A DNA stretch of 64,000 nt from Candidatus Methanosuratincola sp. (GTDB lineage Archaea > Thermoproteota > Methanomethylicia > Methanomethylicales > Methanomethylicaceae), in contig JBBFLR010000003.1 in NCBI GenBank assembly GCA_037478935.1, forward strand, positions 1-64,000. Direction: 5' to 3'. The position numbers were made by a program, and so were the translations under genes. Of the stretch, positions 1 through 64,000 are shown one piece after another. The notes beneath the pieces were generated by a model that saw nothing but the letters and a program-made list of their open reading frames with translations, searched no databases and had not been told where the DNA came from. Within the stretch, counting starts at the first letter, position 1. Each line of letters begins with the position of its first letter.

Positions 1-1044
1 GTTCAGGTCCTCGCAGATTATTGCCTCGCAGATGTCAACGAGGTCGGTCTTGAGCATTGTGAGGACATTCGCGGCCTCGGGGTCGCCGAGCCTTGAGTAC
101 ATCTCTATCACGGTCGGCCCCCAGACCGAAGTCAGCATCATCTGCCCGGCCGAGATACCGTGGTACTTCTTCCCGGTCTCCTTCTGTATCGCGTCGATCA
201 TCATCTTGACTATCTCGGCAGAGCGCCTGTACTCTTCCTCGGTGATCACCGCCCTCTCGTCCTCGACGCCGTACCTCAGGTTCATACAGCATGAGATCGA
301 ACCCATCCCGCCCGTCTCGGGGCCAAGGTCCCCGTCGAACGCGTGCTTGTTGTCCTGCACCGCAGGCATCGGCACGACAGTCCTGCCGTCAGTGAAGCAC
401 TGCACGGTGTACTCGGGGCCCCAAACCCTCTCCTCGATCAGGAGCTTGTACTCAATGTCGTCGTACCCCTTCATGTATTCGTTGACGATGGATTCTGCGT
501 GCTCCTTCTTGACTTTCCTTTTGTCGTCCTGGAGGTACACTTGGAAGTCCTCTATGACCTTGACGCCCTTCCCGCCTGCCTGCCTGGCGGGCTTCAGGGC
601 GATGCTCTCCGCGTACTCCTCAATGTACGGGACAGCCTCCTCAAAGGTCTTGAACTTCTTGTACCATAGCCTGCCTGGGATCTTGTACTTCCACTGCAGG
701 TCGCGCATGCTCGCCTTGGAGAGCTCGAGCTCCGCAACCTCCTTGCTTGCCCCTATGCAGGGTATGCCCTTGGCCTCCAGCTCGTCCGGGATACCGTGGA
801 AGTTCGGCTCCTCTGGGCCCACGAAGACGAAGTCTGGGCTGCACCTGAGGGCCGCGCCCACCACTGCGGACGGGTCGTTTGTGTCGCCCCTGAAGTACTC
901 TCCCCCTCCAGATGAGACGATCTTCCTGATTCCCGGGTTGATCAGCTCCGAGATGCAGTATAACTTCGGGCAGTGCGCGCTCTTCGCGAGCGACTCGGCG
1001 ATCGCGTGCTCCCTGCCACCTCCGCCGACAAGAAGTATCTTCAT
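1..1044 (-). CDS. purD: Phosphoribosylamine--glycine ligase (GARS), 3' end beyond window
   Basis: ATP-grasp enzyme that joins phosphoribosylamine and glycine to give GAR, the second step of purine synthesis, in the cytosol. Translating the minus strand from the ATG at 1044 gives MKILLVGGGGREHAIAESL, the typical GARS N-terminus with its glycine-rich loop. ATP-grasp segments follow, such as ALKPARQAGGKGVKV, GPEYTVQCFTDG and GPETGGMGS, and then SRLGDPEAANVL. The frame is still open at position 1, so about 348 codons are visible of a family that usually has 420-450. The ATG directly abuts the stop of the upstream purF-like gene (1045-1047), so the two are surely co-transcribed. The product of PurF is the substrate of PurD, which makes the pairing sensible. 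Identification is confident. Confidence 0.95.
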   Translation of the reverse strand, partial: MKILLVGGGGREHAIAESLAKSAHCPKLYCISELINPGIRKIVSSGGGEYFRGDTNDPSAVVGAALRCSPDFVFVGPEEPNFHGIPDELEAKGIPCIGASKEVAELELSKASMRDLQWKYKIPGRLWYKKFKTFEEAVPYIEEYAESIALKPARQAGGKGVKVIEDFQVYLQDDKRKVKKEHAESIVNEYMKGYDDIEYKLLIEERVWGPEYTVQCFTDGRTVVPMPAVQDNKHAFDGDLGPETGGMGSISCCMNLRYGVEDERAVITEEEYRRSAEIVKMMIDAIQKETGKKYHGISAGQMMLTSVWGPTVIEMYSRLGDPEAANVLTMLKTDLVDICEAIICEDLN

Positions 1045-2358
1045 TCACTCCACCTCCGGGTAGGCGCCGTTGAAGCATCCTGTGCAGAACTCGCTGCACT
1101 TCAGGCCTGTGGCCTCGACAAGGCCGTCTAGGCTTAGGTACTTGAAAGAGTCTGCACCTATTACCTCTGCGATCTTGTCCTCCTTGAGGTGCCTCCCTAT
1201 CAGCTCGTCCTCACCGGGGACCTCGACCCCGAACGGGCAATGCGACACGATGTGGGGGCTCCCTATCCTGACGTGGATCTCCTTTGCGCCCTTCTCCTTC
1301 ATCAGGTAGACTATGTTCGCCAGAGTATTTCCCCTCACTACGCTGTCGTCGATCAGGACGACCCTCTTACCCCTCACTGCCTCGCTTATGACATTCAGCT
1401 TGAGCTGGACGCCCTTGAGCCTCTCGACTTGGTTAGGCTTCATCGCGCTCCTGACCCTTCTCCCTGTGAGCTCGAACCCCTTCTCCACCGGTATTCCTGT
1501 CTCATTCGAGTATGACATCGCGAAAGGTATCGCGGTCTCTGGGACGCCTATCACCACGTCAGCGTCTGCGCACCCCTCCTGGGCAAGCCTCCTGCCTATC
1601 TCGCGCCTCACCCTGTATACGGGGACATCGTTTATGTAAGAGTCTGGCCTCGCCAGGTACACGTACTCGAATATGCAGTAGGCCTTCTTGGGGGAGCTCT
1701 GGACCCTCTCGGTCCGCGCCGACATCGGCGTGAATACCATGGCATCCCCCGGATCAATGTTCTCGGCTGGGCTTATGGGGACCCTCTCACCGATGATGTC
1801 CATGACGCAGCTCTCGGACGCAACGATCCCGCCGTCGAATCCCATCTTCCCAAGGACGAGGGGCTTTACGCCCAAGCTCCCCCTGCCTGCGATCACTTCG
1901 CCCTTCCCGTTGGCTGCTATGTAGGAGAAGCCGCCCTTGCACCTGCTGAAGTAGTCTCTGATCGCCTCGAGATCCTCTGATCCCCTCTCGAGCTCTTCGT
2001 ATGCCCTCCTGAGGTTTGCCTCGTATGCGAGCTGGGCGTCCCACTTGTAGCCCTCAATGGCTGTGACTTTCCCGTCGATGCTTGCGGAAACCTTGTTGGA
2101 AACGGTAACCGGTAGGGGCTCCGCCTCCTCTGCAGGGTACGGGGAGACCCCGCCTATGAGGATGTTCCCCTTGCCGCTCACTGAGGCAAAAGCCTGCTCC
2201 ACCAGCCCCTTGCCCGTGATCTTCTGCCGGCTCTCGTTGAAGATCTCCATCCCTGCGGTCTCTTGGCCCCTGTGCTGAAGTGCCATCAGGCCAAAGATCC
2301 CGAAGTTGTATGCGTTCCATCTCCTGTCGAACAGGTATATCCCGATTATTCCTGCCAT
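1045..2358 (-). CDS. PurF paralogue with degenerate glutaminase domain
   Basis: 437-residue member of the amidophosphoribosyltransferase family. The C-terminal phosphoribosyltransferase half has an intact PRPP motif (VVLIDDSVVRGNT, around residues 330-342) and a terminal cysteine pair (CSEFCTGC) like the iron-sulfur ligands of Bacillus-type PurF. The N-terminal Ntn-hydrolase half is abnormal. The protein begins MAGIIGIYLFD, with alanine where the catalytic cysteine should be, and I cannot find the usual RYST/G and NGNLVN glutaminase segments; LMALQHRGQETAG is retained. By family knowledge it should not hydrolyse glutamine. It lies 13 bp after a complete PurF and abuts purD. It could use free ammonia, take ammonia from its partner in a heteromer, or be regulatory. 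Family assignment is firm; the role is unknown. Confidence 0.88.
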   Translation of the reverse strand: MAGIIGIYLFDRRWNAYNFGIFGLMALQHRGQETAGMEIFNESRQKITGKGLVEQAFASVSGKGNILIGGVSPYPAEEAEPLPVTVSNKVSASIDGKVTAIEGYKWDAQLAYEANLRRAYEELERGSEDLEAIRDYFSRCKGGFSYIAANGKGEVIAGRGSLGVKPLVLGKMGFDGGIVASESCVMDIIGERVPISPAENIDPGDAMVFTPMSARTERVQSSPKKAYCIFEYVYLARPDSYINDVPVYRVRREIGRRLAQEGCADADVVIGVPETAIPFAMSYSNETGIPVEKGFELTGRRVRSAMKPNQVERLKGVQLKLNVISEAVRGKRVVLIDDSVVRGNTLANIVYLMKEKGAKEIHVRIGSPHIVSHCPFGVEVPGEDELIGRHLKEDKIAEVIGADSFKYLSLDGLVEATGLKCSEFCTGCFNGAYPEVE

Positions 2359-2371
2359 TCATATTCCTCCA

Positions 2372-3835
2372 TCATGCCTCAAGCTCGTAAACCCTTCTGC
2401 CATCCTGATTTACCCTTGACTTCACTCCGTCGGCTATCTTCTGGGCGAGCTCAGTTGGGTACTTCCCGGTCACGCAGGCCATGCACAGGTCTTCGCCTCT
2501 CATCCCCGTCGCCCTCACAAAGTCTTCAAGCGGCTGGTAGCAGACCGCGTCTGCCCCTATCTGCCTGGCTATTTCCGCTTCGTCGTGCCTGAATCCTATC
2601 AGCTCGTTGAATGTGGCCATGTCGATCCCGTAGAAGCATGGGTGAGTGATCCTCGGGAAGGTTACGAACATATAGACCTCCTCAGCGCCCCTCTCCCTGA
2701 GCTTGCTGATGATCGTCTTGGTAGTGTCGCCCCTGACTATGCTGTCCTCCACTACGATCACCTTCTTGCCCCTGAGCCCGCCGTCGGCGACGTTTATCTT
2801 CCTGTCTATCGTGACCCTCCTGTCCTCAGACTCGAGTATGAACGCCCTGTGAGTGACGAACCTGTGCCTCCTCAGCGTCCTCTCCCACCTGATCCCGGTC
2901 TCCTCGTGGAGCCCGTAAGCAGCGTCCTCTGCTGTTTCCGGGATGCTGACTATAACGTCTGCCCTCCTCACGTACTCCTGGTACCTCCTCCCGAGGTTCC
3001 TGCCGAACTCCTCCCTCGTCTTGTAGACGGGCCTGCCGCCGATTATCGAGTCGGGCCTGCTGAAGTAGGAGAGCTCAAAGCCGCAGAGCGCGCGCCTGGG
3101 GCACTTTGCAATCCTTCTCCTTTCCATACCGTCCCCGTTGAAGACTATGGCCTCACCGGGCTCGACCTCCCCCTCTAGGCTGAAAGAGTTGATGTCCAGC
3201 CCGACCGTCTCGGAGGAGACCGCAGTGACGCTCCCGTCCCCGCTCCTGCCGATGCATAGCGGTCTGATCCCGAGCGGGTCCCTGAACGCGAACAGCTCCC
3301 CGTTGGATCTTAGGCCCACGACGGAGTATGCCCCCTCGATTTCCTCCATGCATGCGCCTATTGCCTCAATCATCCCGCCATTTGCCTTCGTTGCAAGGTA
3401 GCGGCACAGCAGCTCCGTGTCCGACGTTGCCCTCATCTTCGGAATCTTGCCTGCCAAAATCCCCCTCAGCCAGCCAATGTTGACAAGGTTGCCGTTGAAT
3501 GCGATGCCCATCTTGGACCGCCCTTGCGAGACCACCATGGGCTGTGCGTCTTTGAGGTGCGAGTAGACATCCCTCTTGCCGGAGGTCCCGTACCTGACAT
3601 GGGCAATCCCCCGCTTCCCAGGGAGCAGCATCTGCCACCTAAGGATCTCCTCCCTCTCGATCCTGGGGACAAGCCCTAGGTCCACGTACCTCTTGAGCCC
3701 TTCCGAGTACGTTAGGAACCCGTAGGACTCGTGCCCCCTGTGGTTCTGGGCGACAAGCCCCCAGTAGAGGGGAACAAAAGCCTCGCTGCTGCCTGTGCTC
3801 ACGACACTGAAGACGCCGCACTTTTCCTTGAGCAT
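2372..3835 (-). CDS. purF: Amidophosphoribosyltransferase, complete
   Basis: Catalyses the committed step of purine synthesis: PRPP plus glutamine to phosphoribosylamine. The 487-residue protein begins MLKEKCGVFSVV, so the nucleophile is Cys6 after a short propeptide that must be removed, as in Bacillus-type PurF. The glutaminase half keeps QNHRGHESYGF, AHVRYGTSGKRD, AFNGNLVN and TSDTELLCRYL. The transferase half has the PRPP motif VIVVEDSIVRGDTT, and the C-terminus has CMAC for a probable iron-sulfur cluster. The start is supported by AAGGGGT a few bases upstream on the minus strand. It is the first gene of the minus-strand operon purF - purF-like - purD and is divergent from hemA. This copy looks fully functional, unlike its downstream paralogue. 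Confidence 0.94.
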   Translation of the reverse strand: MLKEKCGVFSVVSTGSSEAFVPLYWGLVAQNHRGHESYGFLTYSEGLKRYVDLGLVPRIEREEILRWQMLLPGKRGIAHVRYGTSGKRDVYSHLKDAQPMVVSQGRSKMGIAFNGNLVNIGWLRGILAGKIPKMRATSDTELLCRYLATKANGGMIEAIGACMEEIEGAYSVVGLRSNGELFAFRDPLGIRPLCIGRSGDGSVTAVSSETVGLDINSFSLEGEVEPGEAIVFNGDGMERRRIAKCPRRALCGFELSYFSRPDSIIGGRPVYKTREEFGRNLGRRYQEYVRRADVIVSIPETAEDAAYGLHEETGIRWERTLRRHRFVTHRAFILESEDRRVTIDRKINVADGGLRGKKVIVVEDSIVRGDTTKTIISKLRERGAEEVYMFVTFPRITHPCFYGIDMATFNELIGFRHDEAEIARQIGADAVCYQPLEDFVRATGMRGEDLCMACVTGKYPTELAQKIADGVKSRVNQDGRRVYELEA

Positions 3836-3947
3836 GGATACCCCTTATCAATGTATGCGTATATTTGATTGCGCCTTTTTAAGTTTTTTTTAAATGTTTA
3901 TATAAATAAAATCGGGTAGCCATTTGCCCAGCCGCCCCTCCCGCAGC

Positions 3948-3963
3948 GGCGCAGTGTTGCGCC
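3948..3963. repeat. Short perfect inverted repeat between purF and hemA
   Basis: GGCGCA, four bases GTGT, then TGCGCC: a perfect 6-bp stem in the 206-bp divergent intergenic region. It sits in a GC-rich patch (about 3914-3975) between two AT-rich promoter segments. It is not followed by a T-run, so a terminator is unlikely. It could be an operator or chance. Confidence 0.3.
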
Positions 3964-3990
3964 CCAAACACCGCAGAAACATGGTTTTCT

Positions 3991-4022
3991 GTTTCATATG
4001 AAACAAAATGAATATATTAAAA
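3991..4022 (+). promoter_or_regulatory. hemA/F430 operon promoter with palindromic operator
   Basis: GTTTCATATGAAAC at 3991-4004 is a perfect 14-bp palindrome. It is followed directly by an A-rich stretch and an archaeal TATA-like element AATATATTAAAA (4011-4022). With the TATA centre near 4016, transcription should begin at about 4042, the hemA ATG itself, so the operon is probably leaderless. Nearly the same block, GTTTCTTATGAAAC, recurs upstream of the ABC transporter at 15247-15260, followed by the same AAAAT run. The palindrome lies just upstream of the TATA box, where an archaeal activator or repressor could act. Confidence 0.65.
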
Positions 4023-4041
4023 CAACCTTCAGGGAAAATCG

Positions 4042-5238
4042 ATGCCGCAGATACTGTGCCTATCGATCAGCCACAAAAAGGCCCCAGTCCGAGTACTTGA
4101 GAGTTTCGCCATAAAAGATATCGTCTCTTTCCTTGCGCGCCTTAAGGAGCTTGGGGCAGAGGAATGCGCAGTGATCCAGACCTGCCACAGGGTTGAGATC
4201 TATTCTGTGGGCTCCTGCATAGGGCACAGCGAGCTCAAGGAGTTTCTGGTCTCCAACTCGGGCAGCTGCTGTCCAATTGACATTTATGAGGAGTTTTACG
4301 AAGGCGAGGAGGCGGTAAGGCATCTCTTTTACCTGGCTTCCGGCCTCGAGTCCGTGATTCTTGGGGAGAACGAGGTGCTGCACCAAGTGGAAGAGGCATT
4401 CAGGCTAGCCAGTGGCTCAGGATGCGCTGGCAAGGTCCTAGGGATCATATTCAGGGGGGCTATCAACGCTGGTAGGATGGTGAGGCGCAAGACATCGATC
4501 TCAAAAGGCTCGGTGTCTTTGGGCAACGTGGTCTTGAAGGCTATACTTTTGGAGCTCGGCACATTGGAGGGCAAGAAGATCGTCATAATAGGCGCTGGCA
4601 AGATCGGTTGCCTCATAGCGAAGTCCCTGCCGCGAAAGGGCCCGATCACCGTGTTCATAGCAAACCGGACATACTCGCGCGCAGAGAAGCTGGCGGTCTC
4701 GGTCGGCGGGAGGGCAGTCCGTTTTGAGAGCCTCAGGGAGACAATTGCAGGGGCAGACGCTGTTGTGTGCGCCACTTCCTCTCCTCATCTTGTGCTTCGG
4801 CCAAGTGATCTAGATCAGCTCGACTCGAGAAAGCGGATCCTGATCATCGATGTTTCGAACCCTCGGGGCGTGGACGAGCGAATAAGGGATTTGGGCTGTG
4901 CGAAGCTGATAGACTTGGACGAGCTCATACGGATAGCAAGGGAGAATATGAAGAACAGGGAGGAGGCGATGATAAAGGCAAAGGAATTGATCGAGCCTTC
5001 TCTAGCGCTAGTAATGCATAGGCTGCAGGCTGGGGAACAGAAGAAAAAGTTTGAAGAGGTAATGCGGTGGGCTGAGGAGAGGCGGAGGAAAGCATTGGAG
5101 CTCGCCCTGAAGAAGGGAAGGTTCTCCGAGGAACAGACCAAGGTCATAAGCGACTTCTCGTACATACTTATGCGCGACCTCATCGTGCCGCTATTCGGCG
5201 AGAGCGATTTGCAGGAGGGGCCAACTGGTGGATGCTAG
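4042..5238 (+). CDS. hemA: Glutamyl-tRNA reductase
   Basis: Reduces glutamyl-tRNA(Glu) with NADPH to glutamate-1-semialdehyde, the first step of C5 tetrapyrrole synthesis. 398 residues. The N-terminal catalytic domain has the nucleophile Cys48 in QTCHRVEIY (most homologues have TCNR), and GLESVILGENEVLHQV matches the family's GExQI region. The NADPH domain shows IIGAGKIGCLIA, and the C-terminal part is a helical dimerisation domain. It is the first gene of the tetrapyrrole/F430 operon and overlaps hemB by 11 bp. The TATA box about 26 bp upstream suggests a leaderless transcript starting at this ATG. Feedback by haem, known in some bacteria, cannot be judged here. Confidence 0.96.
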   Translation: MPQILCLSISHKKAPVRVLESFAIKDIVSFLARLKELGAEECAVIQTCHRVEIYSVGSCIGHSELKEFLVSNSGSCCPIDIYEEFYEGEEAVRHLFYLASGLESVILGENEVLHQVEEAFRLASGSGCAGKVLGIIFRGAINAGRMVRRKTSISKGSVSLGNVVLKAILLELGTLEGKKIVIIGAGKIGCLIAKSLPRKGPITVFIANRTYSRAEKLAVSVGGRAVRFESLRETIAGADAVVCATSSPHLVLRPSDLDQLDSRKRILIIDVSNPRGVDERIRDLGCAKLIDLDELIRIARENMKNREEAMIKAKELIEPSLALVMHRLQAGEQKKKFEEVMRWAEERRRKALELALKKGRFSEEQTKVISDFSYILMRDLIVPLFGESDLQEGPTGGC

Positions 5239-6199
5239 AATTACTTCAAGGCTGAGGAAGAGCTACGTTCTAAGGGATCTCGCATGCGAGTCTGATCTCA
5301 ATCCCAGCAAGTTCATAATGCCTGTATTCGTGAAGGAGAGCGGAGAGATCGAGAGATCTCGCTGGGGCGGGATGGAGAAGGTCCCTCTCAAGGCCCTTGT
5401 GAGTTATCTCGAACCGTTGGCGGATGCGGGAATCCGATCTGTTCTGATGTTCGGCCTGCCGTGCTCGAAGGATCCGTCTGGATCTTCAGCCTACGCCGCA
5501 GAGGGTGTGGTTCAGCAGGCAATAAGGGCGGCAAAGGGCTCTTTCCCAGAGATCGCCGTCCTGACTGATGTATGCCTCTGCCAGTACACTGACCATGGTC
5601 ATTGCGGCATCCTCGAGGGGGAATCGATAAGCAGGGAAAAGACCCTAAGCGCGCTATCAAAGATAGCTGTCAGCCATGCAGAAGCTGGAGCAGATGTCGT
5701 CGCTCCCTCGGCCATGGCTGACGGGCAGGTCGCGTCCATAAGGGCTGCGCTGGACGCCTCTGGCTACGATTCGGTCGCAATCATGTCATACTCGGCGAAG
5801 TACTGCTCCTCCCTCTATGCGCCATTCAGGGATGTCGCTTCCTCGGCGCCTTCTTTTGGAGACAGGTCGGCTTACCAGATGGACATACGGAACAGGCGTG
5901 AGGCAATAGCCGAAGCATTAGAGGACATAAGGGAGGGGGCGGATATCGTCATGGTAAAGCCTGCCATAACAAACCTAGACGTAATCAGGGATTTGCGGAA
6001 AAGGTTGCTTTGCCCGATAGCCGCATACCAGGTGAGCGGGGAGTACGCGATGATCAAGGTCTACTCCGACGCAGCAGGCGTATCTGAAGCCCGCGTTGTT
6101 CTCGAGATGCTCCGCTCAATAAGGAGGGCGGGTGCCGACATGATCATCACCTACTTCGCCCCCCAAACGATTGCCTATCTTAGGGAGGTCTGGGATTGA
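5228..6199 (+). CDS. hemB: Porphobilinogen synthase (5-aminolevulinate dehydratase)
   Basis: Condenses two 5-aminolevulinate molecules to porphobilinogen. 323 residues, GTG start inside the end of hemA. The zinc-type active site is evident: DVCLCQYTDHGHCG supplies Cys116, Cys118 and Cys126. The two Schiff-base lysines are Lys191 in SYSAKYCSSLYAPFRD and Lys244 in VMVKPAI. This indicates a zinc-dependent rather than a magnesium-only enzyme. It sits second in the operon, one step out of reaction order (hemA-hemB-hemL), and ends overlapping the hemL start. Confidence 0.96.
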   Translation: MDARITSRLRKSYVLRDLACESDLNPSKFIMPVFVKESGEIERSRWGGMEKVPLKALVSYLEPLADAGIRSVLMFGLPCSKDPSGSSAYAAEGVVQQAIRAAKGSFPEIAVLTDVCLCQYTDHGHCGILEGESISREKTLSALSKIAVSHAEAGADVVAPSAMADGQVASIRAALDASGYDSVAIMSYSAKYCSSLYAPFRDVASSAPSFGDRSAYQMDIRNRREAIAEALEDIREGADIVMVKPAITNLDVIRDLRKRLLCPIAAYQVSGEYAMIKVYSDAAGVSEARVVLEMLRSIRRAGADMIITYFAPQTIAYLREVWD

Positions 6200-7458
6200 A
6201 GTCCGAGACTCTATTCAGGCGAGCTACCTCGGTCATGCCTGGCGGCGTGGACAGCCCAGTCAGGCGCTTTGCGCCCTTCCCATTCTTTACGTCCAGGGCC
6301 AAGGGCTCAAGGATCTTCACAGAGGACGGGAAGTCGCTTATTGACTACTGCCTTGCTTACGGTCCATTGATATTCGGGCATGCGCCCGGATTCTTGGCTG
6401 AAGCGGTCGCCAGGCAGGTGCAAGAGGGCAGCGTCTACGGCACCCCCCACCATGCAGAGGTGGAGCTTGCAGAGGAAGTGGTCCGTTCCGTCCCTTCGAT
6501 CTCGATGGTTCGGTTCGTCAACTCCGGGGGGGAGGCTGCCATGAGCGCAATAAGGCTCGCCAGGGCATTCACAAAGAGGAGTAGGATCATAAAGTTCGAC
6601 GGATGTTACCACGGCGCGGTCGATCCTTTGCTCGTGGATGGCATAGGCCCCGAAAGGCGCGCCCTCTCTGAAGGGATCACCGAGGCGGTTGTGGGAGAGA
6701 CTGCAGTGATCCCCTTCAACGACATAAGCTCGCTTGACATGATCAACGAAGATGTCGCAGGGGTGATAGTGGAACCGGTGATGGGAAACGTTGGGCTTGT
6801 GATCCCTGAGGAGGGTTTCCTTAGGGAGCTAAGGAAGGCATGCACTGCTGCCGGCGCGGTCCTGATATTCGATGAAGTGATAACCGGATTCCGGCTAGCG
6901 AAAGGTGGAGCACAGCAGCTCTTTGGCGTTTTTCCCGACCTGACTACACTCGGGAAGGTGCTGGGCGGGGGTTTCCCTGTTGGGGCTTTCGGAGGGAGGA
7001 AGGAGATAATGGAGCTGGTCGCCCCCCAGGGGAAAGTTTACAATGCCGGGACTTTCAACGGGAACCCTGTCACAATGGTCGCCGGGCTAAGCGTTCTGAG
7101 GATGCTTGATGGCAACGTTTATTCCAGCTTGTCCAAAAAGACTGATGGGCTATGCTCAGGCATCGGGGACATCCTGGAAGACGAAGGGTTCGACTTCCGG
7201 ATCAACAAGCTGGGATCAATATTCACCGTCTTCCTGACGGACCAGCCGGTTAAGGACAAGGCGAGTGCAAAGCGTGCAAGATCAGGCCTGTTCAGCCAGC
7301 TCCACAGCGCACTGCTGGAGAACGGAGTTTACTTCCCCCCTTCGCAGTTCGAGTGCTGCTTCCTGTCGGCGGCACACTCTGTTGACGACATCTCAGCGAC
7401 ACTCGATGCGCTGTCCAAGTCTGTTAAAGCAATCAAGTCTGGAGGGACCTTGCCATGA
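6196..7458 (+). CDS. hemL: Glutamate-1-semialdehyde 2,1-aminomutase
   Basis: PLP enzyme that converts glutamate-1-semialdehyde to 5-aminolevulinate. 420 residues with a TTG start overlapping the hemB stop by four bases. The class III aminotransferase fold shows NSGGEAAMSAIRLARAFT for phosphate binding, DEVITGFR with the PLP-contacting Asp, and TTLGKVLGGGFPVGAFGG with the Schiff-base Lys254. The N-terminal VMPGGVDSPVRRFAPF is characteristic of HemL rather than of other class III aminotransferases. It works directly on the unstable product of HemA, and co-expression is ensured by overlap. Confidence 0.96.
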   Translation: MKSETLFRRATSVMPGGVDSPVRRFAPFPFFTSRAKGSRIFTEDGKSLIDYCLAYGPLIFGHAPGFLAEAVARQVQEGSVYGTPHHAEVELAEEVVRSVPSISMVRFVNSGGEAAMSAIRLARAFTKRSRIIKFDGCYHGAVDPLLVDGIGPERRALSEGITEAVVGETAVIPFNDISSLDMINEDVAGVIVEPVMGNVGLVIPEEGFLRELRKACTAAGAVLIFDEVITGFRLAKGGAQQLFGVFPDLTTLGKVLGGGFPVGAFGGRKEIMELVAPQGKVYNAGTFNGNPVTMVAGLSVLRMLDGNVYSSLSKKTDGLCSGIGDILEDEGFDFRINKLGSIFTVFLTDQPVKDKASAKRARSGLFSQLHSALLENGVYFPPSQFECCFLSAAHSVDDISATLDALSKSVKAIKSGGTLP

Positions 7459-8336
7459 CCGTAAGGGTTGGGACGCGCGGGTCCAAGCTCGCAATATTGC
7501 AGGCAGAATATGTCTTGGGCAGGCTCAGGGAGATCTGCGATGAAGATTTGTCGATAGTCAAGATAAGGACGTCTGGCGACATTGGCGGTCCTTCGAGACT
7601 GCAAAAACTCGGAACTGGGATATTCGAGAAAGAGGTCGACGAGGCACTACTGAGGGGCGAGGTTGACTTGGCGGTTCACAGCATGAAGGATGTGCCGACC
7701 TCGATACATGATGGCTTGGTCGTTGCAGCGATCGCCTCTCATGATTACGAAAGCATCGCATCCCTGCCTGAGGGAGGGATCGTGGGGACCAGCAGCCCGA
7801 GGAGAGCCGCGCAGATAAAGTCCTTAAGGCGAGACCTGCAAGTCGCTAGCCTCAGGGGAAATGTCGACACGCGAATCAGGCGCCTTAAGGAGGGTGCGTT
7901 CCAGGGGATAATTGTCGCGGAGGCTGCCCTAGCCAGGATGGGGATAATGGACGTAAAGATGGAACGCCTCCCGACCGATCTGATCCCCACAAGCCCAGGG
8001 CAGGGGGCTCTGGCTGTCATTGCCAGGAAAGGTGATTCGAGGATGCTTGAACTTGTATCCAAAATAAACTCCGAAGATTCTATGGAAGAAGTTGTAGCAG
8101 AGAGGGCATTTTTGAGGAGGCTTGGCTGCGGCTGCTCTTCTCCTGTTGGTTGCACAGCCACTGTTTCAGGGCCCAGGTTGATCATCTCGTGCGGCCTTTA
8201 CTCGATCGACGGCGCTTGGTCGAGGACGTTCAAATTTGATTTCCCTAGGGGGGACCCTGAGCTGTGTGGCATTGATGCTGCCGATAGGGTGCTGAGCGAC
8301 TGCGATGTAGCCCGCTTCTGGAGGGGAGGGCGATGA
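7455..8336 (+). CDS. hemC: Hydroxymethylbilane synthase (porphobilinogen deaminase)
   Basis: Polymerises four porphobilinogens into hydroxymethylbilane. 293 residues, ATG start overlapping the hemL stop. Typical segments are VGTRGSKLAILQAEYV at the N-terminus, LAVHSMKDVPT with the catalytic Asp79, GTSSPRRAAQ, LRGNVDTRIRRL and the domain 3 cofactor site LGCGCSSPVG. Cys227 is the expected attachment point of the dipyrromethane cofactor; the extra Cys225 beside it is unusual but not disabling. Length is normal for archaeal HemC. Confidence 0.95.
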   Translation: MTVRVGTRGSKLAILQAEYVLGRLREICDEDLSIVKIRTSGDIGGPSRLQKLGTGIFEKEVDEALLRGEVDLAVHSMKDVPTSIHDGLVVAAIASHDYESIASLPEGGIVGTSSPRRAAQIKSLRRDLQVASLRGNVDTRIRRLKEGAFQGIIVAEAALARMGIMDVKMERLPTDLIPTSPGQGALAVIARKGDSRMLELVSKINSEDSMEEVVAERAFLRRLGCGCSSPVGCTATVSGPRLIISCGLYSIDGAWSRTFKFDFPRGDPELCGIDAADRVLSDCDVARFWRGGR

Positions 8337-9043
8337 AGGGAAAAGTCTACCTTGTCGGGGCTGGCGTGCTTGGGGTGGAGAACCTAACGATTCGCGCACA
8401 CCGCCTCATCTCCGAGGCAGATGTGATCCTCTATGATCGGCTGGTGGACTCGTCCCTCCTTAAGCTTGCCAAGCCTGGCGCCGAGATCGTTTACGCAGGG
8501 AAGGAGCCAGGCGATGGTCCGCAGAAACAAAAGGAATTGACTGAGATGATGGTGTGCTATGCTAGGTCAGGAAAGATTGTGGTCAGGCTAAAGAGCGGCG
8601 ACCCGTTCGTATTCGGAAGGGGTGGCGAGGAGCTGATCTCTCTTCGTGAGGCTGGCATAGATGCTGAGGTCGTGCCGGGCCTGACGTCGGCAGTGGCCCT
8701 GCCTACTCTGGCATGCATCCCTTTGACTATGCGGGACATCTCCTCCTCTGTGCTGATCTTGACAGGCCACCTTGCGAAGCCCGAAGAGGAGGCTTATTTC
8801 AAGGCTCATGCGCGCTTCCCTGGGACAGTCGTCCTCCTGATGTCGATGTCAAGCCTCTCTAGGATCTCCAGGTATTTGGTTGAGGGCGGGATGAGCCCAG
8901 AGAGGCCTGTTGCAATAATAACCAGCTCGGGCGGGCTGCGGAAGGAATTCTACAGGCTAGGGGAGCTTATCGGACGGGAAGACAGGCCCGATGGCCCCGG
9001 GGTTGTGGTAATAGGCGAGGTTGTGGAGGCATTCATGCATTGA
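8333..9043 (+). CDS. cobA: Uroporphyrinogen-III C-methyltransferase
   Basis: Adds methyl groups from SAM at C2 and C7 of uroporphyrinogen III to give precorrin-2, the branch point to sirohydrochlorin and F430. 236 residues. Family segments are clear: ILYDRLVD, VVRLKSGDPFVFGRGGEE, VVPGLTSAVALP and IPLTMRD. The first SAM-loop motif is atypical: homologues have GAGPGDPELLT, whereas this protein has GAGVLGVENLT near residues 10-20, losing the PGDP core. Overlapping start (ATG at 8333) and stop link it to hemC and hemD. The context, between hemC/hemD and cfbA, fits SUMT. Confidence 0.92.
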   Translation: MKGKVYLVGAGVLGVENLTIRAHRLISEADVILYDRLVDSSLLKLAKPGAEIVYAGKEPGDGPQKQKELTEMMVCYARSGKIVVRLKSGDPFVFGRGGEELISLREAGIDAEVVPGLTSAVALPTLACIPLTMRDISSSVLILTGHLAKPEEEAYFKAHARFPGTVVLLMSMSSLSRISRYLVEGGMSPERPVAIITSSGGLRKEFYRLGELIGREDRPDGPGVVVIGEVVEAFMH

Positions 9044-9795
9044 CCAAAAAGAGGATTCTGATAACCTCCATTTCGCACTTCGATCCCTCCCCATTAAGGG
9101 ATCTGGGATACGATCCTGTCAGGGCCAGCACAGTTAGGATAGCCCCCGATCCCGACGCTGTCAGGGCGCTGAGGGGTCGGATCATCGAGGGGAGTTATGA
9201 CTCTGCAGCTTTCATGAGTCCGAGGGCTATCGATCTCATTTCCCCCGACGCAATGCTAGTGAAGTCGCTCTCTGCAATGCGGGTATACGCGGTTGGCCCT
9301 TCAACGGCGGGTTCCTTGGAATCGCGCGGCATAAGAGTATCAGGGGTTCCTAGGGAATACACGAGCGCATCCCTCGCCGATCTGATTGCAGCAGAGAATT
9401 CAAAGGTCCCGTTCAGGAAAATGGTAGTGCCAAGAAGCGCACTTGCAGACTCTTGGTTTTCTGAAAAGCTAAATAGCCAAGGCATCAGCTCTGAAGAGTT
9501 GAGGATTTACACAGCGCAGCCTGATGTCGAAGGCATAAACCTTTTCCTGCATACGCTCGAGAAAGGGGTCGAGGCAGCAGTCTTCACCAGCAGGTCATCT
9601 ATTCTGATGCTGGTCGATTACCTCCGCTCCTGCGGCAGAGAGCTTGAGGCGATAGGTGCCCTGAAGAGGGTCAAGGTAATTGCGATTGGTCCTGAGACTG
9701 CGAGGGGTCTCAAGTCAGCAGGGATCGATGCCGCGGTGCTGGGGATCCACTCGATCAATGGGCTTGTTTCATACCTTAAAGGTGATCAGACATGA
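9040..9795 (+). CDS. hemD: Uroporphyrinogen-III synthase
   Basis: Cyclises hydroxymethylbilane with inversion of ring D. 251 residues with a TTG start overlapping the upstream stop. HemD sequences are poorly conserved, but AAFMSPRAIDLI, YAVGPSTAGSL, ESRGIRVSG, AAVFTSRSSILMLVDYL and VIAIGPETARGLKSAGI follow the two-domain pattern of the family. The position between the C-methyltransferase and cfbA supports the call. No catalytic residue is strictly conserved in this family, so activity is inferred from fold signature and context. Confidence 0.92.
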   Translation: MTKKRILITSISHFDPSPLRDLGYDPVRASTVRIAPDPDAVRALRGRIIEGSYDSAAFMSPRAIDLISPDAMLVKSLSAMRVYAVGPSTAGSLESRGIRVSGVPREYTSASLADLIAAENSKVPFRKMVVPRSALADSWFSEKLNSQGISSEELRIYTAQPDVEGINLFLHTLEKGVEAAVFTSRSSILMLVDYLRSCGRELEAIGALKRVKVIAIGPETARGLKSAGIDAAVLGIHSINGLVSYLKGDQT

Positions 9796-10196
9796 ATCCG
9801 AAAAGAACAGGTGTAATCTTGGTAGGGCATGGAAGCAGAGAGCCGTACAACAAGGAAGCGGTCAGGTATTTTGCAGAGCGGCTTATGGGGGAATACGGGT
9901 TCGTTGGCTATGCATTCATGGAGATGTGCGATCCGTCGATCCCAGAAGCCCTTGAAGCAGCTGCAAAGTCCGGAGTCGAAGAGCTGATTGTGCAGCCCGT
10001 CTTCCTGACTCGGGGGGTGCATATCGACCAAGACATCCCTGCACTCTTGGGGATACCAAAAGGCTCAAGGATCGGGAAGATCGTGGTTTCTGGCAGGGAG
10101 ATCTTGGTCAAATACGGCGCCCCGCTGGGCAAGGACGAGCGGATACTGGGTATACTCAAAGACAGGATAGCTGAGGCTGCGGGGGTGGAGCATTGA
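9792..10196 (+). CDS. cfbA: Sirohydrochlorin nickelochelatase, small CbiX type
   Basis: Inserts nickel into sirohydrochlorin, the first dedicated step of F430 synthesis; the same enzyme type can insert cobalt. 134 residues, the length of archaeal CbiX-small, which works as a homodimer. The two metal-handling histidines are His13 in ILVGHGSREPYN and His77 in LTRGVHIDQDIP. There is no histidine-rich tail. Its place next to cfbE, cfbD, cfbC and cfbB strongly favours nickel as the physiological metal. ATG start overlaps hemD by four bases. Confidence 0.94.
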   Translation: MNPKRTGVILVGHGSREPYNKEAVRYFAERLMGEYGFVGYAFMEMCDPSIPEALEAAAKSGVEELIVQPVFLTRGVHIDQDIPALLGIPKGSRIGKIVVSGREILVKYGAPLGKDERILGILKDRIAEAAGVEH

Positions 10197-11476
10197 AGGT
10201 AATGGTCGTGGATGCCACCCATGGGGGGATCACCCTCTCAGAGGAGTTTAGGGGAAGGGGTGATGAGGTCACTTTAGTGGACGTCCACAGGACCATGTCC
10301 AAGGAGGATCTGGAGCGGTGCTCAAGGAATTTCAGGGTTGAGAGGGCGCTCCCTGACCCGTCGCAGTTCGACCTAATTGTCAAGCCTGTCCACTTCCCTT
10401 CAGAGCCATTCCGTGGGGTAGAGGATAGGCTGATCACCCACCACCAGGCTGTGAGGATGCTCGCCTCGGACCTGATAAAATTCCCTGTGGCTGAAATCAC
10501 CGGGAGCTTCGGGAAGACGACCTCCGTGCTATGCGCCATTTCAATGCTGAGAGAGCGATTCTCGGTACTAAGCATCACGAGCAAGGGCATATGCTTCGAC
10601 AGCGACGCAGGCAGAGAGATTCTCGCCGGCAACACAAGCGCAACGCCAGCAAACATAATCAGGGCGCTGAGGCTTGCGCCCGAAAGGCCAGACTTGGCGA
10701 TCTTCGAAGTCTCCTTAGGCGGGACCGGGCTCGCAGATCTTGGCATAATCAAAAATGTTTATGATGATTATCCAATCGCAAAAGGGACATCTTCCGCCTC
10801 AAGAGCAAAGATTTCGATGGTTTTGGACAGGAAGGATGGGTCCACAGTATTGGTGAATGCTGACGACAGCAAGCTTTCTGGTCTGACTGGGGTCCAACGA
10901 TTTTCTCCTAAAGGCTCTGCTTCGGAAGTGCGGGCAGAGGGTGCGAGAGTGGGTGCTTCTGGGATGGGATTCACGGCGGTTTTTGAGGGATTCGGGACCA
11001 TGGTTGGGCCCGTAAGCGGCGCCAGGCGGGTCATAAGCGCCCCAGGCCCAGTAGGCAGGCAGCACCTCGAGAATATGCTTGTGGCAGTCGCAATCGCTTC
11101 ATACTTCAACTGGGATGAAAGTGATGTAATGTTTGGTGCCGAGCCCTTTGAGAAGAAGATGGTCTTGGAGTGCCCCGATCCTCCCCGTGTGCTGAACAGG
11201 AGCCCGTCTGTAGGCGCAAAGTCTATCGAGGCATCTATCAGGGATTATTTGGAGATATACCCGCCCATCAGGCTGATAATCGGCGGGAAGCTGAAGACTA
11301 CTTGCGGCTCGCTTGACGCAGAAGAGGTCGCAAGGGTAATACGATCTAGCCCGTTCAGGGAAGTTTTTCTCTTCGGCGAATTTGGCGACGCTCTCTCGAA
11401 ATTCATTGACGCGGAGCGCCTCGAGGGGGCGAGTCATGCGGGGGATGTGCCTTCATTGATTCTGGAGCGTGCTTAA
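10193..11476 (+). CDS. cfbE: Coenzyme F430 synthetase (Mur ligase-like)
   Basis: ATP-dependent ligase that closes the six-membered carbocyclic ring of 15,17(3)-seco-F430-17(3)-acid to form F430. 427 residues, TTG start overlapping cfbA. The Mur-ligase ATP site is visible as ITGSFGKTTSVL (P-loop at residues 104-110). The substrate-binding N-terminal domain contains the short repeat HHQAVRML, and the C-terminal ligase domain has GAKSIEASIRDYL. In characterised methanogens this gene clusters with cfbB, cfbC and cfbD as here. Family and role are both well supported by sequence and context. Confidence 0.93.
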   Translation: MKVMVVDATHGGITLSEEFRGRGDEVTLVDVHRTMSKEDLERCSRNFRVERALPDPSQFDLIVKPVHFPSEPFRGVEDRLITHHQAVRMLASDLIKFPVAEITGSFGKTTSVLCAISMLRERFSVLSITSKGICFDSDAGREILAGNTSATPANIIRALRLAPERPDLAIFEVSLGGTGLADLGIIKNVYDDYPIAKGTSSASRAKISMVLDRKDGSTVLVNADDSKLSGLTGVQRFSPKGSASEVRAEGARVGASGMGFTAVFEGFGTMVGPVSGARRVISAPGPVGRQHLENMLVAVAIASYFNWDESDVMFGAEPFEKKMVLECPDPPRVLNRSPSVGAKSIEASIRDYLEIYPPIRLIIGGKLKTTCGSLDAEEVARVIRSSPFREVFLFGEFGDALSKFIDAERLEGASHAGDVPSLILERA

Positions 11477-11477
11477 G

Positions 11478-12560
11478 ATGTCCGTTATAATGCACCCGAG
11501 GCCGAGCCCGATAGCCGCTGCCATGTACACGCTGCGGGATCTTGATGTGGACGTGATAGTCTTACATGGCCCTTCGGGGTGCTGTTTCAGGCCAGCCAGG
11601 CTGCTCGAGAGGGATGGGGTGAAGGTCGTCACAAGCGCGCTTCTCGAGGACGATTTCGTCTTCGGCAGCGAGGGGAAGCTGTCTAGGGTGCTGAAGCGCG
11701 TCGACGAGCTTTTCAAGCCAAGGCTCATAGGCCTTGTTGGCAGCTGCGCCAGCATGATAATAGGTGAGGATCTCAAGAAGGCAGCAAGAGAAGCCGGGCT
11801 CCTTGACAAGACGATCTGCTGCGACGTGCACAGCGGTTCTGGAGACAACACTGTGGGTGCAATAGTGGTCCTCAGGGAGGCGATGTCAATGGGGCTGATT
11901 CCCCGTGAGGAGTTCGAGCGGCAGAAGCGGATGCTCGAGATGGCTACCCAGCTTGAGCAGGCTAGGGGCACAGCCAGGGGGGAATACATCGATACCTGCG
12001 TTGGGGATTCTCCTAAAGAAGTGGCCCGTGCCATTTTGGGCGTCCTGGCGTCAGGGGGGAAAGTGGCATGCGTACTCAACGCCAAGAAGGAGACTGCCTT
12101 CCTGTATGCTGATGTGACGCTCGCCATTTGCGAGGCGTCACGAAGGCTAGGGGGCAAGGTGCAGGTCTTGGCAAACCTAGATCCATCTGTGGGGCTGCCC
12201 AGGGTCAGGTTGTACTCGAGGCAGATCTTGGGCAGTTTTTCGGATGCCGGGGTGGCAGTTGACGCGATAACTGGGGGGATCGATGAGTACCCTGCCTCAG
12301 GCGAGAAGGCTAAGCAGATTATCCTCAATTCCCCGCCAGACCTGGCAGTGATATCCGGCATACCTCATGCTGTGGCGGTGGAGAGGGCGGTCAGGACAGT
12401 TGCGGTGAGCGTAGGGTCCAGGGCTGTATCCAACCTGAAGTCATTGGGCTATGACTATGTAGTAGGCGAGCGCGACGCCCACCAGGTATCCCTTGGTCGG
12501 AACAAGCAGATACGGAGATCCCTGCTCGGTCAGGCGATCAGGGAGGGCATACGCGCATGA
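11478..12560 (+). CDS. cfbD: Ni-sirohydrochlorin a,c-diamide reductive cyclase, catalytic subunit
   Basis: Nitrogenase-like catalytic component that, with CfbC, carries out the six-electron reduction and lactam formation producing seco-F430. With the ATG at 11478 (one base after the cfbE stop, GGAG ten bases upstream) it has 360 residues and begins MSVIMHPRPSPIAAAMYTLRDL, as known CfbD proteins do; a GTG at 11469 is less likely. Candidate cluster ligands are Cys35/36 in HGPSGCCFRP, Cys90 in GSCASMIIGEDL and Cys114/115 in TICCDVHSGSGDN. It is shorter than NifD/BchN and expected to be a homodimer. Confidence 0.95.
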   Translation: MSVIMHPRPSPIAAAMYTLRDLDVDVIVLHGPSGCCFRPARLLERDGVKVVTSALLEDDFVFGSEGKLSRVLKRVDELFKPRLIGLVGSCASMIIGEDLKKAAREAGLLDKTICCDVHSGSGDNTVGAIVVLREAMSMGLIPREEFERQKRMLEMATQLEQARGTARGEYIDTCVGDSPKEVARAILGVLASGGKVACVLNAKKETAFLYADVTLAICEASRRLGGKVQVLANLDPSVGLPRVRLYSRQILGSFSDAGVAVDAITGGIDEYPASGEKAKQIILNSPPDLAVISGIPHAVAVERAVRTVAVSVGSRAVSNLKSLGYDYVVGERDAHQVSLGRNKQIRRSLLGQAIREGIRA

Positions 12561-13342
12561 GGGCACTTGCACTCTACGGGAAGGGCGGCATCGGCAAATC
12601 CACGCTGGCATCAAACATTGCTGCAGCCTTGGGGGGCAGAGGGGTAAAAACCCTATTGGTCGGCTGCGACCCTAAGGCAGACTCTACCATAAACCTTCTC
12701 GGCAGGCGCATCCAGCCTCTGCTCGAGGTAATGAGGGAAGAGAAGAGGCCGCCGCCAGAGCGTTTCACCATGGTCGGCTTCAATGGAGTGTCCTGCGTTG
12801 AGATAGGCGGCCCGGAGCCCGGGGTTGGGTGCGCTGGGCGAGGCCTAATCATCGGGATCAGGTATTTGATCGAAGCGTTGGATCTGGAAGAATTCGACCT
12901 TGTGATTTTCGACGTGCCTGCCGACATAGTTTGCGGGGGGCTCGCCGTGGTAGTCAAGGAAGGTTATGCCGAGAGCGCTCTAGTAGTGACTTCCGACGAG
13001 TTCATGTCGCTCTATGCCGCAAACAATCTCTGCAGGGGCTTCACTTCCATAGGCGCTAAGGTCGGCGGTCTTCTGTACAACAGGGCTTCGGAGAGGGGGA
13101 GGGCATATGTTGAGGCCTTCTCGGAAAAGGTCGGCTTGCCGATTCTGGGATCGGTGCCGCTTTCCGATGAGATAAAGAATGCTGACAGGGCGAGAAGGAC
13201 GATGATCGAGACAGACCCGTCTTCAGCCGCCTCTGCAGCCATGATCTCACTCGCGGACTCGGTTTACAAGAGCCGATTCTCCGTAATCCCCAAGTGGATA
13301 CCTGCCGAGGATCTGGAGGCTATCTTCGTTGGAGATGCCTAG
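12557..13342 (+). CDS. cfbC: Ni-sirohydrochlorin a,c-diamide reductive cyclase, ATP-dependent reductase
   Basis: NifH-like dimeric iron-sulfur ATPase that passes low-potential electrons to CfbD. 261 residues. It has the P-loop GKGGIGKST (8-16), GCDPKADST, the first cluster cysteine in PGVGCAGRG (Cys92) and the second in ADIVCGGLAVV (Cys126), matching the two inter-subunit cluster ligands of nitrogenase reductase. No other nitrogenase gene is present, and direct overlap with cfbD rules out a NifH role. It also overlaps the cfbB start. Confidence 0.96.
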   Translation: MRALALYGKGGIGKSTLASNIAAALGGRGVKTLLVGCDPKADSTINLLGRRIQPLLEVMREEKRPPPERFTMVGFNGVSCVEIGGPEPGVGCAGRGLIIGIRYLIEALDLEEFDLVIFDVPADIVCGGLAVVVKEGYAESALVVTSDEFMSLYAANNLCRGFTSIGAKVGGLLYNRASERGRAYVEAFSEKVGLPILGSVPLSDEIKNADRARRTMIETDPSSAASAAMISLADSVYKSRFSVIPKWIPAEDLEAIFVGDA

Positions 13343-14696
13343 GATCGTCCTCTCCGCAGGGGGTAGCGACTCAGGAAAGACTATCGTGACGGCCGCCCTT
13401 CTCAGGATCCTGGGCGCTAAAGGCTACCGTGTCCAGCCGTTCAAGATAGGCCCCGACTACATAGATCCGATGTACCACAGGCTTGCGTCGGGCAGGCCCT
13501 GCAGGAACCTTGACTCGTGGATAATGGACGAGATGACTGTGGTCTCGTCCTTCGCTTCAGGCTCGATCGGATCGGACTTGGCGGTAATAGAGGGCGTCAG
13601 AGGCCTCTACGAGGGGGAATCGCCTGTTGGGGACGAGGGGAGCACTGCACATGTTGCGAAAATCCTGAAGTCCCCTGTGGTCATTGTCCTCAACTGCCAT
13701 AGCCTCACTAGGAGCGCAGCAGCTCAGCTCATTGGGCTAAGGGCGATGGACAACCAAGTCCAAATTGCTGGAGTGATCCTCAACAAGGTGAGCGATGCCC
13801 GGCACGAGGAGAAGCTGAGGCGTGCGATATCGCATTACGCAGGGATACCCATACTTGGATCCCTTTCCAGATCCCCTCGCCTTGAAATAAAGAAGCGACA
13901 TCTGGGGTTGACGACCTCCCATGAGTTCCCTGAGGCGCTAGAGGTGATAAAAAGCGCCGCAGAGCAGTTGGAAGAGGGCCTTGATCTGGAGAGGATCCTC
14001 GAGATCGCCAAGCAGGCCCCGCCAATAGATTACATGCCTGAAGCACGTCCCTTCGAAGGCGAGCGCGTCAGGATTGGGGTCTTCATGGACGGGCCTTTCT
14101 CTTTCTATTATCACGAGAACCTTTCTGCACTCAGGGAGATGGGCGCGGAGATCGCAGTCGTTGACAGCCTATCTGACCGTGGGTTAGGCGATGATCTCTC
14201 GGGGGTGCTCATAGGCGGTGGATATCCTGAGATATTCTCCAAAGAGCTCGAAGCGAATTACCAGATGCGGCGTTCGCTCAAGGAGAGGATTATGGACGGG
14301 CTCCCTGCGATAGGCGAGTGTGGCGGGCTGATGTACCTCTGTAGATCGATCGAGCGCAATGGTGAAAAGAGGCAGATGGTGGGCGTCTTCGATGGCGATG
14401 TAGTGATGCACGAGAAACCCAAAGCGCTGAGCTATGTTGCACTGGAAGCATCCCGCTCGAGCGTAATAGCCGACCAGGGGGCGGCATTGAGAGGTCATGA
14501 GTTCCATTACTCGTCCATTGAGGGCCTGTCGAGCGAGCTTTCGTTCAGGGTTCTCAGGGGCAAGGGTATACGGGATTTCATGGATGGCGCCGTATGCCAT
14601 AATGCGATAGGGATGTACACGCATCTCCACTATCTGGCTTGCCCGGGCGTGCCCGCGAAGTTCCTGAAAGAATGCAGGGCATACTCGCGCCGTTGA
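13329..14696 (+). CDS. cfbB: Ni-sirohydrochlorin a,c-diamide synthase
   Basis: Glutamine- and ATP-dependent amidase of the CobB/CbiA family that converts the a and c acetate side chains of Ni-sirohydrochlorin to amides. 455 residues. The N-terminal dethiobiotin-synthetase-like domain has the P-loop GGSDSGKT (11-18) and FKIGPDYIDPMYH. The C-terminal class I-like glutamine amidotransferase domain has GGGYPEIF and the nucleophile Cys331 in IGECGGLMYL. The start may be the TTG at 13329 (GGAGG nine bases upstream) or the ATG at 13335. It is the last gene of the operon, and the F430 context separates it from cobalamin-pathway CbiA. Confidence 0.94.
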   Translation: MEMPRIVLSAGGSDSGKTIVTAALLRILGAKGYRVQPFKIGPDYIDPMYHRLASGRPCRNLDSWIMDEMTVVSSFASGSIGSDLAVIEGVRGLYEGESPVGDEGSTAHVAKILKSPVVIVLNCHSLTRSAAAQLIGLRAMDNQVQIAGVILNKVSDARHEEKLRRAISHYAGIPILGSLSRSPRLEIKKRHLGLTTSHEFPEALEVIKSAAEQLEEGLDLERILEIAKQAPPIDYMPEARPFEGERVRIGVFMDGPFSFYYHENLSALREMGAEIAVVDSLSDRGLGDDLSGVLIGGGYPEIFSKELEANYQMRRSLKERIMDGLPAIGECGGLMYLCRSIERNGEKRQMVGVFDGDVVMHEKPKALSYVALEASRSSVIADQGAALRGHEFHYSSIEGLSSELSFRVLRGKGIRDFMDGAVCHNAIGMYTHLHYLACPGVPAKFLKECRAYSRR

Positions 14697-14699
14697 GGC

Positions 14700-15146
14700 T
14701 CAGAAATCCCCTTCCCGCAAGGCTTTCTGGAGCAATTTCTTGACTTTCTTTGAAAGTGAAGGATCCCTGCCCCCTGTGGTGATCCCCAGCTTGAACTTGC
14801 CGTAATCTATCACGGCAGGGAAGATCAGGCTGCATTCCTCCGGCGAAGTCACCGAATTGACAAGCTTCCCCTTCTTCCTTGCCAGGTCAGAGATCTTCGA
14901 ATTGATCGCTGGGTCGTTGGTTGCCGCCACTACAAGGTCAAAGTTGTCGATGTTTTCAGCGGCGTACTCTAGCCCATCCCCGATCACGACCTTCAGCTTC
15001 TCCCTATTGAGAAGCTTGGGATCTTCTTTTGTCACGACTGTGACTTCCGCACCGCCTTCGATGAGCTTGAAGATCTTCCTCCTGCCAATTTTGCCTGATC
15101 CAACAACGAGCGCCCTAAGGCCTTCTGTTATGACATAGAAGAGCAT
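14700..15146 (-). CDS. Precorrin-2 dehydrogenase (CysG N-terminal/Met8 type)
   Basis: Oxidises precorrin-2 to sirohydrochlorin with NAD, the one step between the C-methyltransferase and CfbA not encoded in the plus-strand operon. 148 residues: the Rossmann motif VGSGKIGRRK (15-24), then VAATNDPAINSKI and PEECSLIFPAVI, typical of the short archaeal enzyme lacking the C-terminal methyltransferase of CysG. It converges on cfbB with a 3-bp gap. Family members can also chelate iron, but a separate chelatase is present. With it, all enzymes from glutamyl-tRNA to F430 are encoded between 4042 and 15146. Confidence 0.92.
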   Translation of the reverse strand: MLFYVITEGLRALVVGSGKIGRRKIFKLIEGGAEVTVVTKEDPKLLNREKLKVVIGDGLEYAAENIDNFDLVVAATNDPAINSKISDLARKKGKLVNSVTSPEECSLIFPAVIDYGKFKLGITTGGRDPSLSKKVKKLLQKALREGDF

Positions 15147-15246
15147 CCCTTTCTTGGGCAGTTCAGATTCCTCCGATAACTATCCTGGCTTCGACACAAT
15201 TTAAGCGTGAGCTACCGTGCCACGCAAGGGCTTAATCTGTAATGGT

Positions 15247-15273
15247 GTTTCTTATGAAACAAAATTTATTTAA
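15247..15273 (+). promoter_or_regulatory. ABC transporter promoter with hemA-like operator
   Basis: GTTTCTTATGAAAC (15247-15260) differs by one base from the perfect palindrome upstream of hemA and is followed by the same AAAAT. A TATA-like TTTATTTAAG is at 15264-15273. Transcription should start near 15295, so the longest ORF (from 15242) cannot be the translated one. The match spans 18 of 19 consecutive bases with the hemA promoter block, which is unlikely by chance in two promoters of one window. Confidence 0.62.
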
Positions 15274-15319
15274 GGTGTTACTATTTTGTGAAAAAATGAT
15301 ACCAGGAGTAGATGATGAG

Positions 15320-16945
15320 ATGAAAAAGAACTTGCTTGTAGGCTCTATTGGGATTGCAATTTTAATTCTGGCTGGGCTGGGATTTGCAGCTTATGGCGGT
15401 TATTTCTCGACCGGCAGCCCAGCTTCAAACAACACCCAAAGTGTAACAAAGGCGCTCACAATCGGGACTACAAACATCGTGAAGACCGACAACTTCGTAA
15501 AAGACTACTACATGGGCATCTTCGCGGCCTGCTTCATCCTCGACCCCTTGGCAGCGGTCGACCAGGGAGGCAGCATCGTTCCTTACTTGGTCAATTGGTC
15601 AACAGCAGACTCCAAGGACTGGACGATGACGCTAATAAGAAACGCCACCTGGCACGATGGAGTGCCGGTAACCGCCGAGGATGTGGCGTTCACAATAACT
15701 TACTTGAAAGCGAAAGACCCAAACTATGCAACCCACTTCCAGTTCGTGGTCTCGGCAGAGCCTTTGGACAACAGGACTGTCGTGGTTAAGCTAAGCAGGG
15801 AATGGACCTCTTTCACAACAGGGCTTGCAGCGACTAGGCTTATTCCGAAGCACGTCTGGGCCAATGTCACCGATCCAGCGACCTACGCCGGCAGCGACAG
15901 GAATATCGGGTGCGGTCCCTTCACCTACGGTGGCTTCGATTCTGCTTCAGGGGCAATGACTTTCAATGCAAACAAAAACTACTGGAGGGGGGCACCTGTT
16001 GTTGACAAAGTGACCCTCAGGTTCTATACCAGCACTGATGCCATGCTTATGGCCCTTAAGAAGGGCGATATAGCTGCGACTTATGCATATGCTTCCGGGA
16101 TCGATCCAGTTTACGTCCCGCCCCTCCTTGAGGAGAAGAACGTTTCATTTATTATAATGCCAAACTTCGGCGTGGACAACAGCCTCTGGTTCAACTGCAT
16201 GCGGTATCCATACAACATGAGCGAATTCAGGGAAGCTATATCATATGCGCTGGACTATAATGGCTACGTCACGTTCATCGCTGCCGGATATGCTAAGGTG
16301 CCAACGAAAGGTTGGATACCCGACAGCTGGGATTACTGCGTCGAGAAGCCCCTGCTCGCGAAGAACGCCTCCCGCGCAGCATCAATGCTCGACTCGCTTG
16401 GTTTTGTAGACCGCGACTCTGATGGCTGGAGGGACTTCCCCAATGGCACTGCTTTCACTATGAAGATACTGGCAAGGTCAGACATAGCCCTGTCGATGCG
16501 GCTTGCTGAGCTGGTGAAGAGGGATCTCGAGAACATACGTATAAGGGTCCAGATAATCCCCGCTGACGTCAGCACCTTCCAGACGATCACTCAGAAAACT
16601 AAGGACTTCGACTCCGCCATATCTAGGACTACCTTCTGGGGTATGATCATGTATGCTGGGGCAGGCACGCTTTACTTCGACAACAGGAATATGGGCTGGG
16701 CCAACGTTGATGACCCTGAGTACCACGCAGTGGTCGATGAGATACTCCGAACCGCTAACCAGAGTCGCACCAAAGAGCTCTACAGGAGGCTGCAAGACCT
16801 TTATGCCACTAACATGTACGCAATCCCCCTCTACTGGGGCAAGATAATCCAGCCATACCGGTCTGACATGGTCGGCGGTCTTGTCTTCGACACAATGTAC
16901 GGCATCCTCGGCAAAGATACTTGGTTTTCGGTAATTGTAAAGTAG
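15320..16945 (+). CDS. ABC transporter substrate-binding protein, Opp/Dpp/Nik family
   Basis: Extracellular solute-binding protein of family 5. With the ATG at 15320 it has 541 residues and begins MKKNLLVGSIGIAILILAG, an N-terminal hydrophobic signal or anchor; there is no lipobox cysteine. The ATG at 15296, which would be leaderless, is an alternative. Family features include NATWHDGVPVTAEDVAFTI, VVVKLSREWTSF, FREAISYALDYNGYV and a terminal YRRLQDLYATNMYAIPLYWG. This family includes peptide and nickel receptors, and the sequence alone does not separate them. The shared operator with the F430 operon favours nickel or a nickel chelate. First gene of a five-gene transporter operon. Confidence 0.85.
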   Translation: MKKNLLVGSIGIAILILAGLGFAAYGGYFSTGSPASNNTQSVTKALTIGTTNIVKTDNFVKDYYMGIFAACFILDPLAAVDQGGSIVPYLVNWSTADSKDWTMTLIRNATWHDGVPVTAEDVAFTITYLKAKDPNYATHFQFVVSAEPLDNRTVVVKLSREWTSFTTGLAATRLIPKHVWANVTDPATYAGSDRNIGCGPFTYGGFDSASGAMTFNANKNYWRGAPVVDKVTLRFYTSTDAMLMALKKGDIAATYAYASGIDPVYVPPLLEEKNVSFIIMPNFGVDNSLWFNCMRYPYNMSEFREAISYALDYNGYVTFIAAGYAKVPTKGWIPDSWDYCVEKPLLAKNASRAASMLDSLGFVDRDSDGWRDFPNGTAFTMKILARSDIALSMRLAELVKRDLENIRIRVQIIPADVSTFQTITQKTKDFDSAISRTTFWGMIMYAGAGTLYFDNRNMGWANVDDPEYHAVVDEILRTANQSRTKELYRRLQDLYATNMYAIPLYWGKIIQPYRSDMVGGLVFDTMYGILGKDTWFSVIVK

Positions 16946-16966
16946 GGCTATGCGTGCCAAAGGAAA

Positions 16967-17941
16967 GTGTCTGGCTTGAGGTTCCCTCTTTTTTTATTCA
17001 GAAAGTTCTTGAGGTATTTGGTTCTCGTCTTCGCTATCATTACGGTCAACTTTCTTATCCCTCGCCTGATGCCGGGCGATCCGATGATCTTCATATTCGG
17101 AGAGGAGGTCTACGGTGCCGCAATCAGGAACCCTGAACTCTTTGAGGCTCTTACTGCAAAGTATGGGTTGAATCTTCCCCTGGTCGATCAGTTCTGGATT
17201 TACCTGATGAGCCTGTTCAGGGCAGACTTCGGCTATTCATTCAGCTATGGTCGACAAATCTCTGAGATAATTGCCGAAAGGCTCCCTCTTACTTTAATTA
17301 TGACCGTGCCATCCACAGTGCTTTCCCTTGTTGCAGGGACTGCCATCGGTCTCACCCTCGGCTGGGAATCAGACAGGCTGCCAAAACGGTTAGTCTCCGC
17401 TGCTTGCGTGGCAGTACACTCTTTTCCCACATACTGGTTGGCAATGTTGATGCTGCTGTTCTTCTCGCTATGGCTTGGATGGGCGCCGATCGGCGGCGCT
17501 CCCCCTGCTGGAGCATCCTTTGTCGCCATCGTCCAGCATCTGTCCCTGCCTCTCCTGGTTCTCGCGATATTCAACACGGCATATGTGTCGATAATTGTGC
17601 GCGGGCTGACGATCGAGATCTCTGAGGAGCCGTTTGTCATAGCTGCCCTCTCTAAGGGTCTTGGCAAACTCAATTTCAGCCTGCGCCACCTTCTTAAGCC
17701 ATCCCTCCCTCCCCTCCTTTCGCTTTTCGCGATCGAGATGGGTTTCGCGTTCTCCGGCGCACTTCTAGTGGAGATTGCATTCAGCTGGCCCGGCATGGGC
17801 TATACGATGTGGCAGGCCGTGATCGAAAGGGATTACCCTCTGCTACAGGCTTCATTCACAATGGTGGCATTGGTAGTTGTCAGCGCGAATGCCTTGGCTG
17901 ATGCTCTTTCTTATGCACTGGATCCGAGGTCAAGATCATGA
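16967..17941 (+). CDS. ABC transporter permease, DppB/NikB type
   Basis: Inner-membrane permease of the binding-protein-dependent Opp/Nik family, 324 residues, GTG start 21 bp after the binding protein. It shows the N-terminal segment RYLVLVFAIITVNFLIPRLMP with its PGDP sequence, the periplasmic-type loop KYGLNLPLVDQFWIYL and the cytoplasmic EAA-like loop VIAALSKGLGKLNFSLRHLL. The hallmark IAFSWPGMGYTMWQAVIERDYP is near the end. About six membrane spans. It pairs with the next gene as a heterodimeric channel. Confidence 0.88.
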   Translation: MSGLRFPLFLFRKFLRYLVLVFAIITVNFLIPRLMPGDPMIFIFGEEVYGAAIRNPELFEALTAKYGLNLPLVDQFWIYLMSLFRADFGYSFSYGRQISEIIAERLPLTLIMTVPSTVLSLVAGTAIGLTLGWESDRLPKRLVSAACVAVHSFPTYWLAMLMLLFFSLWLGWAPIGGAPPAGASFVAIVQHLSLPLLVLAIFNTAYVSIIVRGLTIEISEEPFVIAALSKGLGKLNFSLRHLLKPSLPPLLSLFAIEMGFAFSGALLVEIAFSWPGMGYTMWQAVIERDYPLLQASFTMVALVVVSANALADALSYALDPRSRS

Positions 17942-18777
17942 AAAGGTTTGGTTACTCTCCAACTGGGGTTGAGTGGGCCGGCATTGCCCTCATATTGGCG
18001 GTATTTGCAATGACATTGATGTCCTTCTTGCCAGGGGGGTGCTTCGGGATGCCTTCAAGCATTCCTTACCTGCCCCCCTCATCCTCAAACTTCCTTGGAA
18101 CAAACGATATAGGCGATGATGTTTTGGCGATCCTGCTCCAGGGGAGCAGGGTCTCGCTTTCGATAGGGTTGCTTGGCGCTACGGTCTCAACGCTGTTTGG
18201 CACCGTTATAGGCGTATTTGCAGGTTTTATGGGCGGGACCGTGGATGAGGCGCTTGGCTCGATAACTGATTTCTTCCTTGTTGTTCCTGCACTCCCACTG
18301 ATGATTCTACTTGCGGCTTATCTTGGTCCATCATTCATGAATGTCGTGATGGTTATTGGTCTGCTCTGGTGGCCGACAACCGCGAGGATGGTAAGGGCGC
18401 GCGCACGCCAGATCAGGGGTAGCCCTTTTATCGAGGGGCTGATGGGCGTAGGGGCAAGGAAGCCCTATATCATGTTCAGGCACGTGTTACCCAATGTCTG
18501 GGGCATTGTGCTAGCCAGGTTTGTGCTTGCGGTTTCCAGCTCGATCCTCTTGGAGGCTGGGCTGAGCTTCATCGGGCTCGGGGATCCGCAAAACCCAAGC
18601 TGGGGTATGATGCTCCATTTCGCCATGACTCGGGGAGCCCTCCTGCACGGGGCTTGGTGGACATTCGTGCCGCCAGGCATCTGCATATCTTTTTCCTCAC
18701 TTGGCTTCATCCTGATCGGCATGGGGATGGAGTCCAGGTACAGGTCAAGCACAAAGTCGATAGGTGATGTGTCATGA
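17938..18777 (+). CDS. ABC transporter permease, DppC/NikC type
   Basis: Second permease, 279 residues, overlapping the first by four bases. Features are LGTNDIGDDVLAILLQGSRV near the first loop, SIGLLGATVSTLFGTVIG, LPLMILLAAYLG, the EAA-like motif EGLMGVGARKPYIMFRHVLP and SILLEAGLSFIGLG, all typical of the DppC/OppC/NikC group. About five or six membrane spans. It forms the translocation pore with the preceding permease. Confidence 0.88.
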   Translation: MKRFGYSPTGVEWAGIALILAVFAMTLMSFLPGGCFGMPSSIPYLPPSSSNFLGTNDIGDDVLAILLQGSRVSLSIGLLGATVSTLFGTVIGVFAGFMGGTVDEALGSITDFFLVVPALPLMILLAAYLGPSFMNVVMVIGLLWWPTTARMVRARARQIRGSPFIEGLMGVGARKPYIMFRHVLPNVWGIVLARFVLAVSSSILLEAGLSFIGLGDPQNPSWGMMLHFAMTRGALLHGAWWTFVPPGICISFSSLGFILIGMGMESRYRSSTKSIGDVS

Positions 18778-19739
18778 AGCAACTCAGCCCGAAATCATAT
18801 GAAACGCCTTCCCAGAGACTCCTAGACTCTGCTCCTCTGCTCGGCTGCAGGGATGTGGTGAAGATCTTCAAATCATACCTAAAGGGAGGCTTCACTGCGC
18901 TGGCGGGCGCATCAATCTCGATCAGGAGAGGGGAACTGCTTGCGTTGATTGGGGAGTCAGGCAGCGGAAAGACCACCTTGGCAAAGATATTGGCAGGCCT
19001 GATTCAACCCACAAGCGGAGAGGTCTTTTTTGGGGATAAGCCGTTAGCCAAGATGGGCAGCAAGGATCTCCTCCACTTCAGGAGAAAAGTCCAGTTCGTG
19101 CCGCAGTACCCCGATCTGGCCCTGGATCCGACATGGTACATTTATGATAGCATAGCGGAGCCGCTGAGGATACACAAGGAAGCGAGAACGCGGGAAGAAG
19201 AATTGGAAAAGGTCCGGTCTGTCTCGTCTAGAGTTGGTCTAGGTTTGGATCAACTTAGGCGCAAGCCGAGGGATCTGAGCGGCGGCGAGCTGCAGAGGGC
19301 AGTTCTTGCTAAAGCTATGGTGCTCAGCCCTGATGTCGTGATAGCAGATGAGCCGACCTCTATGCTCGACCCTTCGACTCAGGCAAAGATTGTCCACCAG
19401 CTCCTTGAAGCCAAGAAGGAAAATGGGTTTGCCGTGCTTTTTGTTACCCATGACTTGAGCCTAGCCGAGGCGATCTCAAATCGAGTTTGCGTAATGCTGG
19501 GCGGGAGTATAGTGGAATCAGGGGCCGCCTCAGATGTATTTTCATCGCCCCTGCACCCGTATACCTTATCTCTCCTCTCGGGATCTGCCTCGGGACTCGA
19601 GATGAATAGGGGCACTGGGTGCCCATTTTACAGCCAATGCGATGCACGCATGGGGGCATGTTCAAAATCGTCTCCCCCTGAGTTCATGACTGGCAAGGCA
19701 AGATCGGTGAGGTGCTGGCTCTTTGGGCAAGATTATTGA
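18774..19739 (+). CDS. ABC transporter ATPase, DppD/NikD type
   Basis: Cytoplasmic ATPase, 321 residues. It has Walker A GESGSGKTT, Q-loop FVPQYPDLALDPTW, signature LSGGELQRAVLAKAM, Walker B VVIADEPTSMLD and switch His in FVTHDLS. The C-terminal oligopeptide-transporter extension HPYTLSLL is followed by a cysteine cluster (CPFYSQCDARMGAC) that in relatives may hold an iron-sulfur cluster. Overlaps the permease stop by four bases and the next ATPase by 17. Confidence 0.9.
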   Translation: MKQLSPKSYETPSQRLLDSAPLLGCRDVVKIFKSYLKGGFTALAGASISIRRGELLALIGESGSGKTTLAKILAGLIQPTSGEVFFGDKPLAKMGSKDLLHFRRKVQFVPQYPDLALDPTWYIYDSIAEPLRIHKEARTREEELEKVRSVSSRVGLGLDQLRRKPRDLSGGELQRAVLAKAMVLSPDVVIADEPTSMLDPSTQAKIVHQLLEAKKENGFAVLFVTHDLSLAEAISNRVCVMLGGSIVESGAASDVFSSPLHPYTLSLLSGSASGLEMNRGTGCPFYSQCDARMGACSKSSPPEFMTGKARSVRCWLFGQDY

Positions 19740-20658
19740 GATTAGGGACCTCTGCGTGGATTTCGAGATGCAACAGATGCGGGTTAGTGCACTCAATGGC
19801 GTCAACCTTGAGCTCCAGAGAGGTGAAGTGCTGGGTGTGCTCGGGGAGTCAGGCAGCGGAAAGACGGTGCTGCTCAACTCAGTGTTCAGGCTCCTTCCTG
19901 AAAATGCAAGGTCAAGTGGGGAGATCTTGTATTGCGGCAACGACATTCTTTCCATGGATCGGAAGAGGGCAATGCAGTTGATAGGAAGGCATTTCTCGCT
20001 CATACCGCAGGGCTTCGGTTCGCTCAATCCCTTCCTAAAATGCTGGCTCCAGATCTCTGAAAGGCCGATGGAGCACTTCAATATGGGAAAGGAAGAAGGA
20101 TACGGCACGGCGGTTAGGCTGCTTGGGGATATGGGCATAGAATCCCCTGAGAAAGCTGCCCGCAGCTACAGGCACCAGCTTAGCGGCGGCATGCTGCAGC
20201 GGGCTCTTGTCGCAATGGGCATCTCGGGGAAATCAGAGGCAGTGTTCGTTGACGAGCCGACAAAAGGTCTTGATGAAAGGAAGAAGCGTCTGGTGATCGA
20301 TCTGCTCCAATTGGCAAAGCAAAGGACAGGCGCAATGATGATCGTATCGCATGACCTATGCTTCTTAAAAGAGGTGTCGGATAGGGTCTGCGTAATGTAC
20401 TGTGGAGAGGTAGTTGAAATATCAAAAACTCGGGATTTCTTCGCCTCTCCTAAGCATCCATACTCCTGGGCGCTGCTCGAGTCTTTACCATCGAGGGGCC
20501 TAAAGCCGATTGAGGGGGAGAATCCGAGCATGGTTTCCCCGCCCCCCGGGTGCAGGTTCAACCCTCGCTGCAGTCACAGATCTGTGAGATGCTTGGATGA
20601 GAGACCGCCTCTGGCGGAAATTGATGGTTTCAAGGTAAGGTGCTTCAAATATGTCTGA
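19723..20658 (+). CDS. ABC transporter ATPase, DppF/NikE type
   Basis: Second ATPase, 311 residues: Walker A GESGSGKTVLL, Q-loop SLIPQGFGSLNP, signature LSGGMLQRALVAMGI, Walker B AVFVDEPTKGLD and H-loop IVSHDLC. The terminal HPYSWALLESLP and CRFNPRCSHRSVRC again form the Opp/Dpp extension. The most likely start at 19723 lies within the end of the previous gene. It would form a heterodimer with the upstream ATPase. Confidence 0.9.
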   Translation: MGKIIEIRDLCVDFEMQQMRVSALNGVNLELQRGEVLGVLGESGSGKTVLLNSVFRLLPENARSSGEILYCGNDILSMDRKRAMQLIGRHFSLIPQGFGSLNPFLKCWLQISERPMEHFNMGKEEGYGTAVRLLGDMGIESPEKAARSYRHQLSGGMLQRALVAMGISGKSEAVFVDEPTKGLDERKKRLVIDLLQLAKQRTGAMMIVSHDLCFLKEVSDRVCVMYCGEVVEISKTRDFFASPKHPYSWALLESLPSRGLKPIEGENPSMVSPPPGCRFNPRCSHRSVRCLDERPPLAEIDGFKVRCFKYV

Positions 20659-21478
20659 AATTGGAATAAAGGAAAGTGAAAATAAGATCTACGGCTACGA
20701 CGAAGAGCTTTGGTACCTCGTTTTGCGCAGCCAGAACAAGACCGGAGAGAGGGACATTGGTGCGATAGATCGTTACTTGCGCACGCATAGCCCTGGCAAA
20801 GAGATCTTGGATCTGGGGTGCGGAACAGGCAGGATCTCAAACATGTTGGCTGGAATGGGATACTCGGTGACAGGCATGGACCTTTCTAGCCGATGCATAG
20901 GCGAGGCAAAGAGGCTTGCTCAAGAACTTGGCGTATCCAAAAATGTGACCTACATTGTTGGCGACTATAGGGAGCTTGGCCCCGTCTCTGGAAAGAAATT
21001 CGATGCTGCCCTCTGCATACTTGCCCCTGCGTGGAAGTCTATTGATGAGGCAACTTCGGTCTTTGGGAATCTAGCCCTTCACATGAGGGATGGCGCAATA
21101 CTTTTGCTGAGGGAGACTGTCAAGGAGCGTTTCTTGGCTTCTCTGAGCGCGGCTCCATCTGTTCAGAGCTGGTTCAGGGTCGCGGGCGACATTTTGTGCC
21201 TCCATGCATGGCATTATTACTGCATGGAATCGAGAGTAACGACCACCAAGGAGTTCTACAGGCGCCGGGGCAAAGATTTTGAGTATATTGCCCGGGTAGA
21301 ACAGGAGTATGTTCTCCGCTCAATCGCGGATTATTCAGCAGCTCTCGAGCGCGCAGGATGGGATGTCGTGGAAATCGCCAATGAATCTGTTGACCTTCTC
21401 GAGCCTGAGAAGTACAATGACCCGTGGTGGCTTTTCAGTGCATTGATCGTCGCCAAGTTGGGGGGCAGGCGTGCTTAG
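20651..21478 (+). CDS. Class I SAM-dependent methyltransferase
   Basis: 275-residue protein with the SAM-binding motif I LDLGCGTGRISNMLAGMGY, acidic motif II TGMDLSSRCI and a motif-IV-like ALCILAPAW. The C-terminal half is rich in aromatic residues (HAWHYYCMESR) and has no recognised substrate domain. The ATG overlaps the last transporter gene by eight bases, so it belongs to that operon. The substrate is unknown: given the shared operator it might act on a tetrapyrrole, a metallophore or the transported solute, but this is speculation from context. The family call is firm. Confidence 0.82.
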   Translation: MSEIGIKESENKIYGYDEELWYLVLRSQNKTGERDIGAIDRYLRTHSPGKEILDLGCGTGRISNMLAGMGYSVTGMDLSSRCIGEAKRLAQELGVSKNVTYIVGDYRELGPVSGKKFDAALCILAPAWKSIDEATSVFGNLALHMRDGAILLLRETVKERFLASLSAAPSVQSWFRVAGDILCLHAWHYYCMESRVTTTKEFYRRRGKDFEYIARVEQEYVLRSIADYSAALERAGWDVVEIANESVDLLEPEKYNDPWWLFSALIVAKLGGRRA

Positions 21479-21593
21479 TTGGAAGCCCGCCTCAAAATAG
21501 CGCCTTTTCCGCCAATACAGCGGCTAGCAATTCGAACTGTTGAACAATAAGCTTAAATTCAAAAATCAATTCACACACTAATGGTAATGCAAT

Positions 21594-22601
21594 TTGGAAA
21601 AAAAGGTGATCCACAGGCGTGAGGCTCAGCTGCTACTGAGGGCTATTAAGGAGGGCAGGATCTCTTTCTTCAAGCCTCTCGTCTCGTTTTCTGGAGGGGT
21701 GCACTACCCTGAAGTCCAGGAAATTACAGGTGCTGATCCGCATGAGTCTGCAGAGCTTCTGGAAAGTCTAGAACGCGAGGGCATCTTGGCATCTGAGGAA
21801 GCAGAGAACTTGATCGTATGCCCTGTTTGCGGCTCGCACCAGTTCTTCATCCAGATAAGGTGCCGAACATGCGGATCGATGAAGATCTCAAAAGCGCCCA
21901 TGCTTGAGCACTTGAAGTGCGGAATGATAGAGACTGAGGATGTCTTCAGGCAGGGGGACCGTCTTGTCTGTCCGAAGTGCCGCAAGCCGCTGACTGCAAT
22001 AGGCGTCGACTACCGGAAGCATGGTTATTTCTACCACTGCAGCTCGTGCGGCCGGTTTGACCCAAGCCCCGAGAAGCGTTACATATGCCAAAATGGGCAC
22101 AGCTCAGGGGATTCTGATCTGCAGCTCAAGCGCGTGCCTGGGTACAGGCTTAGCCCTGGGGGCCTGGCGATCCTAGAGAAAGAGCTGATCGATCTAGGCA
22201 GGGTAGCCCAGCGGCTCCAGTCCCTAGGCTTCTACGCCGAGGCGCCTGCAAGGATCCGGGGCAAGAGCGGGGTAGTTCACGAGTTCGATCTCGTCGTGTG
22301 GGGGAGCAAAGATTCGGCAGTCCCCTCCGCGGCAGTCAGCATTTACGCCTCTGACAGGCCTCTCGATTCGATGATAGTCCTCGCTACCATGGCAAAATCG
22401 ATCGATGTGGCCTCCGGGGCTACTTTGATCGCTGCCATCCCTTCGCTTGACCAGCCAGCAAGAAACCTGGCGGAGGGCTACGGAATGCAAGTGGTCGAGG
22501 CGGGATCAGCCTCCGATCTTATCGAGGAGATCAGGACCAGGCTCGAAGGCGTGCTGCAGAAGCCGGAAGTCGTCAGGTCGACCCCTCCTGAGACATACTG
22601 A
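21594..22601 (+). CDS. TackOD1-like zinc-ribbon protein
   Basis: 335 residues, TTG start (GTG at 21606 is possible). The N-terminal 70 residues look like a short helical or winged-helix segment. The middle has zinc-ribbon CxxC pairs: CPVCGS, CRTCGS, CPKCRK, CSSCGR and a final CQNG. The pattern and length resemble the 'Thaumarchaeal output domain 1' (TackOD1) proteins of TACK archaea. The last third is a Rossmann-like region with VVHEFDLVVWGS, SMIVLATMAK and ATLIAAIPSLD, resembling restriction-endonuclease-like or Mrr-type folds. A TATA-like CTTAAATTC lies about 40 bp upstream. Followed after 20 bp by a glycosyltransferase. Function unknown; TackOD1 is assigned from memory of the pattern. Confidence 0.6.
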   Translation: MEKKVIHRREAQLLLRAIKEGRISFFKPLVSFSGGVHYPEVQEITGADPHESAELLESLEREGILASEEAENLIVCPVCGSHQFFIQIRCRTCGSMKISKAPMLEHLKCGMIETEDVFRQGDRLVCPKCRKPLTAIGVDYRKHGYFYHCSSCGRFDPSPEKRYICQNGHSSGDSDLQLKRVPGYRLSPGGLAILEKELIDLGRVAQRLQSLGFYAEAPARIRGKSGVVHEFDLVVWGSKDSAVPSAAVSIYASDRPLDSMIVLATMAKSIDVASGATLIAAIPSLDQPARNLAEGYGMQVVEAGSASDLIEEIRTRLEGVLQKPEVVRSTPPETY

Positions 22602-22621
22602 CCCCCGGGAGGCGCCAGTAA

Positions 22622-24079
22622 ATGTCGTACAAGGAGAAAGAGCATTTTTGGGAGATTGCCCTGATCCTTCTCCTTGTATTCGCGACAACAGGGCTCATAT
22701 TGATCTTCACCCCCGGCCTACTCGCCTTGATCACCTTCGGATCAGCGGCCCTTCTTGTCGCATACTTCCTGATCCTTATGAGGGTGCCACCCACCAAGGG
22801 AAGGTCGAAGGTCCCGCCCCTCCTGATCTTGGCAATCCTGATCCTTCCCTTATTTTTCGCGGCCGTGGCATTCCTAGAGACATACAGCATCACGCGGTCT
22901 ATTGCCTCATCAGTTGTTGCCCTGGGGCTGGTCTTCACATTCTGGAGCAACTTCCTTGCGGTCCCACTGGCAGTCTACCACAAAAGGATAGAGAGGGAAG
23001 AGCCGCCCCTCGAATCATATCCGCTAGTAAGCATCATAGTGCCTGCGTACAATGAGGAGAGGGTCATTGCGAGGACCCTGGAATCCCTGGTTGAGGCTGA
23101 CTACCCGAACAAGGAGATAATCATCGTTGACGACGGATCCACCGACAACACGCTCGCAATAGCCTCTTCCTACGAGAAGTTTGGGATCCGGGTCTACCAC
23201 AAGGAGAATGGCGGGAAGCACTCCGCTCTAAATTACGGAATCAGGCTCTCGAAAGGCGAAATAATCGTCACAGTCGATGCAGACAGCATTGTCGGTAGGG
23301 ATGCAATAAAAGGTCTGGTTAAGAAGTTCAGGAGCGAGGAGGTCTCAGCAGTCTGCGGCAACATAAAAGTGCTGAACAGGATGAACTGGGTTACTAAATG
23401 CCAGGCGCTGGAGTACATCGCAAGCATAAACATCTTCAGGAGGGCATTCGACCTCTTCGGAGCGGTTGCAGTGGTGCCTGGGGCTCTTGGCGCGTTCAGG
23501 AGGTCTGTTCTGGAAGCGGGAGGGCTTTACGACCCAGACACGATCGTTGAGGATTTCGACACCACGGTCAAGACGCTCAAGGCTGGCAGGATCGTGCAGG
23601 CATCGTCCGAGGCGCTTGCCTATACCGAGGCCCCAACCAGCCTCCGCGACCTCTATAGGCAGAGGATGAGGTGGTACCGGGGCAACTTCCAGACGATCTG
23701 GAAGCACAGGGATGCTTTCACAAACCCGCGGTTCGGTTTCCTCTACCAGATCACCTTCCCATTCATCTTTTTGACAATGGTGATGCTCCCTTTTGCAGGA
23801 ATTGCTGTCTGGGCGTCGGCATTCGCCTCCTTGATCCAGGGTGAGTATCTCCAAATTTTGGCCATGTTCCTGATCTTTGTGTTCCTTCAGTTCTTGCTTA
23901 GCCTATTGGCGGTTGAGATAGATGGGGAGGACCGGCGGCTCGTCCTTTTTTCGCCATTCTTTGTCTTCGGCTACAAGCAGTTGATAGATTTTTTCCTCAT
24001 CAAGGCCCTATTCGACGTGCTGCTCAAGAGGAGGGTTTCATGGACGCGCGTCAGGAGGATAGGGGAGGCTGGCGCTTGA
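22622..24079 (+). CDS. Membrane-bound family 2 glycosyltransferase
   Basis: 485 residues. There are three or four N-terminal membrane spans, then a processive-type GT-A domain: IIVPAYNEERVI, IIVDDGSTDN (nucleotide Asp), VTVDADSIV (DxD-like), VEDFDTT (catalytic ED) and QRMRWYRGN (QxxRW). Three or four C-terminal spans follow. This architecture is that of cellulose, hyaluronan or poly-N-acetylglucosamine synthases (NodC/HAS/PgaC type), which polymerise and export sugar chains. It is probably co-transcribed with the upstream zinc-ribbon protein, which might regulate it. The polymer made cannot be predicted from this sequence. Confidence 0.87.
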   Translation: MSYKEKEHFWEIALILLLVFATTGLILIFTPGLLALITFGSAALLVAYFLILMRVPPTKGRSKVPPLLILAILILPLFFAAVAFLETYSITRSIASSVVALGLVFTFWSNFLAVPLAVYHKRIEREEPPLESYPLVSIIVPAYNEERVIARTLESLVEADYPNKEIIIVDDGSTDNTLAIASSYEKFGIRVYHKENGGKHSALNYGIRLSKGEIIVTVDADSIVGRDAIKGLVKKFRSEEVSAVCGNIKVLNRMNWVTKCQALEYIASINIFRRAFDLFGAVAVVPGALGAFRRSVLEAGGLYDPDTIVEDFDTTVKTLKAGRIVQASSEALAYTEAPTSLRDLYRQRMRWYRGNFQTIWKHRDAFTNPRFGFLYQITFPFIFLTMVMLPFAGIAVWASAFASLIQGEYLQILAMFLIFVFLQFLLSLLAVEIDGEDRRLVLFSPFFVFGYKQLIDFFLIKALFDVLLKRRVSWTRVRRIGEAGA

Positions 24080-24111
24080 AAACAGAACCTCCTGGAATTG
24101 CGCGAGTCGGC

Positions 24112-24131
24112 AGAATAAATAAAAAGAAAGA
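24112..24131 (-). terminator. T-rich terminator after purC
   Basis: Read on the minus strand, the bases just after the purC stop are rich in T (plus-strand AATAAATAAAAAGAAAG). Archaeal termination commonly uses such T-tracts without a hairpin. The same stretch lies downstream of the convergent glycosyltransferase. Confidence 0.4.
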
Positions 24132-24147
24132 GGCTCTTAGGTCCGGC

Positions 24148-25089
24148 TCATCTGGAAAAGATCTCGTCAACGCTCGCAAGTTGCAGATCATCTATCGTCG
24201 ACTCCCCAGAGATTACGGAGTAGGCGCCGATGCACCTCTTGGAGATCTCCCTCACGACTTCTTGGGGCAGCTCTGGTGGGTTCCCCTCTCCCGAGAAGCC
24301 CATCCTCCTTAGGCATTCCCTCAGGAACTCCTTGTCCAAGCAGTGCTTCTCTTGGGGCTCCCCCGGTCTATAGTATTTTATTGCCCACATCCTGGCTGAG
24401 TCGTGGGTTGGCGGCTCATCTATCTGGATAAGCTCCCCCTTGACCGAGCCGAACTCTATTTTGAAATCCGGTATTATTATCCCCCTCTTCTTGCCTTCAG
24501 CCTCGTAGAACTCGAATAGCCTCAGTGTGGCTTCCTCGAGCTCACCCCATGTATCCCTGTCGACTAGCCCCCTCCTTATCGCCTCATCTTTTGAGATCTC
24601 TTCGTCGTGGCCCACGTCCGCCTTTGTAGTCGGGGTTATGACTGCCTCAGGCAGCTCATCCGCAAGCCTCAGCCCGTCAGGGAACTTCATCCCATACATC
24701 TCCCTGCGCCCATCCCTGTACGCCCTCCATAGGGATCCGTACAAGTACTTCCTCACGACCCACTCGACATCGATCCGCTTGGCCTTCTTTACGCGTATCG
24801 TACGGCTATCCTCCACGCTTACCAGGTGGTTTGGGAAGACCTTCCTGCTCCTCTCCATCCAGTAGACAGACAGCTTGAGCAGCGACTCGCCCTTGTGGGG
24901 TATCAGCGTGGGCATTACCACGTCGAATGCTGAGATCCTGTCAGTGTGGTAGATGAGCAACTCGTCCCCGAGGTCATAAACATCCCTCACCTTCCCCCTC
25001 CTGGGGGTCCCTATCCTCAGATCAGAATGCCTCACTACCTCTACTTTTTTGCCCGTGAGCGGGTCATTCACAATCTCCAATGCAGGCAC
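24148..25089 (-). CDS. purC: SAICAR synthetase
   Basis: Phosphoribosylaminoimidazole-succinocarboxamide synthase, the ATP-dependent addition of aspartate to CAIR in purine synthesis. 313 residues, longer than the about 240 of bacterial PurC but normal for the eukaryote-like and archaeal form. Motifs are GKVRDVYDLGDELLIYHTDR, ISAFDVVMPTLIPHKG, VRKYLYGSLWRAYRDG, IPDFKIEFG and IDEPPTHDSARMWA. The GTG at 25089 gives a natural N-terminus but has no SD, so it may be leaderless; a TTG at 25080 is an alternative. It stands alone, apart from purF/purD, and is divergent from the PadR gene. Confidence 0.93.
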   Translation of the reverse strand: MPALEIVNDPLTGKKVEVVRHSDLRIGTPRRGKVRDVYDLGDELLIYHTDRISAFDVVMPTLIPHKGESLLKLSVYWMERSRKVFPNHLVSVEDSRTIRVKKAKRIDVEWVVRKYLYGSLWRAYRDGRREMYGMKFPDGLRLADELPEAVITPTTKADVGHDEEISKDEAIRRGLVDRDTWGELEEATLRLFEFYEAEGKKRGIIIPDFKIEFGSVKGELIQIDEPPTHDSARMWAIKYYRPGEPQEKHCLDKEFLRECLRRMGFSGEGNPPELPQEVVREISKRCIGAYSVISGESTIDDLQLASVDEIFSR

Positions 25090-25197
25090 CGTGGACTATT
25101 GGTTTTTTTGTGGTTATATCCTTTCCTTCGTTTTACTTCACTTGCCTTCCTGCCCAAACTCCATGCCAACAAAAATCCGGCGCAATGTCGCTTAATA

Positions 25198-25222
25198 TAT
25201 CGCATAAGATACATTTAAATAT
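25198..25222 (+). promoter_or_regulatory. Promoter of the PadR-ABC operon with inverted repeat
   Basis: ATTTAAATAT at 25213-25222 is a good archaeal TATA box 23-32 bp before the PadR ATG (25245), consistent with a very short or absent leader. Immediately upstream TATC, six bases, GATA (25198-25211) forms a small inverted repeat that could be the PadR autoregulatory site, since PadR proteins often repress their own operon. Confidence 0.45.
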
Positions 25223-25244
25223 CAGTCCGCCTGATTGCGGTGTT

Positions 25245-25829
25245 ATGCCAGATCCACTCGGCTGCGGGCCAGATGAAGCACAAGCGTCATTCACGCCGCA
25301 GTCTGCCCCAAGGGGCCTGCTCTTCATGTACATATTGCACCGGCTAGGCACCAAGCCTTCCCACGGCTATGAGATCCTTCACGACATCGAGGCGAAGACG
25401 GGCGGGGCGTGGCGCCCAAGACCCGGCGCCTTATACCCCATGCTGAAGAAGATGGTCGCTGCCGGATACATCGAGTGCCTTGATGCCGGGGAAGAGACCA
25501 ACCAGAAGGTCTATTCGCTGACGCCCAAAGGGAGGCTGGTGCTCGAAAAGACAAAGGAGAAGATCCGCGCCTCCGGGCACCGGGTCGAGTCCCTGAGGGG
25601 GATCTTCCTTGAGATGATGGGGGAGCACGAAGCCCTTGGTTTCCTGGTGGACGCCCTGAAGGGGCATTTCGATATGATAAGGGCTGCCTGTGCGCTGAAA
25701 TCACAAGAGCAGCCGAAGGCTGAGACTCAGTACAGGCTAAGGGAGTACTCCTTGCTCCTCGAGAAGGAGCTCAGGTGGGTCAACTCTGCGCTGAGGGATC
25801 TGGAAGCTGGTAATGTTCAATCTGACTAA
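25245..25829 (+). CDS. PadR-family transcriptional regulator
   Basis: With the ATG at 25245 the protein has 194 residues. The winged-helix domain has YILHRLGTKPSHGYEILHDIE, PRPGALYPMLKKMVAAGYIE and VYSLTPKGRLVLE, typical of PadR. A C-terminal helical part mediates dimerisation in this family. The upstream extension of the open frame crosses the promoter and purC start and is not used. It is followed by an overlapping ABC exporter, a common arrangement in which PadR represses a drug efflux pump until it binds the drug. The cysteine-containing N-terminal tail (PDPLGCGPDEAQAS) is unusual. Confidence 0.87.
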   Translation: MPDPLGCGPDEAQASFTPQSAPRGLLFMYILHRLGTKPSHGYEILHDIEAKTGGAWRPRPGALYPMLKKMVAAGYIECLDAGEETNQKVYSLTPKGRLVLEKTKEKIRASGHRVESLRGIFLEMMGEHEALGFLVDALKGHFDMIRAACALKSQEQPKAETQYRLREYSLLLEKELRWVNSALRDLEAGNVQSD

Positions 25830-26877
25830 TGTGGTGATGGAAATGAATGGAGAGATGGATGCGAATGGCGGAAGAAGGACAATAATGCAGATCCGCGACC
25901 TAAAGAAGGTATTCAATGGTACGGTCGTGGCGGTGGATGGGGTGACATTCGATGTCTACGAGGGGGAGATATTCGGTTTCTTGGGCCCGAACGGGGCCGG
26001 TAAGACAACGACAATCAGCATGCTCACTACGCTGCTGAGGCCGACCTCAGGGACCGCCACCGTCTGCGGCTTCGACATACTGAAGGAGCCGAACGAGGTC
26101 AGGAAGAGGATCGGCGTCGTGCCGCAGGAGTACACAGCGGACGAGGATCTCACCGGATACGAGAACATAATGTTCTGCGCAGACCTCTACGGCATCCCCA
26201 GAAGGATATCTAGGGAGAGGGCTGATGAGCTGCTGAGGCTCGTGGAGCTCGAGGTCGCGAAGGACCGGAAGGTGGAGACTTACTCTGGAGGGATGCGCAG
26301 GAGGCTGGAGCTCGCCTGCGGCCTGATAAACCACCCGAGGGTCTTGTTCTTGGACGAGCCTACCCTCGGCCTTGACGTCCAGACCCGTGCAGCAGTCTGG
26401 CAATACATTAGGAAGCTCAAGGAGGAGTATGGCATGACACTGTTCCTGACGACCCATTACTTGGAGGAAGCCGACGCTCTATGCGACAGGATAGCGATAA
26501 TCGACCACGGAAAGATCGTCAAGATAGGGAGCCCCAAGGAACTGAAGGACAGCCTGGGCGGCGATGTCATTGAGCTCGGCGTCCAGGAGTCAGACGATGA
26601 CCTTACCCCGCTAATTTCCTCGGTGCAGCACGTCAAGGAAGTGAAGCGGGTGTCGCCGTCTGAGTACCGGATAAAGTCTGAGTTGGGGGAGGTGACCGCA
26701 CCGATGGTAATCGATGCGCTCAGGTCGAAGGGCTACCGCGTGAACAAGATCTCCCTGACAAGGCCGACGCTCGACCAGGTCTACCTTGAGCTCACCGGCA
26801 AGTCGATCCGCGAGGAGAACGGCGACCGGACTCAGGCCATGCGCCAGAGGATGATTATGAGGAGGGCGAGGAGTTGA
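25813..26877 (+). CDS. ABC-2 exporter ATPase, daunorubicin-resistance type
   Basis: 354 residues: Walker A LGPNGAGKTTTISML, Q-loop VVPQEYTADEDLTG, signature YSGGMRRRLELACGL, Walker B VLFLDEPTLGLD and H-loop LTTHYLEEADALCD. The C-terminal extension (from about residue 250) with VIELGVQ and VYLELTGKSIREE is the DUF4162-like tail of the DRA/CcmA subfamily. The ATG at 25813 overlaps PadR by 17 bp; ATG at 25837 is also possible. It pairs with the following permease. The substrate is unknown. Confidence 0.88.
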   Translation: MFNLTNVVMEMNGEMDANGGRRTIMQIRDLKKVFNGTVVAVDGVTFDVYEGEIFGFLGPNGAGKTTTISMLTTLLRPTSGTATVCGFDILKEPNEVRKRIGVVPQEYTADEDLTGYENIMFCADLYGIPRRISRERADELLRLVELEVAKDRKVETYSGGMRRRLELACGLINHPRVLFLDEPTLGLDVQTRAAVWQYIRKLKEEYGMTLFLTTHYLEEADALCDRIAIIDHGKIVKIGSPKELKDSLGGDVIELGVQESDDDLTPLISSVQHVKEVKRVSPSEYRIKSELGEVTAPMVIDALRSKGYRVNKISLTRPTLDQVYLELTGKSIREENGDRTQAMRQRMIMRRARS

Positions 26878-27824
26878 GCGACTTGACCACCGCAGAAGCG
26901 AATAAGAATCTGGTGCAGCCGGCAGGGGGAATTCCCGCGCCTGGGGACAAGTCCAACTCAACGATAATCAGCAGCAGCCCGTACCACGGGCTCTGGGCGC
27001 TCACGAACAGGGAGCTGAAGAAGTGGTACAAGAACCCCGTGATCCTGCTCCTTTCGCTGATCCAGCCAGTGCTCTGGCTCGGCCTCTTCGGAAAGGCCAT
27101 GAACTTCGGCGCGATCTTCACTGACGGCGCATTCAGCATACCTGGCCTGAATATACCGAAGGAGATAATTAACCAGCTCGGGACAATGCTCATGCTGAAC
27201 GTCTTCGGCACGACCGATTACTTCTCCTTCTTGGCTGTCGGCATGCTTTCCTTCATAGTGCTCTTCACTGCCATGTTCAGCGGGATGTCGATAGTGTGGG
27301 ATCGGCGCCTCGGCACACTGAATAAGGTCATGAGCACCCCTGTCGCAAGGGGGTCAATTGTGATGTCCAAGATCCTTTCCAGCGTCATCAGGTCGCTAGT
27401 GCAGGCATCAATAATACTGGTGCTGGCAGTCCTGCTGGGGATGAACATCTCCAACATTACCGCGATAGGCGTTCTTGGGACATTTGCTTCGCTAGCCCTC
27501 CTTTCGTTCGGCTTCTCTGCAATCTTCCTCATGCTTGCCTTGAGATCAACAAACCAGAACACCCAGATGGCTGTAGTAAACTTGCTGAACCTGCCGCTCC
27601 TATTCGGGAGCAATGCGCTCTTCCCAGCAAGCTTCATGCCCGAATGGCTACAGGCATTCGTCAAGATCAACCCGATAAGCTATGCCACCGACATTGGCAG
27701 GCAGATGCTTCTGGGGGCTGGGGGCATGGGCACGCTCGCATTCGACTTTGCCTACCTTACCGCCTTCGCTGCAGCATTCTCGATAGTGGGAATCATGCTC
27801 TCCTGGAGGCTCCTCACCAAGTGA
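26874..27824 (+). CDS. ABC-2 type permease
   Basis: 316 residues, TTG start overlapping the ATPase by four bases. A soluble N-terminal tail of about 50 residues (WALTNRELKKWYKNPVI is the coupling region) precedes six membrane spans. Between spans 2 and 3 is SIVWDRRLGTLNKVMSTPVARG, a hallmark of the DrrB/NodJ ABC-2 group, and near the end is FPASFMPEWLQAFVKINPIS. With the ATPase and PadR it forms a self-contained efflux operon. Confidence 0.87.
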   Translation: MSDLTTAEANKNLVQPAGGIPAPGDKSNSTIISSSPYHGLWALTNRELKKWYKNPVILLLSLIQPVLWLGLFGKAMNFGAIFTDGAFSIPGLNIPKEIINQLGTMLMLNVFGTTDYFSFLAVGMLSFIVLFTAMFSGMSIVWDRRLGTLNKVMSTPVARGSIVMSKILSSVIRSLVQASIILVLAVLLGMNISNITAIGVLGTFASLALLSFGFSAIFLMLALRSTNQNTQMAVVNLLNLPLLFGSNALFPASFMPEWLQAFVKINPISYATDIGRQMLLGAGGMGTLAFDFAYLTAFAAAFSIVGIMLSWRLLTK

Positions 27825-27866
27825 CCGCGCCTTAGCGCCTCCGGCTGATCCGTCAATATTTCCTTT

Positions 27867-28694
27867 TCATTTTTTAGAAAACGCCTTCTGGAGCTCTGCC
27901 ACGCTAGGGATTACTGCGTCTGGCCTTATGCGGCTCTTCTCCAGGTCTTCCATCCTTGTGGAACCTGAAAGGACGAGCACCCCTGTGATGCCAGCCCGCC
28001 GCGCAGCCGCAATGTCTATCTTGAGTGTATCCCCGACCATTGCGACTTCGGAGCCCCCCAGGCCCATCGCCTTCAGGGCTATCTTCATTATCCTCTTGGA
28101 CGGCTTGCCTATGACCAGAGGCCTAAGCCCGGTCGCGGTCGCCACCGCCTCAACTATAGATCCCGCCCCGGGGACGTACCCCCCATCGATCGGCAGCCTC
28201 GGATCAGTGTTTGTCGCTATGAACCTTGCCCCGTTCTGGATGGCATGGCAGGCCGCTGCCAGTTTCTCGTACGTCAAGTGCATATCCAGCCCGCACACGA
28301 CGTACCGGGCTCCCCTTGCCTCGCCCGCGCTGAGCACCTTAAACCCCTCCCTCTCGAGGGCCTGGATCAGCCCCTGCTCGCCTAACACAAAGCATTCTCC
28401 GGTCCCGAAGCGCTTCAAGTACATCGCTGTGGCCACAGAGGAGGTCAGGACTTCGCCTTCCCCTGCTTCGATCCCCATCCCTTTGAGCTTTTGGGCGTAC
28501 TCCTGGGGAGTCCTTGTCGAGTTGTTGGTCAGGAAGAGGACCTTCTTCCCCTCTTTCCTTAGCATGCCAATTGTCTCGCTAGCGCCTGGTATGGGGCGGT
28601 CGCCTAAGTATATGCACCCGTCCAGATCGAAAATGAACCCCTTCTTGTCCCTGAGCATTTCCGAGAGCATGATCATCTGTTCTCGCCACCACAT
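27867..28694 (-). CDS. HAD-family sugar phosphatase, NagD-like
   Basis: 275 residues of the HAD IIA subfamily: motif I FDLDGCIYLGDRPIPG (nucleophile and acid Asp; the second Asp precedes Gly-Cys), motif II FLTNNSTRTP, a Lys in VIGKPSKRIM and motif IV MVGDTLKIDIAAARRAG. The cap domain between motifs II and III is the larger type seen in NagD and p-nitrophenyl phosphatases. Substrates in this group include nucleoside monophosphates, phosphoglycolate and glycerol phosphate; the sequence does not pick one. It is divergent from the metal transporter across a 114-bp AT-rich gap. Confidence 0.83.
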   Translation of the reverse strand: MWWREQMIMLSEMLRDKKGFIFDLDGCIYLGDRPIPGASETIGMLRKEGKKVLFLTNNSTRTPQEYAQKLKGMGIEAGEGEVLTSSVATAMYLKRFGTGECFVLGEQGLIQALEREGFKVLSAGEARGARYVVCGLDMHLTYEKLAAACHAIQNGARFIATNTDPRLPIDGGYVPGAGSIVEAVATATGLRPLVIGKPSKRIMKIALKAMGLGGSEVAMVGDTLKIDIAAARRAGITGVLVLSGSTRMEDLEKSRIRPDAVIPSVAELQKAFSKK

Positions 28695-28716
28695 ATTTAT
28701 CCCTCCCCGTGGATTG

Positions 28717-28746
28717 ATTATTAATAGTTTAAATATTTTTAATAAT
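28717..28746. promoter_or_regulatory. Inverted repeat over the TATA box of the metal-transporter operon
   Basis: ATTATTAA (28717-28724), 14 bases, then TTAATAAT (28739-28746) is a perfect 8-bp inverted repeat. The spacer contains TTTAAATA, a TATA-like element. It lies between the divergent HAD gene and the znuA-like gene. Binding of a dimeric or tetrameric regulator here would block the promoter. Half-sites separated by 14-16 bases are also the geometry of known NikR operators, although the bases differ. Confidence 0.45.
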
Positions 28747-28808
28747 ATTTATTATCAGATTACCAAAAATTTAATAAGCAACAGTTGGGAGTGTTGATCG
28801 GTGACTTT

Positions 28809-29765
28809 ATGAATTCTCGGCAGGCCATCTTCCTGTTGGCAGTATTTGGGGCATTGGCAGTCGCTCTGGTTTCCCTTTATGTCCTTGGCGGTCAGCAGTC
28901 CCAAATGCAAGACGGGAAGGTCAGCGTGGTCGCGACCTTCTACCCGCTGGCTTACATGACCCGGGAGATAGGCGGCGACCATGTTTCAGTCAGGGTGCTC
29001 ATCCCTTACAACACCGAAGTGCATTCCTGGCAGCCGTCCGTCTCCGACATGATCGCACTGACAAATGCCGAATTGATAGTCCTGAACGGGGCGGGGCTCG
29101 AGCCATGGTTCAATGAGAAAGTCCTGCCCTCGCTTAACCTGTCACGGACGGTGGTCTTGGACACGACCGAGGGCTTGGAGCTCCTTGCCCTGGGCGAGGG
29201 CGAGCCTGAAGCCTATGAGCACGATCATGGAGGGGAGTATGACCCCCACACCTGGATCTCGCCATACATGGCTGGGAAGCAGGCAGAGAGGATATACTCA
29301 GCACTGGTGGAGGTCGACCCGAGTCATTCAGAGTATTACAAAGCAAGATGGGACACCCTCAAGGCAAAGCTAGATTCGCTGGATGCAAGGTACCAGCAGG
29401 AGCTTGCGAACAAGTCTCGGAGCGAAATAATCGTATCCCACGGCGCCTACGGGTACCTCTGCAGCAGATACGGATTCGAGCAGCGCAGCGTGATAGGCCT
29501 CACAGCCGACAAGCAGCCAAGCGTCCAGGAGCTGCGTGCGCTCGTCGACTTTATGGTCGAGCACAACATCTCGGTCCTTTACGTAGACCCTGCATACTCG
29601 CCATCGTACATTAATACGCTGAAGGGTGAGCTCGAGAGCCAGACGGGGATGGCGGTGAAGATCCTGAAGCTCTACCTGGCGCTCGGTCCGGTCGACGGGA
29701 AGGATTACCTAGATCAGCTCGCCTCGAACCTCGAAAACCTGAAGTCTGGGCTTTTAGCCGGATGA
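28809..29765 (+). CDS. Metal ABC transporter substrate-binding protein, ZnuA/TroA family
   Basis: Cluster A-I receptor for zinc, manganese or a related divalent metal. With the ATG at 28809 (GGTGA four bases upstream) it has 318 residues; the N-terminus MNSRQAIFLLAVFGALAVAL is a signal anchor. Metal ligands of the family are visible: His in NTEVHSWQPSVSDM, the short His loop YEHDHGGEYDPHTWISPYM, the His in IIVSHGAYGYL and the acidic residue in LYVDPAYSPS. The His-rich loop is short compared with ZnuA. The metal is not certain; downstream NikR makes nickel a possibility. Confidence 0.87.
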   Translation: MNSRQAIFLLAVFGALAVALVSLYVLGGQQSQMQDGKVSVVATFYPLAYMTREIGGDHVSVRVLIPYNTEVHSWQPSVSDMIALTNAELIVLNGAGLEPWFNEKVLPSLNLSRTVVLDTTEGLELLALGEGEPEAYEHDHGGEYDPHTWISPYMAGKQAERIYSALVEVDPSHSEYYKARWDTLKAKLDSLDARYQQELANKSRSEIIVSHGAYGYLCSRYGFEQRSVIGLTADKQPSVQELRALVDFMVEHNISVLYVDPAYSPSYINTLKGELESQTGMAVKILKLYLALGPVDGKDYLDQLASNLENLKSGLLAG

Positions 29766-29878
29766 TTTTTTGATCCGGTGTAGCTGTGTGAGAACATGAC
29801 CAAAATTCAATGATGCCTGCCAAATAATCTTTTTTAGCCGAATTCATCAGTTAAGAGCAGGGGGAATGGTGGAAGACA

Positions 29879-30658
29879 ATGGAGCGGGGAGCCGTCATTG
29901 AAGTCAAGGACCTTGATGTGATGCGTTCTGGCGCGCTGGTCATCCAGGGCGCGAGCTTTGAGATCGACAAAGGGGACTATGTTGGCATAGTCGGGCCGAA
30001 CGGAGGCGGGAAGACGACCTTGCTGCTCGCCGTTCTGGGCATCATCCCGCGGCAGAGGGGCACAGTTAAGATCTTCGGCAAAGACCTCGAGAGGTTCTCA
30101 GACTGGGGGAAGATTGCTTACGTTTCGCAGGACGCAATCAACTTCGATTCCGACTTCCCGCTCACGGTGAGGGAGCTCGTTTCCCTCGGCCGGCTAGGTC
30201 CGAGGAGCATCGGCAGGCCCCTCAAGAGGGCTGACTGGAGTAGGGTCGACGAGGCTCTTGAATTCATGGGGATCTCCGACCTTGCGGGGAAGAGGATAGG
30301 GGAGCTCTCGGGCGGTCAGAAGCAGCGCATGTTCGTCGCGATGGCGCTGGTCAGGGATCCCGATGTGATAATCCTTGACGAGCCGGTGGCTGGGATCGAC
30401 GCCGTCACCCAGGAGAAGTTCTACCAGAAGATGAGCGACCTCAACCAGAGGAAGGGCATCACGATCCTGATGGTGTCGCACGACCTCACCGCAGTCTTCT
30501 GCAGGATGTCGAAGCTCATCTGCGTCAACAGGGAGGTCAACGTGGCAGAGATCACGCCTGATGTGGATCCGAACGAGATACTCCGGAAGGCCTATGGCGA
30601 GCACTTCCACTTCGTCTTCCACAGGCACGAATGCAAGGGGGAGTTCAGGAATGATTAG
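29879..30658 (+). CDS. Metal ABC transporter ATPase, ZnuC/TroB type
   Basis: 259 residues: Walker A VGPNGGGKTTLLLAVLG, Q-loop IAYVSQDAINFDSDFP, signature LSGGQKQRMFVAMAL, Walker B VIILDEPVAGID and H-loop MVSHDLTAV. GPNGGGKTT and the DSDFPLTVRELV segment are typical of the zinc/manganese group. A 113-bp gap after the binding protein may hold a second promoter (an A+T-rich patch at 29820-29850). Four-base-type overlap with the permease that follows. Confidence 0.9.
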   Translation: MERGAVIEVKDLDVMRSGALVIQGASFEIDKGDYVGIVGPNGGGKTTLLLAVLGIIPRQRGTVKIFGKDLERFSDWGKIAYVSQDAINFDSDFPLTVRELVSLGRLGPRSIGRPLKRADWSRVDEALEFMGISDLAGKRIGELSGGQKQRMFVAMALVRDPDVIILDEPVAGIDAVTQEKFYQKMSDLNQRKGITILMVSHDLTAVFCRMSKLICVNREVNVAEITPDVDPNEILRKAYGEHFHFVFHRHECKGEFRND

Positions 30659-31472
30659 CCCTGCCTTCTCATTCTTCGACCTGCTCGGCTACCAGTTCTT
30701 CCAGTACGCTTTGATTGGCGGAAGCCTGGCGGCATTTGCCTGCGGGTGGATCGGCCTCTTCCTTGTGCTTAGGAGGGAAGCAATGATAGTCGACGGGGTA
30801 GCGCACACCGCATTCGGCGGGATAGCCATTGGGATTTTCCTGGGCATCGACCCGATCCTCTCTGCGCTGGTCGTCTCGATCCTCGCGGTCCTGGGCATCA
30901 GCTACATGAGGGGGAAAGGGTTGGCGCATTCCGACTCTGCGACGGCTGTAATGCTCGCCCTAGGCTTCTCGACAGGTCTGATAGTGGTAAGCCTGGCAGG
31001 CGGCTTCAGCGTCGACCTCTTCACATACCTGTTCGGGTCCATCCTCACCATCAGCCAGCAGGACTTGCTGCTCGTCACGGCTCTGGGGTTGGTGGTATTG
31101 GCATTCCTCACGCTCTTCTACAAGGAGATCTTGGCCATAACTTTCGATGCCGAGTCAGCGAGGATGATGGGGATCCCGGTCCGCACGATATCCCTGATAT
31201 TCAACCTTATAGTCGCATTGACGATCATACTCTCCATAAGGATAATCGGGATCATATTGGTGGTCGCGCTGATCGTGCTCCCAGCACTCGCAGCCCTCCA
31301 GCTGCGCCTCTCCTTCAGGAGGACTGTGGTCTCGACCGTGCTCATTGGGGTCCTCAGCACTGTCCTGGGGGTGATCGTCTCTGCGTTCTACAATGTGGCC
31401 ACCAGCGGCATCATCGTCTTCACAATGGTGGCGGTTTACCTGATCGTCGCAGCCTACGCGCGGCTTGGGTGA
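30651..31472 (+). CDS. Metal ABC transporter permease, ZnuB/TroC type
   Basis: ABC-3 family permease. The ATG at 30651, overlapping the ATPase stop by eight bases, gives 273 residues and a natural N-terminus MISPAFSFFDLLGYQFFQYA. Family features are LRREAMIVDGVAHTAFGGIA, YLFGSILTISQQDL, FDAESARMMGIPVRTISL and VALIVLPALAALQL, with about eight membrane spans. The longer open frame upstream is an out-of-frame reading of the ATPase end. Last gene of the transporter before nikR. Confidence 0.9.
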   Translation: MISPAFSFFDLLGYQFFQYALIGGSLAAFACGWIGLFLVLRREAMIVDGVAHTAFGGIAIGIFLGIDPILSALVVSILAVLGISYMRGKGLAHSDSATAVMLALGFSTGLIVVSLAGGFSVDLFTYLFGSILTISQQDLLLVTALGLVVLAFLTLFYKEILAITFDAESARMMGIPVRTISLIFNLIVALTIILSIRIIGIILVVALIVLPALAALQLRLSFRRTVVSTVLIGVLSTVLGVIVSAFYNVATSGIIVFTMVAVYLIVAAYARLG

Positions 31473-31533
31473 CCCCTTTCCGTGCCAGGGGCGGCAACCC
31501 GTTCGGAGATGGGTCCTTCCGGTGCCGTGGCAT

Positions 31534-31690
31534 AATTATATACCTGCGCCCCGATAAGAAATGTGGAAATGCATCCTTGCCGCCATCCAGGGCTCGCTCA
31601 AAAAAGGAAAAGCGAGTGGTGCACCCTGCTCTGGCGCGGAAATGGATTTGAATAATGGATGGAATATTATCGAAATGGATGGTATGAAAA
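31534..31690 (+). promoter_or_regulatory. nikR promoter, hairpin leader and direct repeats
   Basis: A TATA-like AATTATATAC is at 31534-31543, so a transcript from about 31565 would have a 125-base leader. Within it CAGGG (31588-31592) pairs with CCCTG (31624-31628) and CTCGCT (31593-31598) with AGCGAG (31611-31616), giving a bulged hairpin. Just before the gene, AATGGAT occurs three times (31641, 31654, 31674), the last two followed by GG. The repeats could be an autoregulatory site and the hairpin a structured leader; neither matches a known riboswitch that I recognise. Confidence 0.4.
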
Positions 31691-32086
31691 TTGGTGATCG
31701 TGAGCATCTCTCTCCCCGAGGATCTCCTCTCTGAGCTCGACAATGTGCTCGGGAAGGAGTGGTACGCCAGCAGATCGGAAGTAATCAGGCATGCAGTACG
31801 GAAGTACATCACCGAGTACAGGTCGCTGGAAAAGATCGAGGGCGAAGTGATGGCCACTATAACTGTCCTATACGACAAGAGGGAGAAGGGCGAGGCACAG
31901 CTCCGCCTGCAGCATGAGTTTGGGGACATCATCTCCACATTCCTGCATTCGCATATGGACGAGACCACCTGCCTTGAGGTGATGGTCGTGAAGGGGCAGT
32001 CAAGGCGCCTGAAGGAGCTGATAGACGGGATGAAGGCGAACCGCGAGATCAGGCAGATCAGCTTCGCCCTTATGGGGATCGAATAG
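31691..32086 (+). CDS. nikR: Nickel-responsive regulator NikR
   Basis: 131 residues. The N-terminal ribbon-helix-helix DNA-binding domain (VSISLPEDLLSELDNVL, SRSEVIRHAVRKYI) is followed by the ACT-like nickel-binding domain. The four square-planar nickel ligands of E. coli NikR (His76, His87, His89, Cys95) correspond exactly, with one-residue offset, to His75, His86, His88 and Cys94 in QHEFGDI, FLHSHMD and TTCLEVMVVKG. It should therefore sense nickel as a tetramer. TTG at 31691 or GTG at 31694 starts it. It follows a ZnuABC-like transporter and is a natural candidate to regulate that operon and perhaps the F430 regulon. Confidence 0.93.
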   Translation: MVIVSISLPEDLLSELDNVLGKEWYASRSEVIRHAVRKYITEYRSLEKIEGEVMATITVLYDKREKGEAQLRLQHEFGDIISTFLHSHMDETTCLEVMVVKGQSRRLKELIDGMKANREIRQISFALMGIE

Positions 32087-32228
32087 CCGAACCCTGAGCA
32101 AAAGGGCTGAGGCTGCAAGAGACAGTCGAGAGCCTCTGATTTGGGCGCTGTCGTACCGTATATTTGCCCCTTTAAGGCATTTTTACCCAAAATCTATAAT
32201 TATAAATAATTGTAATTCTACGAAATTC

Positions 32229-32240
32229 TTATATACTTAG
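32229..32240 (+). promoter_or_regulatory. acs promoter TATA box
   Basis: TTATATACTTAG at 32229-32240 lies in a strongly AT-rich stretch. Transcription about 27 bases after the box centre would begin at 32259-32260, the first base of a small ORF. No operator-like palindrome is obvious beyond the repeated AATTATAAATAATT-type sequence just upstream. Confidence 0.55.
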
Positions 32241-32259
32241 TCAAGGAAGTAATTTGCCT

Positions 32260-32349
32260 ATGCCAAAAACAATGTACGTTCAGTTAAATGACATCACGGC
32301 ACAGTGCAAGCAGAAGAACTCGGAGACTAGGGCAACGAGAGATCGCTAG
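32260..32349 (+). CDS. Leaderless 29-codon upstream ORF before acs
   Basis: ATG at 32260, stop TAG at 32347-32349. It begins MPKTMYVQLND and ends ETRATRDR, with a single Cys and many charged residues. It is placed where the TATA box predicts the transcript start, so it would be read as a leaderless ORF. Nine bases after its stop is GGGAGG, the SD of acs. Such an arrangement could couple or attenuate acs translation. I recognise no family; it might also be the remnant of a small gene. Existence as a translated peptide is an inference. Confidence 0.4.
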   Translation: MPKTMYVQLNDITAQCKQKNSETRATRDR

Positions 32350-32371
32350 GCCTCTCAGGGAGGTTACATTT

Positions 32372-34324
32372 TTGGACAGGATCCTCAGCGTACTCCCCAC
32401 TTCGAAGACCGCACACCCTGACGTCAACGTGATGAATGAGATACGCAGGCAGAGCCTTGAAGATCCAGCGACCTTCTGGCACAGGTTTGCCGACGAGCTC
32501 TTCTGGTACGAGAAGAACGGGCCCGTCCTCCAGCCCATCGAAGTCCCCCCTTACGCGCGGTGGTTCCCGCTCTGGAAGACGAATATCTCCTACAATGCTC
32601 TTGACCGCCATGTGAACAGCTGGAGGAAGAACAAGGTCGCCATCTACTGGGAATCAGAGGAAGGCGAGAGGAGGGCCCTCACCTACTACGATCTCTACAA
32701 GGAGGTAAACAGGTTCGCCTCCGTCCTGAAGTCGCTCGGCATCTCCAAAGGAGACCGGGTCACGGTCTACATGCCGATGATCCCTGAGCTGGTGGCGTGC
32801 CTGCTTGCGTGCACAAGGATAGGCGCGATACACTCAGTGATTTTTGCCGGCTTCACCTCACAGGCCATCGCCGACAGGGTGAACGACTCGCAGAGCAAGA
32901 TGGTGATCACTTCGGATGTGTCATGCAGGCGCGGCAGGGCGATCCCTATCAAGGCGATAGTGGACGAGGCCCTGAAGCATACGAGCACGGTCGAGAAGGT
33001 CTTGGTCGTCCGGAGGGGAGAAGGCGACGTTGCGATGGTCGAGGACAGGGATGTCTGGTACCACGAAATCGCAGAGCAGGCGAGCAGGTATGTGGAGCCC
33101 GAGCGGCTGGAGGGGACCTTCCCGAGCTTCATACTATACACGTCAGGGACCACCGGGAAGCCTAAGGGGGCGACACACGGCACCGCAGGTTACATGGTCT
33201 GGACTCACTTCACGCAGAAGCTCGTCTTTGACATTGACGACAGGGACATCTACTGGTGCACCGCGGACATAGGGTGGATAACCGGGCATACCTATGTCGT
33301 CTACGGGCCGCTCATAAGCGGTGCGACATCGCTCATCTACGATGGGGCGCCTGACTACCCGATGCCGGACAGATGGTGGGACCTCGTCGAGAGGTACGGG
33401 GTTACGATATTCTATACCTCCCCCACTTCGATAAGAATGCACATGAAATACGGTGAGGAGTGGGTCAAGCGCCACGACCTCTCGAGCATCAGGATACTCG
33501 GGAGCGTGGGGGAGCCGATTAACCCTGAGGCCTGGAACTGGTACTACACCAACGTAGGCAGACAGCGGGCGCCGATTGTAGATACTTGGTGGCAGACCGA
33601 GACTGGCGGCATCATGATAGCGCCGCAGCCGGGGCTCGCCCCCATCCCGCTGAAGCCCGGATCCGCCACGCTCCCCCTGCCGGGCGTGGACGCCGAGGTC
33701 TTCACCGAGGACGGCAGGATCGCAGGCCCGAACGAGAAGGGGCTATTGGTGATACGGAAGCCTTGGCCAGGGCAGTTCATGACCCTCTGGGGGGACCCTG
33801 AGCGGTTCAGGAGCATATATTTCACCAGGTTCGCCGGGTGCTATTACCCGGGGGACTTTGCCATGAAGGACGAGGACGGGTACTTCTGGCTACTCGGTAG
33901 GGCGGACGAGGTCCTAAAGGTGGCGGGGCACCGGATAGGAACCATTGAGCTGGAGGACGCCCTAATATCGCACCCGGCTGTGGCTGAGTCGGCTGTCGTC
34001 GGCAAGTCTGATCCGATAAAGATGCAGGTGCCGGTCGCGTTTGTCGTGCTGCGCCCAGGGCACGTACCGTCGCCGCAGCTGAGGATCGAGCTGATAAACC
34101 ACATAAGGAACACGATAGGACCTATAGCCGCACCCGGGGCGGTCTACTTCGTTGACAAGCTCCCGAAGACGAGGAGCGGGAAGATAATGCGGAGGGTAAT
34201 CGCAGCCGTTGTTGAGGAGCGCCAGCTGGGTGACATCACTACGCTCGAGGACGAGGCGAGCGTGGACGAGGTGAAGCGCGCATACGAGGAGCTGAAGGCA
34301 GAGCTCCTCACCATGAAGGGATAG
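32372..34324 (+). CDS. acs: Acetyl-CoA synthetase (AMP-forming)
   Basis: Activates acetate (or a similar short acid) to acetyl-CoA through acetyl-AMP. GGGAGG at 32358-32363 is eight bases before the TTG at 32372, giving 650 residues, the normal family length; the open frame further upstream lacks an SD. Motifs are YTSGTTGKPKGATHG (P-loop), VDTWWQTETGG with the Trp that limits the pocket to acetate, WLLGRADEVLKVAGHRI and the C-terminal PKTRSGKIMRR with catalytic Lys604, the site of acetylation control in homologues. In a methyl-reducing archaeon it would serve carbon assimilation from acetate. Confidence 0.92.
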   Translation: MDRILSVLPTSKTAHPDVNVMNEIRRQSLEDPATFWHRFADELFWYEKNGPVLQPIEVPPYARWFPLWKTNISYNALDRHVNSWRKNKVAIYWESEEGERRALTYYDLYKEVNRFASVLKSLGISKGDRVTVYMPMIPELVACLLACTRIGAIHSVIFAGFTSQAIADRVNDSQSKMVITSDVSCRRGRAIPIKAIVDEALKHTSTVEKVLVVRRGEGDVAMVEDRDVWYHEIAEQASRYVEPERLEGTFPSFILYTSGTTGKPKGATHGTAGYMVWTHFTQKLVFDIDDRDIYWCTADIGWITGHTYVVYGPLISGATSLIYDGAPDYPMPDRWWDLVERYGVTIFYTSPTSIRMHMKYGEEWVKRHDLSSIRILGSVGEPINPEAWNWYYTNVGRQRAPIVDTWWQTETGGIMIAPQPGLAPIPLKPGSATLPLPGVDAEVFTEDGRIAGPNEKGLLVIRKPWPGQFMTLWGDPERFRSIYFTRFAGCYYPGDFAMKDEDGYFWLLGRADEVLKVAGHRIGTIELEDALISHPAVAESAVVGKSDPIKMQVPVAFVVLRPGHVPSPQLRIELINHIRNTIGPIAAPGAVYFVDKLPKTRSGKIMRRVIAAVVEERQLGDITTLEDEASVDEVKRAYEELKAELLTMKG

Positions 34325-34345
34325 CGCTCAGCCAATTTTTGGCAG

Positions 34346-34570
34346 GTGGTTCGCCTGGTTCTATACGATCTCATAATTGTCGGTGGGGGGCCCGCCGGCC
34401 TCGCTGCGGCAGTCTACGCGAGGAAGCGGCTCCTCAATACCCTCGTGCTCACGCTGGACATCGGCGGGCAGGTCCTACAGACCGAGAAGATCGACAACTA
34501 CCCTGGATACTTGGAGAAGAGCGGGATGGGGCTGTCCGCGCCGCCGTTAGCCTCAGCTCCGCCTTCATGA
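34346..34570 (+). pseudogene. trxB: Thioredoxin reductase, 5' fragment
   Basis: GTG start. The first 65 codons encode a perfect TrxB N-terminus: [20 protein letters not shown] (FAD dinucleotide motif), [19 protein letters not shown]. After LEKSGMGL the similarity stops, the sequence becomes Ala/Pro/Ser-rich and ends at a stop. The NADPH domain and the redox CxxC are absent. The C-terminal 40-odd codons of the same gene appear at 36301-36438 in the same direction, so this is one gene whose middle of roughly 200 codons has been replaced. Not functional as it stands. Confidence 0.78.
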
Positions 34571-34689
34571 AGGCGTTCCTCGACTCTGCGGGGTGGCGCC
34601 CCCGTACCGGTCCCAGCGCCCGCAGCCGCTGATGTCACTGCTGTCGCCGCCGTCGTCGCCGTGGTCACTGTGCCGAGTCTGCCCCGACT

Positions 34690-35520
34690 TCACAGCTGGA
34701 CCGTGACCGTCTGGGTTATCGGTATGAAGAGCAGTCTTCCGGTCAGCTTCAGCTCCGCCGTCCCGCTGATCGGCCCGTTGAGCCTCACCACCCCGCCCTC
34801 CGCCTTGTACTCATTGCCGTCTATCGTGGCGGAGGTGAGCACGAAGCCCAGCTTCTCGTACAGCCCAGTGGTCTTCACCGAGAGGATCGTGCACTCCTCG
34901 GTGTAGAGGTGGTGGTTGTATGGCAATAACATGAGGCCCACCACGGTCAGGTCGGCGGCGCTCTTCCCCATGTAGTCGAGTGCGGGCCTAAAGTCCTCCG
35001 GCGTGAAGGTCACGGAGATACAGTCCCCGCCGTTCGCCATTTGGTCGGTTATCTGCTGGTACAGCCTGATTGAAGTGCACAAGATCAGCGGCGTGTTTGT
35101 CCATGGTTCCGCGTATATTTTTCCAGTGCTGACAGCATCGTATTGCCCGATCGATACCCGCAAATGAGCAACTACCTTCCCTGACGAGTCTGCGACCCAT
35201 AATCCCAGTTTCGGCACTCCTGTTCTAACGCCGTCCACGAGGATCTCGCTTACATCCGCCCTTATCGCGGCCATGCTCACGTTCTGCGGTAGCAACATGA
35301 AACGCCCTATATCTCCGAAGTCGCCCCCCGTGCCGCTGCTCCTAAAATTCTCGAGGATCTCGTTATAGTCGTACGTCCCCAGGTCTACTGCTTCATGCCT
35401 TTGGATGTCCGGAGTTATCGTCCCGAGCCAGTTCCTGCCGGCGAAAACTGATGCGCCAGCGATCACCAGCGGGACCACAAAAACAACTGCCAACAAAATT
35501 CCCAACTTACTCGTTTTCAT
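34690..35520 (-). CDS. Secreted or membrane-anchored protein of unknown function
   Basis: ATG at 35520, preceded on its strand by GAGGAGG; 276 residues. It begins MKTSKLGILLAVVFVVPLVI, a signal peptide or N-terminal anchor. The remainder is predicted to be exported and beta-rich with few charged clusters (KLGLWVADSSGKVVAHLRV, LTVVGLMLLPYNHHLYTEE), ending in a beta-sandwich-like GTAELKLTGRLLFIPITQT. No family is recognised. It sits inside the segment that replaces the middle of trxB, so it probably arrived with the rearrangement. A GC-rich noncoding strip (34571-34689) separates it from the trxB 5' fragment. Confidence 0.65.
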   Translation of the reverse strand: MKTSKLGILLAVVFVVPLVIAGASVFAGRNWLGTITPDIQRHEAVDLGTYDYNEILENFRSSGTGGDFGDIGRFMLLPQNVSMAAIRADVSEILVDGVRTGVPKLGLWVADSSGKVVAHLRVSIGQYDAVSTGKIYAEPWTNTPLILCTSIRLYQQITDQMANGGDCISVTFTPEDFRPALDYMGKSAADLTVVGLMLLPYNHHLYTEECTILSVKTTGLYEKLGFVLTSATIDGNEYKAEGGVVRLNGPISGTAELKLTGRLLFIPITQTVTVQL

Positions 35521-35717
35521 TCGACAAAACCTCCTCTCTTTTCTTCTTCCTTCTTCCTTCATCCATAAATTCTTCCCTCTTGCTCCACTCTTCTGTCCCG
35601 CTCATGAGCGGGCACTGATTATTTCTTGTCGACGCCATTTTAAAAAAACCGGGTTTTTATGGAGGCGCCGCGGGGCGCCTGCTGCGGTGTCCGTGCAGCG
35701 TCTGTGGTGCTGTTGTC

Positions 35718-36300
35718 CTAAAGGGGTCTCTGCCAATTTCCTCCCTCTCCCTCTCCCTCTTCCTGTTCCCGGAGGCGGCCTATCGCCCCTGGCCCATCCG
35801 CCGCCCCGATGGCAGTTCCAGCACGCACACTGGCACCTGCGCCAGCAGCCATCTCCGTCTGGAGGCAGCTCTCCACCCAGTGGAGGAGCACCTTGTTCCC
35901 GTTCTGGTCGTGCCCAATCCTCTTCAGCAGCATGTCCCTGACCGCAGGGTACGTCCTCGCGAGCTTCCGGGGCCAGTGCTTGTGCGCGGTGCACGGCAGG
36001 CACCCAGTCCTCTTGAAGCCCCTGTCGTACGCCGGGTTGTACGGGAGCCCGTTCCGGCGGATGTACTCCCACACCTGCCCCTCGGTCCAGAAGGCTATCG
36101 GGTCGTACGTCCAAACCCCGAGCCTCCTGTTGAAGCGGCACTGCCCGTTCTCCCCGAGGGTGAGTGTCCTCATCCTGCTCTCCACCGCCTGGAGGCCCCT
36201 CAGCACGGCGTCAATCCCGTGGGCTGAGTAAGCCCTCCTCGAAGGCAGCTCCTTCAGGTAGACGCAGCAGGCGGGGTGGCTGAGGTTCCTCTTCCCCCTT
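35718..36300 (-). pseudogene. PAPS reductase-like protein, N-terminally truncated
   Basis: The recognisable part reads SHPACCVYLKELPSRRAYS, VLRGLQAVESRMR, GVWTYDPIAFWTEGQVWEYI, LPYNPAYDRGFKRTGCLPC and HKHWPRKLARTYP. This is the C-terminal half of a PAPS reductase/sulfotransferase-family PP-loop protein, with its cysteine pairs. The N-terminal PP-loop (SGGKDS) is missing: upstream of about 36300 the open frame merely reads the antisense of trxB. The C-terminal tail (GAGAS to REQEEGEGEGG) is low complexity. It looks like a gene fragment left at the right edge of the insertion. Residual function is improbable. Confidence 0.65.
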
Positions 36301-36438
36301 CCCGGGTCCGCCTTTGCCGAGGGCGACATCACCGACACCCCGTACGCGCAGGTGATAATCGCGGCAGGGCAGGGTGCTACGGCAGCCCTTACGGCATACA
36401 GCTACATAAAAAAGAGGCCGGGTGAGATCTGCTACTGA
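36301..36438 (+). pseudogene. trxB: Thioredoxin reductase, 3' fragment
   Basis: In plus frame from 36301 the sequence reads PGSAFAEGDITDTPYAQV, then IIAAGQGATAALTAYSYI and a stop at 36436-36438. This is the conserved FAD-contacting C-terminus of TrxB (family form: FAAGD, then AAGxGAxAAxxAxxY). It is collinear with the 5' fragment at 34346. No start codon or SD precedes it. Together the two fragments show that a single trxB was split and lost its core. Confidence 0.75.
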
Positions 36439-36567
36439 TTCCGAAGCCAAGACCGACGCCAACGCCGATGCCGGCCTGAATCCTGCGTTTTCGTGCATGC
36501 TGCCCCTGCCCAGCATCGATTCGGGATTTTGTAGATTTTACTCCGCTTTTGCGGCTTTATTGCATGG

Positions 36568-36587
36568 TTATATAAGATATATATACC
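36568..36587 (+). promoter_or_regulatory. Promoter of the complex-I-like operon
   Basis: GTTATATAAGATATATATAC at 36568-36587 is a strong double TATA-like element about 34-53 bp before the nuoA-like ATG (36621). It is preceded by a GC-rich stretch with repeated GACGCCAACGCCGATGCC-like codons (36452-36478) that I cannot assign to a gene. Transcription should begin near 36600-36610. Confidence 0.6.
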
Positions 36588-36620
36588 CCTTCAGCATCCT
36601 TTCTATCGGTCGGGAAAGCC

Positions 36621-36959
36621 ATGTTCTTGGATCTGGCCGGCCCTGCAGGGGTCTTTGCGCTGGCGTTGCTGGCGGCTGCCCTCGTGTACCTGTGCGGGCG
36701 GTCTGGAGGCAAAAACGTTGGCGAAGGGGCCGAAAAGGGCGCCAAGCTCCAGCCATATGCGTGCGGTGAAGAGCTCCCGCCTGAACAGGTTCCTGTGAGT
36801 ATCCACATGTTTGATTTTGCTGCATTCTTCCTGATATTCGACGTCATTTCGATCGTCCTGATCTTCTCCTTCTCTGCATCCAATGTCTTCCTCCCAATTG
36901 CCTACATCGCTCTCTCCGGGTTGGCTCTGTATGCCATAATGACGTACAGGAGGCGCTGA
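36621..36959 (+). CDS. nuoA: Complex-I-like subunit A
   Basis: 112 residues with three membrane spans. The loop after the first span has KLQPYACGEELPPEQVPVS, the signature PYxCG(x)E of NuoA/FpoA, and the second span begins FDFAAFFLIFDVISIVLI. Subunit A in complex I helps shape the quinone chamber between H, B and D. Its presence separates this complex from Ech and Mbh hydrogenases, which lack it. First of 12 closely spaced genes; two bases separate it from nuoB. Confidence 0.88.
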   Translation: MFLDLAGPAGVFALALLAAALVYLCGRSGGKNVGEGAEKGAKLQPYACGEELPPEQVPVSIHMFDFAAFFLIFDVISIVLIFSFSASNVFLPIAYIALSGLALYAIMTYRRR

Positions 36960-36960
36960 T

Positions 36961-37404
36961 GTGGGCATAATCGACTGGGCCTTCAGGAAGAGCCCTTGGA
37001 TCCTGCACTTCAACACCGGATCGTGCAACGGCTGCGACATCGAGATATTCGCGACCCTGACGCCGAAATATGACGTCGAGCGCCTCGGTGCATTGCTCAA
37101 GGGCAGCCCGAGGCATGCTGATATCCTTGTTGTGAGCGGGCCGGTAACCAGGCAGGCGAGCGGAAGGATACTCAGGATATACGAGCAGATGCCTGATCCG
37201 AAGAAGGTGGTTGCAGTCGGCACCTGCTGCATAAGCGGAGGGGTCTTCTCGAATGGAGGCAAGGGGCCTTGCTACAACGTCTATCCGGGGCTCGATTCGC
37301 TAGTGCCGGTCGATGCTTATGTCCCTGGGTGCCCGCCGAAGCCCGAGGCGATACTCGACGGCATATCCAAGGTCGCAAAGAAGGCAGGGGTTGGTTGCAA
37401 ATGA
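36961..37404 (+). CDS. nuoB: Complex-I/hydrogenase small subunit B with CxxC cluster motif
   Basis: 147-residue peripheral subunit that carries the cluster nearest the catalytic site. The cysteines are Cys22 and Cys25 in TGSCNGCDIEI, Cys89 in GTCCISGG and Cys124 in PGCPPKP. Respiratory NuoB has two adjacent cysteines (CCAIE), while this CNGCDIE form is that of group 4 [NiFe]-hydrogenase small subunits (EchC, MbhJ). GTG start two bases after nuoA. This is direct sequence evidence for a hydrogenase-type electron path. Confidence 0.9.
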   Translation: MGIIDWAFRKSPWILHFNTGSCNGCDIEIFATLTPKYDVERLGALLKGSPRHADILVVSGPVTRQASGRILRIYEQMPDPKKVVAVGTCCISGGVFSNGGKGPCYNVYPGLDSLVPVDAYVPGCPPKPEAILDGISKVAKKAGVGCK

Positions 37405-37865
37405 ACGCGGAAGAAGCCATTCGGGCCCTGACTGGCGCGGAAGGCGTCCAGGAGATTAAGGCGCTGTCGGAGAGGCGCATCCTCGTGGCCTGCTCAAGGG
37501 ATGCCTACAGGGGTGTCGTAGGGCGACTAGCCGGGTTGGGTTTCAACCATGTGGTCGCGATGACCGGGGTGGACATGAAGGAGGGGATCGACCTCCTGCT
37601 CCATCTGGGATCCTCGCTGATGGTAACCGTCAGGGTGAGGTTGGACCCGTCCAGACCGAAGATATCCTCGGTCTCTGACATTCTGCCTGGGGCAGAGATG
37701 AGGGAGAGGGAGGTCCGGGACCTGCTCGGGGTCGAGTTCGAGGGCCATCCGTCGCCTTCAAGGTTCATGGTCTCTGAGGACTGGCCTGCTGGGGTTTACC
37801 CGCTCAGGAAGGCTTTCACCCCTGCCACTGCCGCTCCGGAGACAAGGAGGTCTGGTCCGGGATGA
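37401..37865 (+). CDS. nuoC: Complex-I-like subunit C
   Basis: 154 residues from the ATG at 37401, which overlaps the nuoB stop. It has the 30-kDa subunit features VAMTGVDMKEGIDLLLHLG, VTVRVRLDP, REREVRDLLGVEFEGHP and PAGVYPLRKAF. The open frame extends upstream out of phase with nuoB but has no gene character there. The protein forms the peripheral arm with B, D and I. C and D are separate genes. Confidence 0.9.
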   Translation: MNAEEAIRALTGAEGVQEIKALSERRILVACSRDAYRGVVGRLAGLGFNHVVAMTGVDMKEGIDLLLHLGSSLMVTVRVRLDPSRPKISSVSDILPGAEMREREVRDLLGVEFEGHPSPSRFMVSEDWPAGVYPLRKAFTPATAAPETRRSGPG

Positions 37866-38995
37866 GCTCTAGCTACGAGAGGATATTCGACATACCGATA
37901 GGCCCCCAGCACCCCGCGCTGAAGGAGCCTGCTATGCTGAAGCTGAAGGTCGATGGGGAGCACGTGGTGGGCGTCGACCTGGACGTGAGCTACAACCACC
38001 GCGGCATCGAGAAGGCTGCAGAGTACAGGACCTACATACAGAACCTGTACTTGATCGAGAGGATCTGCGGGATCTGCAATGTGGCGCAGACCCTCACCTA
38101 TTGCCTCGCTGTGGAGTCGCTGCACGGCAAGGAGATACCCGCCAGGGCCAGGTTCCTGAGGATCGTGGCCGAAGAGATCTCTAGGATAAACAGCCACCTC
38201 CTTTGGCTTGGCGTTGCCGCCCACGAGATAGGGTTCGACACGTTCTTCATGCACATCTGGCTCGACCGGGAGATCACGCTGGGTCTGATGGAAGCGCTCT
38301 CCGGGAACAGGATCACCTCATCGTACAATGTGATCGGCGGTGTGAGGCGTGACGTGACCGAGGATCTCCTCTCTAGGATAAGGAAGGGGCTCGACGATCT
38401 CGAGCCTAGGGTGAAGAGGTACAGGGAGATCGCGATCAATGACAGGTCGATCCTGAAGAGGACCCAGGGGGTAGGGCTGCTCTCACCTGCCGACGCCGTT
38501 GCGACCTCCGCGGTTGGCCCCACCCTCAGGGCATCGGGGATAAGGTCGGACGTGAGGGCGGACGACCCGTACTCCTCCCATGACCAGGTCCCGTTCAACG
38601 TCGTCGCCTCGGACGGGTGCGATGCCCACGCCAGGATACTTGTAAGGCTCGACGAGATACTCGAGTCGATCCAGATGTGCAGATACTGCGTCCAGAAGCT
38701 GCCTTCTGGGCCTATACTGCAGAGGCTCCTACGCCGCACCCCTCCGGGCGAGGGGTTGTCGAGGGTCGAGGCCCCGAGGGGAGAGCTCTTCCACTACATC
38801 CTCTCGGACGGCTCAGACAAGCCGTACCGCTGCAAAGTGAGCACCCCGACGCTGGCGAACCTCCCAGCGCTGGTCAGGATGCTCACCTCGAAGGGAAAGT
38901 ATGTCGTGAACATAGCCGACGTGCCGGTCATCCTAGCCTCCATAGACCCCTGCTTCAGCTGCGCCGCGCGCGTCGAGAAGTCGGGGGGAGTGTAG
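37862..38995 (+). CDS. nuoD: Complex-I/[NiFe]-hydrogenase large subunit with both CxxC motifs
   Basis: 377 residues. The N-terminus IPIGPQHPALKEP and VSYNHRGIEKAAE place it in the NuoD/group 4 large-subunit family. Both nickel-ligand motifs are intact in cysteines: L1 ERICGICNVAQ (Cys69, Cys72) and L2 DPCFSCAARVE (Cys364, Cys367). The His of L1 (CGxCxxxH) is Gln76 here. Quinone- or methanophenazine-linked NuoD and FpoD are generally expected to lack the four cysteines. It may bind a NiFe centre and evolve or use H2, or be an evolutionary intermediate. A C-terminal tail of only ten residues follows L2. Confidence 0.9.
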   Translation: MSSSYERIFDIPIGPQHPALKEPAMLKLKVDGEHVVGVDLDVSYNHRGIEKAAEYRTYIQNLYLIERICGICNVAQTLTYCLAVESLHGKEIPARARFLRIVAEEISRINSHLLWLGVAAHEIGFDTFFMHIWLDREITLGLMEALSGNRITSSYNVIGGVRRDVTEDLLSRIRKGLDDLEPRVKRYREIAINDRSILKRTQGVGLLSPADAVATSAVGPTLRASGIRSDVRADDPYSSHDQVPFNVVASDGCDAHARILVRLDEILESIQMCRYCVQKLPSGPILQRLLRRTPPGEGLSRVEAPRGELFHYILSDGSDKPYRCKVSTPTLANLPALVRMLTSKGKYVVNIADVPVILASIDPCFSCAARVEKSGGV

Positions 38996-38997
38996 GC

Positions 38998-39975
38998 TTG
39001 GATACCGCAATCCTGTCGCTCCTCCAGACCCTTGCGTTCCCGGGGTTCCTGTTTCTGGCAGTATCATCCTTTTTCTACGAGTGGCTCGACCGGAAGATCT
39101 ACGCCTGGATGCAGTTCCGGGCGGGCCCTCTATCGGCGGGGCCGATGGGCATCCTCCAGCCCCTCGCGGACTTTATCAAGCTGATGGGGAAGGAGGACAT
39201 CACCCCTGCTTACGTTGACAGGAGGATCTTCGGGGCAGTCCCTGTCCTGATGGTTGCGATAACCCTCACATTCTGGGCGGTAATCCCGGTCACAGGGGCA
39301 GCCGGTCTCGTCAGCTTCAGGGGCGACGTTATATTCGCAGTTGTGGCGATGACATTCTTCTGCATCTTGGTTTTTCTAGGCGGGTTCTCCTCCGCCAACA
39401 GGTTCTCGCTCTTGGGGGCCGAGAGGGCGACCCTCCAGCTCCTCGGGTTTGAGATACCGCTGATGTTGTCGGTCACGGGCGTCTGCATCCACACGGGCGG
39501 GCTGTCCATGGCCGAGATAGTCTCCTGGCAGGCTGAGAACGGGTGGTCAGTACTGGGGCCCCAGGCGATAGGCTTCTTCATCTTCCTCATCGCTGCACAG
39601 GCGGAGCTCGAGAGGATCCCCTTTGACATACCTGAAGCCGAGCAGGAGATCGTCGCCGGCTGGCTCACAGAGTACTCGGGGAGGAAGCTTGCCCTGATCA
39701 GGCTCGCCAAGGACATGGAGCTGGTCTTCGTCTCCGGGCTAGCCGTGGCGCTCTTCCTCGGCGGGCCGGTCGGGCCGTCCCCGTCAGGGATGGAGTGGAT
39801 CGCCTACACCGCATACTTCCTGCTGAAGGTAGCCATAATCGTTTCAATACTTGCGATCATAAGGGGGCTCTTCGCGAGGGCGAGGATCGACCAGATGGTC
39901 TCGTTCGGCATACGGTACCTGGTTCCGCTCTCGCTCGCCCAGGTAGCTGCAACCGTGTTGTGGAGGCTGTTCTGA
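38998..39975 (+). CDS. nuoH: Complex-I-like membrane subunit H
   Basis: The TTG at 38998, seven bases after GGGGGGAG, gives 325 residues. Eight membrane spans with family motifs FYEWLDRKIYAWMQFRAGP, LLGAERATLQLLGFEIPLM, ERIPFDIPEAEQEIVAGW and YSGRKLALIRLAKDMEL. NuoH links the peripheral arm to the antiporter-like subunits and contains the acidic residues of the entry proton path. The extension of this open frame into nuoD is not coding. Confidence 0.9.
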   Translation: MDTAILSLLQTLAFPGFLFLAVSSFFYEWLDRKIYAWMQFRAGPLSAGPMGILQPLADFIKLMGKEDITPAYVDRRIFGAVPVLMVAITLTFWAVIPVTGAAGLVSFRGDVIFAVVAMTFFCILVFLGGFSSANRFSLLGAERATLQLLGFEIPLMLSVTGVCIHTGGLSMAEIVSWQAENGWSVLGPQAIGFFIFLIAAQAELERIPFDIPEAEQEIVAGWLTEYSGRKLALIRLAKDMELVFVSGLAVALFLGGPVGPSPSGMEWIAYTAYFLLKVAIIVSILAIIRGLFARARIDQMVSFGIRYLVPLSLAQVAATVLWRLF

Positions 39976-40310
39976 TGTCTGTGCTTCGCGACATAATAGA
40001 GAGGAGGGTCAGGCGCGAGAGGATCCGCAGGTGCGGCCCGACGGGCGAGGGGGTCGAAGCCAGCCCCTCGTACCGGGGCAGGGTAGGGCTGAAGAGGGAG
40101 CTGTGCATCGGATGCTCGCTCTGCGAGAAGGACTGCCCGTCGGCTGCCATCAAGATAGTCCAGGACGAGAAAGGGAAGCGCCCAGTCTTCTTCCTCGACA
40201 GGTGCATGTTCTGCGGGCAGTGTAAGGAGAGCTGCCCGACAAAGGCTATATACATGAGCAGCGAGCCTGAGCTGCCAGTGTTCGACAGGAAGGAACTGGA
40301 GGTAAGGTGA
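39975..40310 (+). CDS. nuoI: Complex-I-like ferredoxin subunit I
   Basis: 111 residues from the ATG at 39975 that overlaps the nuoH stop by one base. Two [4Fe-4S] motifs are CIGCSLCEKDCP and CMFCGQCKESCP. It passes electrons from the donor to subunit B. As no NuoEFG, FpoF or FpoO gene is present, the likely donor is reduced ferredoxin docking directly on this subunit, as proposed for other input-less complexes. Confidence 0.92.
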   Translation: MSVLRDIIERRVRRERIRRCGPTGEGVEASPSYRGRVGLKRELCIGCSLCEKDCPSAAIKIVQDEKGKRPVFFLDRCMFCGQCKESCPTKAIYMSSEPELPVFDRKELEVR

Positions 40311-40552
40311 GCATCATGATCGACTTGGCTGTAGCAATTATGATCATCGCGTTCGCGCTCGTGGCCGTGCATGTATCCGACCTGGTGCGGATGACCATAG
40401 CCTTTTCCGTCATGAGCCTGCTCATTGCAGTCTCCTTCTACCTGCTCGGCTCCGCGTACGCTTCGGCTTTCCAGATCGCGATAAACGCCGGGGCAGTGAC
40501 GATCCTGTTCCTGGCGATGATCCACGTGATGAAGCGGAGGAGGCTCGACTGA
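40307..40552 (+). CDS. nuoJ: Complex-I-like subunit J, N-terminal part
   Basis: 81 residues with three membrane spans (DLAVAIMIIAFALVAVHV, RMTIAFSVMSLLIAVSFYLL, FQIAINAGAVTILFLAMIHV). This matches only the N-terminal half of NuoJ, and the typical pi-bulge helix region IAxNAGAVTILFLAMIH is present. GTG start overlapping nuoI by four bases; ATG at 40316 also possible. Its C-terminal half appears to be encoded by the next gene. The Mbh hydrogenase has comparable small MbhD-like subunits. Confidence 0.8.
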   Translation: MSIMIDLAVAIMIIAFALVAVHVSDLVRMTIAFSVMSLLIAVSFYLLGSAYASAFQIAINAGAVTILFLAMIHVMKRRRLD

Positions 40553-40869
40553 TGTCTGACGAAAGACCCGCAGGGGGATCGGAGGACGTGCCCCAGGGCG
40601 GCGGCTTCGGGATGCCAGTCCCCCGCTGGATCAGGTGGGCCGGCATTCTGGCAGTGCTTGCGGCTCTCGTCCTGATCGCAACTTCCTTCCAGCAGTCCTT
40701 TGCCTTCTCCGCACCTTGGTCCTCGACCCTGCCATTTGACGAGGACCCAGGATTCCTCTGGGATTTCAGGGGTATTGACGTATTGGTGCAGGGAGTGATC
40801 GTAATGGCGGCTACTGTTGCGGTAACTTCCCTTCTGAGGGAGTACAGCGTGGTGGGCGAGGATGAGTGA
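40552..40869 (+). CDS. Probable subunit J, C-terminal part
   Basis: 105 residues: a hydrophilic Gly/Pro-rich leader of about 25 residues, one span (WAGILAVLAALVLIATSF), an extracellular loop and a second span (DVLVQGVIVMAATVAVTSLL). Position right after a half-length NuoJ, overlapping it by one base, and the two-span pattern fit the C-terminal half of NuoJ, or an MbhE/MnhB-like subunit. Sequence similarity is weak, so the call leans on context. Confidence 0.6.
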   Translation: MSDERPAGGSEDVPQGGGFGMPVPRWIRWAGILAVLAALVLIATSFQQSFAFSAPWSSTLPFDEDPGFLWDFRGIDVLVQGVIVMAATVAVTSLLREYSVVGEDE

Positions 40870-41164
40870 GGTATTCAGCGCTGCCGCACTGGTGCTCTTT
40901 TTCATAGGGCTATACTGCGTCGTTACTAGGCGGAATATGATAAAGACCGTGCTAGGGATCGAGATAATGACCTCCGCGGTGAACCTGAACTTCATATCGT
41001 ACGCCTCCTCCGGGGCTGGAGCGGATCCGCTGGGCACGAGCATCGTCATAGTCTCGATCTCTGTGGGGGCTGCCGTCGCCGCCCTCGCCCTCTCGATGGT
41101 GATCGCGGTCTACCGGAAGACCGGGAGCGTGGACGTCAGGGAGCTGAGGAGGTTGAAGTGGTGA
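40862..41164 (+). CDS. nuoK: Complex-I-like subunit K
   Basis: 100 residues, three membrane spans. Motifs are RRNMIKTVLGIEIMTSAVNLNFIS, where the Glu in GIEIM is the conserved proton-path residue of NuoK/MnhC, and IVIVSISVGAAVAALALSMVI. Overlaps the preceding gene by eight bases and the next by seven. Confidence 0.9.
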   Translation: MSEVFSAAALVLFFIGLYCVVTRRNMIKTVLGIEIMTSAVNLNFISYASSGAGADPLGTSIVIVSISVGAAVAALALSMVIAVYRKTGSVDVRELRRLKW

Positions 41165-42666
41165 GCGACCTGCCCGCCTTCCTCTTTCTGGTCCCGCCGC
41201 TGGCAGGGGCCGTGATCCTCACTGCGACCTCTTCACTTTACAGGAGGAGGTTCTATCCTGCCGCCAGGTGGCTGGTCTCGATCTCCTCGTTGGTGCTCTC
41301 CATGGCCCTCCTAGTCTGGATGGCCCCTCCTCTGCCGGCATCCTACCGCCTCAACGGCTTCGGTCCCCCCGCAGGATCTTACCTGCTCTTGGACGGGCTT
41401 TCGGCATTCCTCTGCCTCACGGCGGTGTCGGTCGTGTCCCTATCAGTCGTCTTCTCCTACAGGTACATGGAGCACGACCTGGGCAAGAACAGGTACTACT
41501 CGCTGATGCTCCTCCTCACGACCGGGCTCCTCGGGGTCTTTGTATCGGGAGACCTCTTCACGCTCTTCGTCTTCTGGGAGCTCATGTGCATCTCCTCCTA
41601 TGCGCTCGTGTCTTTCAGGAAGCACGAATGGGAGCCCCTAGAGGCAGGGTTCAAGTACCTTGTGATGAGCACGGTCGGTTCGCTGGTTGCGCTCTACGGG
41701 ATCTCGCTAATTTACGGGATCGCTGGCACACTCGATATCGGGGGCATTGGCGCCGCCCTCGCCGTAGCCGGTCCGGTCGGGTACTTCCCGCTAGCCATGA
41801 TCGTTGCAGGGTTCGGGGTGACAGCCGCGATGGTCCCGTTCCACACCTGGCTGCCCGACGCGCACCCCGCCGCGCCGAGCCCCGTCAGCGCGGTCCTCTC
41901 CGGGCTGGTTATAAAGGGCGGGGTCTACGCCATATTCAGGATCCTATTCGCCGGTTTCACCACGTACAGCTTTGCGGTCCCCCTCATCGTCATGGGGGCT
42001 GCCACGCTGACCCTCGGGAACCTGATGGTCTTCGCCCAGCAGGACATAAAGCGCTTCTTCGCATACAGCAGCGTTGCCAACATGGGTCTGATCCTCCTGG
42101 CCGGGGGATCGGCGAAGTACATCTCCGAGGTCAACCCTGCCGGTGCTGGGCTGGCATACATGGCGATGGCGGGCGCGCTGTTCCACGTTCTTAACCATGC
42201 GCTGGGCAAGTCCCTCCTCTTCCTCTCCTCTGGCTCGATGATCCACTCTGCGGGGACAAGATCCATCGAATCCCTGGAGGGGATCGGCAGGAGGATGCCC
42301 TGGTCCGGCGGCGCCCTGATGGTCGGCCTCCTCAGCCTTGCAGGGATACCGCCGCTCGGCGGCTTCTGGAGCAAGCTCCTCGTACTTGCACCGCTAGCCT
42401 ACTCCCTCGCAGCAGGCGATCCCGCACTCGCTGCAGCCTTCTTTGTCGTCCTGATCAACAGCCTCCTCGCCGCAGGGTACTACATATGGCTTGCACAGCG
42501 TATCGCCTTCAGGCCCGGAGCACTTCCGGAGGGGATCCGTGAGTCGCCGCCTTCGATGGTGATCCCGCTGGCAGTCCTCTCGCTGATGTGCCTCGCGGTC
42601 ACATTCGCCCTGCCGTGGCTCGTCCCGGCACTAGAGGCGATCTCCAGATCTTTGATGGGGGCATGA
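41158..42666 (+). CDS. Antiporter-like subunit, MrpD/MbhH/NuoN type
   Basis: 502 residues, about 14 membrane spans. Key residues of the family are Glu in FVFWELMCISSYALVSF, Lys in the segment FKYLVMSTVGS, FHTWLPDAHPAAPSPVSAVL followed by VIKGGVYAI with its Lys, and FFAYSSVANMGLI. The APSPVSAVLSG form is closer to MrpD and MbhH than to NuoM. It is one of three proton- or sodium-pumping subunits. The gene order K, this, L, M differs from the usual K-L-M-N. GTG at 41158 or 41161 is the start. Confidence 0.85.
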   Translation: MVSDLPAFLFLVPPLAGAVILTATSSLYRRRFYPAARWLVSISSLVLSMALLVWMAPPLPASYRLNGFGPPAGSYLLLDGLSAFLCLTAVSVVSLSVVFSYRYMEHDLGKNRYYSLMLLLTTGLLGVFVSGDLFTLFVFWELMCISSYALVSFRKHEWEPLEAGFKYLVMSTVGSLVALYGISLIYGIAGTLDIGGIGAALAVAGPVGYFPLAMIVAGFGVTAAMVPFHTWLPDAHPAAPSPVSAVLSGLVIKGGVYAIFRILFAGFTTYSFAVPLIVMGAATLTLGNLMVFAQQDIKRFFAYSSVANMGLILLAGGSAKYISEVNPAGAGLAYMAMAGALFHVLNHALGKSLLFLSSGSMIHSAGTRSIESLEGIGRRMPWSGGALMVGLLSLAGIPPLGGFWSKLLVLAPLAYSLAAGDPALAAAFFVVLINSLLAAGYYIWLAQRIAFRPGALPEGIRESPPSMVIPLAVLSLMCLAVTFALPWLVPALEAISRSLMGA

Positions 42667-42670
42667 TGAG

Positions 42671-44716
42671 GTGTCTGCGTTTTCAGAATGGTTGGCATTC
42701 GCGCCTGCCTGGCTCTGCTGGCTCGTCCCGTTGGCAGCGGCTCTTCTCGTTCCCGCCGTCGGCAGGTTGAGCAGGAGGGCGATGGAGCTACTCGGAACAC
42801 TCTCAGTGGCGGCGTCCGCCGCGCTGGCATTGCTGATGGCTACATGGATACCGGTCGCGGAGTTTCCCGTCCGGCTCCTCGCCCCATGGGTTGCGCCGCC
42901 GATCAGCGCGGTGGGGTTGCAGATGCCTGAAATAAGCTTCGGGATCCTGGTGGACCCAGTAAGCATCATACTGGCAAACGTCGTCGCACTTGTCGGGGCA
43001 CTGATCATGGTCTACTCGGTCAAGTACATGGAGGGGGAGCCGAGCACGACCCGCTTCTGGTTACTGATGGACGCCTTCGTCGGTAGCATGCTCTTCCTCG
43101 TGATGTCCGACAACCTGGTTCAGATGCTCTTCGGGTGGGAGGGCGTGGGTCTGTGCTCCTACGCGCTCATAGGGTACTGGTACAGGGACTCGAAGGATCC
43201 GGAGACCTGGCTCACTGCATGGGTCGGAGAAGGGAAGGAGTCGTACCCGCCGTCGCACGCCGGGATGAAGGCCTTCCTGATGACGAGGTTCGGGGACGTC
43301 CTAATGATCGCCGGGGTGATCCTTCTCGCCATCTCCACCGGATCCTTCTCCTTCATCGAGATCGCCGATCGCGTGGGCACTGCTGGAACCAGCGGGCTCC
43401 TCCTCCCCGCCTCGGTCCTCATACTCTTCGGGGCGATAGGCAAGTCCGCCCAGCTCCCGCTGATGGAGTGGCTGCCGGACGCGATGACCGGCCCGGCACC
43501 TGTCAGCGCCCTCATACACGCAGCGACTATGGTCAAGGCAGGGGTCTACCTCGTTGCGCGCATCTTCCCCGTCTTCTACATTGCTGCAGCCGCAGACCCC
43601 GGGCTGATCCGGTTCTTCGAGATCGCAGCCTGGGTGGGGGCGGCCACCGCCTTCGTCTCCGCGACCCAGGCAGCCGTCTCGACCGAGCTGAAGAAGGTAC
43701 TCGCGTACTCGACCGTGAGCCAGATAGGCTACATGATGCTCGCCATGGGGGTCGCGGGCACGATGGCAGAGTTCTACATCGGATACGCTGGGGGGATATT
43801 CCACCTGATGAGCCACGCGGTCTTCAAGGCTGCGCTATTCCTGGCGTCAGGGGCGGTGATCCACGCGGTTGGATCCAGGTTCATGCGCCACATGGGCGGG
43901 CTGAGGAGGGAGATGCCCCTCACATACATCGGTGTGGTCGTCCCGTCCCTCTCCCTGATGGGGTTCCCCCTCCTGTTCAGCGGCTTCTGGAGCAAGGACA
44001 TGATCCTCGAGGCGGTCTTGGAGTCCGGCAGCCTACCCCTGCTCGCTGTCGCGCTGGCTACGGTCTCCATCACGTGCTTCTACACCGTCAGGATGGTCGG
44101 GAGGGTCTTCTGCGGAGAACCCGCGGCTCAGCCGGACGGCCCGGGGGAGGCGCACCGCCACGCCGGGGACCCGTCGCCGGCGATGTCCCTGCCCGTCCTT
44201 GCCCTCTCTGCTGCAACCGTAGCGATGGGCGTCCTGGGGTTCTATGAGCGCGAGTGGCTTGCGGAGACGCTCGGGGGCTATATCGGCTCCTTGGTCGGGC
44301 ACCCTGAGGCCGTCCATCTGGGAGACCCCGCTGCACAACTGCTCGTCCCAATGATCTCTTTTGCCTTCATACTGGCAGGGGCGATCCCAGCTTACCTGGT
44401 CTACATCAGGGGGATGCGGGTACCAGAGTCGCGTGCCCTGTCTCATATCAGGTCTTTCCTCGCAGACAGGTGGTACCTCAACAGGGTCTACTACGCCTGC
44501 ATTGTGGATCCGGTCTGGAGGGTCGGGGGGTGGATCTACGGGTCAGTCGAGGAGGGAGCAATGAAGTCGGCCGAGCGGTCCGCCCAGCAGTACCTGCTCG
44601 GATTCGTCGGGAGGTTCAAGAAGACCCACACCGGCGGCCTAAACGAGAACCTGATAGCAGTCCTCGCCGGGATGATTCTCCTCCTTGTCATGCTGCTTTT
44701 GGTGGTGGTTCCCTGA
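42671..44716 (+). CDS. nuoL: Complex-I-like subunit L
   Basis: 681 residues, the longest antiporter-like subunit, with about 16 spans and the long lateral helix near the C-terminus. Motifs are QMLFGWEGVGLCSYALIGYW (Glu), KSAQLPLMEWLPDAM, PAPVSALIHAATMVKAGVYL (Lys) and KVLAYSTVSQIGYMML. A His/Gly-rich insert (EAHRHAGDPS) lies before the C-terminal helices. GTG start four bases after the previous stop. It overlaps nuoM by one base. Confidence 0.92.
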   Translation: MSAFSEWLAFAPAWLCWLVPLAAALLVPAVGRLSRRAMELLGTLSVAASAALALLMATWIPVAEFPVRLLAPWVAPPISAVGLQMPEISFGILVDPVSIILANVVALVGALIMVYSVKYMEGEPSTTRFWLLMDAFVGSMLFLVMSDNLVQMLFGWEGVGLCSYALIGYWYRDSKDPETWLTAWVGEGKESYPPSHAGMKAFLMTRFGDVLMIAGVILLAISTGSFSFIEIADRVGTAGTSGLLLPASVLILFGAIGKSAQLPLMEWLPDAMTGPAPVSALIHAATMVKAGVYLVARIFPVFYIAAAADPGLIRFFEIAAWVGAATAFVSATQAAVSTELKKVLAYSTVSQIGYMMLAMGVAGTMAEFYIGYAGGIFHLMSHAVFKAALFLASGAVIHAVGSRFMRHMGGLRREMPLTYIGVVVPSLSLMGFPLLFSGFWSKDMILEAVLESGSLPLLAVALATVSITCFYTVRMVGRVFCGEPAAQPDGPGEAHRHAGDPSPAMSLPVLALSAATVAMGVLGFYEREWLAETLGGYIGSLVGHPEAVHLGDPAAQLLVPMISFAFILAGAIPAYLVYIRGMRVPESRALSHIRSFLADRWYLNRVYYACIVDPVWRVGGWIYGSVEEGAMKSAERSAQQYLLGFVGRFKKTHTGGLNENLIAVLAGMILLLVMLLLVVVP

Positions 44717-46170
44717 TGGAGATCCAAAGTAGCCCCGCCCTCCTCTACCTCGTCGCCGCGCTCCTAGTTTTTTCGCCAGCTGCCCTCGCACTGGAGAGGC
44801 TTGGAAGGCGCGCACCCGCGGCATTCTCGGTGGCTTCGCTCCTCTCTGCGTGCTGCGCAGCCGCACTCTCGGGCGTCCTGAACGGATCATTCTCCTTGCT
44901 GGCGGAAGTCCCCCTCCTGGGAAGGATCTCGTTCTTCTCGGACGGCCTCTCCTCGTCGATGCTCCTCGCCCTCCTCGCTGTGGCAGGGCTGGTGGCAGCC
45001 TCCTCAGTAAGGACTGCAAGTGGGGGGGAGCAGCGGGGCTTTTATCCCCTCTTCCTGCTCTACGTGGCTGGGCTGGCCGGCCTGTTCGTCTCGGCCCACC
45101 TCCTGCTGCTCTTCGCCTTCCTCGAGCTGACCCTCATCGCCTCCTGGCTGATGCTTGGATGGTGGGGCGGGACTGGCCGGGGGAGGGCATCCATAAAGTA
45201 CTTCATCTACACCGAGCTCGGGGCACTCCTCTTCCTAGCTGGTATCCTGCTCCTCTGGGGGTCCATAGGGACGTTTGACGTCTTGGCGGTCCGCGACAGA
45301 GGCGCCCTGCCCCCAGGCGCGATGCTGGCAGCCGCGTTCATTATCGCCGGCGTTTTCGTCAAGAGCGCGGTGGTTCCTGCTCACGGCTGGCTCCCGGACG
45401 CCTACTCCGAGTCCCCGCCGAAGCTAGCCTCTGTAATGTCCTTCTCAACCGTGGCGGTGGGCGCCTACCTCCTCCTCAGGGTCTTTGGTTCTTACATTCC
45501 GGGAGTGCTGGAGGACCAGGGCGTCTCGTGGGCTCTTGCTGCATTCGGTCTCCTCAACATCTCCTACGGCGGGATCGCCGCGATAAGGGCGAAGGACCTC
45601 CGCAGAGTCCTCTCCTATTCGAGCATAAGCCAGACCGGGTACGTCCTCCTTGGCGTGGCGTCGGCGAGCCAGATAGGTTTCCTCGGCGTCCTGATATGGG
45701 CGGTTGCGCACGGCTTCAGCAAGCCAGCACTCTTCCTCATCTCCGGGAGTTACCGGGACCTCTTTGGCACCGACTCGCTCGAATACCTTGGGGGCCTTGC
45801 CGGGAAGATGCCGCTGACATCCTCGTCGCTCCTGCTCTCCTTCCTTAGCCTCGCGGGAATCCCACCGACGCTAGGTTTTTGGGGCGAGTTCTTCATACTC
45901 TTCGGCTTCGCCTCTTCCCTGCTCTCAGCCGGGTTCGACCCGTTCGGGCTGGGGATCCTTGTCATTGCAGCAGTCTTCACGGTGGTCTCCGCCGCCTACG
46001 GTCTATGGACCGTGAGGCAAACGCTGTACGGCGTGCCTGGTCCGGTCGCCCAGGGCGCCCGCGACAACCCATCAGCCGTGCTGCCGCTTCTGGCGACGGT
46101 CCTTGTGCTGATCGCCCTCGGACTGATGCCCTTCCTGCTCACCGGGGCTTTTTGGATCTTCCCAGGGTGA
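44716..46170 (+). CDS. nuoM: Complex-I-like subunit M (antiporter-like)
   Basis: 484 residues from the ATG at 44716. About 14 spans; motifs are LLFAFLELTLIASWLML (Glu), VKSAVVPAHGWLPDAYSESP, KLASVMSFSTVAVGAYLLL and RRVLSYSSISQTGYVLLG. The lysine usually found after the SxxPxxAS segment (as in IKxGxYG) is not obvious here: the segment reads FSTVAVGAYLLL. Last gene of the 12-gene operon. Three antiporter-like subunits imply pumping of several ions per electron pair. Confidence 0.85.
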   Translation: MEIQSSPALLYLVAALLVFSPAALALERLGRRAPAAFSVASLLSACCAAALSGVLNGSFSLLAEVPLLGRISFFSDGLSSSMLLALLAVAGLVAASSVRTASGGEQRGFYPLFLLYVAGLAGLFVSAHLLLLFAFLELTLIASWLMLGWWGGTGRGRASIKYFIYTELGALLFLAGILLLWGSIGTFDVLAVRDRGALPPGAMLAAAFIIAGVFVKSAVVPAHGWLPDAYSESPPKLASVMSFSTVAVGAYLLLRVFGSYIPGVLEDQGVSWALAAFGLLNISYGGIAAIRAKDLRRVLSYSSISQTGYVLLGVASASQIGFLGVLIWAVAHGFSKPALFLISGSYRDLFGTDSLEYLGGLAGKMPLTSSSLLLSFLSLAGIPPTLGFWGEFFILFGFASSLLSAGFDPFGLGILVIAAVFTVVSAAYGLWTVRQTLYGVPGPVAQGARDNPSAVLPLLATVLVLIALGLMPFLLTGAFWIFPG

Positions 46171-46216
46171 CATTGCATCGAATGCCTCTGCCCGGAGTAG
46201 GTTGTGCGCCCCCTCC

Positions 46217-46846
46217 TCACTCCCCCTTGAGCGCGTTGAACCATTTCTTGCTTCTCAGTCTGCTGGCCAAGGCGGGTATGCAGTCCTTCCTGCCGAAGAC
46301 CGTGTAGGTCAGCGCCATCCTGCCAGACTCCTTGTCCTCCTCGATCCCCTCGAACCTGAAGTTCTTGGCGCAAGCAGATATCTCACCCTCCACCTCGCTC
46401 TGGTCGACTATTTCGCTGGTGTAGATCGTCACCTTCTCCTGCGTCCCGATCCCTTTCCTGTCCAGGAACCTGTCCAGAGCAAGCGAGGACAGCACCAGCG
46501 CGTAGAGAGTTCCGGCAACCACGTACTCGCCGAGCGCCATGACCACGCCGAAGCAGGCGAAGAACCATATGCTCGCGGCCGTAGTGAAACCGAAGACCTT
46601 GTTCGCAGTCTTTATCAGCGCGCCTGCCCCGAGGAAGCCCGTGGCGGTCACCACGGCAGCAAGGATCGAGACCGCCCCCTCCCCCGCTCTCTCCAACGAG
46701 ACTATCGAGAGCCCACACGCTGCCATCGCAACGAAGACGTATATCCCGAAACCAGCGGGCTTGAACGTACGCTGTCGTTCGATGCCGAAGATCAGTGCGA
46801 GGACGAAAGTCACTACCACCTTGATTACAGTGCTGAAAATTTCCAT
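46217..46846 (-). CDS. MgtC/SapB-family membrane protein
   Basis: 209 residues from the internal Met at 46846. Five membrane spans in the N-terminal 140 residues carry the MgtC signature: LIFGIERQRTFKPAGFGIYV, TATGFLGAGALIKT and TTAASIWFFACFGVVMALG. The C-terminal ACT-like soluble domain of about 70 residues (VTIYTSEIVDQ, MALTYTVFG) is also normal for the family. MgtC proteins affect magnesium homeostasis and ATP synthase control in bacteria; the archaeal role is unknown. Convergent with the complex-I-like operon, 46 bp gap. Confidence 0.83.
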   Translation of the reverse strand: MEIFSTVIKVVVTFVLALIFGIERQRTFKPAGFGIYVFVAMAACGLSIVSLERAGEGAVSILAAVVTATGFLGAGALIKTANKVFGFTTAASIWFFACFGVVMALGEYVVAGTLYALVLSSLALDRFLDRKGIGTQEKVTIYTSEIVDQSEVEGEISACAKNFRFEGIEEDKESGRMALTYTVFGRKDCIPALASRLRSKKWFNALKGE

Positions 46847-47005
46847 ACGCTCACCCGAAGAGCATTCTGTAGGATAGGGCGACCTTTTAAAATTTTCTGC
46901 AAAACTTCCCATACGCGTGTCAATTCAAGCCACACGCTGGATTATCCATGAGCGATCAAAAAACCTATCTTAAAGGACCCCGCAATCTATCTCCGTGTTT
47001 GCAAG

Positions 47006-47866
47006 TTGAAGAAGGGCTCCATATACCTGCTCGTCACAGTCTTCTTCTGGGGAACTTCCTTCATATTTGTTAAGATCGCTCTTGACGAGGTCCCTCCCGT
47101 GACCCTCGCCCTCCTGAGGTTCGCTGTAGCCGTCCCCGTACTCTTCCTTCTGATGCGCAACTCAGAGTCAAACCACACCGAAGAAGGCAGGAAGATGGAG
47201 TGGGGGCCACTGCTCTTCCTGGGGCTAACCGGCGTGACGATGTACCACCTCTTCCAGAACGTCGGGATGGGCTTTACGAGCGCCTCGGAGTCGAGCGTGA
47301 TAATCGCCTCAAACCCGGTCTTCATTGCACTCTTCAGCAGGATCCTCCTTGACGAGCGCCTGTCGAGGGAAAGGGTTGCGGGCATAATCATTGCGTTCTC
47401 CGGGGTGGTATTCGTGTTGCTCAGGGACGGGGTCGCTTTCTCGAACAGCTCTTTCCTCGGAAACGTGATCTGCCTAGGCGCAGTCTTCTCCTGGGTTGCA
47501 TACTCGCTCTACACTAAGAAGAGGCTCCTGAAGAGCAGCGCAATGGAGATTACGGCGTACTCGTCGCTCTTCGGGATGACCTTCCTTGCGCCCGTTGCCT
47601 TCGCTGCCGAGGGGTTGGTTGTTCCGTCCCTCCCTCCCTCTTGGCTCTCGATATTGATGCTCGGCGTCTTCTCCTCAGCGTTGGGGTACCTCCTCTGGAA
47701 CAAGGCACTGTCTGAGACAACTGCCTCTGAGGCGGGTTCCTATCTCTTCCTCATCCCCGTGATAGCGTCCGTGTCCGCCTTCATTTTCCTCGGTGAACGC
47801 CTCGACGCCCTCTTTTTAGTAGGTTCCGCCTTGATCATATCTGGACTAATCCTGTCGACCAAGTAG
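47006..47866 (+). CDS. EamA/DMT-family transporter
   Basis: 286 residues with ten membrane spans in two EamA repeats. Repeat 1 contains FFWGTSFIFVKIALDEVPP and TLALLRFAVAVPVLFLL, and repeat 2 contains VFSWVAYSLYTKKRL and GVFSSALGYLLWNKALSE. SYLFLIPVIASVSAFIFLGE is typical of the last spans. Substrates in the family are metabolites such as amino acids; none can be named here. TTG start with a TATA-like CTTAAAGG about 35 bases upstream, so it may be nearly leaderless. It stands as a single gene. Confidence 0.85.
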   Translation: MKKGSIYLLVTVFFWGTSFIFVKIALDEVPPVTLALLRFAVAVPVLFLLMRNSESNHTEEGRKMEWGPLLFLGLTGVTMYHLFQNVGMGFTSASESSVIIASNPVFIALFSRILLDERLSRERVAGIIIAFSGVVFVLLRDGVAFSNSSFLGNVICLGAVFSWVAYSLYTKKRLLKSSAMEITAYSSLFGMTFLAPVAFAAEGLVVPSLPPSWLSILMLGVFSSALGYLLWNKALSETTASEAGSYLFLIPVIASVSAFIFLGERLDALFLVGSALIISGLILSTK

Positions 47867-47963
47867 CCTCTTGTTATTTTTTATTGGGTTGCCGTAGTTT
47901 GTAGTACTGTAAAATGCTGCAACAACCACTTCCCGTCCTAAGCGGCTAGCGACCTTTCAGGTA

Positions 47964-48347
47964 TCAGGGGAGCCTTGCTGTGAAGTTCAGGACTCCCTTA
48001 TCCGTCTCCAGATGCCCTTGGCACCCTCCGGAGACCGCTGAGGCGAGATCTCTTTCGAAGGTTATGATCACTTGCGTGGTAGAACCTGGGTCAGCCACTC
48101 TGGAGGAAATGCAGGATGCCATTATTTCTTCCCCGCCGACAAAGACGGACGCATTCAAAAATTGGGCGGGCGTGTCCCCAAAGTTCTTTACATTGAGGGT
48201 CACAGAGTTGTAGGAGATCGTGGGGATCCCCATAAGCACGAGTGCTTTGTCTGATCCCCTCGCTGAGAACCAGTCAAACATGTTGTATGTCGCGAAACCT
48301 ATCAGTATCAGCAGAGCAACTGTCAAGACCTTCATTTCCTCACGCAC
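47964..48347 (-). CDS. Small exported or membrane-anchored protein, unknown
   Basis: 127 residues from a GTG with GGTGA six bases upstream (ATG at 48335 is an alternative). One N-terminal span (VLTVALLILIGFATYNMF), then about 95 exported residues predicted to be beta-rich, with two cysteines (ASCISSRV, SGGCQGHLE) able to form a disulfide. VTLNVKNFGDTPAQFLNASV resembles immunoglobulin-like CARDB-type domains. No family is recognised. It lies at the edge of the motility island but need not belong to it. Confidence 0.6.
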   Translation of the reverse strand: MREEMKVLTVALLILIGFATYNMFDWFSARGSDKALVLMGIPTISYNSVTLNVKNFGDTPAQFLNASVFVGGEEIMASCISSRVADPGSTTQVIITFERDLASAVSGGCQGHLETDKGVLNFTARLP

Positions 48348-48437
48348 TGAAACTCACCAGCTTCATAAACGGCAACTCGCTTATCGCTCTCAATGTTATG
48401 TAACCTCCCTTTGTTCAACCTACTCTCTTTCAGTCGC

Positions 48438-49481
48438 CTAGAAGAGTTTTAATACAAGATCCATGACCCTCTGACCCATCTTCCCGATCGGCAATACTTC
48501 GTCGGCTGCACCGCAATCGACCACTGCTTTAGGCATCCCATAGACTATGCTGGTCTGTTCATCCTGAGCTATTACGTACCCGCCTGATGATTTTACCGCT
48601 AATGCGCCCTTGGCACCGTCAGATCCCATCCCGCTCAGTACCACGGCGATCGTCCTCTTACCGAACCTCCTTGATGCAGAGATAAAGAGGGGGTCTGCAG
48701 CAGGTCTAACGAAATTTACCTTAGGGCCCTGATTCAGCGATACCCTTGGGATGGGCGTATTGGTGACTTCCATGTGGTAGTCTCCTGGTGCTAGGTATGC
48801 TGTTCCTTCCTCTATTGTTTCACCATCCTCTGCCTCCTTGACAGGGATCTTTGATGTTTCCGACAGGCGTTCGGCAAACGACTTGGTGAATACTGGAGGC
48901 ATGTGCTGAACGATAAGTACTGCCGCGTCGATCTCAGATCTGAGCGACTCGACTAATGCCTTGACCATGGACGGTCCACCTGTAGACGAAGCCACCACGA
49001 TTGCCGCCGTGGCTGGTTTTCCGGACTTTCTTTTTGCTGGCTTGAATCTTACCGCGGTTCGGGGCAAGATTATGTGTTTTGATATTGCTGCTGCCCTTAC
49101 CTTCCTCAGGAGATCTGACTTAACCTCATCTATGCTAAGCGTGACCATTCCGCCTGGCTTTAACATGAAGTCAAATGCGCCGATCTCCAGCGCTTCCATT
49201 GTCACCTTCGAGTCCTCGGCTGTCAGCGAACTGAACATTATTGTTGGTACACCCATAGAGACTAACTCTCTGAGCGCAGAGATCCCGTCCATTACTGGCA
49301 TCCTTACGTCAAGAATCGCCACGTCTGGGCGCTGGGCTCTCGCTAGCTCAACCGCTTCTCTGCCGTCCTTCGCCGCATTCACGACGAAGCCTTCGCCGGT
49401 CAGGAAATCGCCTATCAGACGGCGCATCAGGGAAGAGTCGTCTGCGATGAGGACTCTAGTTGCCATCTTACAACCACTCAC
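48438..49481 (-). CDS. cheB: Chemotaxis response regulator/methylesterase CheB
   Basis: 347 residues: receiver domain with phosphorylation site Asp58 (DVAILDVRMP) and acidic pair in LIADDSS, a linker, then the methylesterase domain with catalytic Ser166 in VVASSTGGPSMV, His193 in LIVQHMPPVFTKSF and Asp in GMGSDGAKGA. It removes methyl groups (and deamidates glutamines) on chemoreceptors. The GTG overlaps the preceding regulator gene by four bases, showing translational coupling; ATG at 49466 is an alternative. It is on the opposite strand from cheA, cheR and cheD. Confidence 0.95.
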   Translation of the reverse strand: MSGCKMATRVLIADDSSLMRRLIGDFLTGEGFVVNAAKDGREAVELARAQRPDVAILDVRMPVMDGISALRELVSMGVPTIMFSSLTAEDSKVTMEALEIGAFDFMLKPGGMVTLSIDEVKSDLLRKVRAAAISKHIILPRTAVRFKPAKRKSGKPATAAIVVASSTGGPSMVKALVESLRSEIDAAVLIVQHMPPVFTKSFAERLSETSKIPVKEAEDGETIEEGTAYLAPGDYHMEVTNTPIPRVSLNQGPKVNFVRPAADPLFISASRRFGKRTIAVVLSGMGSDGAKGALAVKSSGGYVIAQDEQTSIVYGMPKAVVDCGAADEVLPIGKMGQRVMDLVLKLF

Positions 49482-50428
49482 ATAAGATCCGAGAGCCTGC
49501 AGATGAGTCCGTTGACCAGAGCAAACACGCCGATCAATGCGCCAAGCAGAAGCCAGAAAGAAGTAATCAATGGATTCAAGAAAGAAATGAATCCTAAGAG
49601 TGAGATGGCCTGGCTGAAAACAAGAAAGAACATGATACGGCGGAAGATCCCGCGGGGGTCAGGCGTGTTTGTGATCCTTCTCAGTACACGGTAGGCGAAC
49701 GACCTCTTCAGGCGCATATAGGAGGGTAGCCTGTAGAAATGCTGCATGCCCTCCTGCGTAAGGGCATAAACCGGCTCGAGGTGCTTAGCGCCCCCCTTCA
49801 GCCCGAGCCTTCTCAGTACCTTGGCCCATGCAGTTTCATCCATATACCTCCTGAAGAGCTTCGGCTCCCAGTTCATAAACGCCTCGAGATAACTCTCGGT
49901 GCGTTGCTGGCTCAGTCCCATCACATCCGAGAGTGACTTAAGCGAGAGGCAATTTCCCTTAGACATACCCAACGCGAATAGGACCCTCGAGAGAACCACT
50001 GCTAGCGGCAACTGCGTTCCGATCTGGCTTTTCGGATCGCCGCTTTCGTTGTTCAAAGCAGCCCTTGCCGGCTGGTGTCTCTGCGGTTCCACTCTGGCTG
50101 CACCCGCAGGATTACTGAGCTTCTCGCCGGCGACGAAGCGGTAAAGCGTTGAGATTGTATTCTTTCCGTCCTCTGTGAGGATGTAAGTCGATGTCCTGCT
50201 ACCCTCGTTCGTTAACTCGACCAGACCCTTGTTCCTCAGCTTCCTCAGTGCGTCAGTGACTGCCTTTCTCCTCTGTCCGATGGCTGAGGCTATTTCTGCT
50301 GGCGATGCTTCTCCCCTGTTGTTTATAGCAAGCATTATGTCCAGTTGAAGGGTGCTCTTTGAGAGGTCTATCATCCGATCGACAGACCTCAACTGCTCTA
50401 ATCCTTGGGCTAGGACAGCGACTGACAT
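49478..50428 (-). CDS. Membrane-anchored winged-helix regulator, ArnR-like
   Basis: 316 residues from the ATG at 50428, with a G-rich SD (GTGGGGGT) just upstream. The N-terminal winged helix is ASPAEIASAIGQRRKAVTDALRKLRNKGLVE with the wing TYILTEDGKNTI. A second helical segment (SLKSLSDVMGLSQQRTESYL) resembles another HTH. The C-terminus has two adjacent membrane spans (FFLVFSQAISLLGFISFL, FWLLLGALIGVFALVNGLI). This layout, HTH plus C-terminal hairpin anchor, is that of crenarchaeal ArnR/ArnR1, activators of archaellum genes. Homology is inferred from architecture and context, not from strong sequence identity. Co-transcribed with cheB. Confidence 0.62.
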   Translation of the reverse strand: MSVAVLAQGLEQLRSVDRMIDLSKSTLQLDIMLAINNRGEASPAEIASAIGQRRKAVTDALRKLRNKGLVELTNEGSRTSTYILTEDGKNTISTLYRFVAGEKLSNPAGAARVEPQRHQPARAALNNESGDPKSQIGTQLPLAVVLSRVLFALGMSKGNCLSLKSLSDVMGLSQQRTESYLEAFMNWEPKLFRRYMDETAWAKVLRRLGLKGGAKHLEPVYALTQEGMQHFYRLPSYMRLKRSFAYRVLRRITNTPDPRGIFRRIMFFLVFSQAISLLGFISFLNPLITSFWLLLGALIGVFALVNGLICRLSDLM

Positions 50429-50524
50429 AATACCCCCACTCAATATAAATTGTGTTTATGTTGGAAAGTTAAACATATTTAAGCTGTTTCAAAAAAAAGG
50501 CGCTAGACAGTCGCCCTAATGGGA

Positions 50525-50854
50525 TCACTTAATTAAGCCCTCGAAACGGTCGAAGCCAAGCTCCCTCAGGGTCTTCGTGAGCTGTGATATGAGCTTCTCC
50601 GAGTTTATCTCTGGTCCGATTCCTAAAACAAGGTACTTGGAACTGCTCACCGCCAAGACCACATACTTCTTCTTCGGTAGAGCCAGAACGAAGTAGTTCA
50701 TGGCTGGTATCCTATCGATCAGGATGGAGGCAATACTCTTTATCTTCTTACCTAGCCCCGGCCCTTTGTATATTATCTCTTCGCCGTCAGAGTTATCTAC
50801 CAGCATTGCCTCTTTTATTATCTCTCCATCCACCAGCACGTCAAGCACAGTCAT
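50525..50854 (-). CDS. Small protein, possible roadblock/LC7 domain
   Basis: 109 residues. The alternating beta pattern (LDVLVDGEIIKEAMLVD, MNYFVLALPKKKYVVLAVSS, SKYLVLGIGP) ending in an amphipathic helix (SEKLISQLTKTLRELGF) is like roadblock/LC7 proteins, which in prokaryotes associate with MglA-like GTPases or sensory clusters. There is no GTPase gene nearby. It could act as a scaffold in the chemosensory system. The match is structural intuition only. Minus strand, about 100 bp upstream of the ArnR-like gene. Confidence 0.4.
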   Translation of the reverse strand: MTVLDVLVDGEIIKEAMLVDNSDGEEIIYKGPGLGKKIKSIASILIDRIPAMNYFVLALPKKKYVVLAVSSSKYLVLGIGPEINSEKLISQLTKTLRELGFDRFEGLIK

Positions 50855-51009
50855 TTCTCGACCCTTTGTTACCTTAATTTTGCAACACCCTTTTTTAACG
50901 GTTTTCTGGATAGACGCTGCGGGATTTTTCCTGCTGTCGCCAGATCGGTGAGAGTCAGTCGCCTTACAAAGTCGGATTTATAGAAATATTATGTTTCAAG
51001 AGATAGCAG

Positions 51010-51228
51010 ATGGTGGCTATGAGCAAAGGCAGGGATCACTTCACTACTTCGGATTCTGATAACGGGCTAAGAGATAGGATAAGGGCAGTCATGTCCGAAA
51101 TGAATACTAATACTGAAGAGGTCGAGGATGTGATCTCTAAATTCGAGAGCAAGCTGGATGACATCTCTAACAGGCTAGACCGTCTCGAGAACAGGGTTTC
51201 GAGGCTTGAGAGGCATCTTGACCTTTGA
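51010..51228 (+). CDS. Small coiled-coil protein upstream of the MinD-like ATPase
   Basis: 72 residues (ATG at 51019 possible). The first 20 are polar and probably disordered; the rest is a heptad-repeat coiled coil, ISKFESKLDDISNRLDRLE and NRVSRLERHL. A TATA-like TTTATAGAAA about 30 bp upstream is consistent with a short leader. It ends at the SD region of the next gene. A small coiled-coil protein paired with a MinD/ParA-type ATPase suggests a partner or cargo adaptor. No family recognised. Confidence 0.6.
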   Translation: MVAMSKGRDHFTTSDSDNGLRDRIRAVMSEMNTNTEEVEDVISKFESKLDDISNRLDRLENRVSRLERHLDL

Positions 51229-51239
51229 GGTGTTCTGGG

Positions 51240-52037
51240 ATGACTGTAACGTGTGTGGTCCACTCTTACAGGGGCGGCACTGGTAAAAGCACCACCACCG
51301 CAAACCTCTCGGTGCTGCTTGCTGCCCTTGGAAAGAAGGTTGCCACTATAGATATGGACATAACCTCTCCGGGACTCCATGTGATATATAACGTCTCATC
51401 CCAGAGCATGAAATACACTCTCAACGACTACATATACAACAGGTGCTCCTTTGAGGAGGTCGTCCTTGATCTGACATCTCACCTTAAGCTTCCGCGAGGT
51501 GCCGTCTATTTCTTAGGATCCAGCATGAAGCCAGAGGAGATAGTGAAGGTGATAAGGGAGGGGTACAACGAAAAGTTCTTCAGACATGTAGCCGAGAAGC
51601 TCTACCAGCAGCACAATGTTGATTACGTGATCTTCGACACACATCCCGGCCTTAACGAGGATACTTTGTTGGCAATAATGTCAAGCGACATCAGCCTCCT
51701 CCTTATGAGGATGGACAAGCAGGACGTAACCGGTACCTACATAACCAGCCAGATCCTGAAGAAATTCGGCAGGATCAGCTATGTTATAATGAACATGATC
51801 CCGCCGAACTTGGCAGACTCCCCCGATCTGACCTCCGAGGTCTCCAAGATCATAGAGGCGTCCGTTATAGGCGTACTCCCCTTCTACGAGGAGGTGCTAT
51901 CGCACCGTTCCAGAGGCGTCTTCTGCCTCCATCACCCGCAGCACCCGTACTCGTCTCAACTCCTGAAGATATCCAGGAGGTTGCTCGAGCTGACCGCCAC
52001 TGAGACTCAGACAATAGATTTGATGAAAAGTAAATGA
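51240..52037 (+). CDS. MinD/ParA-like ATPase of the motility island
   Basis: 265 residues from the ATG at 51240 (GAGGTG about seven bases upstream; a TTG at 51225 is less likely). Deviant Walker A is RGGTGKSTTTAN (11-22), with KVATIDMDITSPGLHV as the switch I/A' region and VDYVIFDTHPGLNED as Walker B. The lysine that normally begins the deviant Walker A (KGGxGKS) is Arg11. No C-terminal amphipathic MinD helix is obvious. In Haloferax, MinD4 places archaella and chemosensory arrays at the pole; the position directly before cheA suggests a similar role. Confidence 0.8.
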   Translation: MTVTCVVHSYRGGTGKSTTTANLSVLLAALGKKVATIDMDITSPGLHVIYNVSSQSMKYTLNDYIYNRCSFEEVVLDLTSHLKLPRGAVYFLGSSMKPEEIVKVIREGYNEKFFRHVAEKLYQQHNVDYVIFDTHPGLNEDTLLAIMSSDISLLLMRMDKQDVTGTYITSQILKKFGRISYVIMNMIPPNLADSPDLTSEVSKIIEASVIGVLPFYEEVLSHRSRGVFCLHHPQHPYSSQLLKISRRLLELTATETQTIDLMKSK

Positions 52038-52047
52038 GGGATGGGTC

Positions 52048-54072
52048 TTGCCCGATGATGAGAGATATTACAGGGAAGTTTACATCGGGGAGACAAAGGA
52101 GCACATAAGCGAACTCAACAGGATCTTCCTTCACCTTGAGAAGAACCCTGAGGATCGCGAGGCTATAGAAGAGGCATTAAGGATAATGCATACCATAAAA
52201 GGCGACTCCGCGATTCTTGGTTTGGAAAAGATATCCAACACTGCGCACAGAGCCGAAGACGTGCTAGTGGCCGTCAGGGACAAGAAGACTGCCCTCTCAA
52301 CCGTTTTGATAGACTCACTAATACGGTCGGTCGACGAGATCGAGGAAGCCCTCAGGTCATTTGAGGCTGAGTCAAAGATTGGAAAAGGGATAGGGGTGGC
52401 CTTTAAGGAGCTTGAGAGCGCGATTGAGAAAATAGATGCCAATGTCAGTGGAGCTCTCAACAAGATTGATAACGTTCCCAAGGCATCGGATGTAAAGAAG
52501 GGTTCTCTGTCGCAGCCAGAATTTGGATCATCCTCTAGAAGCAGCGGTACATTCAGGATCAGGATAACAAACAATTTTGAAGCTCTTCTCAAACCAATGA
52601 GAGCATTCATAATACTAAAGGAGCTGGCTGAGTGCGGTGACCTTATCGAGACCGACCCACCAAACGCGAGTTTAGCAGACGGTAACTACGGCGAGACAAT
52701 CTATGCAACAGTTTCCACAAGCGACTTGGGCACGATGATCGAGGCATTAAAGAAGATACCTGGGGTTGTGTCTGTCGAGGCCGAGAGAGTAGAAGGAAGT
52801 ATGGCCTGTGAAGCGAAGATCTCAGCTGGAGAAAAGCTGATCGAGATAGACAGACTCGTCTCCTGCGTCGAGATTGAGAGCAAGGAGCAGGTTTCCGCTA
52901 AGATGAACATAGATCTCAAGGGAAGGCACAGGATGGAGGAGATTAAGGTTAGTGTTTCCAGCCTCGACCGGTTGTTCAACCTGGCCGGTGAGCTTGTTCT
53001 AGCGAAGTCCCGACTCGGCAACATTGTTAAGCTGCACGAGGACGACGAGATCAAGGACATTCAGAGAATGATTGATAGCATAGTCTCCGACCTCCAGAAT
53101 GAGGTTATGGGGCTTAGACTTATACCGATAGGTCAGGTCTTCGGCATCTTCCCTAGAACCGTGAGGGACATGGCCAAAGAATTGGGAAAGGAGATCGATC
53201 TCATTATAGAGGGTGGGGAGACTGCCGTGGATCGGAAGATCGTCGAGGAGATAGTCGACCCGATAGTTCACATAATCAGGAACTGCGTCGACCACGGGAT
53301 AGAGATACCCGAAGAGCGAATTAAAGAAGGCAAGAATGCTGTAGGGACCATCCGCATCAGAGCATCAAGAGACTCTTCACACTTTATCCTCGACATAGAG
53401 GACGATGGCAGGGGCATCGATCCGAAGTTCGTTAAGGAAACCGCTGTTTCAAGAGGGCTCATATCCCGTAAGAAGGCAGAGAGCATTACCGATGAGGAAG
53501 CTATCTATCTGATATTCACTCCAGGTTTCTCTACAAAGAAGGCCGTGACAAGCCTTTCCGGCAGGGGGATGGGCATGAGCGCAGTGAAGAGCAAGATCGA
53601 GGCGATGGGTGGCTCAATCCTGTTGAGTTCCTGCGTCGGTTCCGGCACGAAGGTTAGCATCAGACTCCCTGCATCTATGGTAACAATGAAGATCATAGTG
53701 GTGGGAGTAAAAGGACAGCCTTTCGCAATTCCTGTGGCCGAGATTGTGGAGATCGTGGAGGTTGGAGCCGATCAGATCAGATTTATCCAGGGGGCGCCCT
53801 GCATAAACCTGAGGGGAGATATTATTAGGCTACACAGGCTCGCCTGGCTACTCGGGATTGAGGAAGGCATCTGCAAGAGCTACTTCGCAGTGATAATCAG
53901 GAGGGGCGATGGAAAAAGTTTCGGGCTGCTCGTCTCTGAGGTAAGGGACGAGGACGAGGTCGCCATGAAGCCATTGCCCAAGCTTCTCAGGGGGATCAAG
54001 GGGTTCCTCGGTGCGACAATACTTGGAGACGGTAAGCCCACCTTCATAATCGATGTGATGTCCATTGTCTGA
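52048..54072 (+). CDS. cheA: Chemotaxis histidine kinase CheA
   Basis: 674 residues, TTG start with GAGGG seven bases upstream. Domains in order: P1 HPt with phosphorylated His48 (MHTIKGDSAILG); a P2-like linker (about 150-290); P3 dimerisation; P4 ATPase with N-box IRNCVDHGIEIPEER, G1 DDGRGID and G2 GRGMGMSAV; P5 CheW-like domain at the C-terminus (PFAIPVAEIVEIVEV). It phosphorylates CheY and CheB in response to receptors. All key residues are present. Confidence 0.96.
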   Translation: MPDDERYYREVYIGETKEHISELNRIFLHLEKNPEDREAIEEALRIMHTIKGDSAILGLEKISNTAHRAEDVLVAVRDKKTALSTVLIDSLIRSVDEIEEALRSFEAESKIGKGIGVAFKELESAIEKIDANVSGALNKIDNVPKASDVKKGSLSQPEFGSSSRSSGTFRIRITNNFEALLKPMRAFIILKELAECGDLIETDPPNASLADGNYGETIYATVSTSDLGTMIEALKKIPGVVSVEAERVEGSMACEAKISAGEKLIEIDRLVSCVEIESKEQVSAKMNIDLKGRHRMEEIKVSVSSLDRLFNLAGELVLAKSRLGNIVKLHEDDEIKDIQRMIDSIVSDLQNEVMGLRLIPIGQVFGIFPRTVRDMAKELGKEIDLIIEGGETAVDRKIVEEIVDPIVHIIRNCVDHGIEIPEERIKEGKNAVGTIRIRASRDSSHFILDIEDDGRGIDPKFVKETAVSRGLISRKKAESITDEEAIYLIFTPGFSTKKAVTSLSGRGMGMSAVKSKIEAMGGSILLSSCVGSGTKVSIRLPASMVTMKIIVVGVKGQPFAIPVAEIVEIVEVGADQIRFIQGAPCINLRGDIIRLHRLAWLLGIEEGICKSYFAVIIRRGDGKSFGLLVSEVRDEDEVAMKPLPKLLRGIKGFLGATILGDGKPTFIIDVMSIV

Positions 54073-54319
54073 GAACAGAGAGGATGCGAGAAAGGAGGCG
54101 GCTGAAGAGGAAGTTTTGTATAGCCTGAACGAAGAGATGCGCGCCATAAAGGAGATGGTTATTTCGATGAAAAAATCGGGCTGTGTGGATGCGGAAAAGG
54201 CAGCGGCGATTAGCAGATGCATAGAAAGGGCAGATATACTACTGAGGAACCTGGAGGAGAAGGTGAGGCGGCTAGAGCTAAAGGTAAACAAGTCAAACAG
54301 TAGTGTAGGGGAACCGTAA
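54065..54319 (+). CDS. Small coiled-coil protein after cheA
   Basis: 84 residues, TTG start overlapping the cheA stop by eight bases. Highly charged and helical: EEVLYSLNEEMRAIKEMV, then ISRCIERADILLRNLEEK and RRLELKVN, probably an antiparallel or dimeric coiled coil. Overlap with cheA suggests a stoichiometric role in the chemosensory complex. Resembles the coiled-coil protein at 51010 in character only. Unrecognised family. Confidence 0.55.
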   Translation: MSENREDARKEAAEEEVLYSLNEEMRAIKEMVISMKKSGCVDAEKAAAISRCIERADILLRNLEEKVRRLELKVNKSNSSVGEP

Positions 54320-54634
54320 CGGGCGGAAAACGAGCTTTAAAATTAAAAAAAAGACTTCAATATATCTGAGTGATAAATCTTCTGATGTTCGGGTCAGACA
54401 CACGCCGTCTGGTGCCTTACCCAAATAAAAGGAAGGCTTTACTGCGCTCCATCTCAAACAATTCCTCGCTTTGTAATCCAAGATCAATATGTTGGGTCTG
54501 CAAGGATCTTTTATTAGCTTTCGTACACGTGGAAATGTATACGACGAGAAAGAATTTCAGAATGGATGTGTGTCTTAGCGTCTCTAATAATTTAAAAAAA
54601 TTAAAAATTATTAAAACCACTCTCTCTTAATTTC
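54320..54634. other. Gene-free convergent gap between the cheA operon and the chemoreceptor
   Basis: 315 bp, AT-rich, with no convincing reading frame. T-rich stretches at both ends (around 54335-54350 and 54590-54615) could terminate transcripts arriving from each side. I see no repeat, tRNA or hairpin of note. Confidence 0.5.
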
Positions 54635-55615
54635 TTACTTCCTCTCCTCGCCCTTTGCATTCTTGATGTAATCTTCGATCAGCGAGGTGTTCTCCTCAAG
54701 CGAGGCATTCACCTCTTCTATGGCACTCGTTATCTCTTCCGACGCGGATGCATTCTCTTCTGCCGCCGCGGCAACTTCGCTTATTGAGCCCTGCAGCGAT
54801 CTTACTATATCCATGGCAGACTGGACTGCCCCCGCTCTCTTGGTAATTCCCTCTGATTGACTCACTGTGAATTCAGAAAGCATCTTGAGCGACTCTGAGC
54901 CCTGCTTCATCACGTCGCTGCCGGCGTTAATCTTCGAGGAAAGGTCCTTGACCCCGTCGAGTGTCTTGGAGGAGGCTTCTTGGACCTTCTTGATGATCTG
55001 TTGAGTGGCATCGACCGACTTTCTTGTCTCCTCGGCAAGCTTCCTGATTTCACCTGCAACTACCGCGAAGCCCCTGCCTGCGTCCCCTGCCCTAGCTGCC
55101 TCTATTGCCGCATTCAGCGCCAGCAGAGAGGTCTGGTCGGCGATATCTTTTATAGTTTCTATAACATCGCCTATCTTCTTACTTGCTTCGTCCAGGTAAT
55201 TTAGAGAGGGAGAAAGGGCTTCGAGCACAGACCTGATCTCCATGAGTGTATCCAGGCTCTTCTTTGCTTTACTCATTGTTTCCTCGGCAAGTTGTTTGCC
55301 TTGGCTGGCGTTTGCCGTAGCCTCTTCCCTTGATTTTATGACCCCTTCTATAACAGTCTCTGCTTTTTGGATCTGGCCTAAGATGTTCTGTATGGCCACA
55401 GATGTGGTCTGTGCACTCTTTGATATCTGCTGGACAGACTGGGCGATCTGTTGCATTGATGACGAAATGGTCAATTCCTGATTTCTTATCTTCTCGAGCA
55501 ATGATGCGTCAGCCTGTAATTCTGGCGTTTTCTCAGAAAAAGTCTGCTGCGGGGTTTCGTTCATCGTCCGCTTGCTATTCTTTAAACCTAGCAATTTTTC
55601 TCCACCTGAATCCAT
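54635..55615 (-). CDS. Soluble methyl-accepting chemotaxis protein
   Basis: 326 residues without any membrane span or recognised sensor domain. After a short polar N-terminus (about 40 residues) it is a continuous MCP signalling coiled coil. The hairpin tip carries the CheA/CheW contact sequence [18 protein letters not shown] and [17 protein letters not shown]. Glu/Gln/Ala-rich heptads on both arms offer methylation sites. It probably senses an intracellular signal or works through a partner protein. ATG with AAAGGA just upstream. It is the only receptor in the window and is divergent from cheW. Confidence 0.92.
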
Positions 55616-55648
55616 TTCCTTTAGCCATATGTATAAGTGGTTACGTTA

Positions 55649-55908
55649 AAGGCGACCAACTGTCGAGCCTTTATTTGGTTGAACTGTTTCTGCACCAAAT
55701 GGATAACCGCTGTTTGCGTCTAGTGCATCGCCTCCTGGCAATTCCTTGTATTTCACAGCCCAAAACTTCACCCGTTAGTTCATACACTCATAAATCCCCG
55801 TATGACTAATTTGGATCCATGCGAAACTGACAGGCACCCGCTAAAGTCTGCTTGAGCCATTGTGCCTTTTATTGTAGTAAGGGCCAACTGTCGACAGTTG
55901 GTCGCCTT
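55649..55908. repeat. 18-bp inverted repeat bracketing the mcp-cheW intergenic region
   Basis: AAGGCGACCAACTGTCGA at 55649-55666 and its exact reverse complement at 55891-55908 enclose 224 bp with no gene. The right copy is also part of an 18-bp perfect palindrome, CCAACTGTCGACAGTTGG (55884-55901). Each arm lies just upstream of the promoter of the gene on its side (mcp on minus, cheW on plus). It may be a shared regulatory site in two copies or the terminal inverted repeats of a small non-autonomous element of about 260 bp; no clear target-site duplication is visible. Confidence 0.6.
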
Positions 55909-55961
55909 AGGATATGACGTTTAATATCTTGGTATTGGCTTCTCATTTCAGGGGTTTTCGT

Positions 55962-56447
55962 ATGAACTCGGGCAGATCTGAAGTGCAGGCAATAACTTTC
56001 CAGTTGGGTAAGGAAACTTACGGCATTGACGTTCACCAGATCAAGGAAATAATTAAGGTCAGGGATTACGTAAGGGTGCCTAACTCGCCTGAGTACGTCG
56101 AAGGGGTAATAAATCTCAGGGGACTGATCACCCCTATCGTAAATCTCAGGACGATCTTCGGCATGGAGGACAAGGATTTCGACGAGAACTCGAGAATAAT
56201 AATGGTTGAGTTAGACTCCGACGTCATTGGCTTGATTGTTGACAGTGTTGTTGGTGTGATAACTGTGCCTTCCAATGAGATAATAAAGTCACCGTCCCTG
56301 ACCAACAACGAGTCTAACACCTTCATATCTGGGATCATCAGAACCGAGAGCCAGCTGATCATACTGATAAACGTTATAACACTCCTAAAAGAGAAGTATT
56401 CTGGCACAAAGAAGCCGGACAGGATGGCAGAGCTGATTAAGCAATGA
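55962..56447 (+). CDS. cheW: Chemotaxis coupling protein CheW
   Basis: 161 residues from the ATG at 55962 (GGGG seven bases upstream); the open frame upstream spans the TATA box GTTTAATATC and is not translated. SH3-like CheW fold: ITFQLGKETYGIDVHQIKEII, VRVPNSPEYVEGVINLRG, ITPIVNLRTIFGM and VGLIVDSVVGVI-like segments. It connects receptor and CheA. First gene of cheW-cheY-cheC-cheD-cheR. Confidence 0.94.
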   Translation: MNSGRSEVQAITFQLGKETYGIDVHQIKEIIKVRDYVRVPNSPEYVEGVINLRGLITPIVNLRTIFGMEDKDFDENSRIIMVELDSDVIGLIVDSVVGVITVPSNEIIKSPSLTNNESNTFISGIIRTESQLIILINVITLLKEKYSGTKKPDRMAELIKQ

Positions 56448-56460
56448 CGGTGTCCTGAGT

Positions 56461-56829
56461 ATGAGGGTCCTAATAGCGGACGACTCGGCATTCATGAGAA
56501 GTTACATCTCCAATATCGTCAGGTCTACAATTGACTGCGAGGTATTCGAGGCCTCGGACGGAGAGGATGCCGTCTATAAGTACAAGATCTGCCTTCCTGA
56601 TATTGTATTAATAGACCTGAATATGCCGAAGAAGGGCGGTATGGAGGCAATTGCCGAGATCCGGAAGATGGGAGACCCAAAGGTGATAGTCGTCACCGCA
56701 ATTGACCAGGATTGGGCAAGGAAAGACGCCTTGAAAAAGGGCGTATCGGGATTCATTACCAAACCTTTCAAGCCGGATGAGATCAGAAGGGTGCTGCTGA
56801 TGACTTTGGCTGCACAGAATATGAGGTAG
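56461..56829 (+). CDS. cheY: Chemotaxis response regulator CheY
   Basis: 122-residue stand-alone receiver. Acidic pocket Asp7/Asp8 (LIADDSAFMR), phosphorylation site Asp52 (VLIDLNMPKKGG), Thr79 (VVTAIDQ) and Lys101 (FITKPFKPDE). Archaeal CheY signals to the archaellum through the adaptor CheF; I find no cheF gene in the window. ATG 13 bases after cheW. Confidence 0.95.
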   Translation: MRVLIADDSAFMRSYISNIVRSTIDCEVFEASDGEDAVYKYKICLPDIVLIDLNMPKKGGMEAIAEIRKMGDPKVIVVTAIDQDWARKDALKKGVSGFITKPFKPDEIRRVLLMTLAAQNMR

Positions 56830-56835
56830 TTGATC

Positions 56836-57390
56836 ATGTTGCAGGATTCATTCTTCATGAATACAGCGATAATTGATCTTAGCGGAGACGGTTTAAGAAG
56901 GCTGGAGTCCGCGCTGGAAGAGTTCTGCTCGGTGAGACTGAATGGGGAGTGCAAGGTAATAAGAAAGTTCGAGGTCAAGAGTTTTCTTAAATCCCTCAAT
57001 CTAAATGAGGACTACTATTACGTTGGCATTCTTTCAAAGTTCAAGGACTTTAATGCATATATCATGATGATAATGGACACAGCAAGCGCCGACGAATTCA
57101 TAAGCAGGATGACTGGGAAGCACTTGTATTTGCTGGACGAATTTAACGAGTCGGCACTGCAGGAGCTGGCGAACGTTACTGTGGGCATCTTGTCCTCCCA
57201 GCTATCAAAGGGATTAGGGAGGAGAGTGGACTATAGTATTCCCACGACGGCGGTAGATTTTCCGTCTGCCCTTCTAGACTTGCTTTTAGCCGAGATCTCC
57301 GAAAGCGAGTCGACTAAATGCATTGAGATCAGTTTCACGAGCAATTCATTGCCGATATTTACGAAGATGCTGGTGTTCGGAGACAGTTAG
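56836..57390 (+). CDS. cheC: CheC-family CheY phosphatase with one active site
   Basis: 184 residues from the ATG at 56836 (GAGG nine bases upstream; TTG at 56830 also open). The phosphatase signature E-x2-N-x22-P is seen once, as Glu110, Asn113 and Pro136 (SALQELANVTVGILSSQLS to YSIPTTAV). Canonical CheC has two such sites. The N-terminal half contains no second copy (its equivalent reads DGLRRLESALEEF). It hydrolyses CheY phosphate and, with CheD, adjusts receptor adaptation. Flanked by cheY and cheD. Confidence 0.85.
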   Translation: MLQDSFFMNTAIIDLSGDGLRRLESALEEFCSVRLNGECKVIRKFEVKSFLKSLNLNEDYYYVGILSKFKDFNAYIMMIMDTASADEFISRMTGKHLYLLDEFNESALQELANVTVGILSSQLSKGLGRRVDYSIPTTAVDFPSALLDLLLAEISESESTKCIEISFTSNSLPIFTKMLVFGDS

Positions 57391-57425
57391 TAGGGGGATG
57401 CAATATAACCATCAAGCTCCGGATC

Positions 57426-57950
57426 GTGGACAGAATCAACAATTACACTGCTGGAGCCAACCTCATTGGGATAGGGGAGGGTGGATTTGTTCGGGGAAAA
57501 CGAATAGCGACACTTGCCCTTGGCTCTTGTGTGGCAGTCATACTGTACGATCCAGAGGAGAACCTCGGGGGAATAGTCCATGCAATGCTGCCTTGCCCCA
57601 AAGGTATGGTCTCGTCTCCAATGAAGTACGTTGACATGGGCGTCTGCACGCTGATTGATGAAATGATTCTTTCAGGCGCTGACCAAAAGAGGTTAGTTGC
57701 CGCTCTCATCGGGGGAGGAACGATCTTTAATTTCGGAGGGGAGCTTGCAATTGGTAAGAAGAACGTTGAGGCCGCGAAGTCGGTGCTAAGATTAAAGTGC
57801 ATCCCGATCGTAGTCGAGGAGACTGGAGGTAGGCGGGGTAGGAGCGTGGTCTTTGACGCATCCAGCGGCGAGGCCTTTGTTGCAGTCTCAAACCCGCCCC
57901 TCTTGGTCGGCTATGAACTTTTAGGCGAAGTCAAAGGATCGACAAGATAG
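57426..57950 (+). CDS. cheD: Chemoreceptor glutamine deamidase CheD
   Basis: 174 residues. Catalytic Cys35 in TLALGSCVAVILYD, His52 in GGIVHAMLP and a following Thr give the papain-like triad of CheD. GGGTIFNFGG and NVEAAKSVLRLKCIPIVVEETGG are also typical. It deamidates receptor glutamines and is regulated by CheC. The GTG at 57426 lacks a good SD, while AGGGGGA at 57391-57397 precedes an in-frame stretch with no standard start, so the true N-terminus may be slightly longer. Confidence 0.92.
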   Translation: MDRINNYTAGANLIGIGEGGFVRGKRIATLALGSCVAVILYDPEENLGGIVHAMLPCPKGMVSSPMKYVDMGVCTLIDEMILSGADQKRLVAALIGGGTIFNFGGELAIGKKNVEAAKSVLRLKCIPIVVEETGGRRGRSVVFDASSGEAFVAVSNPPLLVGYELLGEVKGSTR

Positions 57951-57976
57951 TCACAGGTATTCGCCGGAGAATTCGT

Positions 57977-58795
57977 ATGCAGCCGCCCGTTTCTGACGAT
58001 GACCTTAAGAGAATCATGACGTTGATTAAAGATAGAGGCTTTTCAGTCGACGCATACAAGCCAGATTTCCTCAAGAGGCGAATATACGCCAGGATGATAT
58101 CGACCAGGTCTCCAGCAGCTAGTGACTACCTCTTGTTTTTAAAGAAGAATGCTGATGAAGCCGTAACCCTTCTCGACAACTGCTCCATCAACGTCTCTGA
58201 ATTCTTTAGGGATCCGCCGGTGTGGACCAAGGTCACTGAACTGATAGCTGAGAAGGTAAGGGAGAAGACAGGTGCGGGTAACCGCTGCTCAATCCGTATC
58301 TGGAGTGCAGCATGCTCCTGCGGCGAGGAGCCGTACACCATAGCGATGGCGGTCAAAGAGGCGAGCCGGAGGATGCCCTTCATCACAATAGACGCAAGAA
58401 TCCACGCCACGGATGTGGATAAGGACGCAATAAAGAAGGGAGTTGAGGGTAGATATAGGGAGTGCTCGGTAAAGAGCATTCCTGCCGAACTGAGAGAGAG
58501 GTATTTGAAACGTGAAGGGGACTTTTACTCCGTAGTCGAACCGCTTAGACAGATGGTAAAATTCAGGGAACACAACATAATAGAGGATCCGCCTTTGATG
58601 TATTTCGATTTTATCTTCTGCAGGAACCTCCTGATCTACTTCTCTTTGAATGCCCAGAAGCGGGTCATAGAAAATTTTTGTACGTCACTCTTCAAGGGCG
58701 GATTCCTTGTGCTTGGCATGAACGAGGCGGTCCCGACAGGTATAAGCTGCTTAAAGCCCCTTGACACGAAGAGCAGGATCTACGTGAAAGTTTAG
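57977..58795 (+). CDS. cheR: Chemoreceptor methyltransferase CheR
   Basis: 272 residues. The N-terminal helical domain FLKRRIYARM is followed by the linker NVSEFFRDPPVW. The SAM domain has IWSAACSCGEEPYTIAMAV, INATD-like IHATDVDKDAIKKG and YFDFIFCRNLLIYF. It methylates glutamate residues on the chemoreceptor from SAM, opposing CheB. Last gene of the che operon; ATG at 57977. Confidence 0.95.
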   Translation: MQPPVSDDDLKRIMTLIKDRGFSVDAYKPDFLKRRIYARMISTRSPAASDYLLFLKKNADEAVTLLDNCSINVSEFFRDPPVWTKVTELIAEKVREKTGAGNRCSIRIWSAACSCGEEPYTIAMAVKEASRRMPFITIDARIHATDVDKDAIKKGVEGRYRECSVKSIPAELRERYLKREGDFYSVVEPLRQMVKFREHNIIEDPPLMYFDFIFCRNLLIYFSLNAQKRVIENFCTSLFKGGFLVLGMNEAVPTGISCLKPLDTKSRIYVKV

Positions 58796-59426
58796 GTGCA
58801 GACTGTGTAACGGTGCTGCGTCTAGTATGGGAATGAAGGTCTCATTGTTCTTATTGAGGTGATGTTAAAGAGCCATCTGCTCCGCACCTTATACCGGACA
58901 GAAGAACCTGCAAGTCAGTCGTCGGCCCGACCTTCGACACAGGATAGGAAAAATAGTATTCAATTCTAGGATTTTCGTAGCTGATATTCATAATTTGCAT
59001 TCCAATATAAGAAAAAAATCGTCTTTTAGTTTATAGATTAATTCATTTTTTTTTAAAATTAGACGCTACGTGATTGTTGTTTAAGCTAGTAAAAAAGTGA
59101 GGATTCGGAGTTTGGACGGAAAAAATCAAAGTTTGTGGCGACCTGATTTTAAATTTTCAGAAGGCTGGAAGTCCTGTTTTGGACGAAACCAAAAAACCAA
59201 ATCAGTGATTGGACACTAACGTGCTAGGTCCGTTAATTACGAAAAACTTGCCCGTGCCGCAGGACCTTCTTCTCAAACCGGTTACACGTATCCCGCTTAT
59301 TGACGGCCTGAAGGTGACGCGCGGTCGCCTCGCTGGATATGCACCTTCTACGGATCGGCGAGGGCTATCGCCAGGCGATTTCAATGTTAAATACGGTCGC
59401 CACTAAACTCCGTGGCAGTGGTCAAA
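58796..59426. other. 630-bp gap before archaellin, with arlB promoter
   Basis: The first part has no coding signal. 58960-59060 is extremely AT-rich with poly-T runs, which would terminate the che operon. A TATA-like GTTAAATACG at 59384-59393 precedes arlB by about 35-45 bases. Between 59209 and 59406 a TTG-initiated 65-codon frame exists (LPVPQDLLLKPV, IPLIDGLKVTRGRL) with more balanced composition; it might be a small gene or a transcribed leader, but I cannot support it as real. No tRNA or known RNA is visible. Confidence 0.45.
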
Positions 59427-60086
59427 ATGGCGAAAAGAATGAATCGGAAAGGTTTGACGGGCATCGAGACTGCAATCATCGTCATTGCATTCGTGATCGC
59501 AGCTTCGGTCTTTGCCTTTGCGGTGCTCAACATGGGCCTTCTGACAACCCAAAAGGCGCAGGATGCAATCGTTTCTGGTGTGAGCCAAGCTCAGTCCTCG
59601 CTTAAGATAACAAGCGTATACGCGTTTTCGGACTCTGAAGGCTCAGATGCTAAAGTAAAACAGATAGCGATACTGGTGCAGCCATCTGGTACTGCCTCGG
59701 TTGATTTCACAGCAGAAAAGATAGCAATATCATACAAGAACGACTTGATGGCGATTCCTGATGTATATGAGGGCAGTGCCGCAAATGTCTTCATAAACAA
59801 GACTACTTTTACAAACGCTACATATGATGGGGACTTGGCTAAACTTGCCACCATATCCCAAAATTGCTTGGTAGTCGAAATACAGGGAGACGGAGATATG
59901 CTCTTGGAAGCCGGTGAAGTATTTGCAGTATACCTCAACTTAGCCAACGTCGATTCCGATAACGCTCCACTTGGCGTCTACAAACACTTTACGACCGAGA
60001 TCGTACCGGGCAGCGGTTCAAAGCTGACCTTCACAGGAACGATGCCTGCCAGCATACTCAAAGTGATGGTGCTTACCGGGTCTTAA
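59427..60086 (+). CDS. arlB: Archaellin (archaellum filament protein)
   Basis: 219 residues from the ATG at 59427; a GTG at 59412 and ATG at 59439 are also possible. Class III signal peptide: basic MAKRMNRKG, with cleavage by the prepilin-type peptidase PibD/FlaK between Gly9 and LTGIETAIIVIAFVIAASVF. The mature N-terminal helix forms the filament core; the rest is a beta domain with several N-glycosylation sequons (NKT, NAT) expected at the cell surface. Only one archaellin gene is visible. Followed by a T-rich terminator, so it can be expressed above the downstream motor genes. Confidence 0.92.
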   Translation: MAKRMNRKGLTGIETAIIVIAFVIAASVFAFAVLNMGLLTTQKAQDAIVSGVSQAQSSLKITSVYAFSDSEGSDAKVKQIAILVQPSGTASVDFTAEKIAISYKNDLMAIPDVYEGSAANVFINKTTFTNATYDGDLAKLATISQNCLVVEIQGDGDMLLEAGEVFAVYLNLANVDSDNAPLGVYKHFTTEIVPGSGSKLTFTGTMPASILKVMVLTGS

Positions 60087-60095
60087 AAAGCCACC

Positions 60096-60125
60096 TTTTT
60101 TTTATTTTTTCTGTTTTTTATTTTT
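60096..60125 (+). terminator. Poly-T terminator after archaellin
   Basis: Ten bases after the arlB stop begins a run of repeated T-tracts (T8, T6, T6-7, T5) within about 30 bases, the typical archaeal intrinsic terminator. It would partly separate the highly expressed filament gene from arlCDE onward. Confidence 0.6.
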
Positions 60126-60293
60126 AGTGCAACGGCTACGGTACCGACTCCATTTTTGTTTGCTCTGCATCAGCCCCATTAAGTCCATTGGTTTTCTAGC
60201 GATTCCTGGTCGCCAGGAGTGATTTTACTTAAAGCCTTAGGAATGCCCATGATAATTGGATCTCAGGCATCACAGCATAGGGGGATCTTCTGG

Positions 60294-61280
60294 ATGTCAT
60301 TGTTAAAGGAAGAGGGCGAAGACATAGGGATGAAGGTGATCCAGCTAGAGGAGAGGGCGAACAAGCTGGAGAACGCTATGGCAGAGATGTCGCAGGAGAC
60401 GAGGGCAGTCCTCAACGATGTACGTGTTGTCCTTACAGAGCTGGAGAACCCGATGAACTATCTCAAGGGGCTTGGTATCGACGAAGTCATGCTCACTATG
60501 GCTGAGAATATCACCGAGAACAAGCTCAAGGAGTTTATGGAGAAGCGTCTTGAGGCGCTCGTAAGGACTGTAGTCGAGGGTAGGCTCAAGGAGACTGTCA
60601 ACGAGCTCATCGCGAAGTTCATGAACGAGCAGGTCGGCGGGATAATCGAGGGTAAGGTACGGGAGATGAAGGAGAAGGGTATACTGAACGTCCCGATTAA
60701 TGTGGACGAACTGAAGGCTGCCCTAGACGAACGCCTATCGGAGGCGATCGATCTCGAAGAACTTGGCAAGAAGATTATGAAGGTCATGGAGGAGAAGTTC
60801 TCCGACAGTATCCGTAGTAAGATAGAATCAGACCTTAAGGAGGGACTGCTCCGGGAAGTCCTCTCCGAGATCGGTCGAGAAGGCACTTCTGCCGCACCGT
60901 CACGGAACCAATCCCGGGAACAGGTCAAGGGAATGCCCCAACAGCCGTTTCAGGCAGCCGGCGGTGTGACGATGGTGGGGGTCACTGCGTGTGCATCCGC
61001 ACTTGTGAAGATGTTCGGTCGCCGTGGCGCGGAGCGTGTGGTGGACGACAACTACCGCCTCGGCAGAATCTCCGAGGAAACTAGGTCAATACTGATCAGG
61101 GCTATGAGCATAATCGCCTCCTCTGAAAGCCCGGACGCGGTCCAGGAGAAGGTAGCAGGAACGGAAGAGCACATGGTGGTCACCTACCTCTTCGAGAAGT
61201 TATCCAACGGTGGCACTGATATGGACTTCATAATTGCGATGAATCTCCTCGGTGGAAACGGTCGCAGGGCCTCCGATTAG
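60294..61280 (+). CDS. Archaellum motor scaffold protein, ArlC/D/E-like
   Basis: 328 residues from the ATG at 60294, preceded by AGGGGGATC; earlier in-frame starts lie on a TATA-like TTACTTAAAG. A long N-terminal and central coiled coil (IQLEERANKLENAMAEM, KRLEALVRTVVEGRLKETV and so on, residues 10-210) is followed by a compact helical C-terminal domain. There, RRGAERVVDDNYRLGRISEET, VVTYLFEKLSNGGTD and MDFIIAMNLLGG recall the FlaD/E domain. In euryarchaea and thaumarchaea ArlC/D/E link CheF and the motor; in crenarchaea ArlX replaces them. The fused coiled-coil/FlaD form here argues for a CheY-linked motor. Confidence 0.75.
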   Translation: MSLLKEEGEDIGMKVIQLEERANKLENAMAEMSQETRAVLNDVRVVLTELENPMNYLKGLGIDEVMLTMAENITENKLKEFMEKRLEALVRTVVEGRLKETVNELIAKFMNEQVGGIIEGKVREMKEKGILNVPINVDELKAALDERLSEAIDLEELGKKIMKVMEEKFSDSIRSKIESDLKEGLLREVLSEIGREGTSAAPSRNQSREQVKGMPQQPFQAAGGVTMVGVTACASALVKMFGRRGAERVVDDNYRLGRISEETRSILIRAMSIIASSESPDAVQEKVAGTEEHMVVTYLFEKLSNGGTDMDFIIAMNLLGGNGRRASD

Positions 61281-61293
61281 AAATAGGGGGTTT

Positions 61294-61782
61294 ATGGGCT
61301 TGGCCTCGAGTGTCATGACTGAGGGGATCCTGACGATAGCTGTCGTGATAGCCGCGACGGCAGCAGCGGGCATGTTCATACAGAGCAACCTTGTGCTGAC
61401 CTCGTCTCAGGCGTATGCTTTCCAGGACACTAGGGACGCTATCTCAACATCGATAAGGATAGTCTTCGCAACAAACTCCTCAGAAGACGAGTTCAAGATC
61501 TGGGTCAAGAACGTCGGGAGGAACGAGATCTATCCGGGCTCAATCCAGAGGTTCGACCTCTTCTTCGGCAGGAAGGGTGCAGCGACTTACATCCCGTTTA
61601 ACGGAACCGCGACCGGCTGGGCCTTTCTCATGGTGAACGACGTGGACCTGGACGGGAACCTAGACCCAGGCGAGACACTGGAGATCACGATAAGCGTCCC
61701 CTATGCAATCTCAGCCGGCGACTACCAGGTAAAGGTCAGCACCCACAACGGCGTTGCTGACACATTCTACTTCTCCGTTTAG
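61294..61782 (+). CDS. arlG: Archaellum stator-type protein ArlG
   Basis: 162 residues from the ATG at 61294 (GGGGG just upstream). One N-terminal span, SSVMTEGILTIAVVIAATAA, with the TEGILTI motif of FlaG, followed by an extracellular beta-sandwich ending GVADTFYFSV. ArlG with ArlF anchors the motor to the S-layer. A DVDLDGNLDPGE segment looks like a calcium-binding loop. Eleven bases before arlF. Confidence 0.85.
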   Translation: MGLASSVMTEGILTIAVVIAATAAAGMFIQSNLVLTSSQAYAFQDTRDAISTSIRIVFATNSSEDEFKIWVKNVGRNEIYPGSIQRFDLFFGRKGAATYIPFNGTATGWAFLMVNDVDLDGNLDPGETLEITISVPYAISAGDYQVKVSTHNGVADTFYFSV

Positions 61783-61793
61783 GGGGTAAGGCG

Positions 61794-62300
61794 ATGAGCG
61801 GGTTCGGCGGGGTCTTTGCGGCGGTCATGATCAGTATAATATTCGCCTCGGTCGTTACAGTAATGACCAATATCTCAGCCTCCTCGGCACTCCTCTCACA
61901 CTCCGCCATGCAGCCGATCGAGAGGTCTGAACCCCATATCGAGGGCGGTGAATTTTCAGGCGATGCCTTCTTCGTAAACATCACAATGCTGGGCTCGAAG
62001 CCGGTGCGCATATCTGACCTCAGGTATGCTGACCTCTTTGTTGTCTACACCCACGAAGGAGGCAGGATATCGGAGAGGCTCGTCTACGGAGAAGGATGGA
62101 CAATCTCCTCTGTGATGACTGGCGGGGTCGCAGGGGAGGCCGTTAATCCGATTAACTTGGAAGCTGGTACTGGTCTTTGGGACCCCGGTGAGACGGTCTG
62201 CATCACCGTCACACCAACGGTGCCTTTTAGCGGAGGCGTATGGGCAGTTTTATTGGCGCTGCCTGACGGATCGGTATGCAGCAGGAGCTTTGGAGGTTGA
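61794..62300 (+). CDS. arlF: Archaellum stator protein ArlF
   Basis: 168 residues. N-terminal span GFGGVFAAVMISIIFASVVTV, then a beta-sandwich (FFVNITMLGSKPVRISDLRY, DPGETVCITVT) that in homologues binds S-layer protein. Two cysteines (ETVCIT, GSVCSR) near the C-terminus might form a disulfide outside the cell. Paired with ArlG as usual in archaellum operons. Ends four bases before the arlH start. Confidence 0.82.
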   Translation: MSGFGGVFAAVMISIIFASVVTVMTNISASSALLSHSAMQPIERSEPHIEGGEFSGDAFFVNITMLGSKPVRISDLRYADLFVVYTHEGGRISERLVYGEGWTISSVMTGGVAGEAVNPINLEAGTGLWDPGETVCITVTPTVPFSGGVWAVLLALPDGSVCSRSFGG

Positions 62301-62304
62301 CCTG

Positions 62305-63024
62305 ATGGCAGATATGCAGAAACAATCGATGGTAAGGCTCGGAACAGGCGAACTAGACCGGCTCATAGGGGGGATACCGATGCCCTCGATGAACCTCATA
62401 GAAGGGGAGAATGACACTGGCAAGAGCGTCTTCGCTCAGGACGTCGCTTGGGGTGCCCTTATGTCCGGATTCACAGTCCGCTACATAACGACCGAGATGA
62501 CGGTCGAGTCCCTCGTCTCCCAGATGGAGAGCCTCTCCTTCAACGCCTCCCCGTTCTTCATCAAGGGGATCTTCAAGATAACCGCCTTCCACGCGAAGGG
62601 AATCAATTGGGACGAGAGCATAGCCTCGAATTACCTGACGGTGATGCTCAATTTCATAAAGAAGAAGGGGGACGCCAACGTCGTCATATTCGACTCGCTC
62701 ACGTATATAGCAACACACTCATCGGAGAAGGATCTCCTCAACTTCCTCTCGGAACTCAGAAACTACGTGGATCAGAGGGGGAGGATAGTCTTCGTAACCA
62801 TCCACCCGTTTGCCTTCGACTCCAACCTCCTGATCCGGATTCGGTCTATCTGCGACGGTCACATGGTCTTCAAGGTCAAGACCCTTCCCAGCAACGAGAC
62901 TGCGAGGACCTTGGAGATCCTCAAGCTGAGGGGTGCAGCTAAGGCGACTAACAATCTTTGCACGTTCAAGGTGGAACCGGGGCTAGGCATAAGGGTTCTG
63001 CCGTTTACACAGGTGAAGGCATAA
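62305..63024 (+). CDS. arlH: Archaellum motor ATP-binding protein ArlH
   Basis: 239 residues from the ATG at 62305 (GGAGG eight bases upstream). RecA/KaiC-like fold with Walker A GENDTGKSVF (34-43), a DNA-free RecA core and Walker B NVVIFDSLTYIA. ArlH binds ATP without strong hydrolysis and regulates ArlI assembly. FVTIHPFAFDSNLLIRIRSI and TARTLEILKLRGA are family features. Confidence 0.94.
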   Translation: MADMQKQSMVRLGTGELDRLIGGIPMPSMNLIEGENDTGKSVFAQDVAWGALMSGFTVRYITTEMTVESLVSQMESLSFNASPFFIKGIFKITAFHAKGINWDESIASNYLTVMLNFIKKKGDANVVIFDSLTYIATHSSEKDLLNFLSELRNYVDQRGRIVFVTIHPFAFDSNLLIRIRSICDGHMVFKVKTLPSNETARTLEILKLRGAAKATNNLCTFKVEPGLGIRVLPFTQVKA

Positions 63025-63095
63025 GCAGGTCGGGGGAAGGCTAGCATAGGGACGGGTTAAAAGAAAGAATCGTGGTTGGATAGGGGTGAAAAGAG

Positions 63096-64000
63096 CTGGC
63101 TAACGAGGTCTCAGGTGGAGGGGCAGCAGGCCTTAAGGCAGACAACGGTCTCAACTGCTCCCTCGCCGACCTCCTTGGCAACGAGTACGGGGAATATGCG
63201 GCGAAGGCACCCCACCTCCACGAGTACGCACACGCTGCCCATAAGGATCCCGCCTTGGCTGGTGTCCAGCTCCAGTTCAAACCCTCGCTCTCGAGGGACC
63301 TCCGCCTCCTCAAGAAGTTCAGCATCATATACCCTGCCTCGGATAACATATTTATCCATGTCTTCAAGGGTGTCAGGGACGCCTACGGCAAGTACCGCCC
63401 CATAGAGCCGCGGCTGCCACCTGACAAGAAGGATCTCATAGACAGGACAGAGGTATTGCTTGCTTCGATGATAAACGACAAGACTGCCCAGCAGATAGCC
63501 GAGAAGAGGGAGGCTATGCTTAAGGAACTCTTTGAGGAGGTCGTTAAGATTGAGGGGTCGCCGATCCCGTCCGGAAAGAAGGGCAGGACACCGTCCCCTA
63601 TGGTACTTAACAGGGATCTCTACGAGCGACTCAAGTACGAGATAATGACCGATAAGATCGGTATGGGGCCGATCGAACCCCTGATAAAGGACCCGTACAT
63701 AGAGGATATCTCCTGCGATGGTGTAGGGCCTGTTTTTGTCGAGCACAAGATATTCGGGCCGATGACCACGACAATAGAGTTCAAGACCGTCCAAGATCTC
63801 GACACATTCGTGGTCAAGGTCTGTGAGAAGATCGGCAGGCCTGTTAGCCCAAGGAGACCGATAGTTGACGCCTCTCTTCTGGACGGGTCGCGCCTCAACG
63901 TCGTCTTCGGGACCGACGTCAGCAGGCGGGGGAGCAACTTCACAATTAGAAAGTTCTCAAAGATACCTCTCAGCATCACCCAGCTGGTCAAATTTGGAAC
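63096..64000 (+). CDS. arlI: Archaellum assembly/rotation ATPase ArlI, cut by window end
   Basis: Secretion-ATPase superfamily protein; only the N-terminal domain is in the window. Frame 3 reads LLGNEYGEYAAKAPHLHEYA, DRDLYERLKYEIM-like NRDLYERLKYEIMTDKIGMG, then IEPLIKDPYIEDISCDG and RPIVDASLLDGSRLNVVF. The frame opens after a stop at 63087-63089 and contains no ATG, GTG or TTG until about 63228, inside conserved sequence. GGGGTG (63083-63088) stands seven bases before CTG at 63096, which is the best start. The Walker motifs lie beyond position 64000. Confidence 0.88.
   Translation, partial: MANEVSGGGAAGLKADNGLNCSLADLLGNEYGEYAAKAPHLHEYAHAAHKDPALAGVQLQFKPSLSRDLRLLKKFSIIYPASDNIFIHVFKGVRDAYGKYRPIEPRLPPDKKDLIDRTEVLLASMINDKTAQQIAEKREAMLKELFEEVVKIEGSPIPSGKKGRTPSPMVLNRDLYERLKYEIMTDKIGMGPIEPLIKDPYIEDISCDGVGPVFVEHKIFGPMTTTIEFKTVQDLDTFVVKVCEKIGRPVSPRRPIVDASLLDGSRLNVVFGTDVSRRGSNFTIRKFSKIPLSITQLVKFG

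Follow-up and report, generated by a model that had tools for sequence, protein, structure and literature searches.

A PurF′-type PurF paralogue in Methanosuratincola and its co-inheritance with a distinct clade of PurD

The 64,000-nucleotide stretch of DNA analyzed here (the window), from the methanogenic archaeon Candidatus Methanosuratincola, encodes two adjacent paralogues of PurF, the enzyme of the first step in purine synthesis, one of which carries alanine in place of the catalytic cysteine. By the features tested (no N-terminal cysteine, a cluster of its own, and purine genes as neighbors), this Ala copy is a member of PurF′. PurF′ is a single ancient clade, is under strong purifying selection, and is strictly co-inherited across the phylum with one clade of PurD, here termed PurD-A. 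PurF′ was already known in kind; new are its host group, the Methanomethylicia, and its tie to a PurD clade. PurF′ has gone without an assigned function for fifteen years; its co-inheritance with PurD-A now points to steps 1 and 2 of purine synthesis as the place to look and supplies a partner as well as candidate contact regions.

Organization of the purF–purF′ locus

The two PurF reading frames are intact, lie on the minus strand without overlapping each other, and are followed by purD (Table 1). The Ala copy is flanked by a complete-looking PurF on one side and by purD on the other, and its stop codon directly abuts the start of purD (TGAATG). An in-frame TGA immediately precedes the start codon of the Ala copy (ATA TGA ATG GCA), and the stop-to-stop frame is exactly 437 amino acids long. 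Therefore, no earlier start can supply a cysteine, and a mis-annotated start that hides this residue is ruled out. Such start-site errors have been corrected for other archaeal purF genes (PMC3261824). With two intact frames, alanine for the catalytic cysteine, and no alternative start, the initial annotation was right to describe tandem PurF paralogues of which one lacks the glutaminase nucleophile.

Table 1. Features of the purF–purF′ locus, in window coordinates (domains in residues of the protein)
Feature	Position	Strand	Remarks
purD, PurF′-associated type (PurD-A)	1..1044	(−)	begins with ATG at 1044; 3′ part missing because the window and its contig start here
purF′	1045..2358	(−)	PurF paralogue, 437 aa, N terminus M-A-G (MAGIIGIYL...)
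Glutaminase-like domain of purF′	residues ∼1–228		without catalytic residues
Type I phosphoribosyltransferase domain of purF′	residues ∼229–437		with PRPP loop and Fe-S cysteines
purF–purF′ junction, 13 nt	2359..2371	(−)	GGAGGA, ribosome-binding-like
purF	2372..3835	(−)	full PurF, 487 aa (MLKEKCGVF...); Cys nucleophile preceded by five leader residues (MLKEK, then CGVF)
TATA-like TTTATATAAA	3897..3906	(−)	∼60 nt upstream of purF; spotted by eye only

The purF–purF′ pair recurs in identical or almost identical form in M. subterraneus Ch88 and M. petrocarbonis V4, and it is kept family-wide free of frameshifts, indicating that it is neither a product of chance nor an assembly artifact. As read from the sequence, purF–purF′–purD is followed in M. 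subterraneus by an ATP-grasp gene resembling purT/purK, by purE, and by purL. The assembly breaks within purD of the Methanosuratincola genome, and residues 381–494 of the encoded protein are found on another contig (G000:C4:115676-116017). On the other side of the locus, purF shares an AT-rich intergenic region (3836–4041) with a divergent tetrapyrrole cluster on the plus strand (4042–9043), which we read from the sequence as hemA, hemB, hemL, hemC, and a cobA-like methyltransferase gene. The TATA-like element lies within this purF/hemA region.

Residue conservation and selection in PurF′

Both copies are full-length PurF homologues that contain the PRPP loop and four Fe-S cysteines, and both score below the curated cut-off of TIGR01134 (350 bits), the Cys copy with 323 bits and the Ala copy with 272 bits. 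In the Cys copy, every glutaminase residue is present, in line with the initial description of the proximal copy as complete, and its N-terminal cysteine and glutamine-site residues are those of canonical glutamine-dependent PurF (EC 2.4.2.14). Bathyarchaeia-like genomes have a PurF of the same divergent type as their only one, and it too stays below the cut-off, which is thus strict for proteins of this clade. The transferase domain of the Cys copy is likewise of a type that occurs as the only PurF in these genomes. We considered a reciprocal loss, in which the transferase of the Cys copy would not work. The closing loop of this copy does diverge, but the same loop is found in the single-copy PurF of Bathyarchaeia-like genomes; the Cys copy is therefore probably self-sufficient, and we rejected this possibility. 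In most of the Bathyarchaeia-like single PurFs (L156–L165), the histidine of the GHVRY motif is replaced by asparagine (GNVRYTT), unlike in the Methanosuratincola PurF.

The Ala copy has lost Cys1 (alanine follows the initial methionine), the arginine, tyrosine, and threonine of GHVRY[SA]T (GGVSPYP instead), the asparagine of NGN (IDGK instead, with the glycine retained), and the aspartate of SDTE (YEAN instead). The other glutaminase motifs, noted early on as missing from the distal copy, are thus lost in the sense that every glutaminase residue except the oxyanion glycine is replaced; the LQHRGQE motif survives. By contrast with these losses, the PRPP loop VVLIDDSVVRGNT, the GVQLKLN motif, and all four Fe-S cysteines (Cys-227, Cys-373, Cys-424, and Cys-427, of the B. 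subtilis PurF type) are retained, in agreement with the first description of this copy.

The AlphaFold model of the Ala copy has a mean pLDDT of 81. Its glutaminase-like domain is mostly at 80–95 with a dip near residues 71–80, and its closing loop is disordered. The resemblance to PurF of B. subtilis, Arabidopsis, and E. coli extends over the length of the model (Foldseek E value of 1e-38 to B. subtilis PurF). The Ala copy shares whole-length homology, the two-domain fold, and the PRPP loop with PurF of B. subtilis (1GPH/1AO0) and E. coli (1ECF) but differs from them in the absent cysteine nucleophile and glutamine-binding residues, in the replacement of the channel loop phenylalanine by alanine or methionine, and in its low TIGR01134 score.

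In a tree of the transferase domain, all 50 sampled PurF′ sequences, the Ala copy included, form one clade (SH-aLRT 100) apart from all cysteine-bearing PurF. The clade takes in Sulfolobales-like and Thermoproteales-like copies; these labels, like Desulfurococcales-like below, are lineage assignments that we presume to be correct. The residues Cys1, Arg-73, Tyr-74, Thr-76, Asn-101, Asp-127 (E. coli numbering), and the loop phenylalanine, which is part of the internal ammonia channel of PurF, are invariant (100%) among 106 archaeal PurF. In 72 archaeal PurF′, they are replaced in all or nearly all sequences, Asp-127 in most. The D-D-S-G of the PRPP loop and the arginine and lysine of the closing loop are 100% retained in the same 72 PurF′, some of them more strictly than in PurF. 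In a set of crenarchaeal PurF′ (L124–L133 and others), the PRPP-loop arginine is replaced by threonine or serine (DDSMVTGTT), which gives a loop similar to those of salvage phosphoribosyltransferases.

PurF′ was described in 2011 in Crenarchaeota as clustered with purF and with alanine or valine at position 1 in many cases (Brown et al. 2011, PMC3261824), a precedent of which the initial annotation took no account. The Ala copy resembles these proteins in the replacement of Cys1 (by alanine, valine, or another residue), in forming a cluster of its own, and in the proximity of purF and purine genes; it differs in its host, a member of the Methanomethylicia. The clade extends further to Brockarchaeia and to many other Thermoproteota families. 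A scan of GTDB contigs, itself insensitive, returned close relatives only from archaea (Methanomethylicia, Brockarchaeia, and one contig labeled Bathyarchaeota). In every genome checked, PurF′ is accompanied by PurF or a PurF fragment and is never a replacement for it, and these cysteine-bearing partners are drawn from several PurF clades. Some relatives (G062 and G076 of the same family, genus g5, and G109) are without PurF, PurF′, and PurD, which suggests that they have lost the early part of the purine pathway.

Within the Methanomethyliaceae, ω ranges from 0.02 to 0.09 for the transferase domain of PurF′ and from 0.02 to 0.26 for its glutaminase-like domain; the selection check called for on the latter thus indicates purifying selection. 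Compared with the Cys copy, PurF′ has a transferase dN that is on average ∼1.8-fold lower (range 1.3–2.4), as calculated for ten relatives with measurable divergence, each compared with the window copy, so that the comparisons are not independent. Across lineages, the transferase domain of PurF′ is the more conserved one in six of nine groups, the exceptions being the Desulfurococcales-like and Thermoproteales-like groups and f35/f58.

The loss of catalytic residues in one domain might be taken as a sign that PurF′ is a decaying, functionless duplicate. Against this stand one ancient clade across dozens of families, reading frames that are intact, and ω values that do not exceed 0.26 in either domain, and the chance of a pseudogene is negligible; selection and conservation rule it out. 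The observations that might have spoken against the early reading of the pair were a divergent copy free of purifying selection, a single PurF in relatives, and frameshifts; what we found is constraint on the divergent copy and the same unbroken pair in relatives.

Co-inheritance of PurF′ with PurD-A

In nearly all loci, purF′ adjoins purD, even where purF lies several kb away or is oppositely oriented. In Ignicoccus-like genomes, a long distance separates purF′ from purD, and the tail of PurD is short. Every sampled genome with PurF′ encodes a PurD close to that of the window, in most cases as the single PurD match, whereas genomes that lack PurF′ encode other kinds of PurD. In the PurD tree, 47 of 47 PurD from genomes with PurF′ fall into one clade (support 100) and 30 of 30 from genomes that lack it fall outside; the nearest outsider is a PurD from family f49, whose genome has no PurF′.

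A phylum-wide search with PurD-A agrees family by family with the search for PurF′, both being present or both absent. This comparison was made by reading the tables, and two genomes of the doubtful family f11 were checked directly. A PurD-A fragment at a contig end in one genome (G093), where neither PurF nor PurF′ was seen, is uninformative. On an EF-2 tree of 78 genomes, the presence of PurF′ requires nine changes, at least seven of which lie on well-supported branches, and PurD-A changes with PurF′ in seven of seven independent pairs (sign test, p = 0.016). One genus illustrates this pattern: two of its genomes (G331 and G359) carry both PurF′ and PurD-A, and a third (G391) carries neither but has PurF and another kind of PurD side by side.

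PurD-A itself has distinct features. It contains the GARS signature motifs (e.g. RLGDPE), an insertion of ∼12 residues in the ATP-grasp domain, and a C-terminal tail with a median of 44 residues past the RxDIG motif, compared with 19 residues in other PurD. The tail motif R..Y/W/F..R is present in 45 of 47 PurD-A and in none of 30 other PurD. The AlphaFold model of PurD-A has a confidence of 57, which is too low to place the tail. We found no report of a link between PurF′ and PurD in the open literature searched, and neither this link nor the slower evolution of the transferase domain is reported in Brown et al. 2011, as far as the available text goes (PMC3261824).

The presence of PurF′, taken as a label, changes once on the PurD tree but ten times on the PurF tree. 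Mirror-tree correlations of distances are 0.74 for PurF′–PurD, 0.65 for PurF–PurD, and 0.43 for PurF–PurF′, the difference being modest; given PurD, the partial correlation of PurF and PurF′ is −0.11.

These values also bear on another reading of PurF′, that of a regulatory or structural component of a PurF/PurF′ hetero-oligomer, in which it would set the stability or nucleotide feedback of PurF in analogy to dead paralogues of some nucleotide enzymes. In favor of this reading, PurF′ has the PurF fold, retains the glutaminase-like domain, shares an operon with purF in most lineages, and has always been accompanied by PurF or part of it. However, PurF′ is found with PurF from several clades, the partial correlation with PurF given PurD, a gauge of co-evolution beyond shared history, is −0.11, and Bathyarchaeia-like PurFs near that of Methanosuratincola occur in genomes without PurF′. 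The ligand site is also better kept than in PurF, which is unusual for a purely structural subunit, and we regard the hetero-oligomer as unlikely. Of the functional reading in the initial annotation, retained function is strongly supported by monophyly, the low ω values, and phylum-wide conservation, whereas the heteromeric enzyme is not favored by the evolutionary evidence, namely PurD co-inheritance and mixed PurF clades.

The joint pattern of PurF′ and PurD-A may in part reflect operon linkage or the joint transfer of neighboring genes. Pure hitch-hiking is opposed by PurF, which usually lies in the same cluster and does not follow, and by the persistence of unlinked purF′ and purD in Ignicoccus-like genomes. 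One could imagine that PurF′ is carried by linkage and does another job, such as that of the IMP cyclohydrolase listed as missing in Crenarchaeota (PMC3261824); PurO and PurH are indeed absent from 43 of 45 PurF′-bearing genomes tested. Among genomes that lack PurF′, however, 25 of 35 are without them as well, so PurF′ is not the complement, and its PRPP-type site and linkage to purD point to steps 1 and 2 instead. We consider this role highly improbable and rejected it on the presence pattern. Overall, 68 of 80 Thermoproteota genomes having PurF, with or without PurF′, yielded no known IMP cyclohydrolase (PurO or PurH), the enzyme of the last step.

A possible role at purine steps 1 and 2

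Because of the strict co-inheritance, the adjacency to purD, and the PurF partners from several clades, PurF′ may well be a dedicated partner of PurD-A that forms or accepts phosphoribosylamine (PRA), the highly unstable first intermediate of the pathway, and passes it on, rather than chiefly a PurF subunit; our confidence in this reading is evenly balanced. PurF′ would have given up glutamine hydrolysis, kept its PRPP-binding phosphoribosyltransferase site, and come to act where step 1 meets step 2. The transferase site would either make PRA from PRPP and free ammonia or take PRA made by PurF, and PRA would be handed straight to PurD-A, on which the clade-specific C-terminal tail (..R..Y..R...GLLGKR..W.PG.G) and the ATP-grasp insertion are candidate contacts. 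We infer physical contact between the two proteins, binding or synthesis of PRA by PurF′, and the roles of tail and insertion. Somewhat more tentatively, PurF′ and PurD-A could form an undescribed two-protein module of the Thermoproteota, in which PRA is made or received and delivered to a PurD with dedicated docking elements.

Several observations count against a PurD-A partner. Many archaea manage with ordinary PurF and PurD and need no such channeling partner, the mirror-tree difference is modest, and Ignicoccus-like genomes combine unlinked genes with a short tail. In addition, PurF′ is less conserved than PurF in deep crenarchaeal lineages, and it never takes the place of PurF.

Alternatively, PurF′ might be a free-standing, ammonia-dependent PRPP aminotransferase. 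In ammonia-rich, anaerobic habitats, it would convert PRPP and NH3 to PRA alongside glutamine-dependent PurF, with no special tie to PurD. Among the possibilities raised by Brown et al. 2011, who did not settle on a function, is an ammonia-dependent enzyme (PMC3261824). The intact PRPP site and loop next to a dead glutaminase are consistent with it, as is E. coli PurF, which still uses ammonia when Cys1 is replaced (PMC3261824). The loss of the loop phenylalanine would also fit a disused internal ammonia channel. By itself, this proposal explains neither the pairing with one PurD clade nor the folded and constrained inactive domain, and it appears improbable to us.

The suggested partnership of PurF′ with PurD-A has a parallel in E. 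coli, where the hand-over of PRA from PurF to PurD is supported by kinetic evidence and no stable complex has been detected (PMC10912719, PMC3261824). Channeling was reported by Rudolph and Stubbe 1995, and a docking model was proposed by Wang et al. 1998 (both as summarized in PMC10912719). The two cases would share the junction, the unstable PRA, and a PurF-fold protein that delivers to PurD. The donor in E. coli is ordinary PurF, whereas here it would be a separate, glutaminase-dead paralogue that is co-inherited with a PurD bearing extra elements. For the enzymes of the hyperthermophile Aquifex, PurF–PurD coupling is poor, and a further factor has been suggested (PMC10912719, PMC3261824). 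PurF′ might be a factor of this kind for PurD-A. If so, PurF′–PurD-A would represent a stable, genetically fixed answer to PRA channeling, a problem for which bacteria have yielded no stable complex, and would offer a tractable, stable system for studying the transfer of PRA, whose hand-over from PurF to PurD is still debated. It would also call for a change in annotation, in that purF′ genes should not carry the name amidophosphoribosyltransferase. A link of PurF′ to high temperature is possible. It is not strict, because Methanomethylicus species, which are digester-derived, also carry the purF–purF′ pair.

Follow-up and report, generated by a model that had tools for sequence, protein, structure and literature searches.

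A probable Hfo-type, complex I-like hydrogenase operon with an altered L1 motif in a Methanomethylicia methanogen

The operon at positions 36621-46170 of the analysed window, a 64,000-nucleotide stretch of a Candidatus Methanosuratincola genome, probably specifies a membrane complex of the Hfo type (Fpo-like and related to group 4g), i.e. a ferredoxin/H2 ion-pumping hydrogenase of a Methanomethylicia methanogen (mcrA is present in the genome). This reading builds on what the analysis established directly: gene content, key residues, phylogenetic placement and purifying selection. A previous sequence-only reading of the window had proposed a ferredoxin hydrogenase with complex I architecture, which is still the best interpretation; it is not a new kind of complex, however, because Hfo was described in 2021 and is widespread. 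New here is that a near-universal histidine beside the metal site has turned into glutamine across an entire genus.

The operon comprises twelve genes in the order A-B-C-D-H-I-J1-J2-K, followed by three antiporter-type genes (Table 1). Matches to Pfam and NCBIfam agree with the genes, order and coordinates previously given, save that the third antiporter gene starts at ~44716 and not at 44470. No Pfam or NCBIfam match was obtained for J2.

Table 1. Features of the operon and of the contig joint within it (window coordinates).
Feature	Position	Strand	Evidence
NuoA/FpoA-like subunit, 112 aa, 3 TM	36621..36959	+	PF00507 26 bits, cut-off 23.3
NuoB/MbhJ-like small subunit, CNGCDIE, proximal 4Fe-4S cluster	36961..37404	+	PF01058; MbhJ 6cfw_J E=1e-47
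NuoC-like subunit	37401..37865	+	PF00329 91 bits
NuoD/hydrogenase large subunit	37862..38995	+	PF00346 and PF00374
Joint within D; identity to G005 is ~100% before it and 72-84% after it	38472..38473		Identity switch
NuoH-like subunit with acidic loop ERIPFDIPEAEQEIVAGWLTEY	38992..39975	+	PF00146 296 bits
NuoI-like subunit, two-cluster ferredoxin (two CxxCxxCxxxC)	39975..40310	+	Cluster motifs
NuoJ N-part (J1), MbhD-like	40307..40552	+	PF00499 E=1.4e-5, below curated cut-off
J2, presumed NuoJ C-part	40552..40869	+	Location in the operon; hits of iterative profiles in related operons
NuoK-like subunit	40862..41164	+	PF00420 89.5 bits
Antiporter-like subunit 1, with the TM5 Glu and TM12 Lys motifs	41158..42666	+	PF00361 198 bits
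NuoL-like subunit	42671..44716	+	TIGR01974 480 bits (over cut-off); PF00361
Antiporter-like subunit 3, NuoM/N type	44716..46170	+	PF00361 183 bits; TIGR01972 242 bits, below cut-off

The NADH or F420H2 input module of complex I or Fpo was not found, as the sequence-only reading had stated for the operon: NuoF (PF01512) is absent from the whole genome, FpoF is absent from the operon, and the sole FrhB/FpoF-type protein (PF04432) is encoded by a stand-alone gene outside it (C1:72853). The small subunit B, whose closest PDB match is MbhJ, carries the previously noted CNGCDIE motif. A regular-expression census of this motif, used for the archaeal contrast only, gave ACCS or SCCG in archaeal complex I as opposed to the CNGC of the window, which lacks the paired cysteines of the N2 cluster.

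The large subunit D had been credited with intact [NiFe] motifs. This is correct for the four cysteines (Cys69, Cys72, Cys364 and Cys367), which are invariant in 111 of 111 other four-Cys sequences, but not for the motifs as a whole. L1 reads CGICNVAQ and departs from the full pattern C[GS][ILV]C[AGNS]xxH by Gln76, at a site occupied by His in 110 of the 111 other sequences; L2 reads DPCFSCAAR and departs from [DE][PL]Cx[AGST]Cx[DE][RL] by Ala369 in place of Asp or Glu. E22, R306 and D362 are likewise shared with all 111 sequences and R67 with 110, while 35 of 36 complex I/Fpo-type sequences have Gly in place of E22. Only one more near-invariant site of D is altered, namely R327. Gln76 occurs in all genomes of the genus that possess the operon; it is fixed and under purifying selection (within the genus, dN/dS is 0.08-0.12 in D and about 0.05 in B). 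The L2 acidic site is also Ala, Ser or Gly in the sister genus, in Methanomethylicus mesodigestus, in B24 and in Wolframiiraptor, and the change from His to Gln in L1 evolved once more in Wolframiiraptor sinensis, in which all cysteines are kept too. A literature search for H-to-Q changes in L1 gave no useful precedent. Gln76 probably tunes the metal site of D instead of abolishing it. The C-terminal tail of D after L2 measures only 7 residues, whereas most relatives that do not belong to the family have 24-50, and maturation by a protease is therefore uncertain. The sister genus of the window organism keeps the L1 His.

The departures from the published L1 and L2 patterns are also what a complex without H2 chemistry might display, in which the NiFe function would have been lost and electrons would pass from ferredoxin to the heterodisulfide reductase HdrD, coupled to ion pumping, as in the headless Fpo of Methanomassiliicoccales. 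The genome encodes two stand-alone HdrD-like proteins (C8:~50 kb and C3:~122 kb), such a scheme of an Fpo-like complex with HdrD is accepted for Methanomassiliicoccales (PMC7374477), and three antiporters would arguably suit an acceptor of higher potential better. Yet the NiFe cysteines are present alongside the HdrD-like proteins, and together with E22, R306 and D362, all of which true Fpo and complex I have lost, they are kept under strong purifying selection; the paucity of other changes at near-invariant sites (R327 alone) and the retention of all cysteines in W. sinensis despite the same substitution likewise speak against a loss, which we consider unlikely. Quite improbable, too, is a variant in which the genus enzyme, with its altered L1 His, has switched or is switching its acceptor (e.g. 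to heterodisulfide via HdrD) while still carrying the metal site. If true, it would represent a living case of a complex-I-type exit from H2 chemistry, distinct from the ancient one.

The suggestion that maturation genes might decide the matter led to a positive but uninformative result: HypC, HypD and a HycI-type protease are encoded in the genome, but so are three other NiFe-hydrogenase large subunits, which these genes could serve. Besides the operon, the genome contains a separate Mbh-like cluster (C7) and an Ehd cluster (C4). The points that weigh against a functional Hfo-type hydrogenase are the genus-wide change of the L1 His to Gln, the replacement of the L2 acid by Ala, the 7-residue tail, maturation genes that possibly serve the other hydrogenases only, and the fact that biochemical characterisation has yet to reach any enzyme of group 4g (PMC7886697).

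In the tree of D sequences, which is unrooted and from which two stray paralogues were left out, a 100/100 branch sets the hydrogenases apart, and the window sequence falls among them, deep within a group of NuoA-bearing four-Cys sequences (support of 100/99 for 13 rows, and 100/100 for the family). All D sequences of complex I, Fpo and Fqo form one separate and distant 100/100 clade, marked by loss of the cysteines, to which the window sequence does not belong. It had been proposed that the complex might be an intermediate that stands, in evolutionary terms, between group 4 hydrogenases and complex I. In favour of this idea are the joint presence of a four-Cys D and of NuoA, J, K and three antiporters, and the argument that Hfo, taken as a whole kind, is nearer to complex I than is Mbh (Loh et al., PMC7886697). 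Because of its nested position the window sequence is not such an intermediate; at most the Hfo group as a whole could be the link. We regard this interpretation of the complex as very improbable.

The same operon is present in three further genomes (G004, G005 and G018) and in many named relatives; the D of M. mesodigestus, a member of the same family, is 67% identical to that of the window. The combination of NuoA with a four-Cys D occurs in many archaea and also in bacterial MAGs. NuoA at two bacterial loci (L107 and L118) falls below Pfam significance, so that the bacterial occurrence rests on other loci, on iterative profiles and on the YACG motif. As a consequence of this distribution, annotation as NADH dehydrogenase should be avoided for operons of this type.

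By sequence, the closest solved relatives of D are HycE and then MbhL. A single-sequence model of D was poor (pLDDT 36); an alignment-based model reached a pLDDT of 87.6 overall, with values below 50 for the loop of E22 (residues 15-23) and for residues 368-377 past the last Cys. A fold search of the PDB with the D model placed HycE first and complex I a close second (TM-score 0.87-0.91), too near to each other for a NiFe site and a quinone cavity to be distinguished in this way.

The exact D gene of the window calls for caution, because it is quite likely a joint, produced either by assembly of two species of the genus or by a very recent, large recombination, which would be compatible with any of the other readings. 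Bases 1-38472 are ~100% identical to the contig C1 of another species of the genus (G005), with a single mismatch in 9-30 kb, despite an identity background of ~84% between the two genomes elsewhere (~16% different). From 38473 onwards, within D, the identity drops, and synteny with G005 stops near 47.9 kb; G003, in turn, is 99.9% identical to G005 over the region of the joint. Recent homologous recombination of at least 38 kb would be an alternative origin to an artefact. The biology stands in spite of the joint, since intact operons with the same residues are found in G004, G005, G006 and L044.

For the favoured Hfo-type hydrogenase, a mechanism can be outlined from its homologues, which also suggest the NiFe occupancy of D, ferredoxin as partner, H2 chemistry and ion pumping. 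Ferredoxin would dock at the arm formed by I, B, C and D, there being no dedicated input module; electrons would travel from the clusters of I via the cluster of B to the NiFe site in D, held by the four cysteines, at which protons and H2 would be interconverted, and the reaction would be coupled via H, A, J and K to ion movement through the three antiporter-like subunits. Because there are three antiporters, the enzyme may translocate too many ions per reaction to evolve H2 against a membrane potential of normal size, which favours an H2-driven reaction. The complex is most likely reversible and perhaps run as H2-driven ferredoxin reduction; reduction of ferredoxin by H2, driven by the membrane potential and serving biosynthesis, appears the more plausible job.

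Among known systems, the Ehd of Methanomethylicia, an HdrB-linked group 4 hydrogenase (PMC9723716), is likewise a NiFe complex of group 4 and occurs in the same organisms. However, its D is only 38% identical to the window D, and it has a link to HdrB/C-like genes, one antiporter and no NuoA. The Mbh of Pyrococcus furiosus (group 4d; 6CFW) provides the closest solved B and the second closest D and shares the NiFe residues and CNGC, but has no NuoA and contains an Mrp-type Na+ module (PMC7886697). Respiratory complex I (Nqo/Nuo, including archaeal forms) shares the subunits A, H, J, K, L, M and N and the fold of D, whereas the window lacks NuoEFG, has CNGC in place of the paired cysteines in B, and retains four cysteines and E22 in D. 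The headless, ferredoxin-dependent Fpo-like complex of Methanomassiliicoccales and Methanothrix agrees in architecture, in the missing input module, in a methyl-reducing methanogen host and in HdrD-like proteins; its D is, in contrast, a true FpoD without NiFe cysteines, while the window D groups with four-Cys sequences and not with Fpo/Fqo.

The best match is Hfo, an Fpo-like 11-subunit group 4g [NiFe] hydrogenase described from Bathyarchaeia of termite guts (Loh et al. 2021, PMC7886697), for which relatives were named in Methanomethylicus mesodigestus and Pyrodictium (PMC7886697). The window shares its 11-subunit Fpo/Nuo set in one cluster, the order A-B-C-D-H-I-J-K-antiporter, the absence of FpoFO and NuoEFG, and the four NiFe-coordinating cysteines in D. 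For the transition from hydrogenase to complex I, complexes of the Hfo type offer the best living material, and none is characterised. Compared to Hfo, the genus of the window organism has Gln76 for the L1 His, Ala at the L2 acid site and the 7-residue tail of D, and it thereby supplies a naturally occurring exchange of a nearly invariant residue by the NiFe site, for which the sister genus, with His, offers a ready comparison.

The twelve genes of the window operon overlap or almost do so, and Pfam matches confirmed NuoA (PF00507), B, C, D, H and K, as well as three antiporter-type subunits (PF00361). Together with the gene order, these matches bear out the sequence-only reading of NuoA, a split NuoJ, NuoK and three antiporter-like subunits. 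J2, the second of the two parts of J, had no match in the Pfam search; its position is repeated in related operons. The antiporter-like subunits retain the TM5 Glu and TM12 Lys motifs, and H retains its acidic loop. The observation of the operon and its cysteine motifs stands, with two corrections, given below; Cys69/72/364/367 of the large subunit D and CNGCDIE of the small subunit B are present as stated. As also claimed, the operon carries no NADH or F420H2 input gene: NuoF was looked for in the source genome and is absent, and the only FrhB/FpoF-type gene is stand-alone.

The window operon and other NiFe large subunits of the source genome (G000)
Feature	Location	Strand
Operon, 12 genes: A B C D H I J1 J2 K antiporter-1 L antiporter-3	window, 36621-46170	+
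Group 3b type large subunit	L010, source genome	
Mbh-like cluster directly upstream of A-type ATP synthase operon	L009 (G000:C7:43000-62000)	
Ehd-type cluster with HdrB-like gene	L011 (G000:C4:84000-103000)	

Positions 1-38472 of the window are practically identical to contig C1 of the related genome G005 (31.0-38.3 kb is free of mismatches, and 9-30 kb has a single one); from 38473 identity falls abruptly to 72-84%, and synteny ends after about 47.9 kb. Since the source genome and G005 share only about 84% identity elsewhere, and G005 and a further relative, G003, agree at 99.9% across the joint, the window contig is probably chimeric; otherwise it would have arisen by very recent recombination. 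The joint (38472/38473) falls inside D, after about residue 203. The window copies of A, B and C and of the L1 half of D do not count as evidence separate from G005. Our conclusions are based on the intact operons of G004, G005, G006 and the MAG locus L044, with motifs as in the window. A short thioredoxin-reductase-like ORF (34346-34570, 74 aa) looks truncated or frameshifted.

Among solved structures, D matched E. coli HycE (1e-74) and Pyrococcus MbhL (6e-72), then complex I (1e-63), and B matched MbhJ (1e-47), with complex I far below. The alignment-based AlphaFold model of D is confident overall (pLDDT 87.6), with low confidence in the E22 loop and the last ten residues; a PDB search with it returned HycE first and complex I close behind, so that the fold does not decide. 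In a tree of D (66 rows, LG+C20+F+G4, two support values per branch), all complex I, Fpo and Fqo sequences form a single clade, set apart by a 100/100 branch. Window D falls on the side of sequences with all four NiFe cysteines. There it belongs to a 37-row group bearing NuoA and, deeper within, to a 13-row clade (100/99) that it shares with sequences from Bathyarchaeota, Nitrososphaeria and Wolframiiraptor. This position makes it a derived hydrogenase-type sequence rather than the suggested intermediate between group 4 hydrogenases and complex I. One stray row (L162) is a fragment in an Ehd-like position, labelled complex I only from its missing N-terminal motif.

The motifs had been called intact, which holds for the four cysteines but not for the L1 histidine (Gln76) or the L2 acidic residue (Ala369). 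The histidine is conserved in 110 of 111 other four-Cys sequences, and Gln76 occurs in every genome of the window genus carrying the operon; this genus-specific change is the new element here. Where conservation among the other four-Cys sequences reaches at least 95%, the window deviates only at Gln76 and Ser327. The one other sequence without the histidine, from Wolframiiraptor sinensis (L053, 9989-11185; CGICNAAQ), has the same operon type and an independent His-to-Gln change, its sister species W. gerlachensis (L051) keeping His. That the histidine was twice replaced independently, without loss of any cysteine, suggests that an amide may take the place of the imidazole. The change of the L2 acidic residue is common to a wider clade including M. 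mesodigestus. The D tail beyond L2 has 7 residues (5-11 throughout the family, 24-50 in most others), and E22 is retained, in contrast to Gly in 35/36 complex I/Fpo-type sequences. Within the genus, dN/dS is low (D 0.08-0.12, B about 0.05), which points to strong constraint on the complex.

The source genome, 1.52 Mb in 37 contigs and 96.5% complete, contains mcrA, and D is 90% identical to that of Methanomethylicales MAGs (L044) and 67% to that of Methanomethylicus mesodigestus (L047); this places the host among the methanogens of the Methanomethylicia (former Verstraetearchaeota). Maturation genes were found, HypC and HypD side by side and a HycI-type protease. The Mbh-like group 4 cluster includes two polyferredoxin genes, and its D forms a very long branch (CDPCLTCCTR). 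The Ehd type is as described in PMC9723716; here its D is HycE-like, with DQC instead of DPC in L2, and corrinoid protein, methanol-type methyltransferase and RamA-like activator genes lie nearby.

Electrons from ferredoxin would enter at I/B and pass to the D site, with coupling via H, A, J and K to the three antiporter-like subunits. Ferredoxin lies near -500 mV, H+/H2 at about -300 to -414 mV and heterodisulfide at about -140 mV. By our estimate, ferredoxin to H+ yields roughly 90-200 mV per electron, which at 180 mV suffices to move about one to two protons for every two electrons; H2 evolution would not run at the four-proton complex I stoichiometry, which at low H2 would make the complex an effective H2-driven ferredoxin reductase. 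Alternatively, heterodisulfide might be the acceptor via HdrD, with no H2 chemistry: four protons would then be affordable, and two HdrD-like genes are encoded (L190, L192; G000:C8 ~50 kb and C3 ~122 kb), which keeps this explanation alive. Neither has HdrE nearby, and one is preceded by a FAD-linked oxidase-like gene.

The interpretation is supported in part: the hydrogenase reading was right as to the kind of enzyme, which is already described and widespread. In our operon survey, NuoA together with a four-Cys D occurred among archaea in Bathyarchaeota, Nezhaarchaeota, Wolframiiraptor, Asgard and Thermoplasmatota-type MAGs, and among bacteria in MAGs of Omnitrophota, Elusimicrobia, Acidobacteriota, Phycisphaerae and Bacillota; Pfam backed NuoA in 6/8 relatives tested, one of the six (L055) slightly under cut-off. 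Bacterial clusters (L080, L094, L109, L111, L113, L118 and others) have the order L-L-L-J-K-A-B-C-D-H-I with four-Cys D and are Hfo-like complexes. In the sister genus, the genomes G008 and G018 each have two Hfo-like operons (e.g. L145 = G008:C18, L021 = G008:C38): one is of the window type, and in the other D is ~52% identical and has MDR in L2. Of these two types, the window genus retains the former alone. Exactly the architecture of the window operon was found in Bathyarchaeia and named Hfo by Loh et al. 2021 (PMC7886697), who list near-identical clusters in Methanomethylicus and Pyrodictium. H2-driven ferredoxin reduction, the direction favoured by our estimate, matches their proposal for Hfo that membrane potential drives the reduction of ferredoxin by H2 (PMC7886697).
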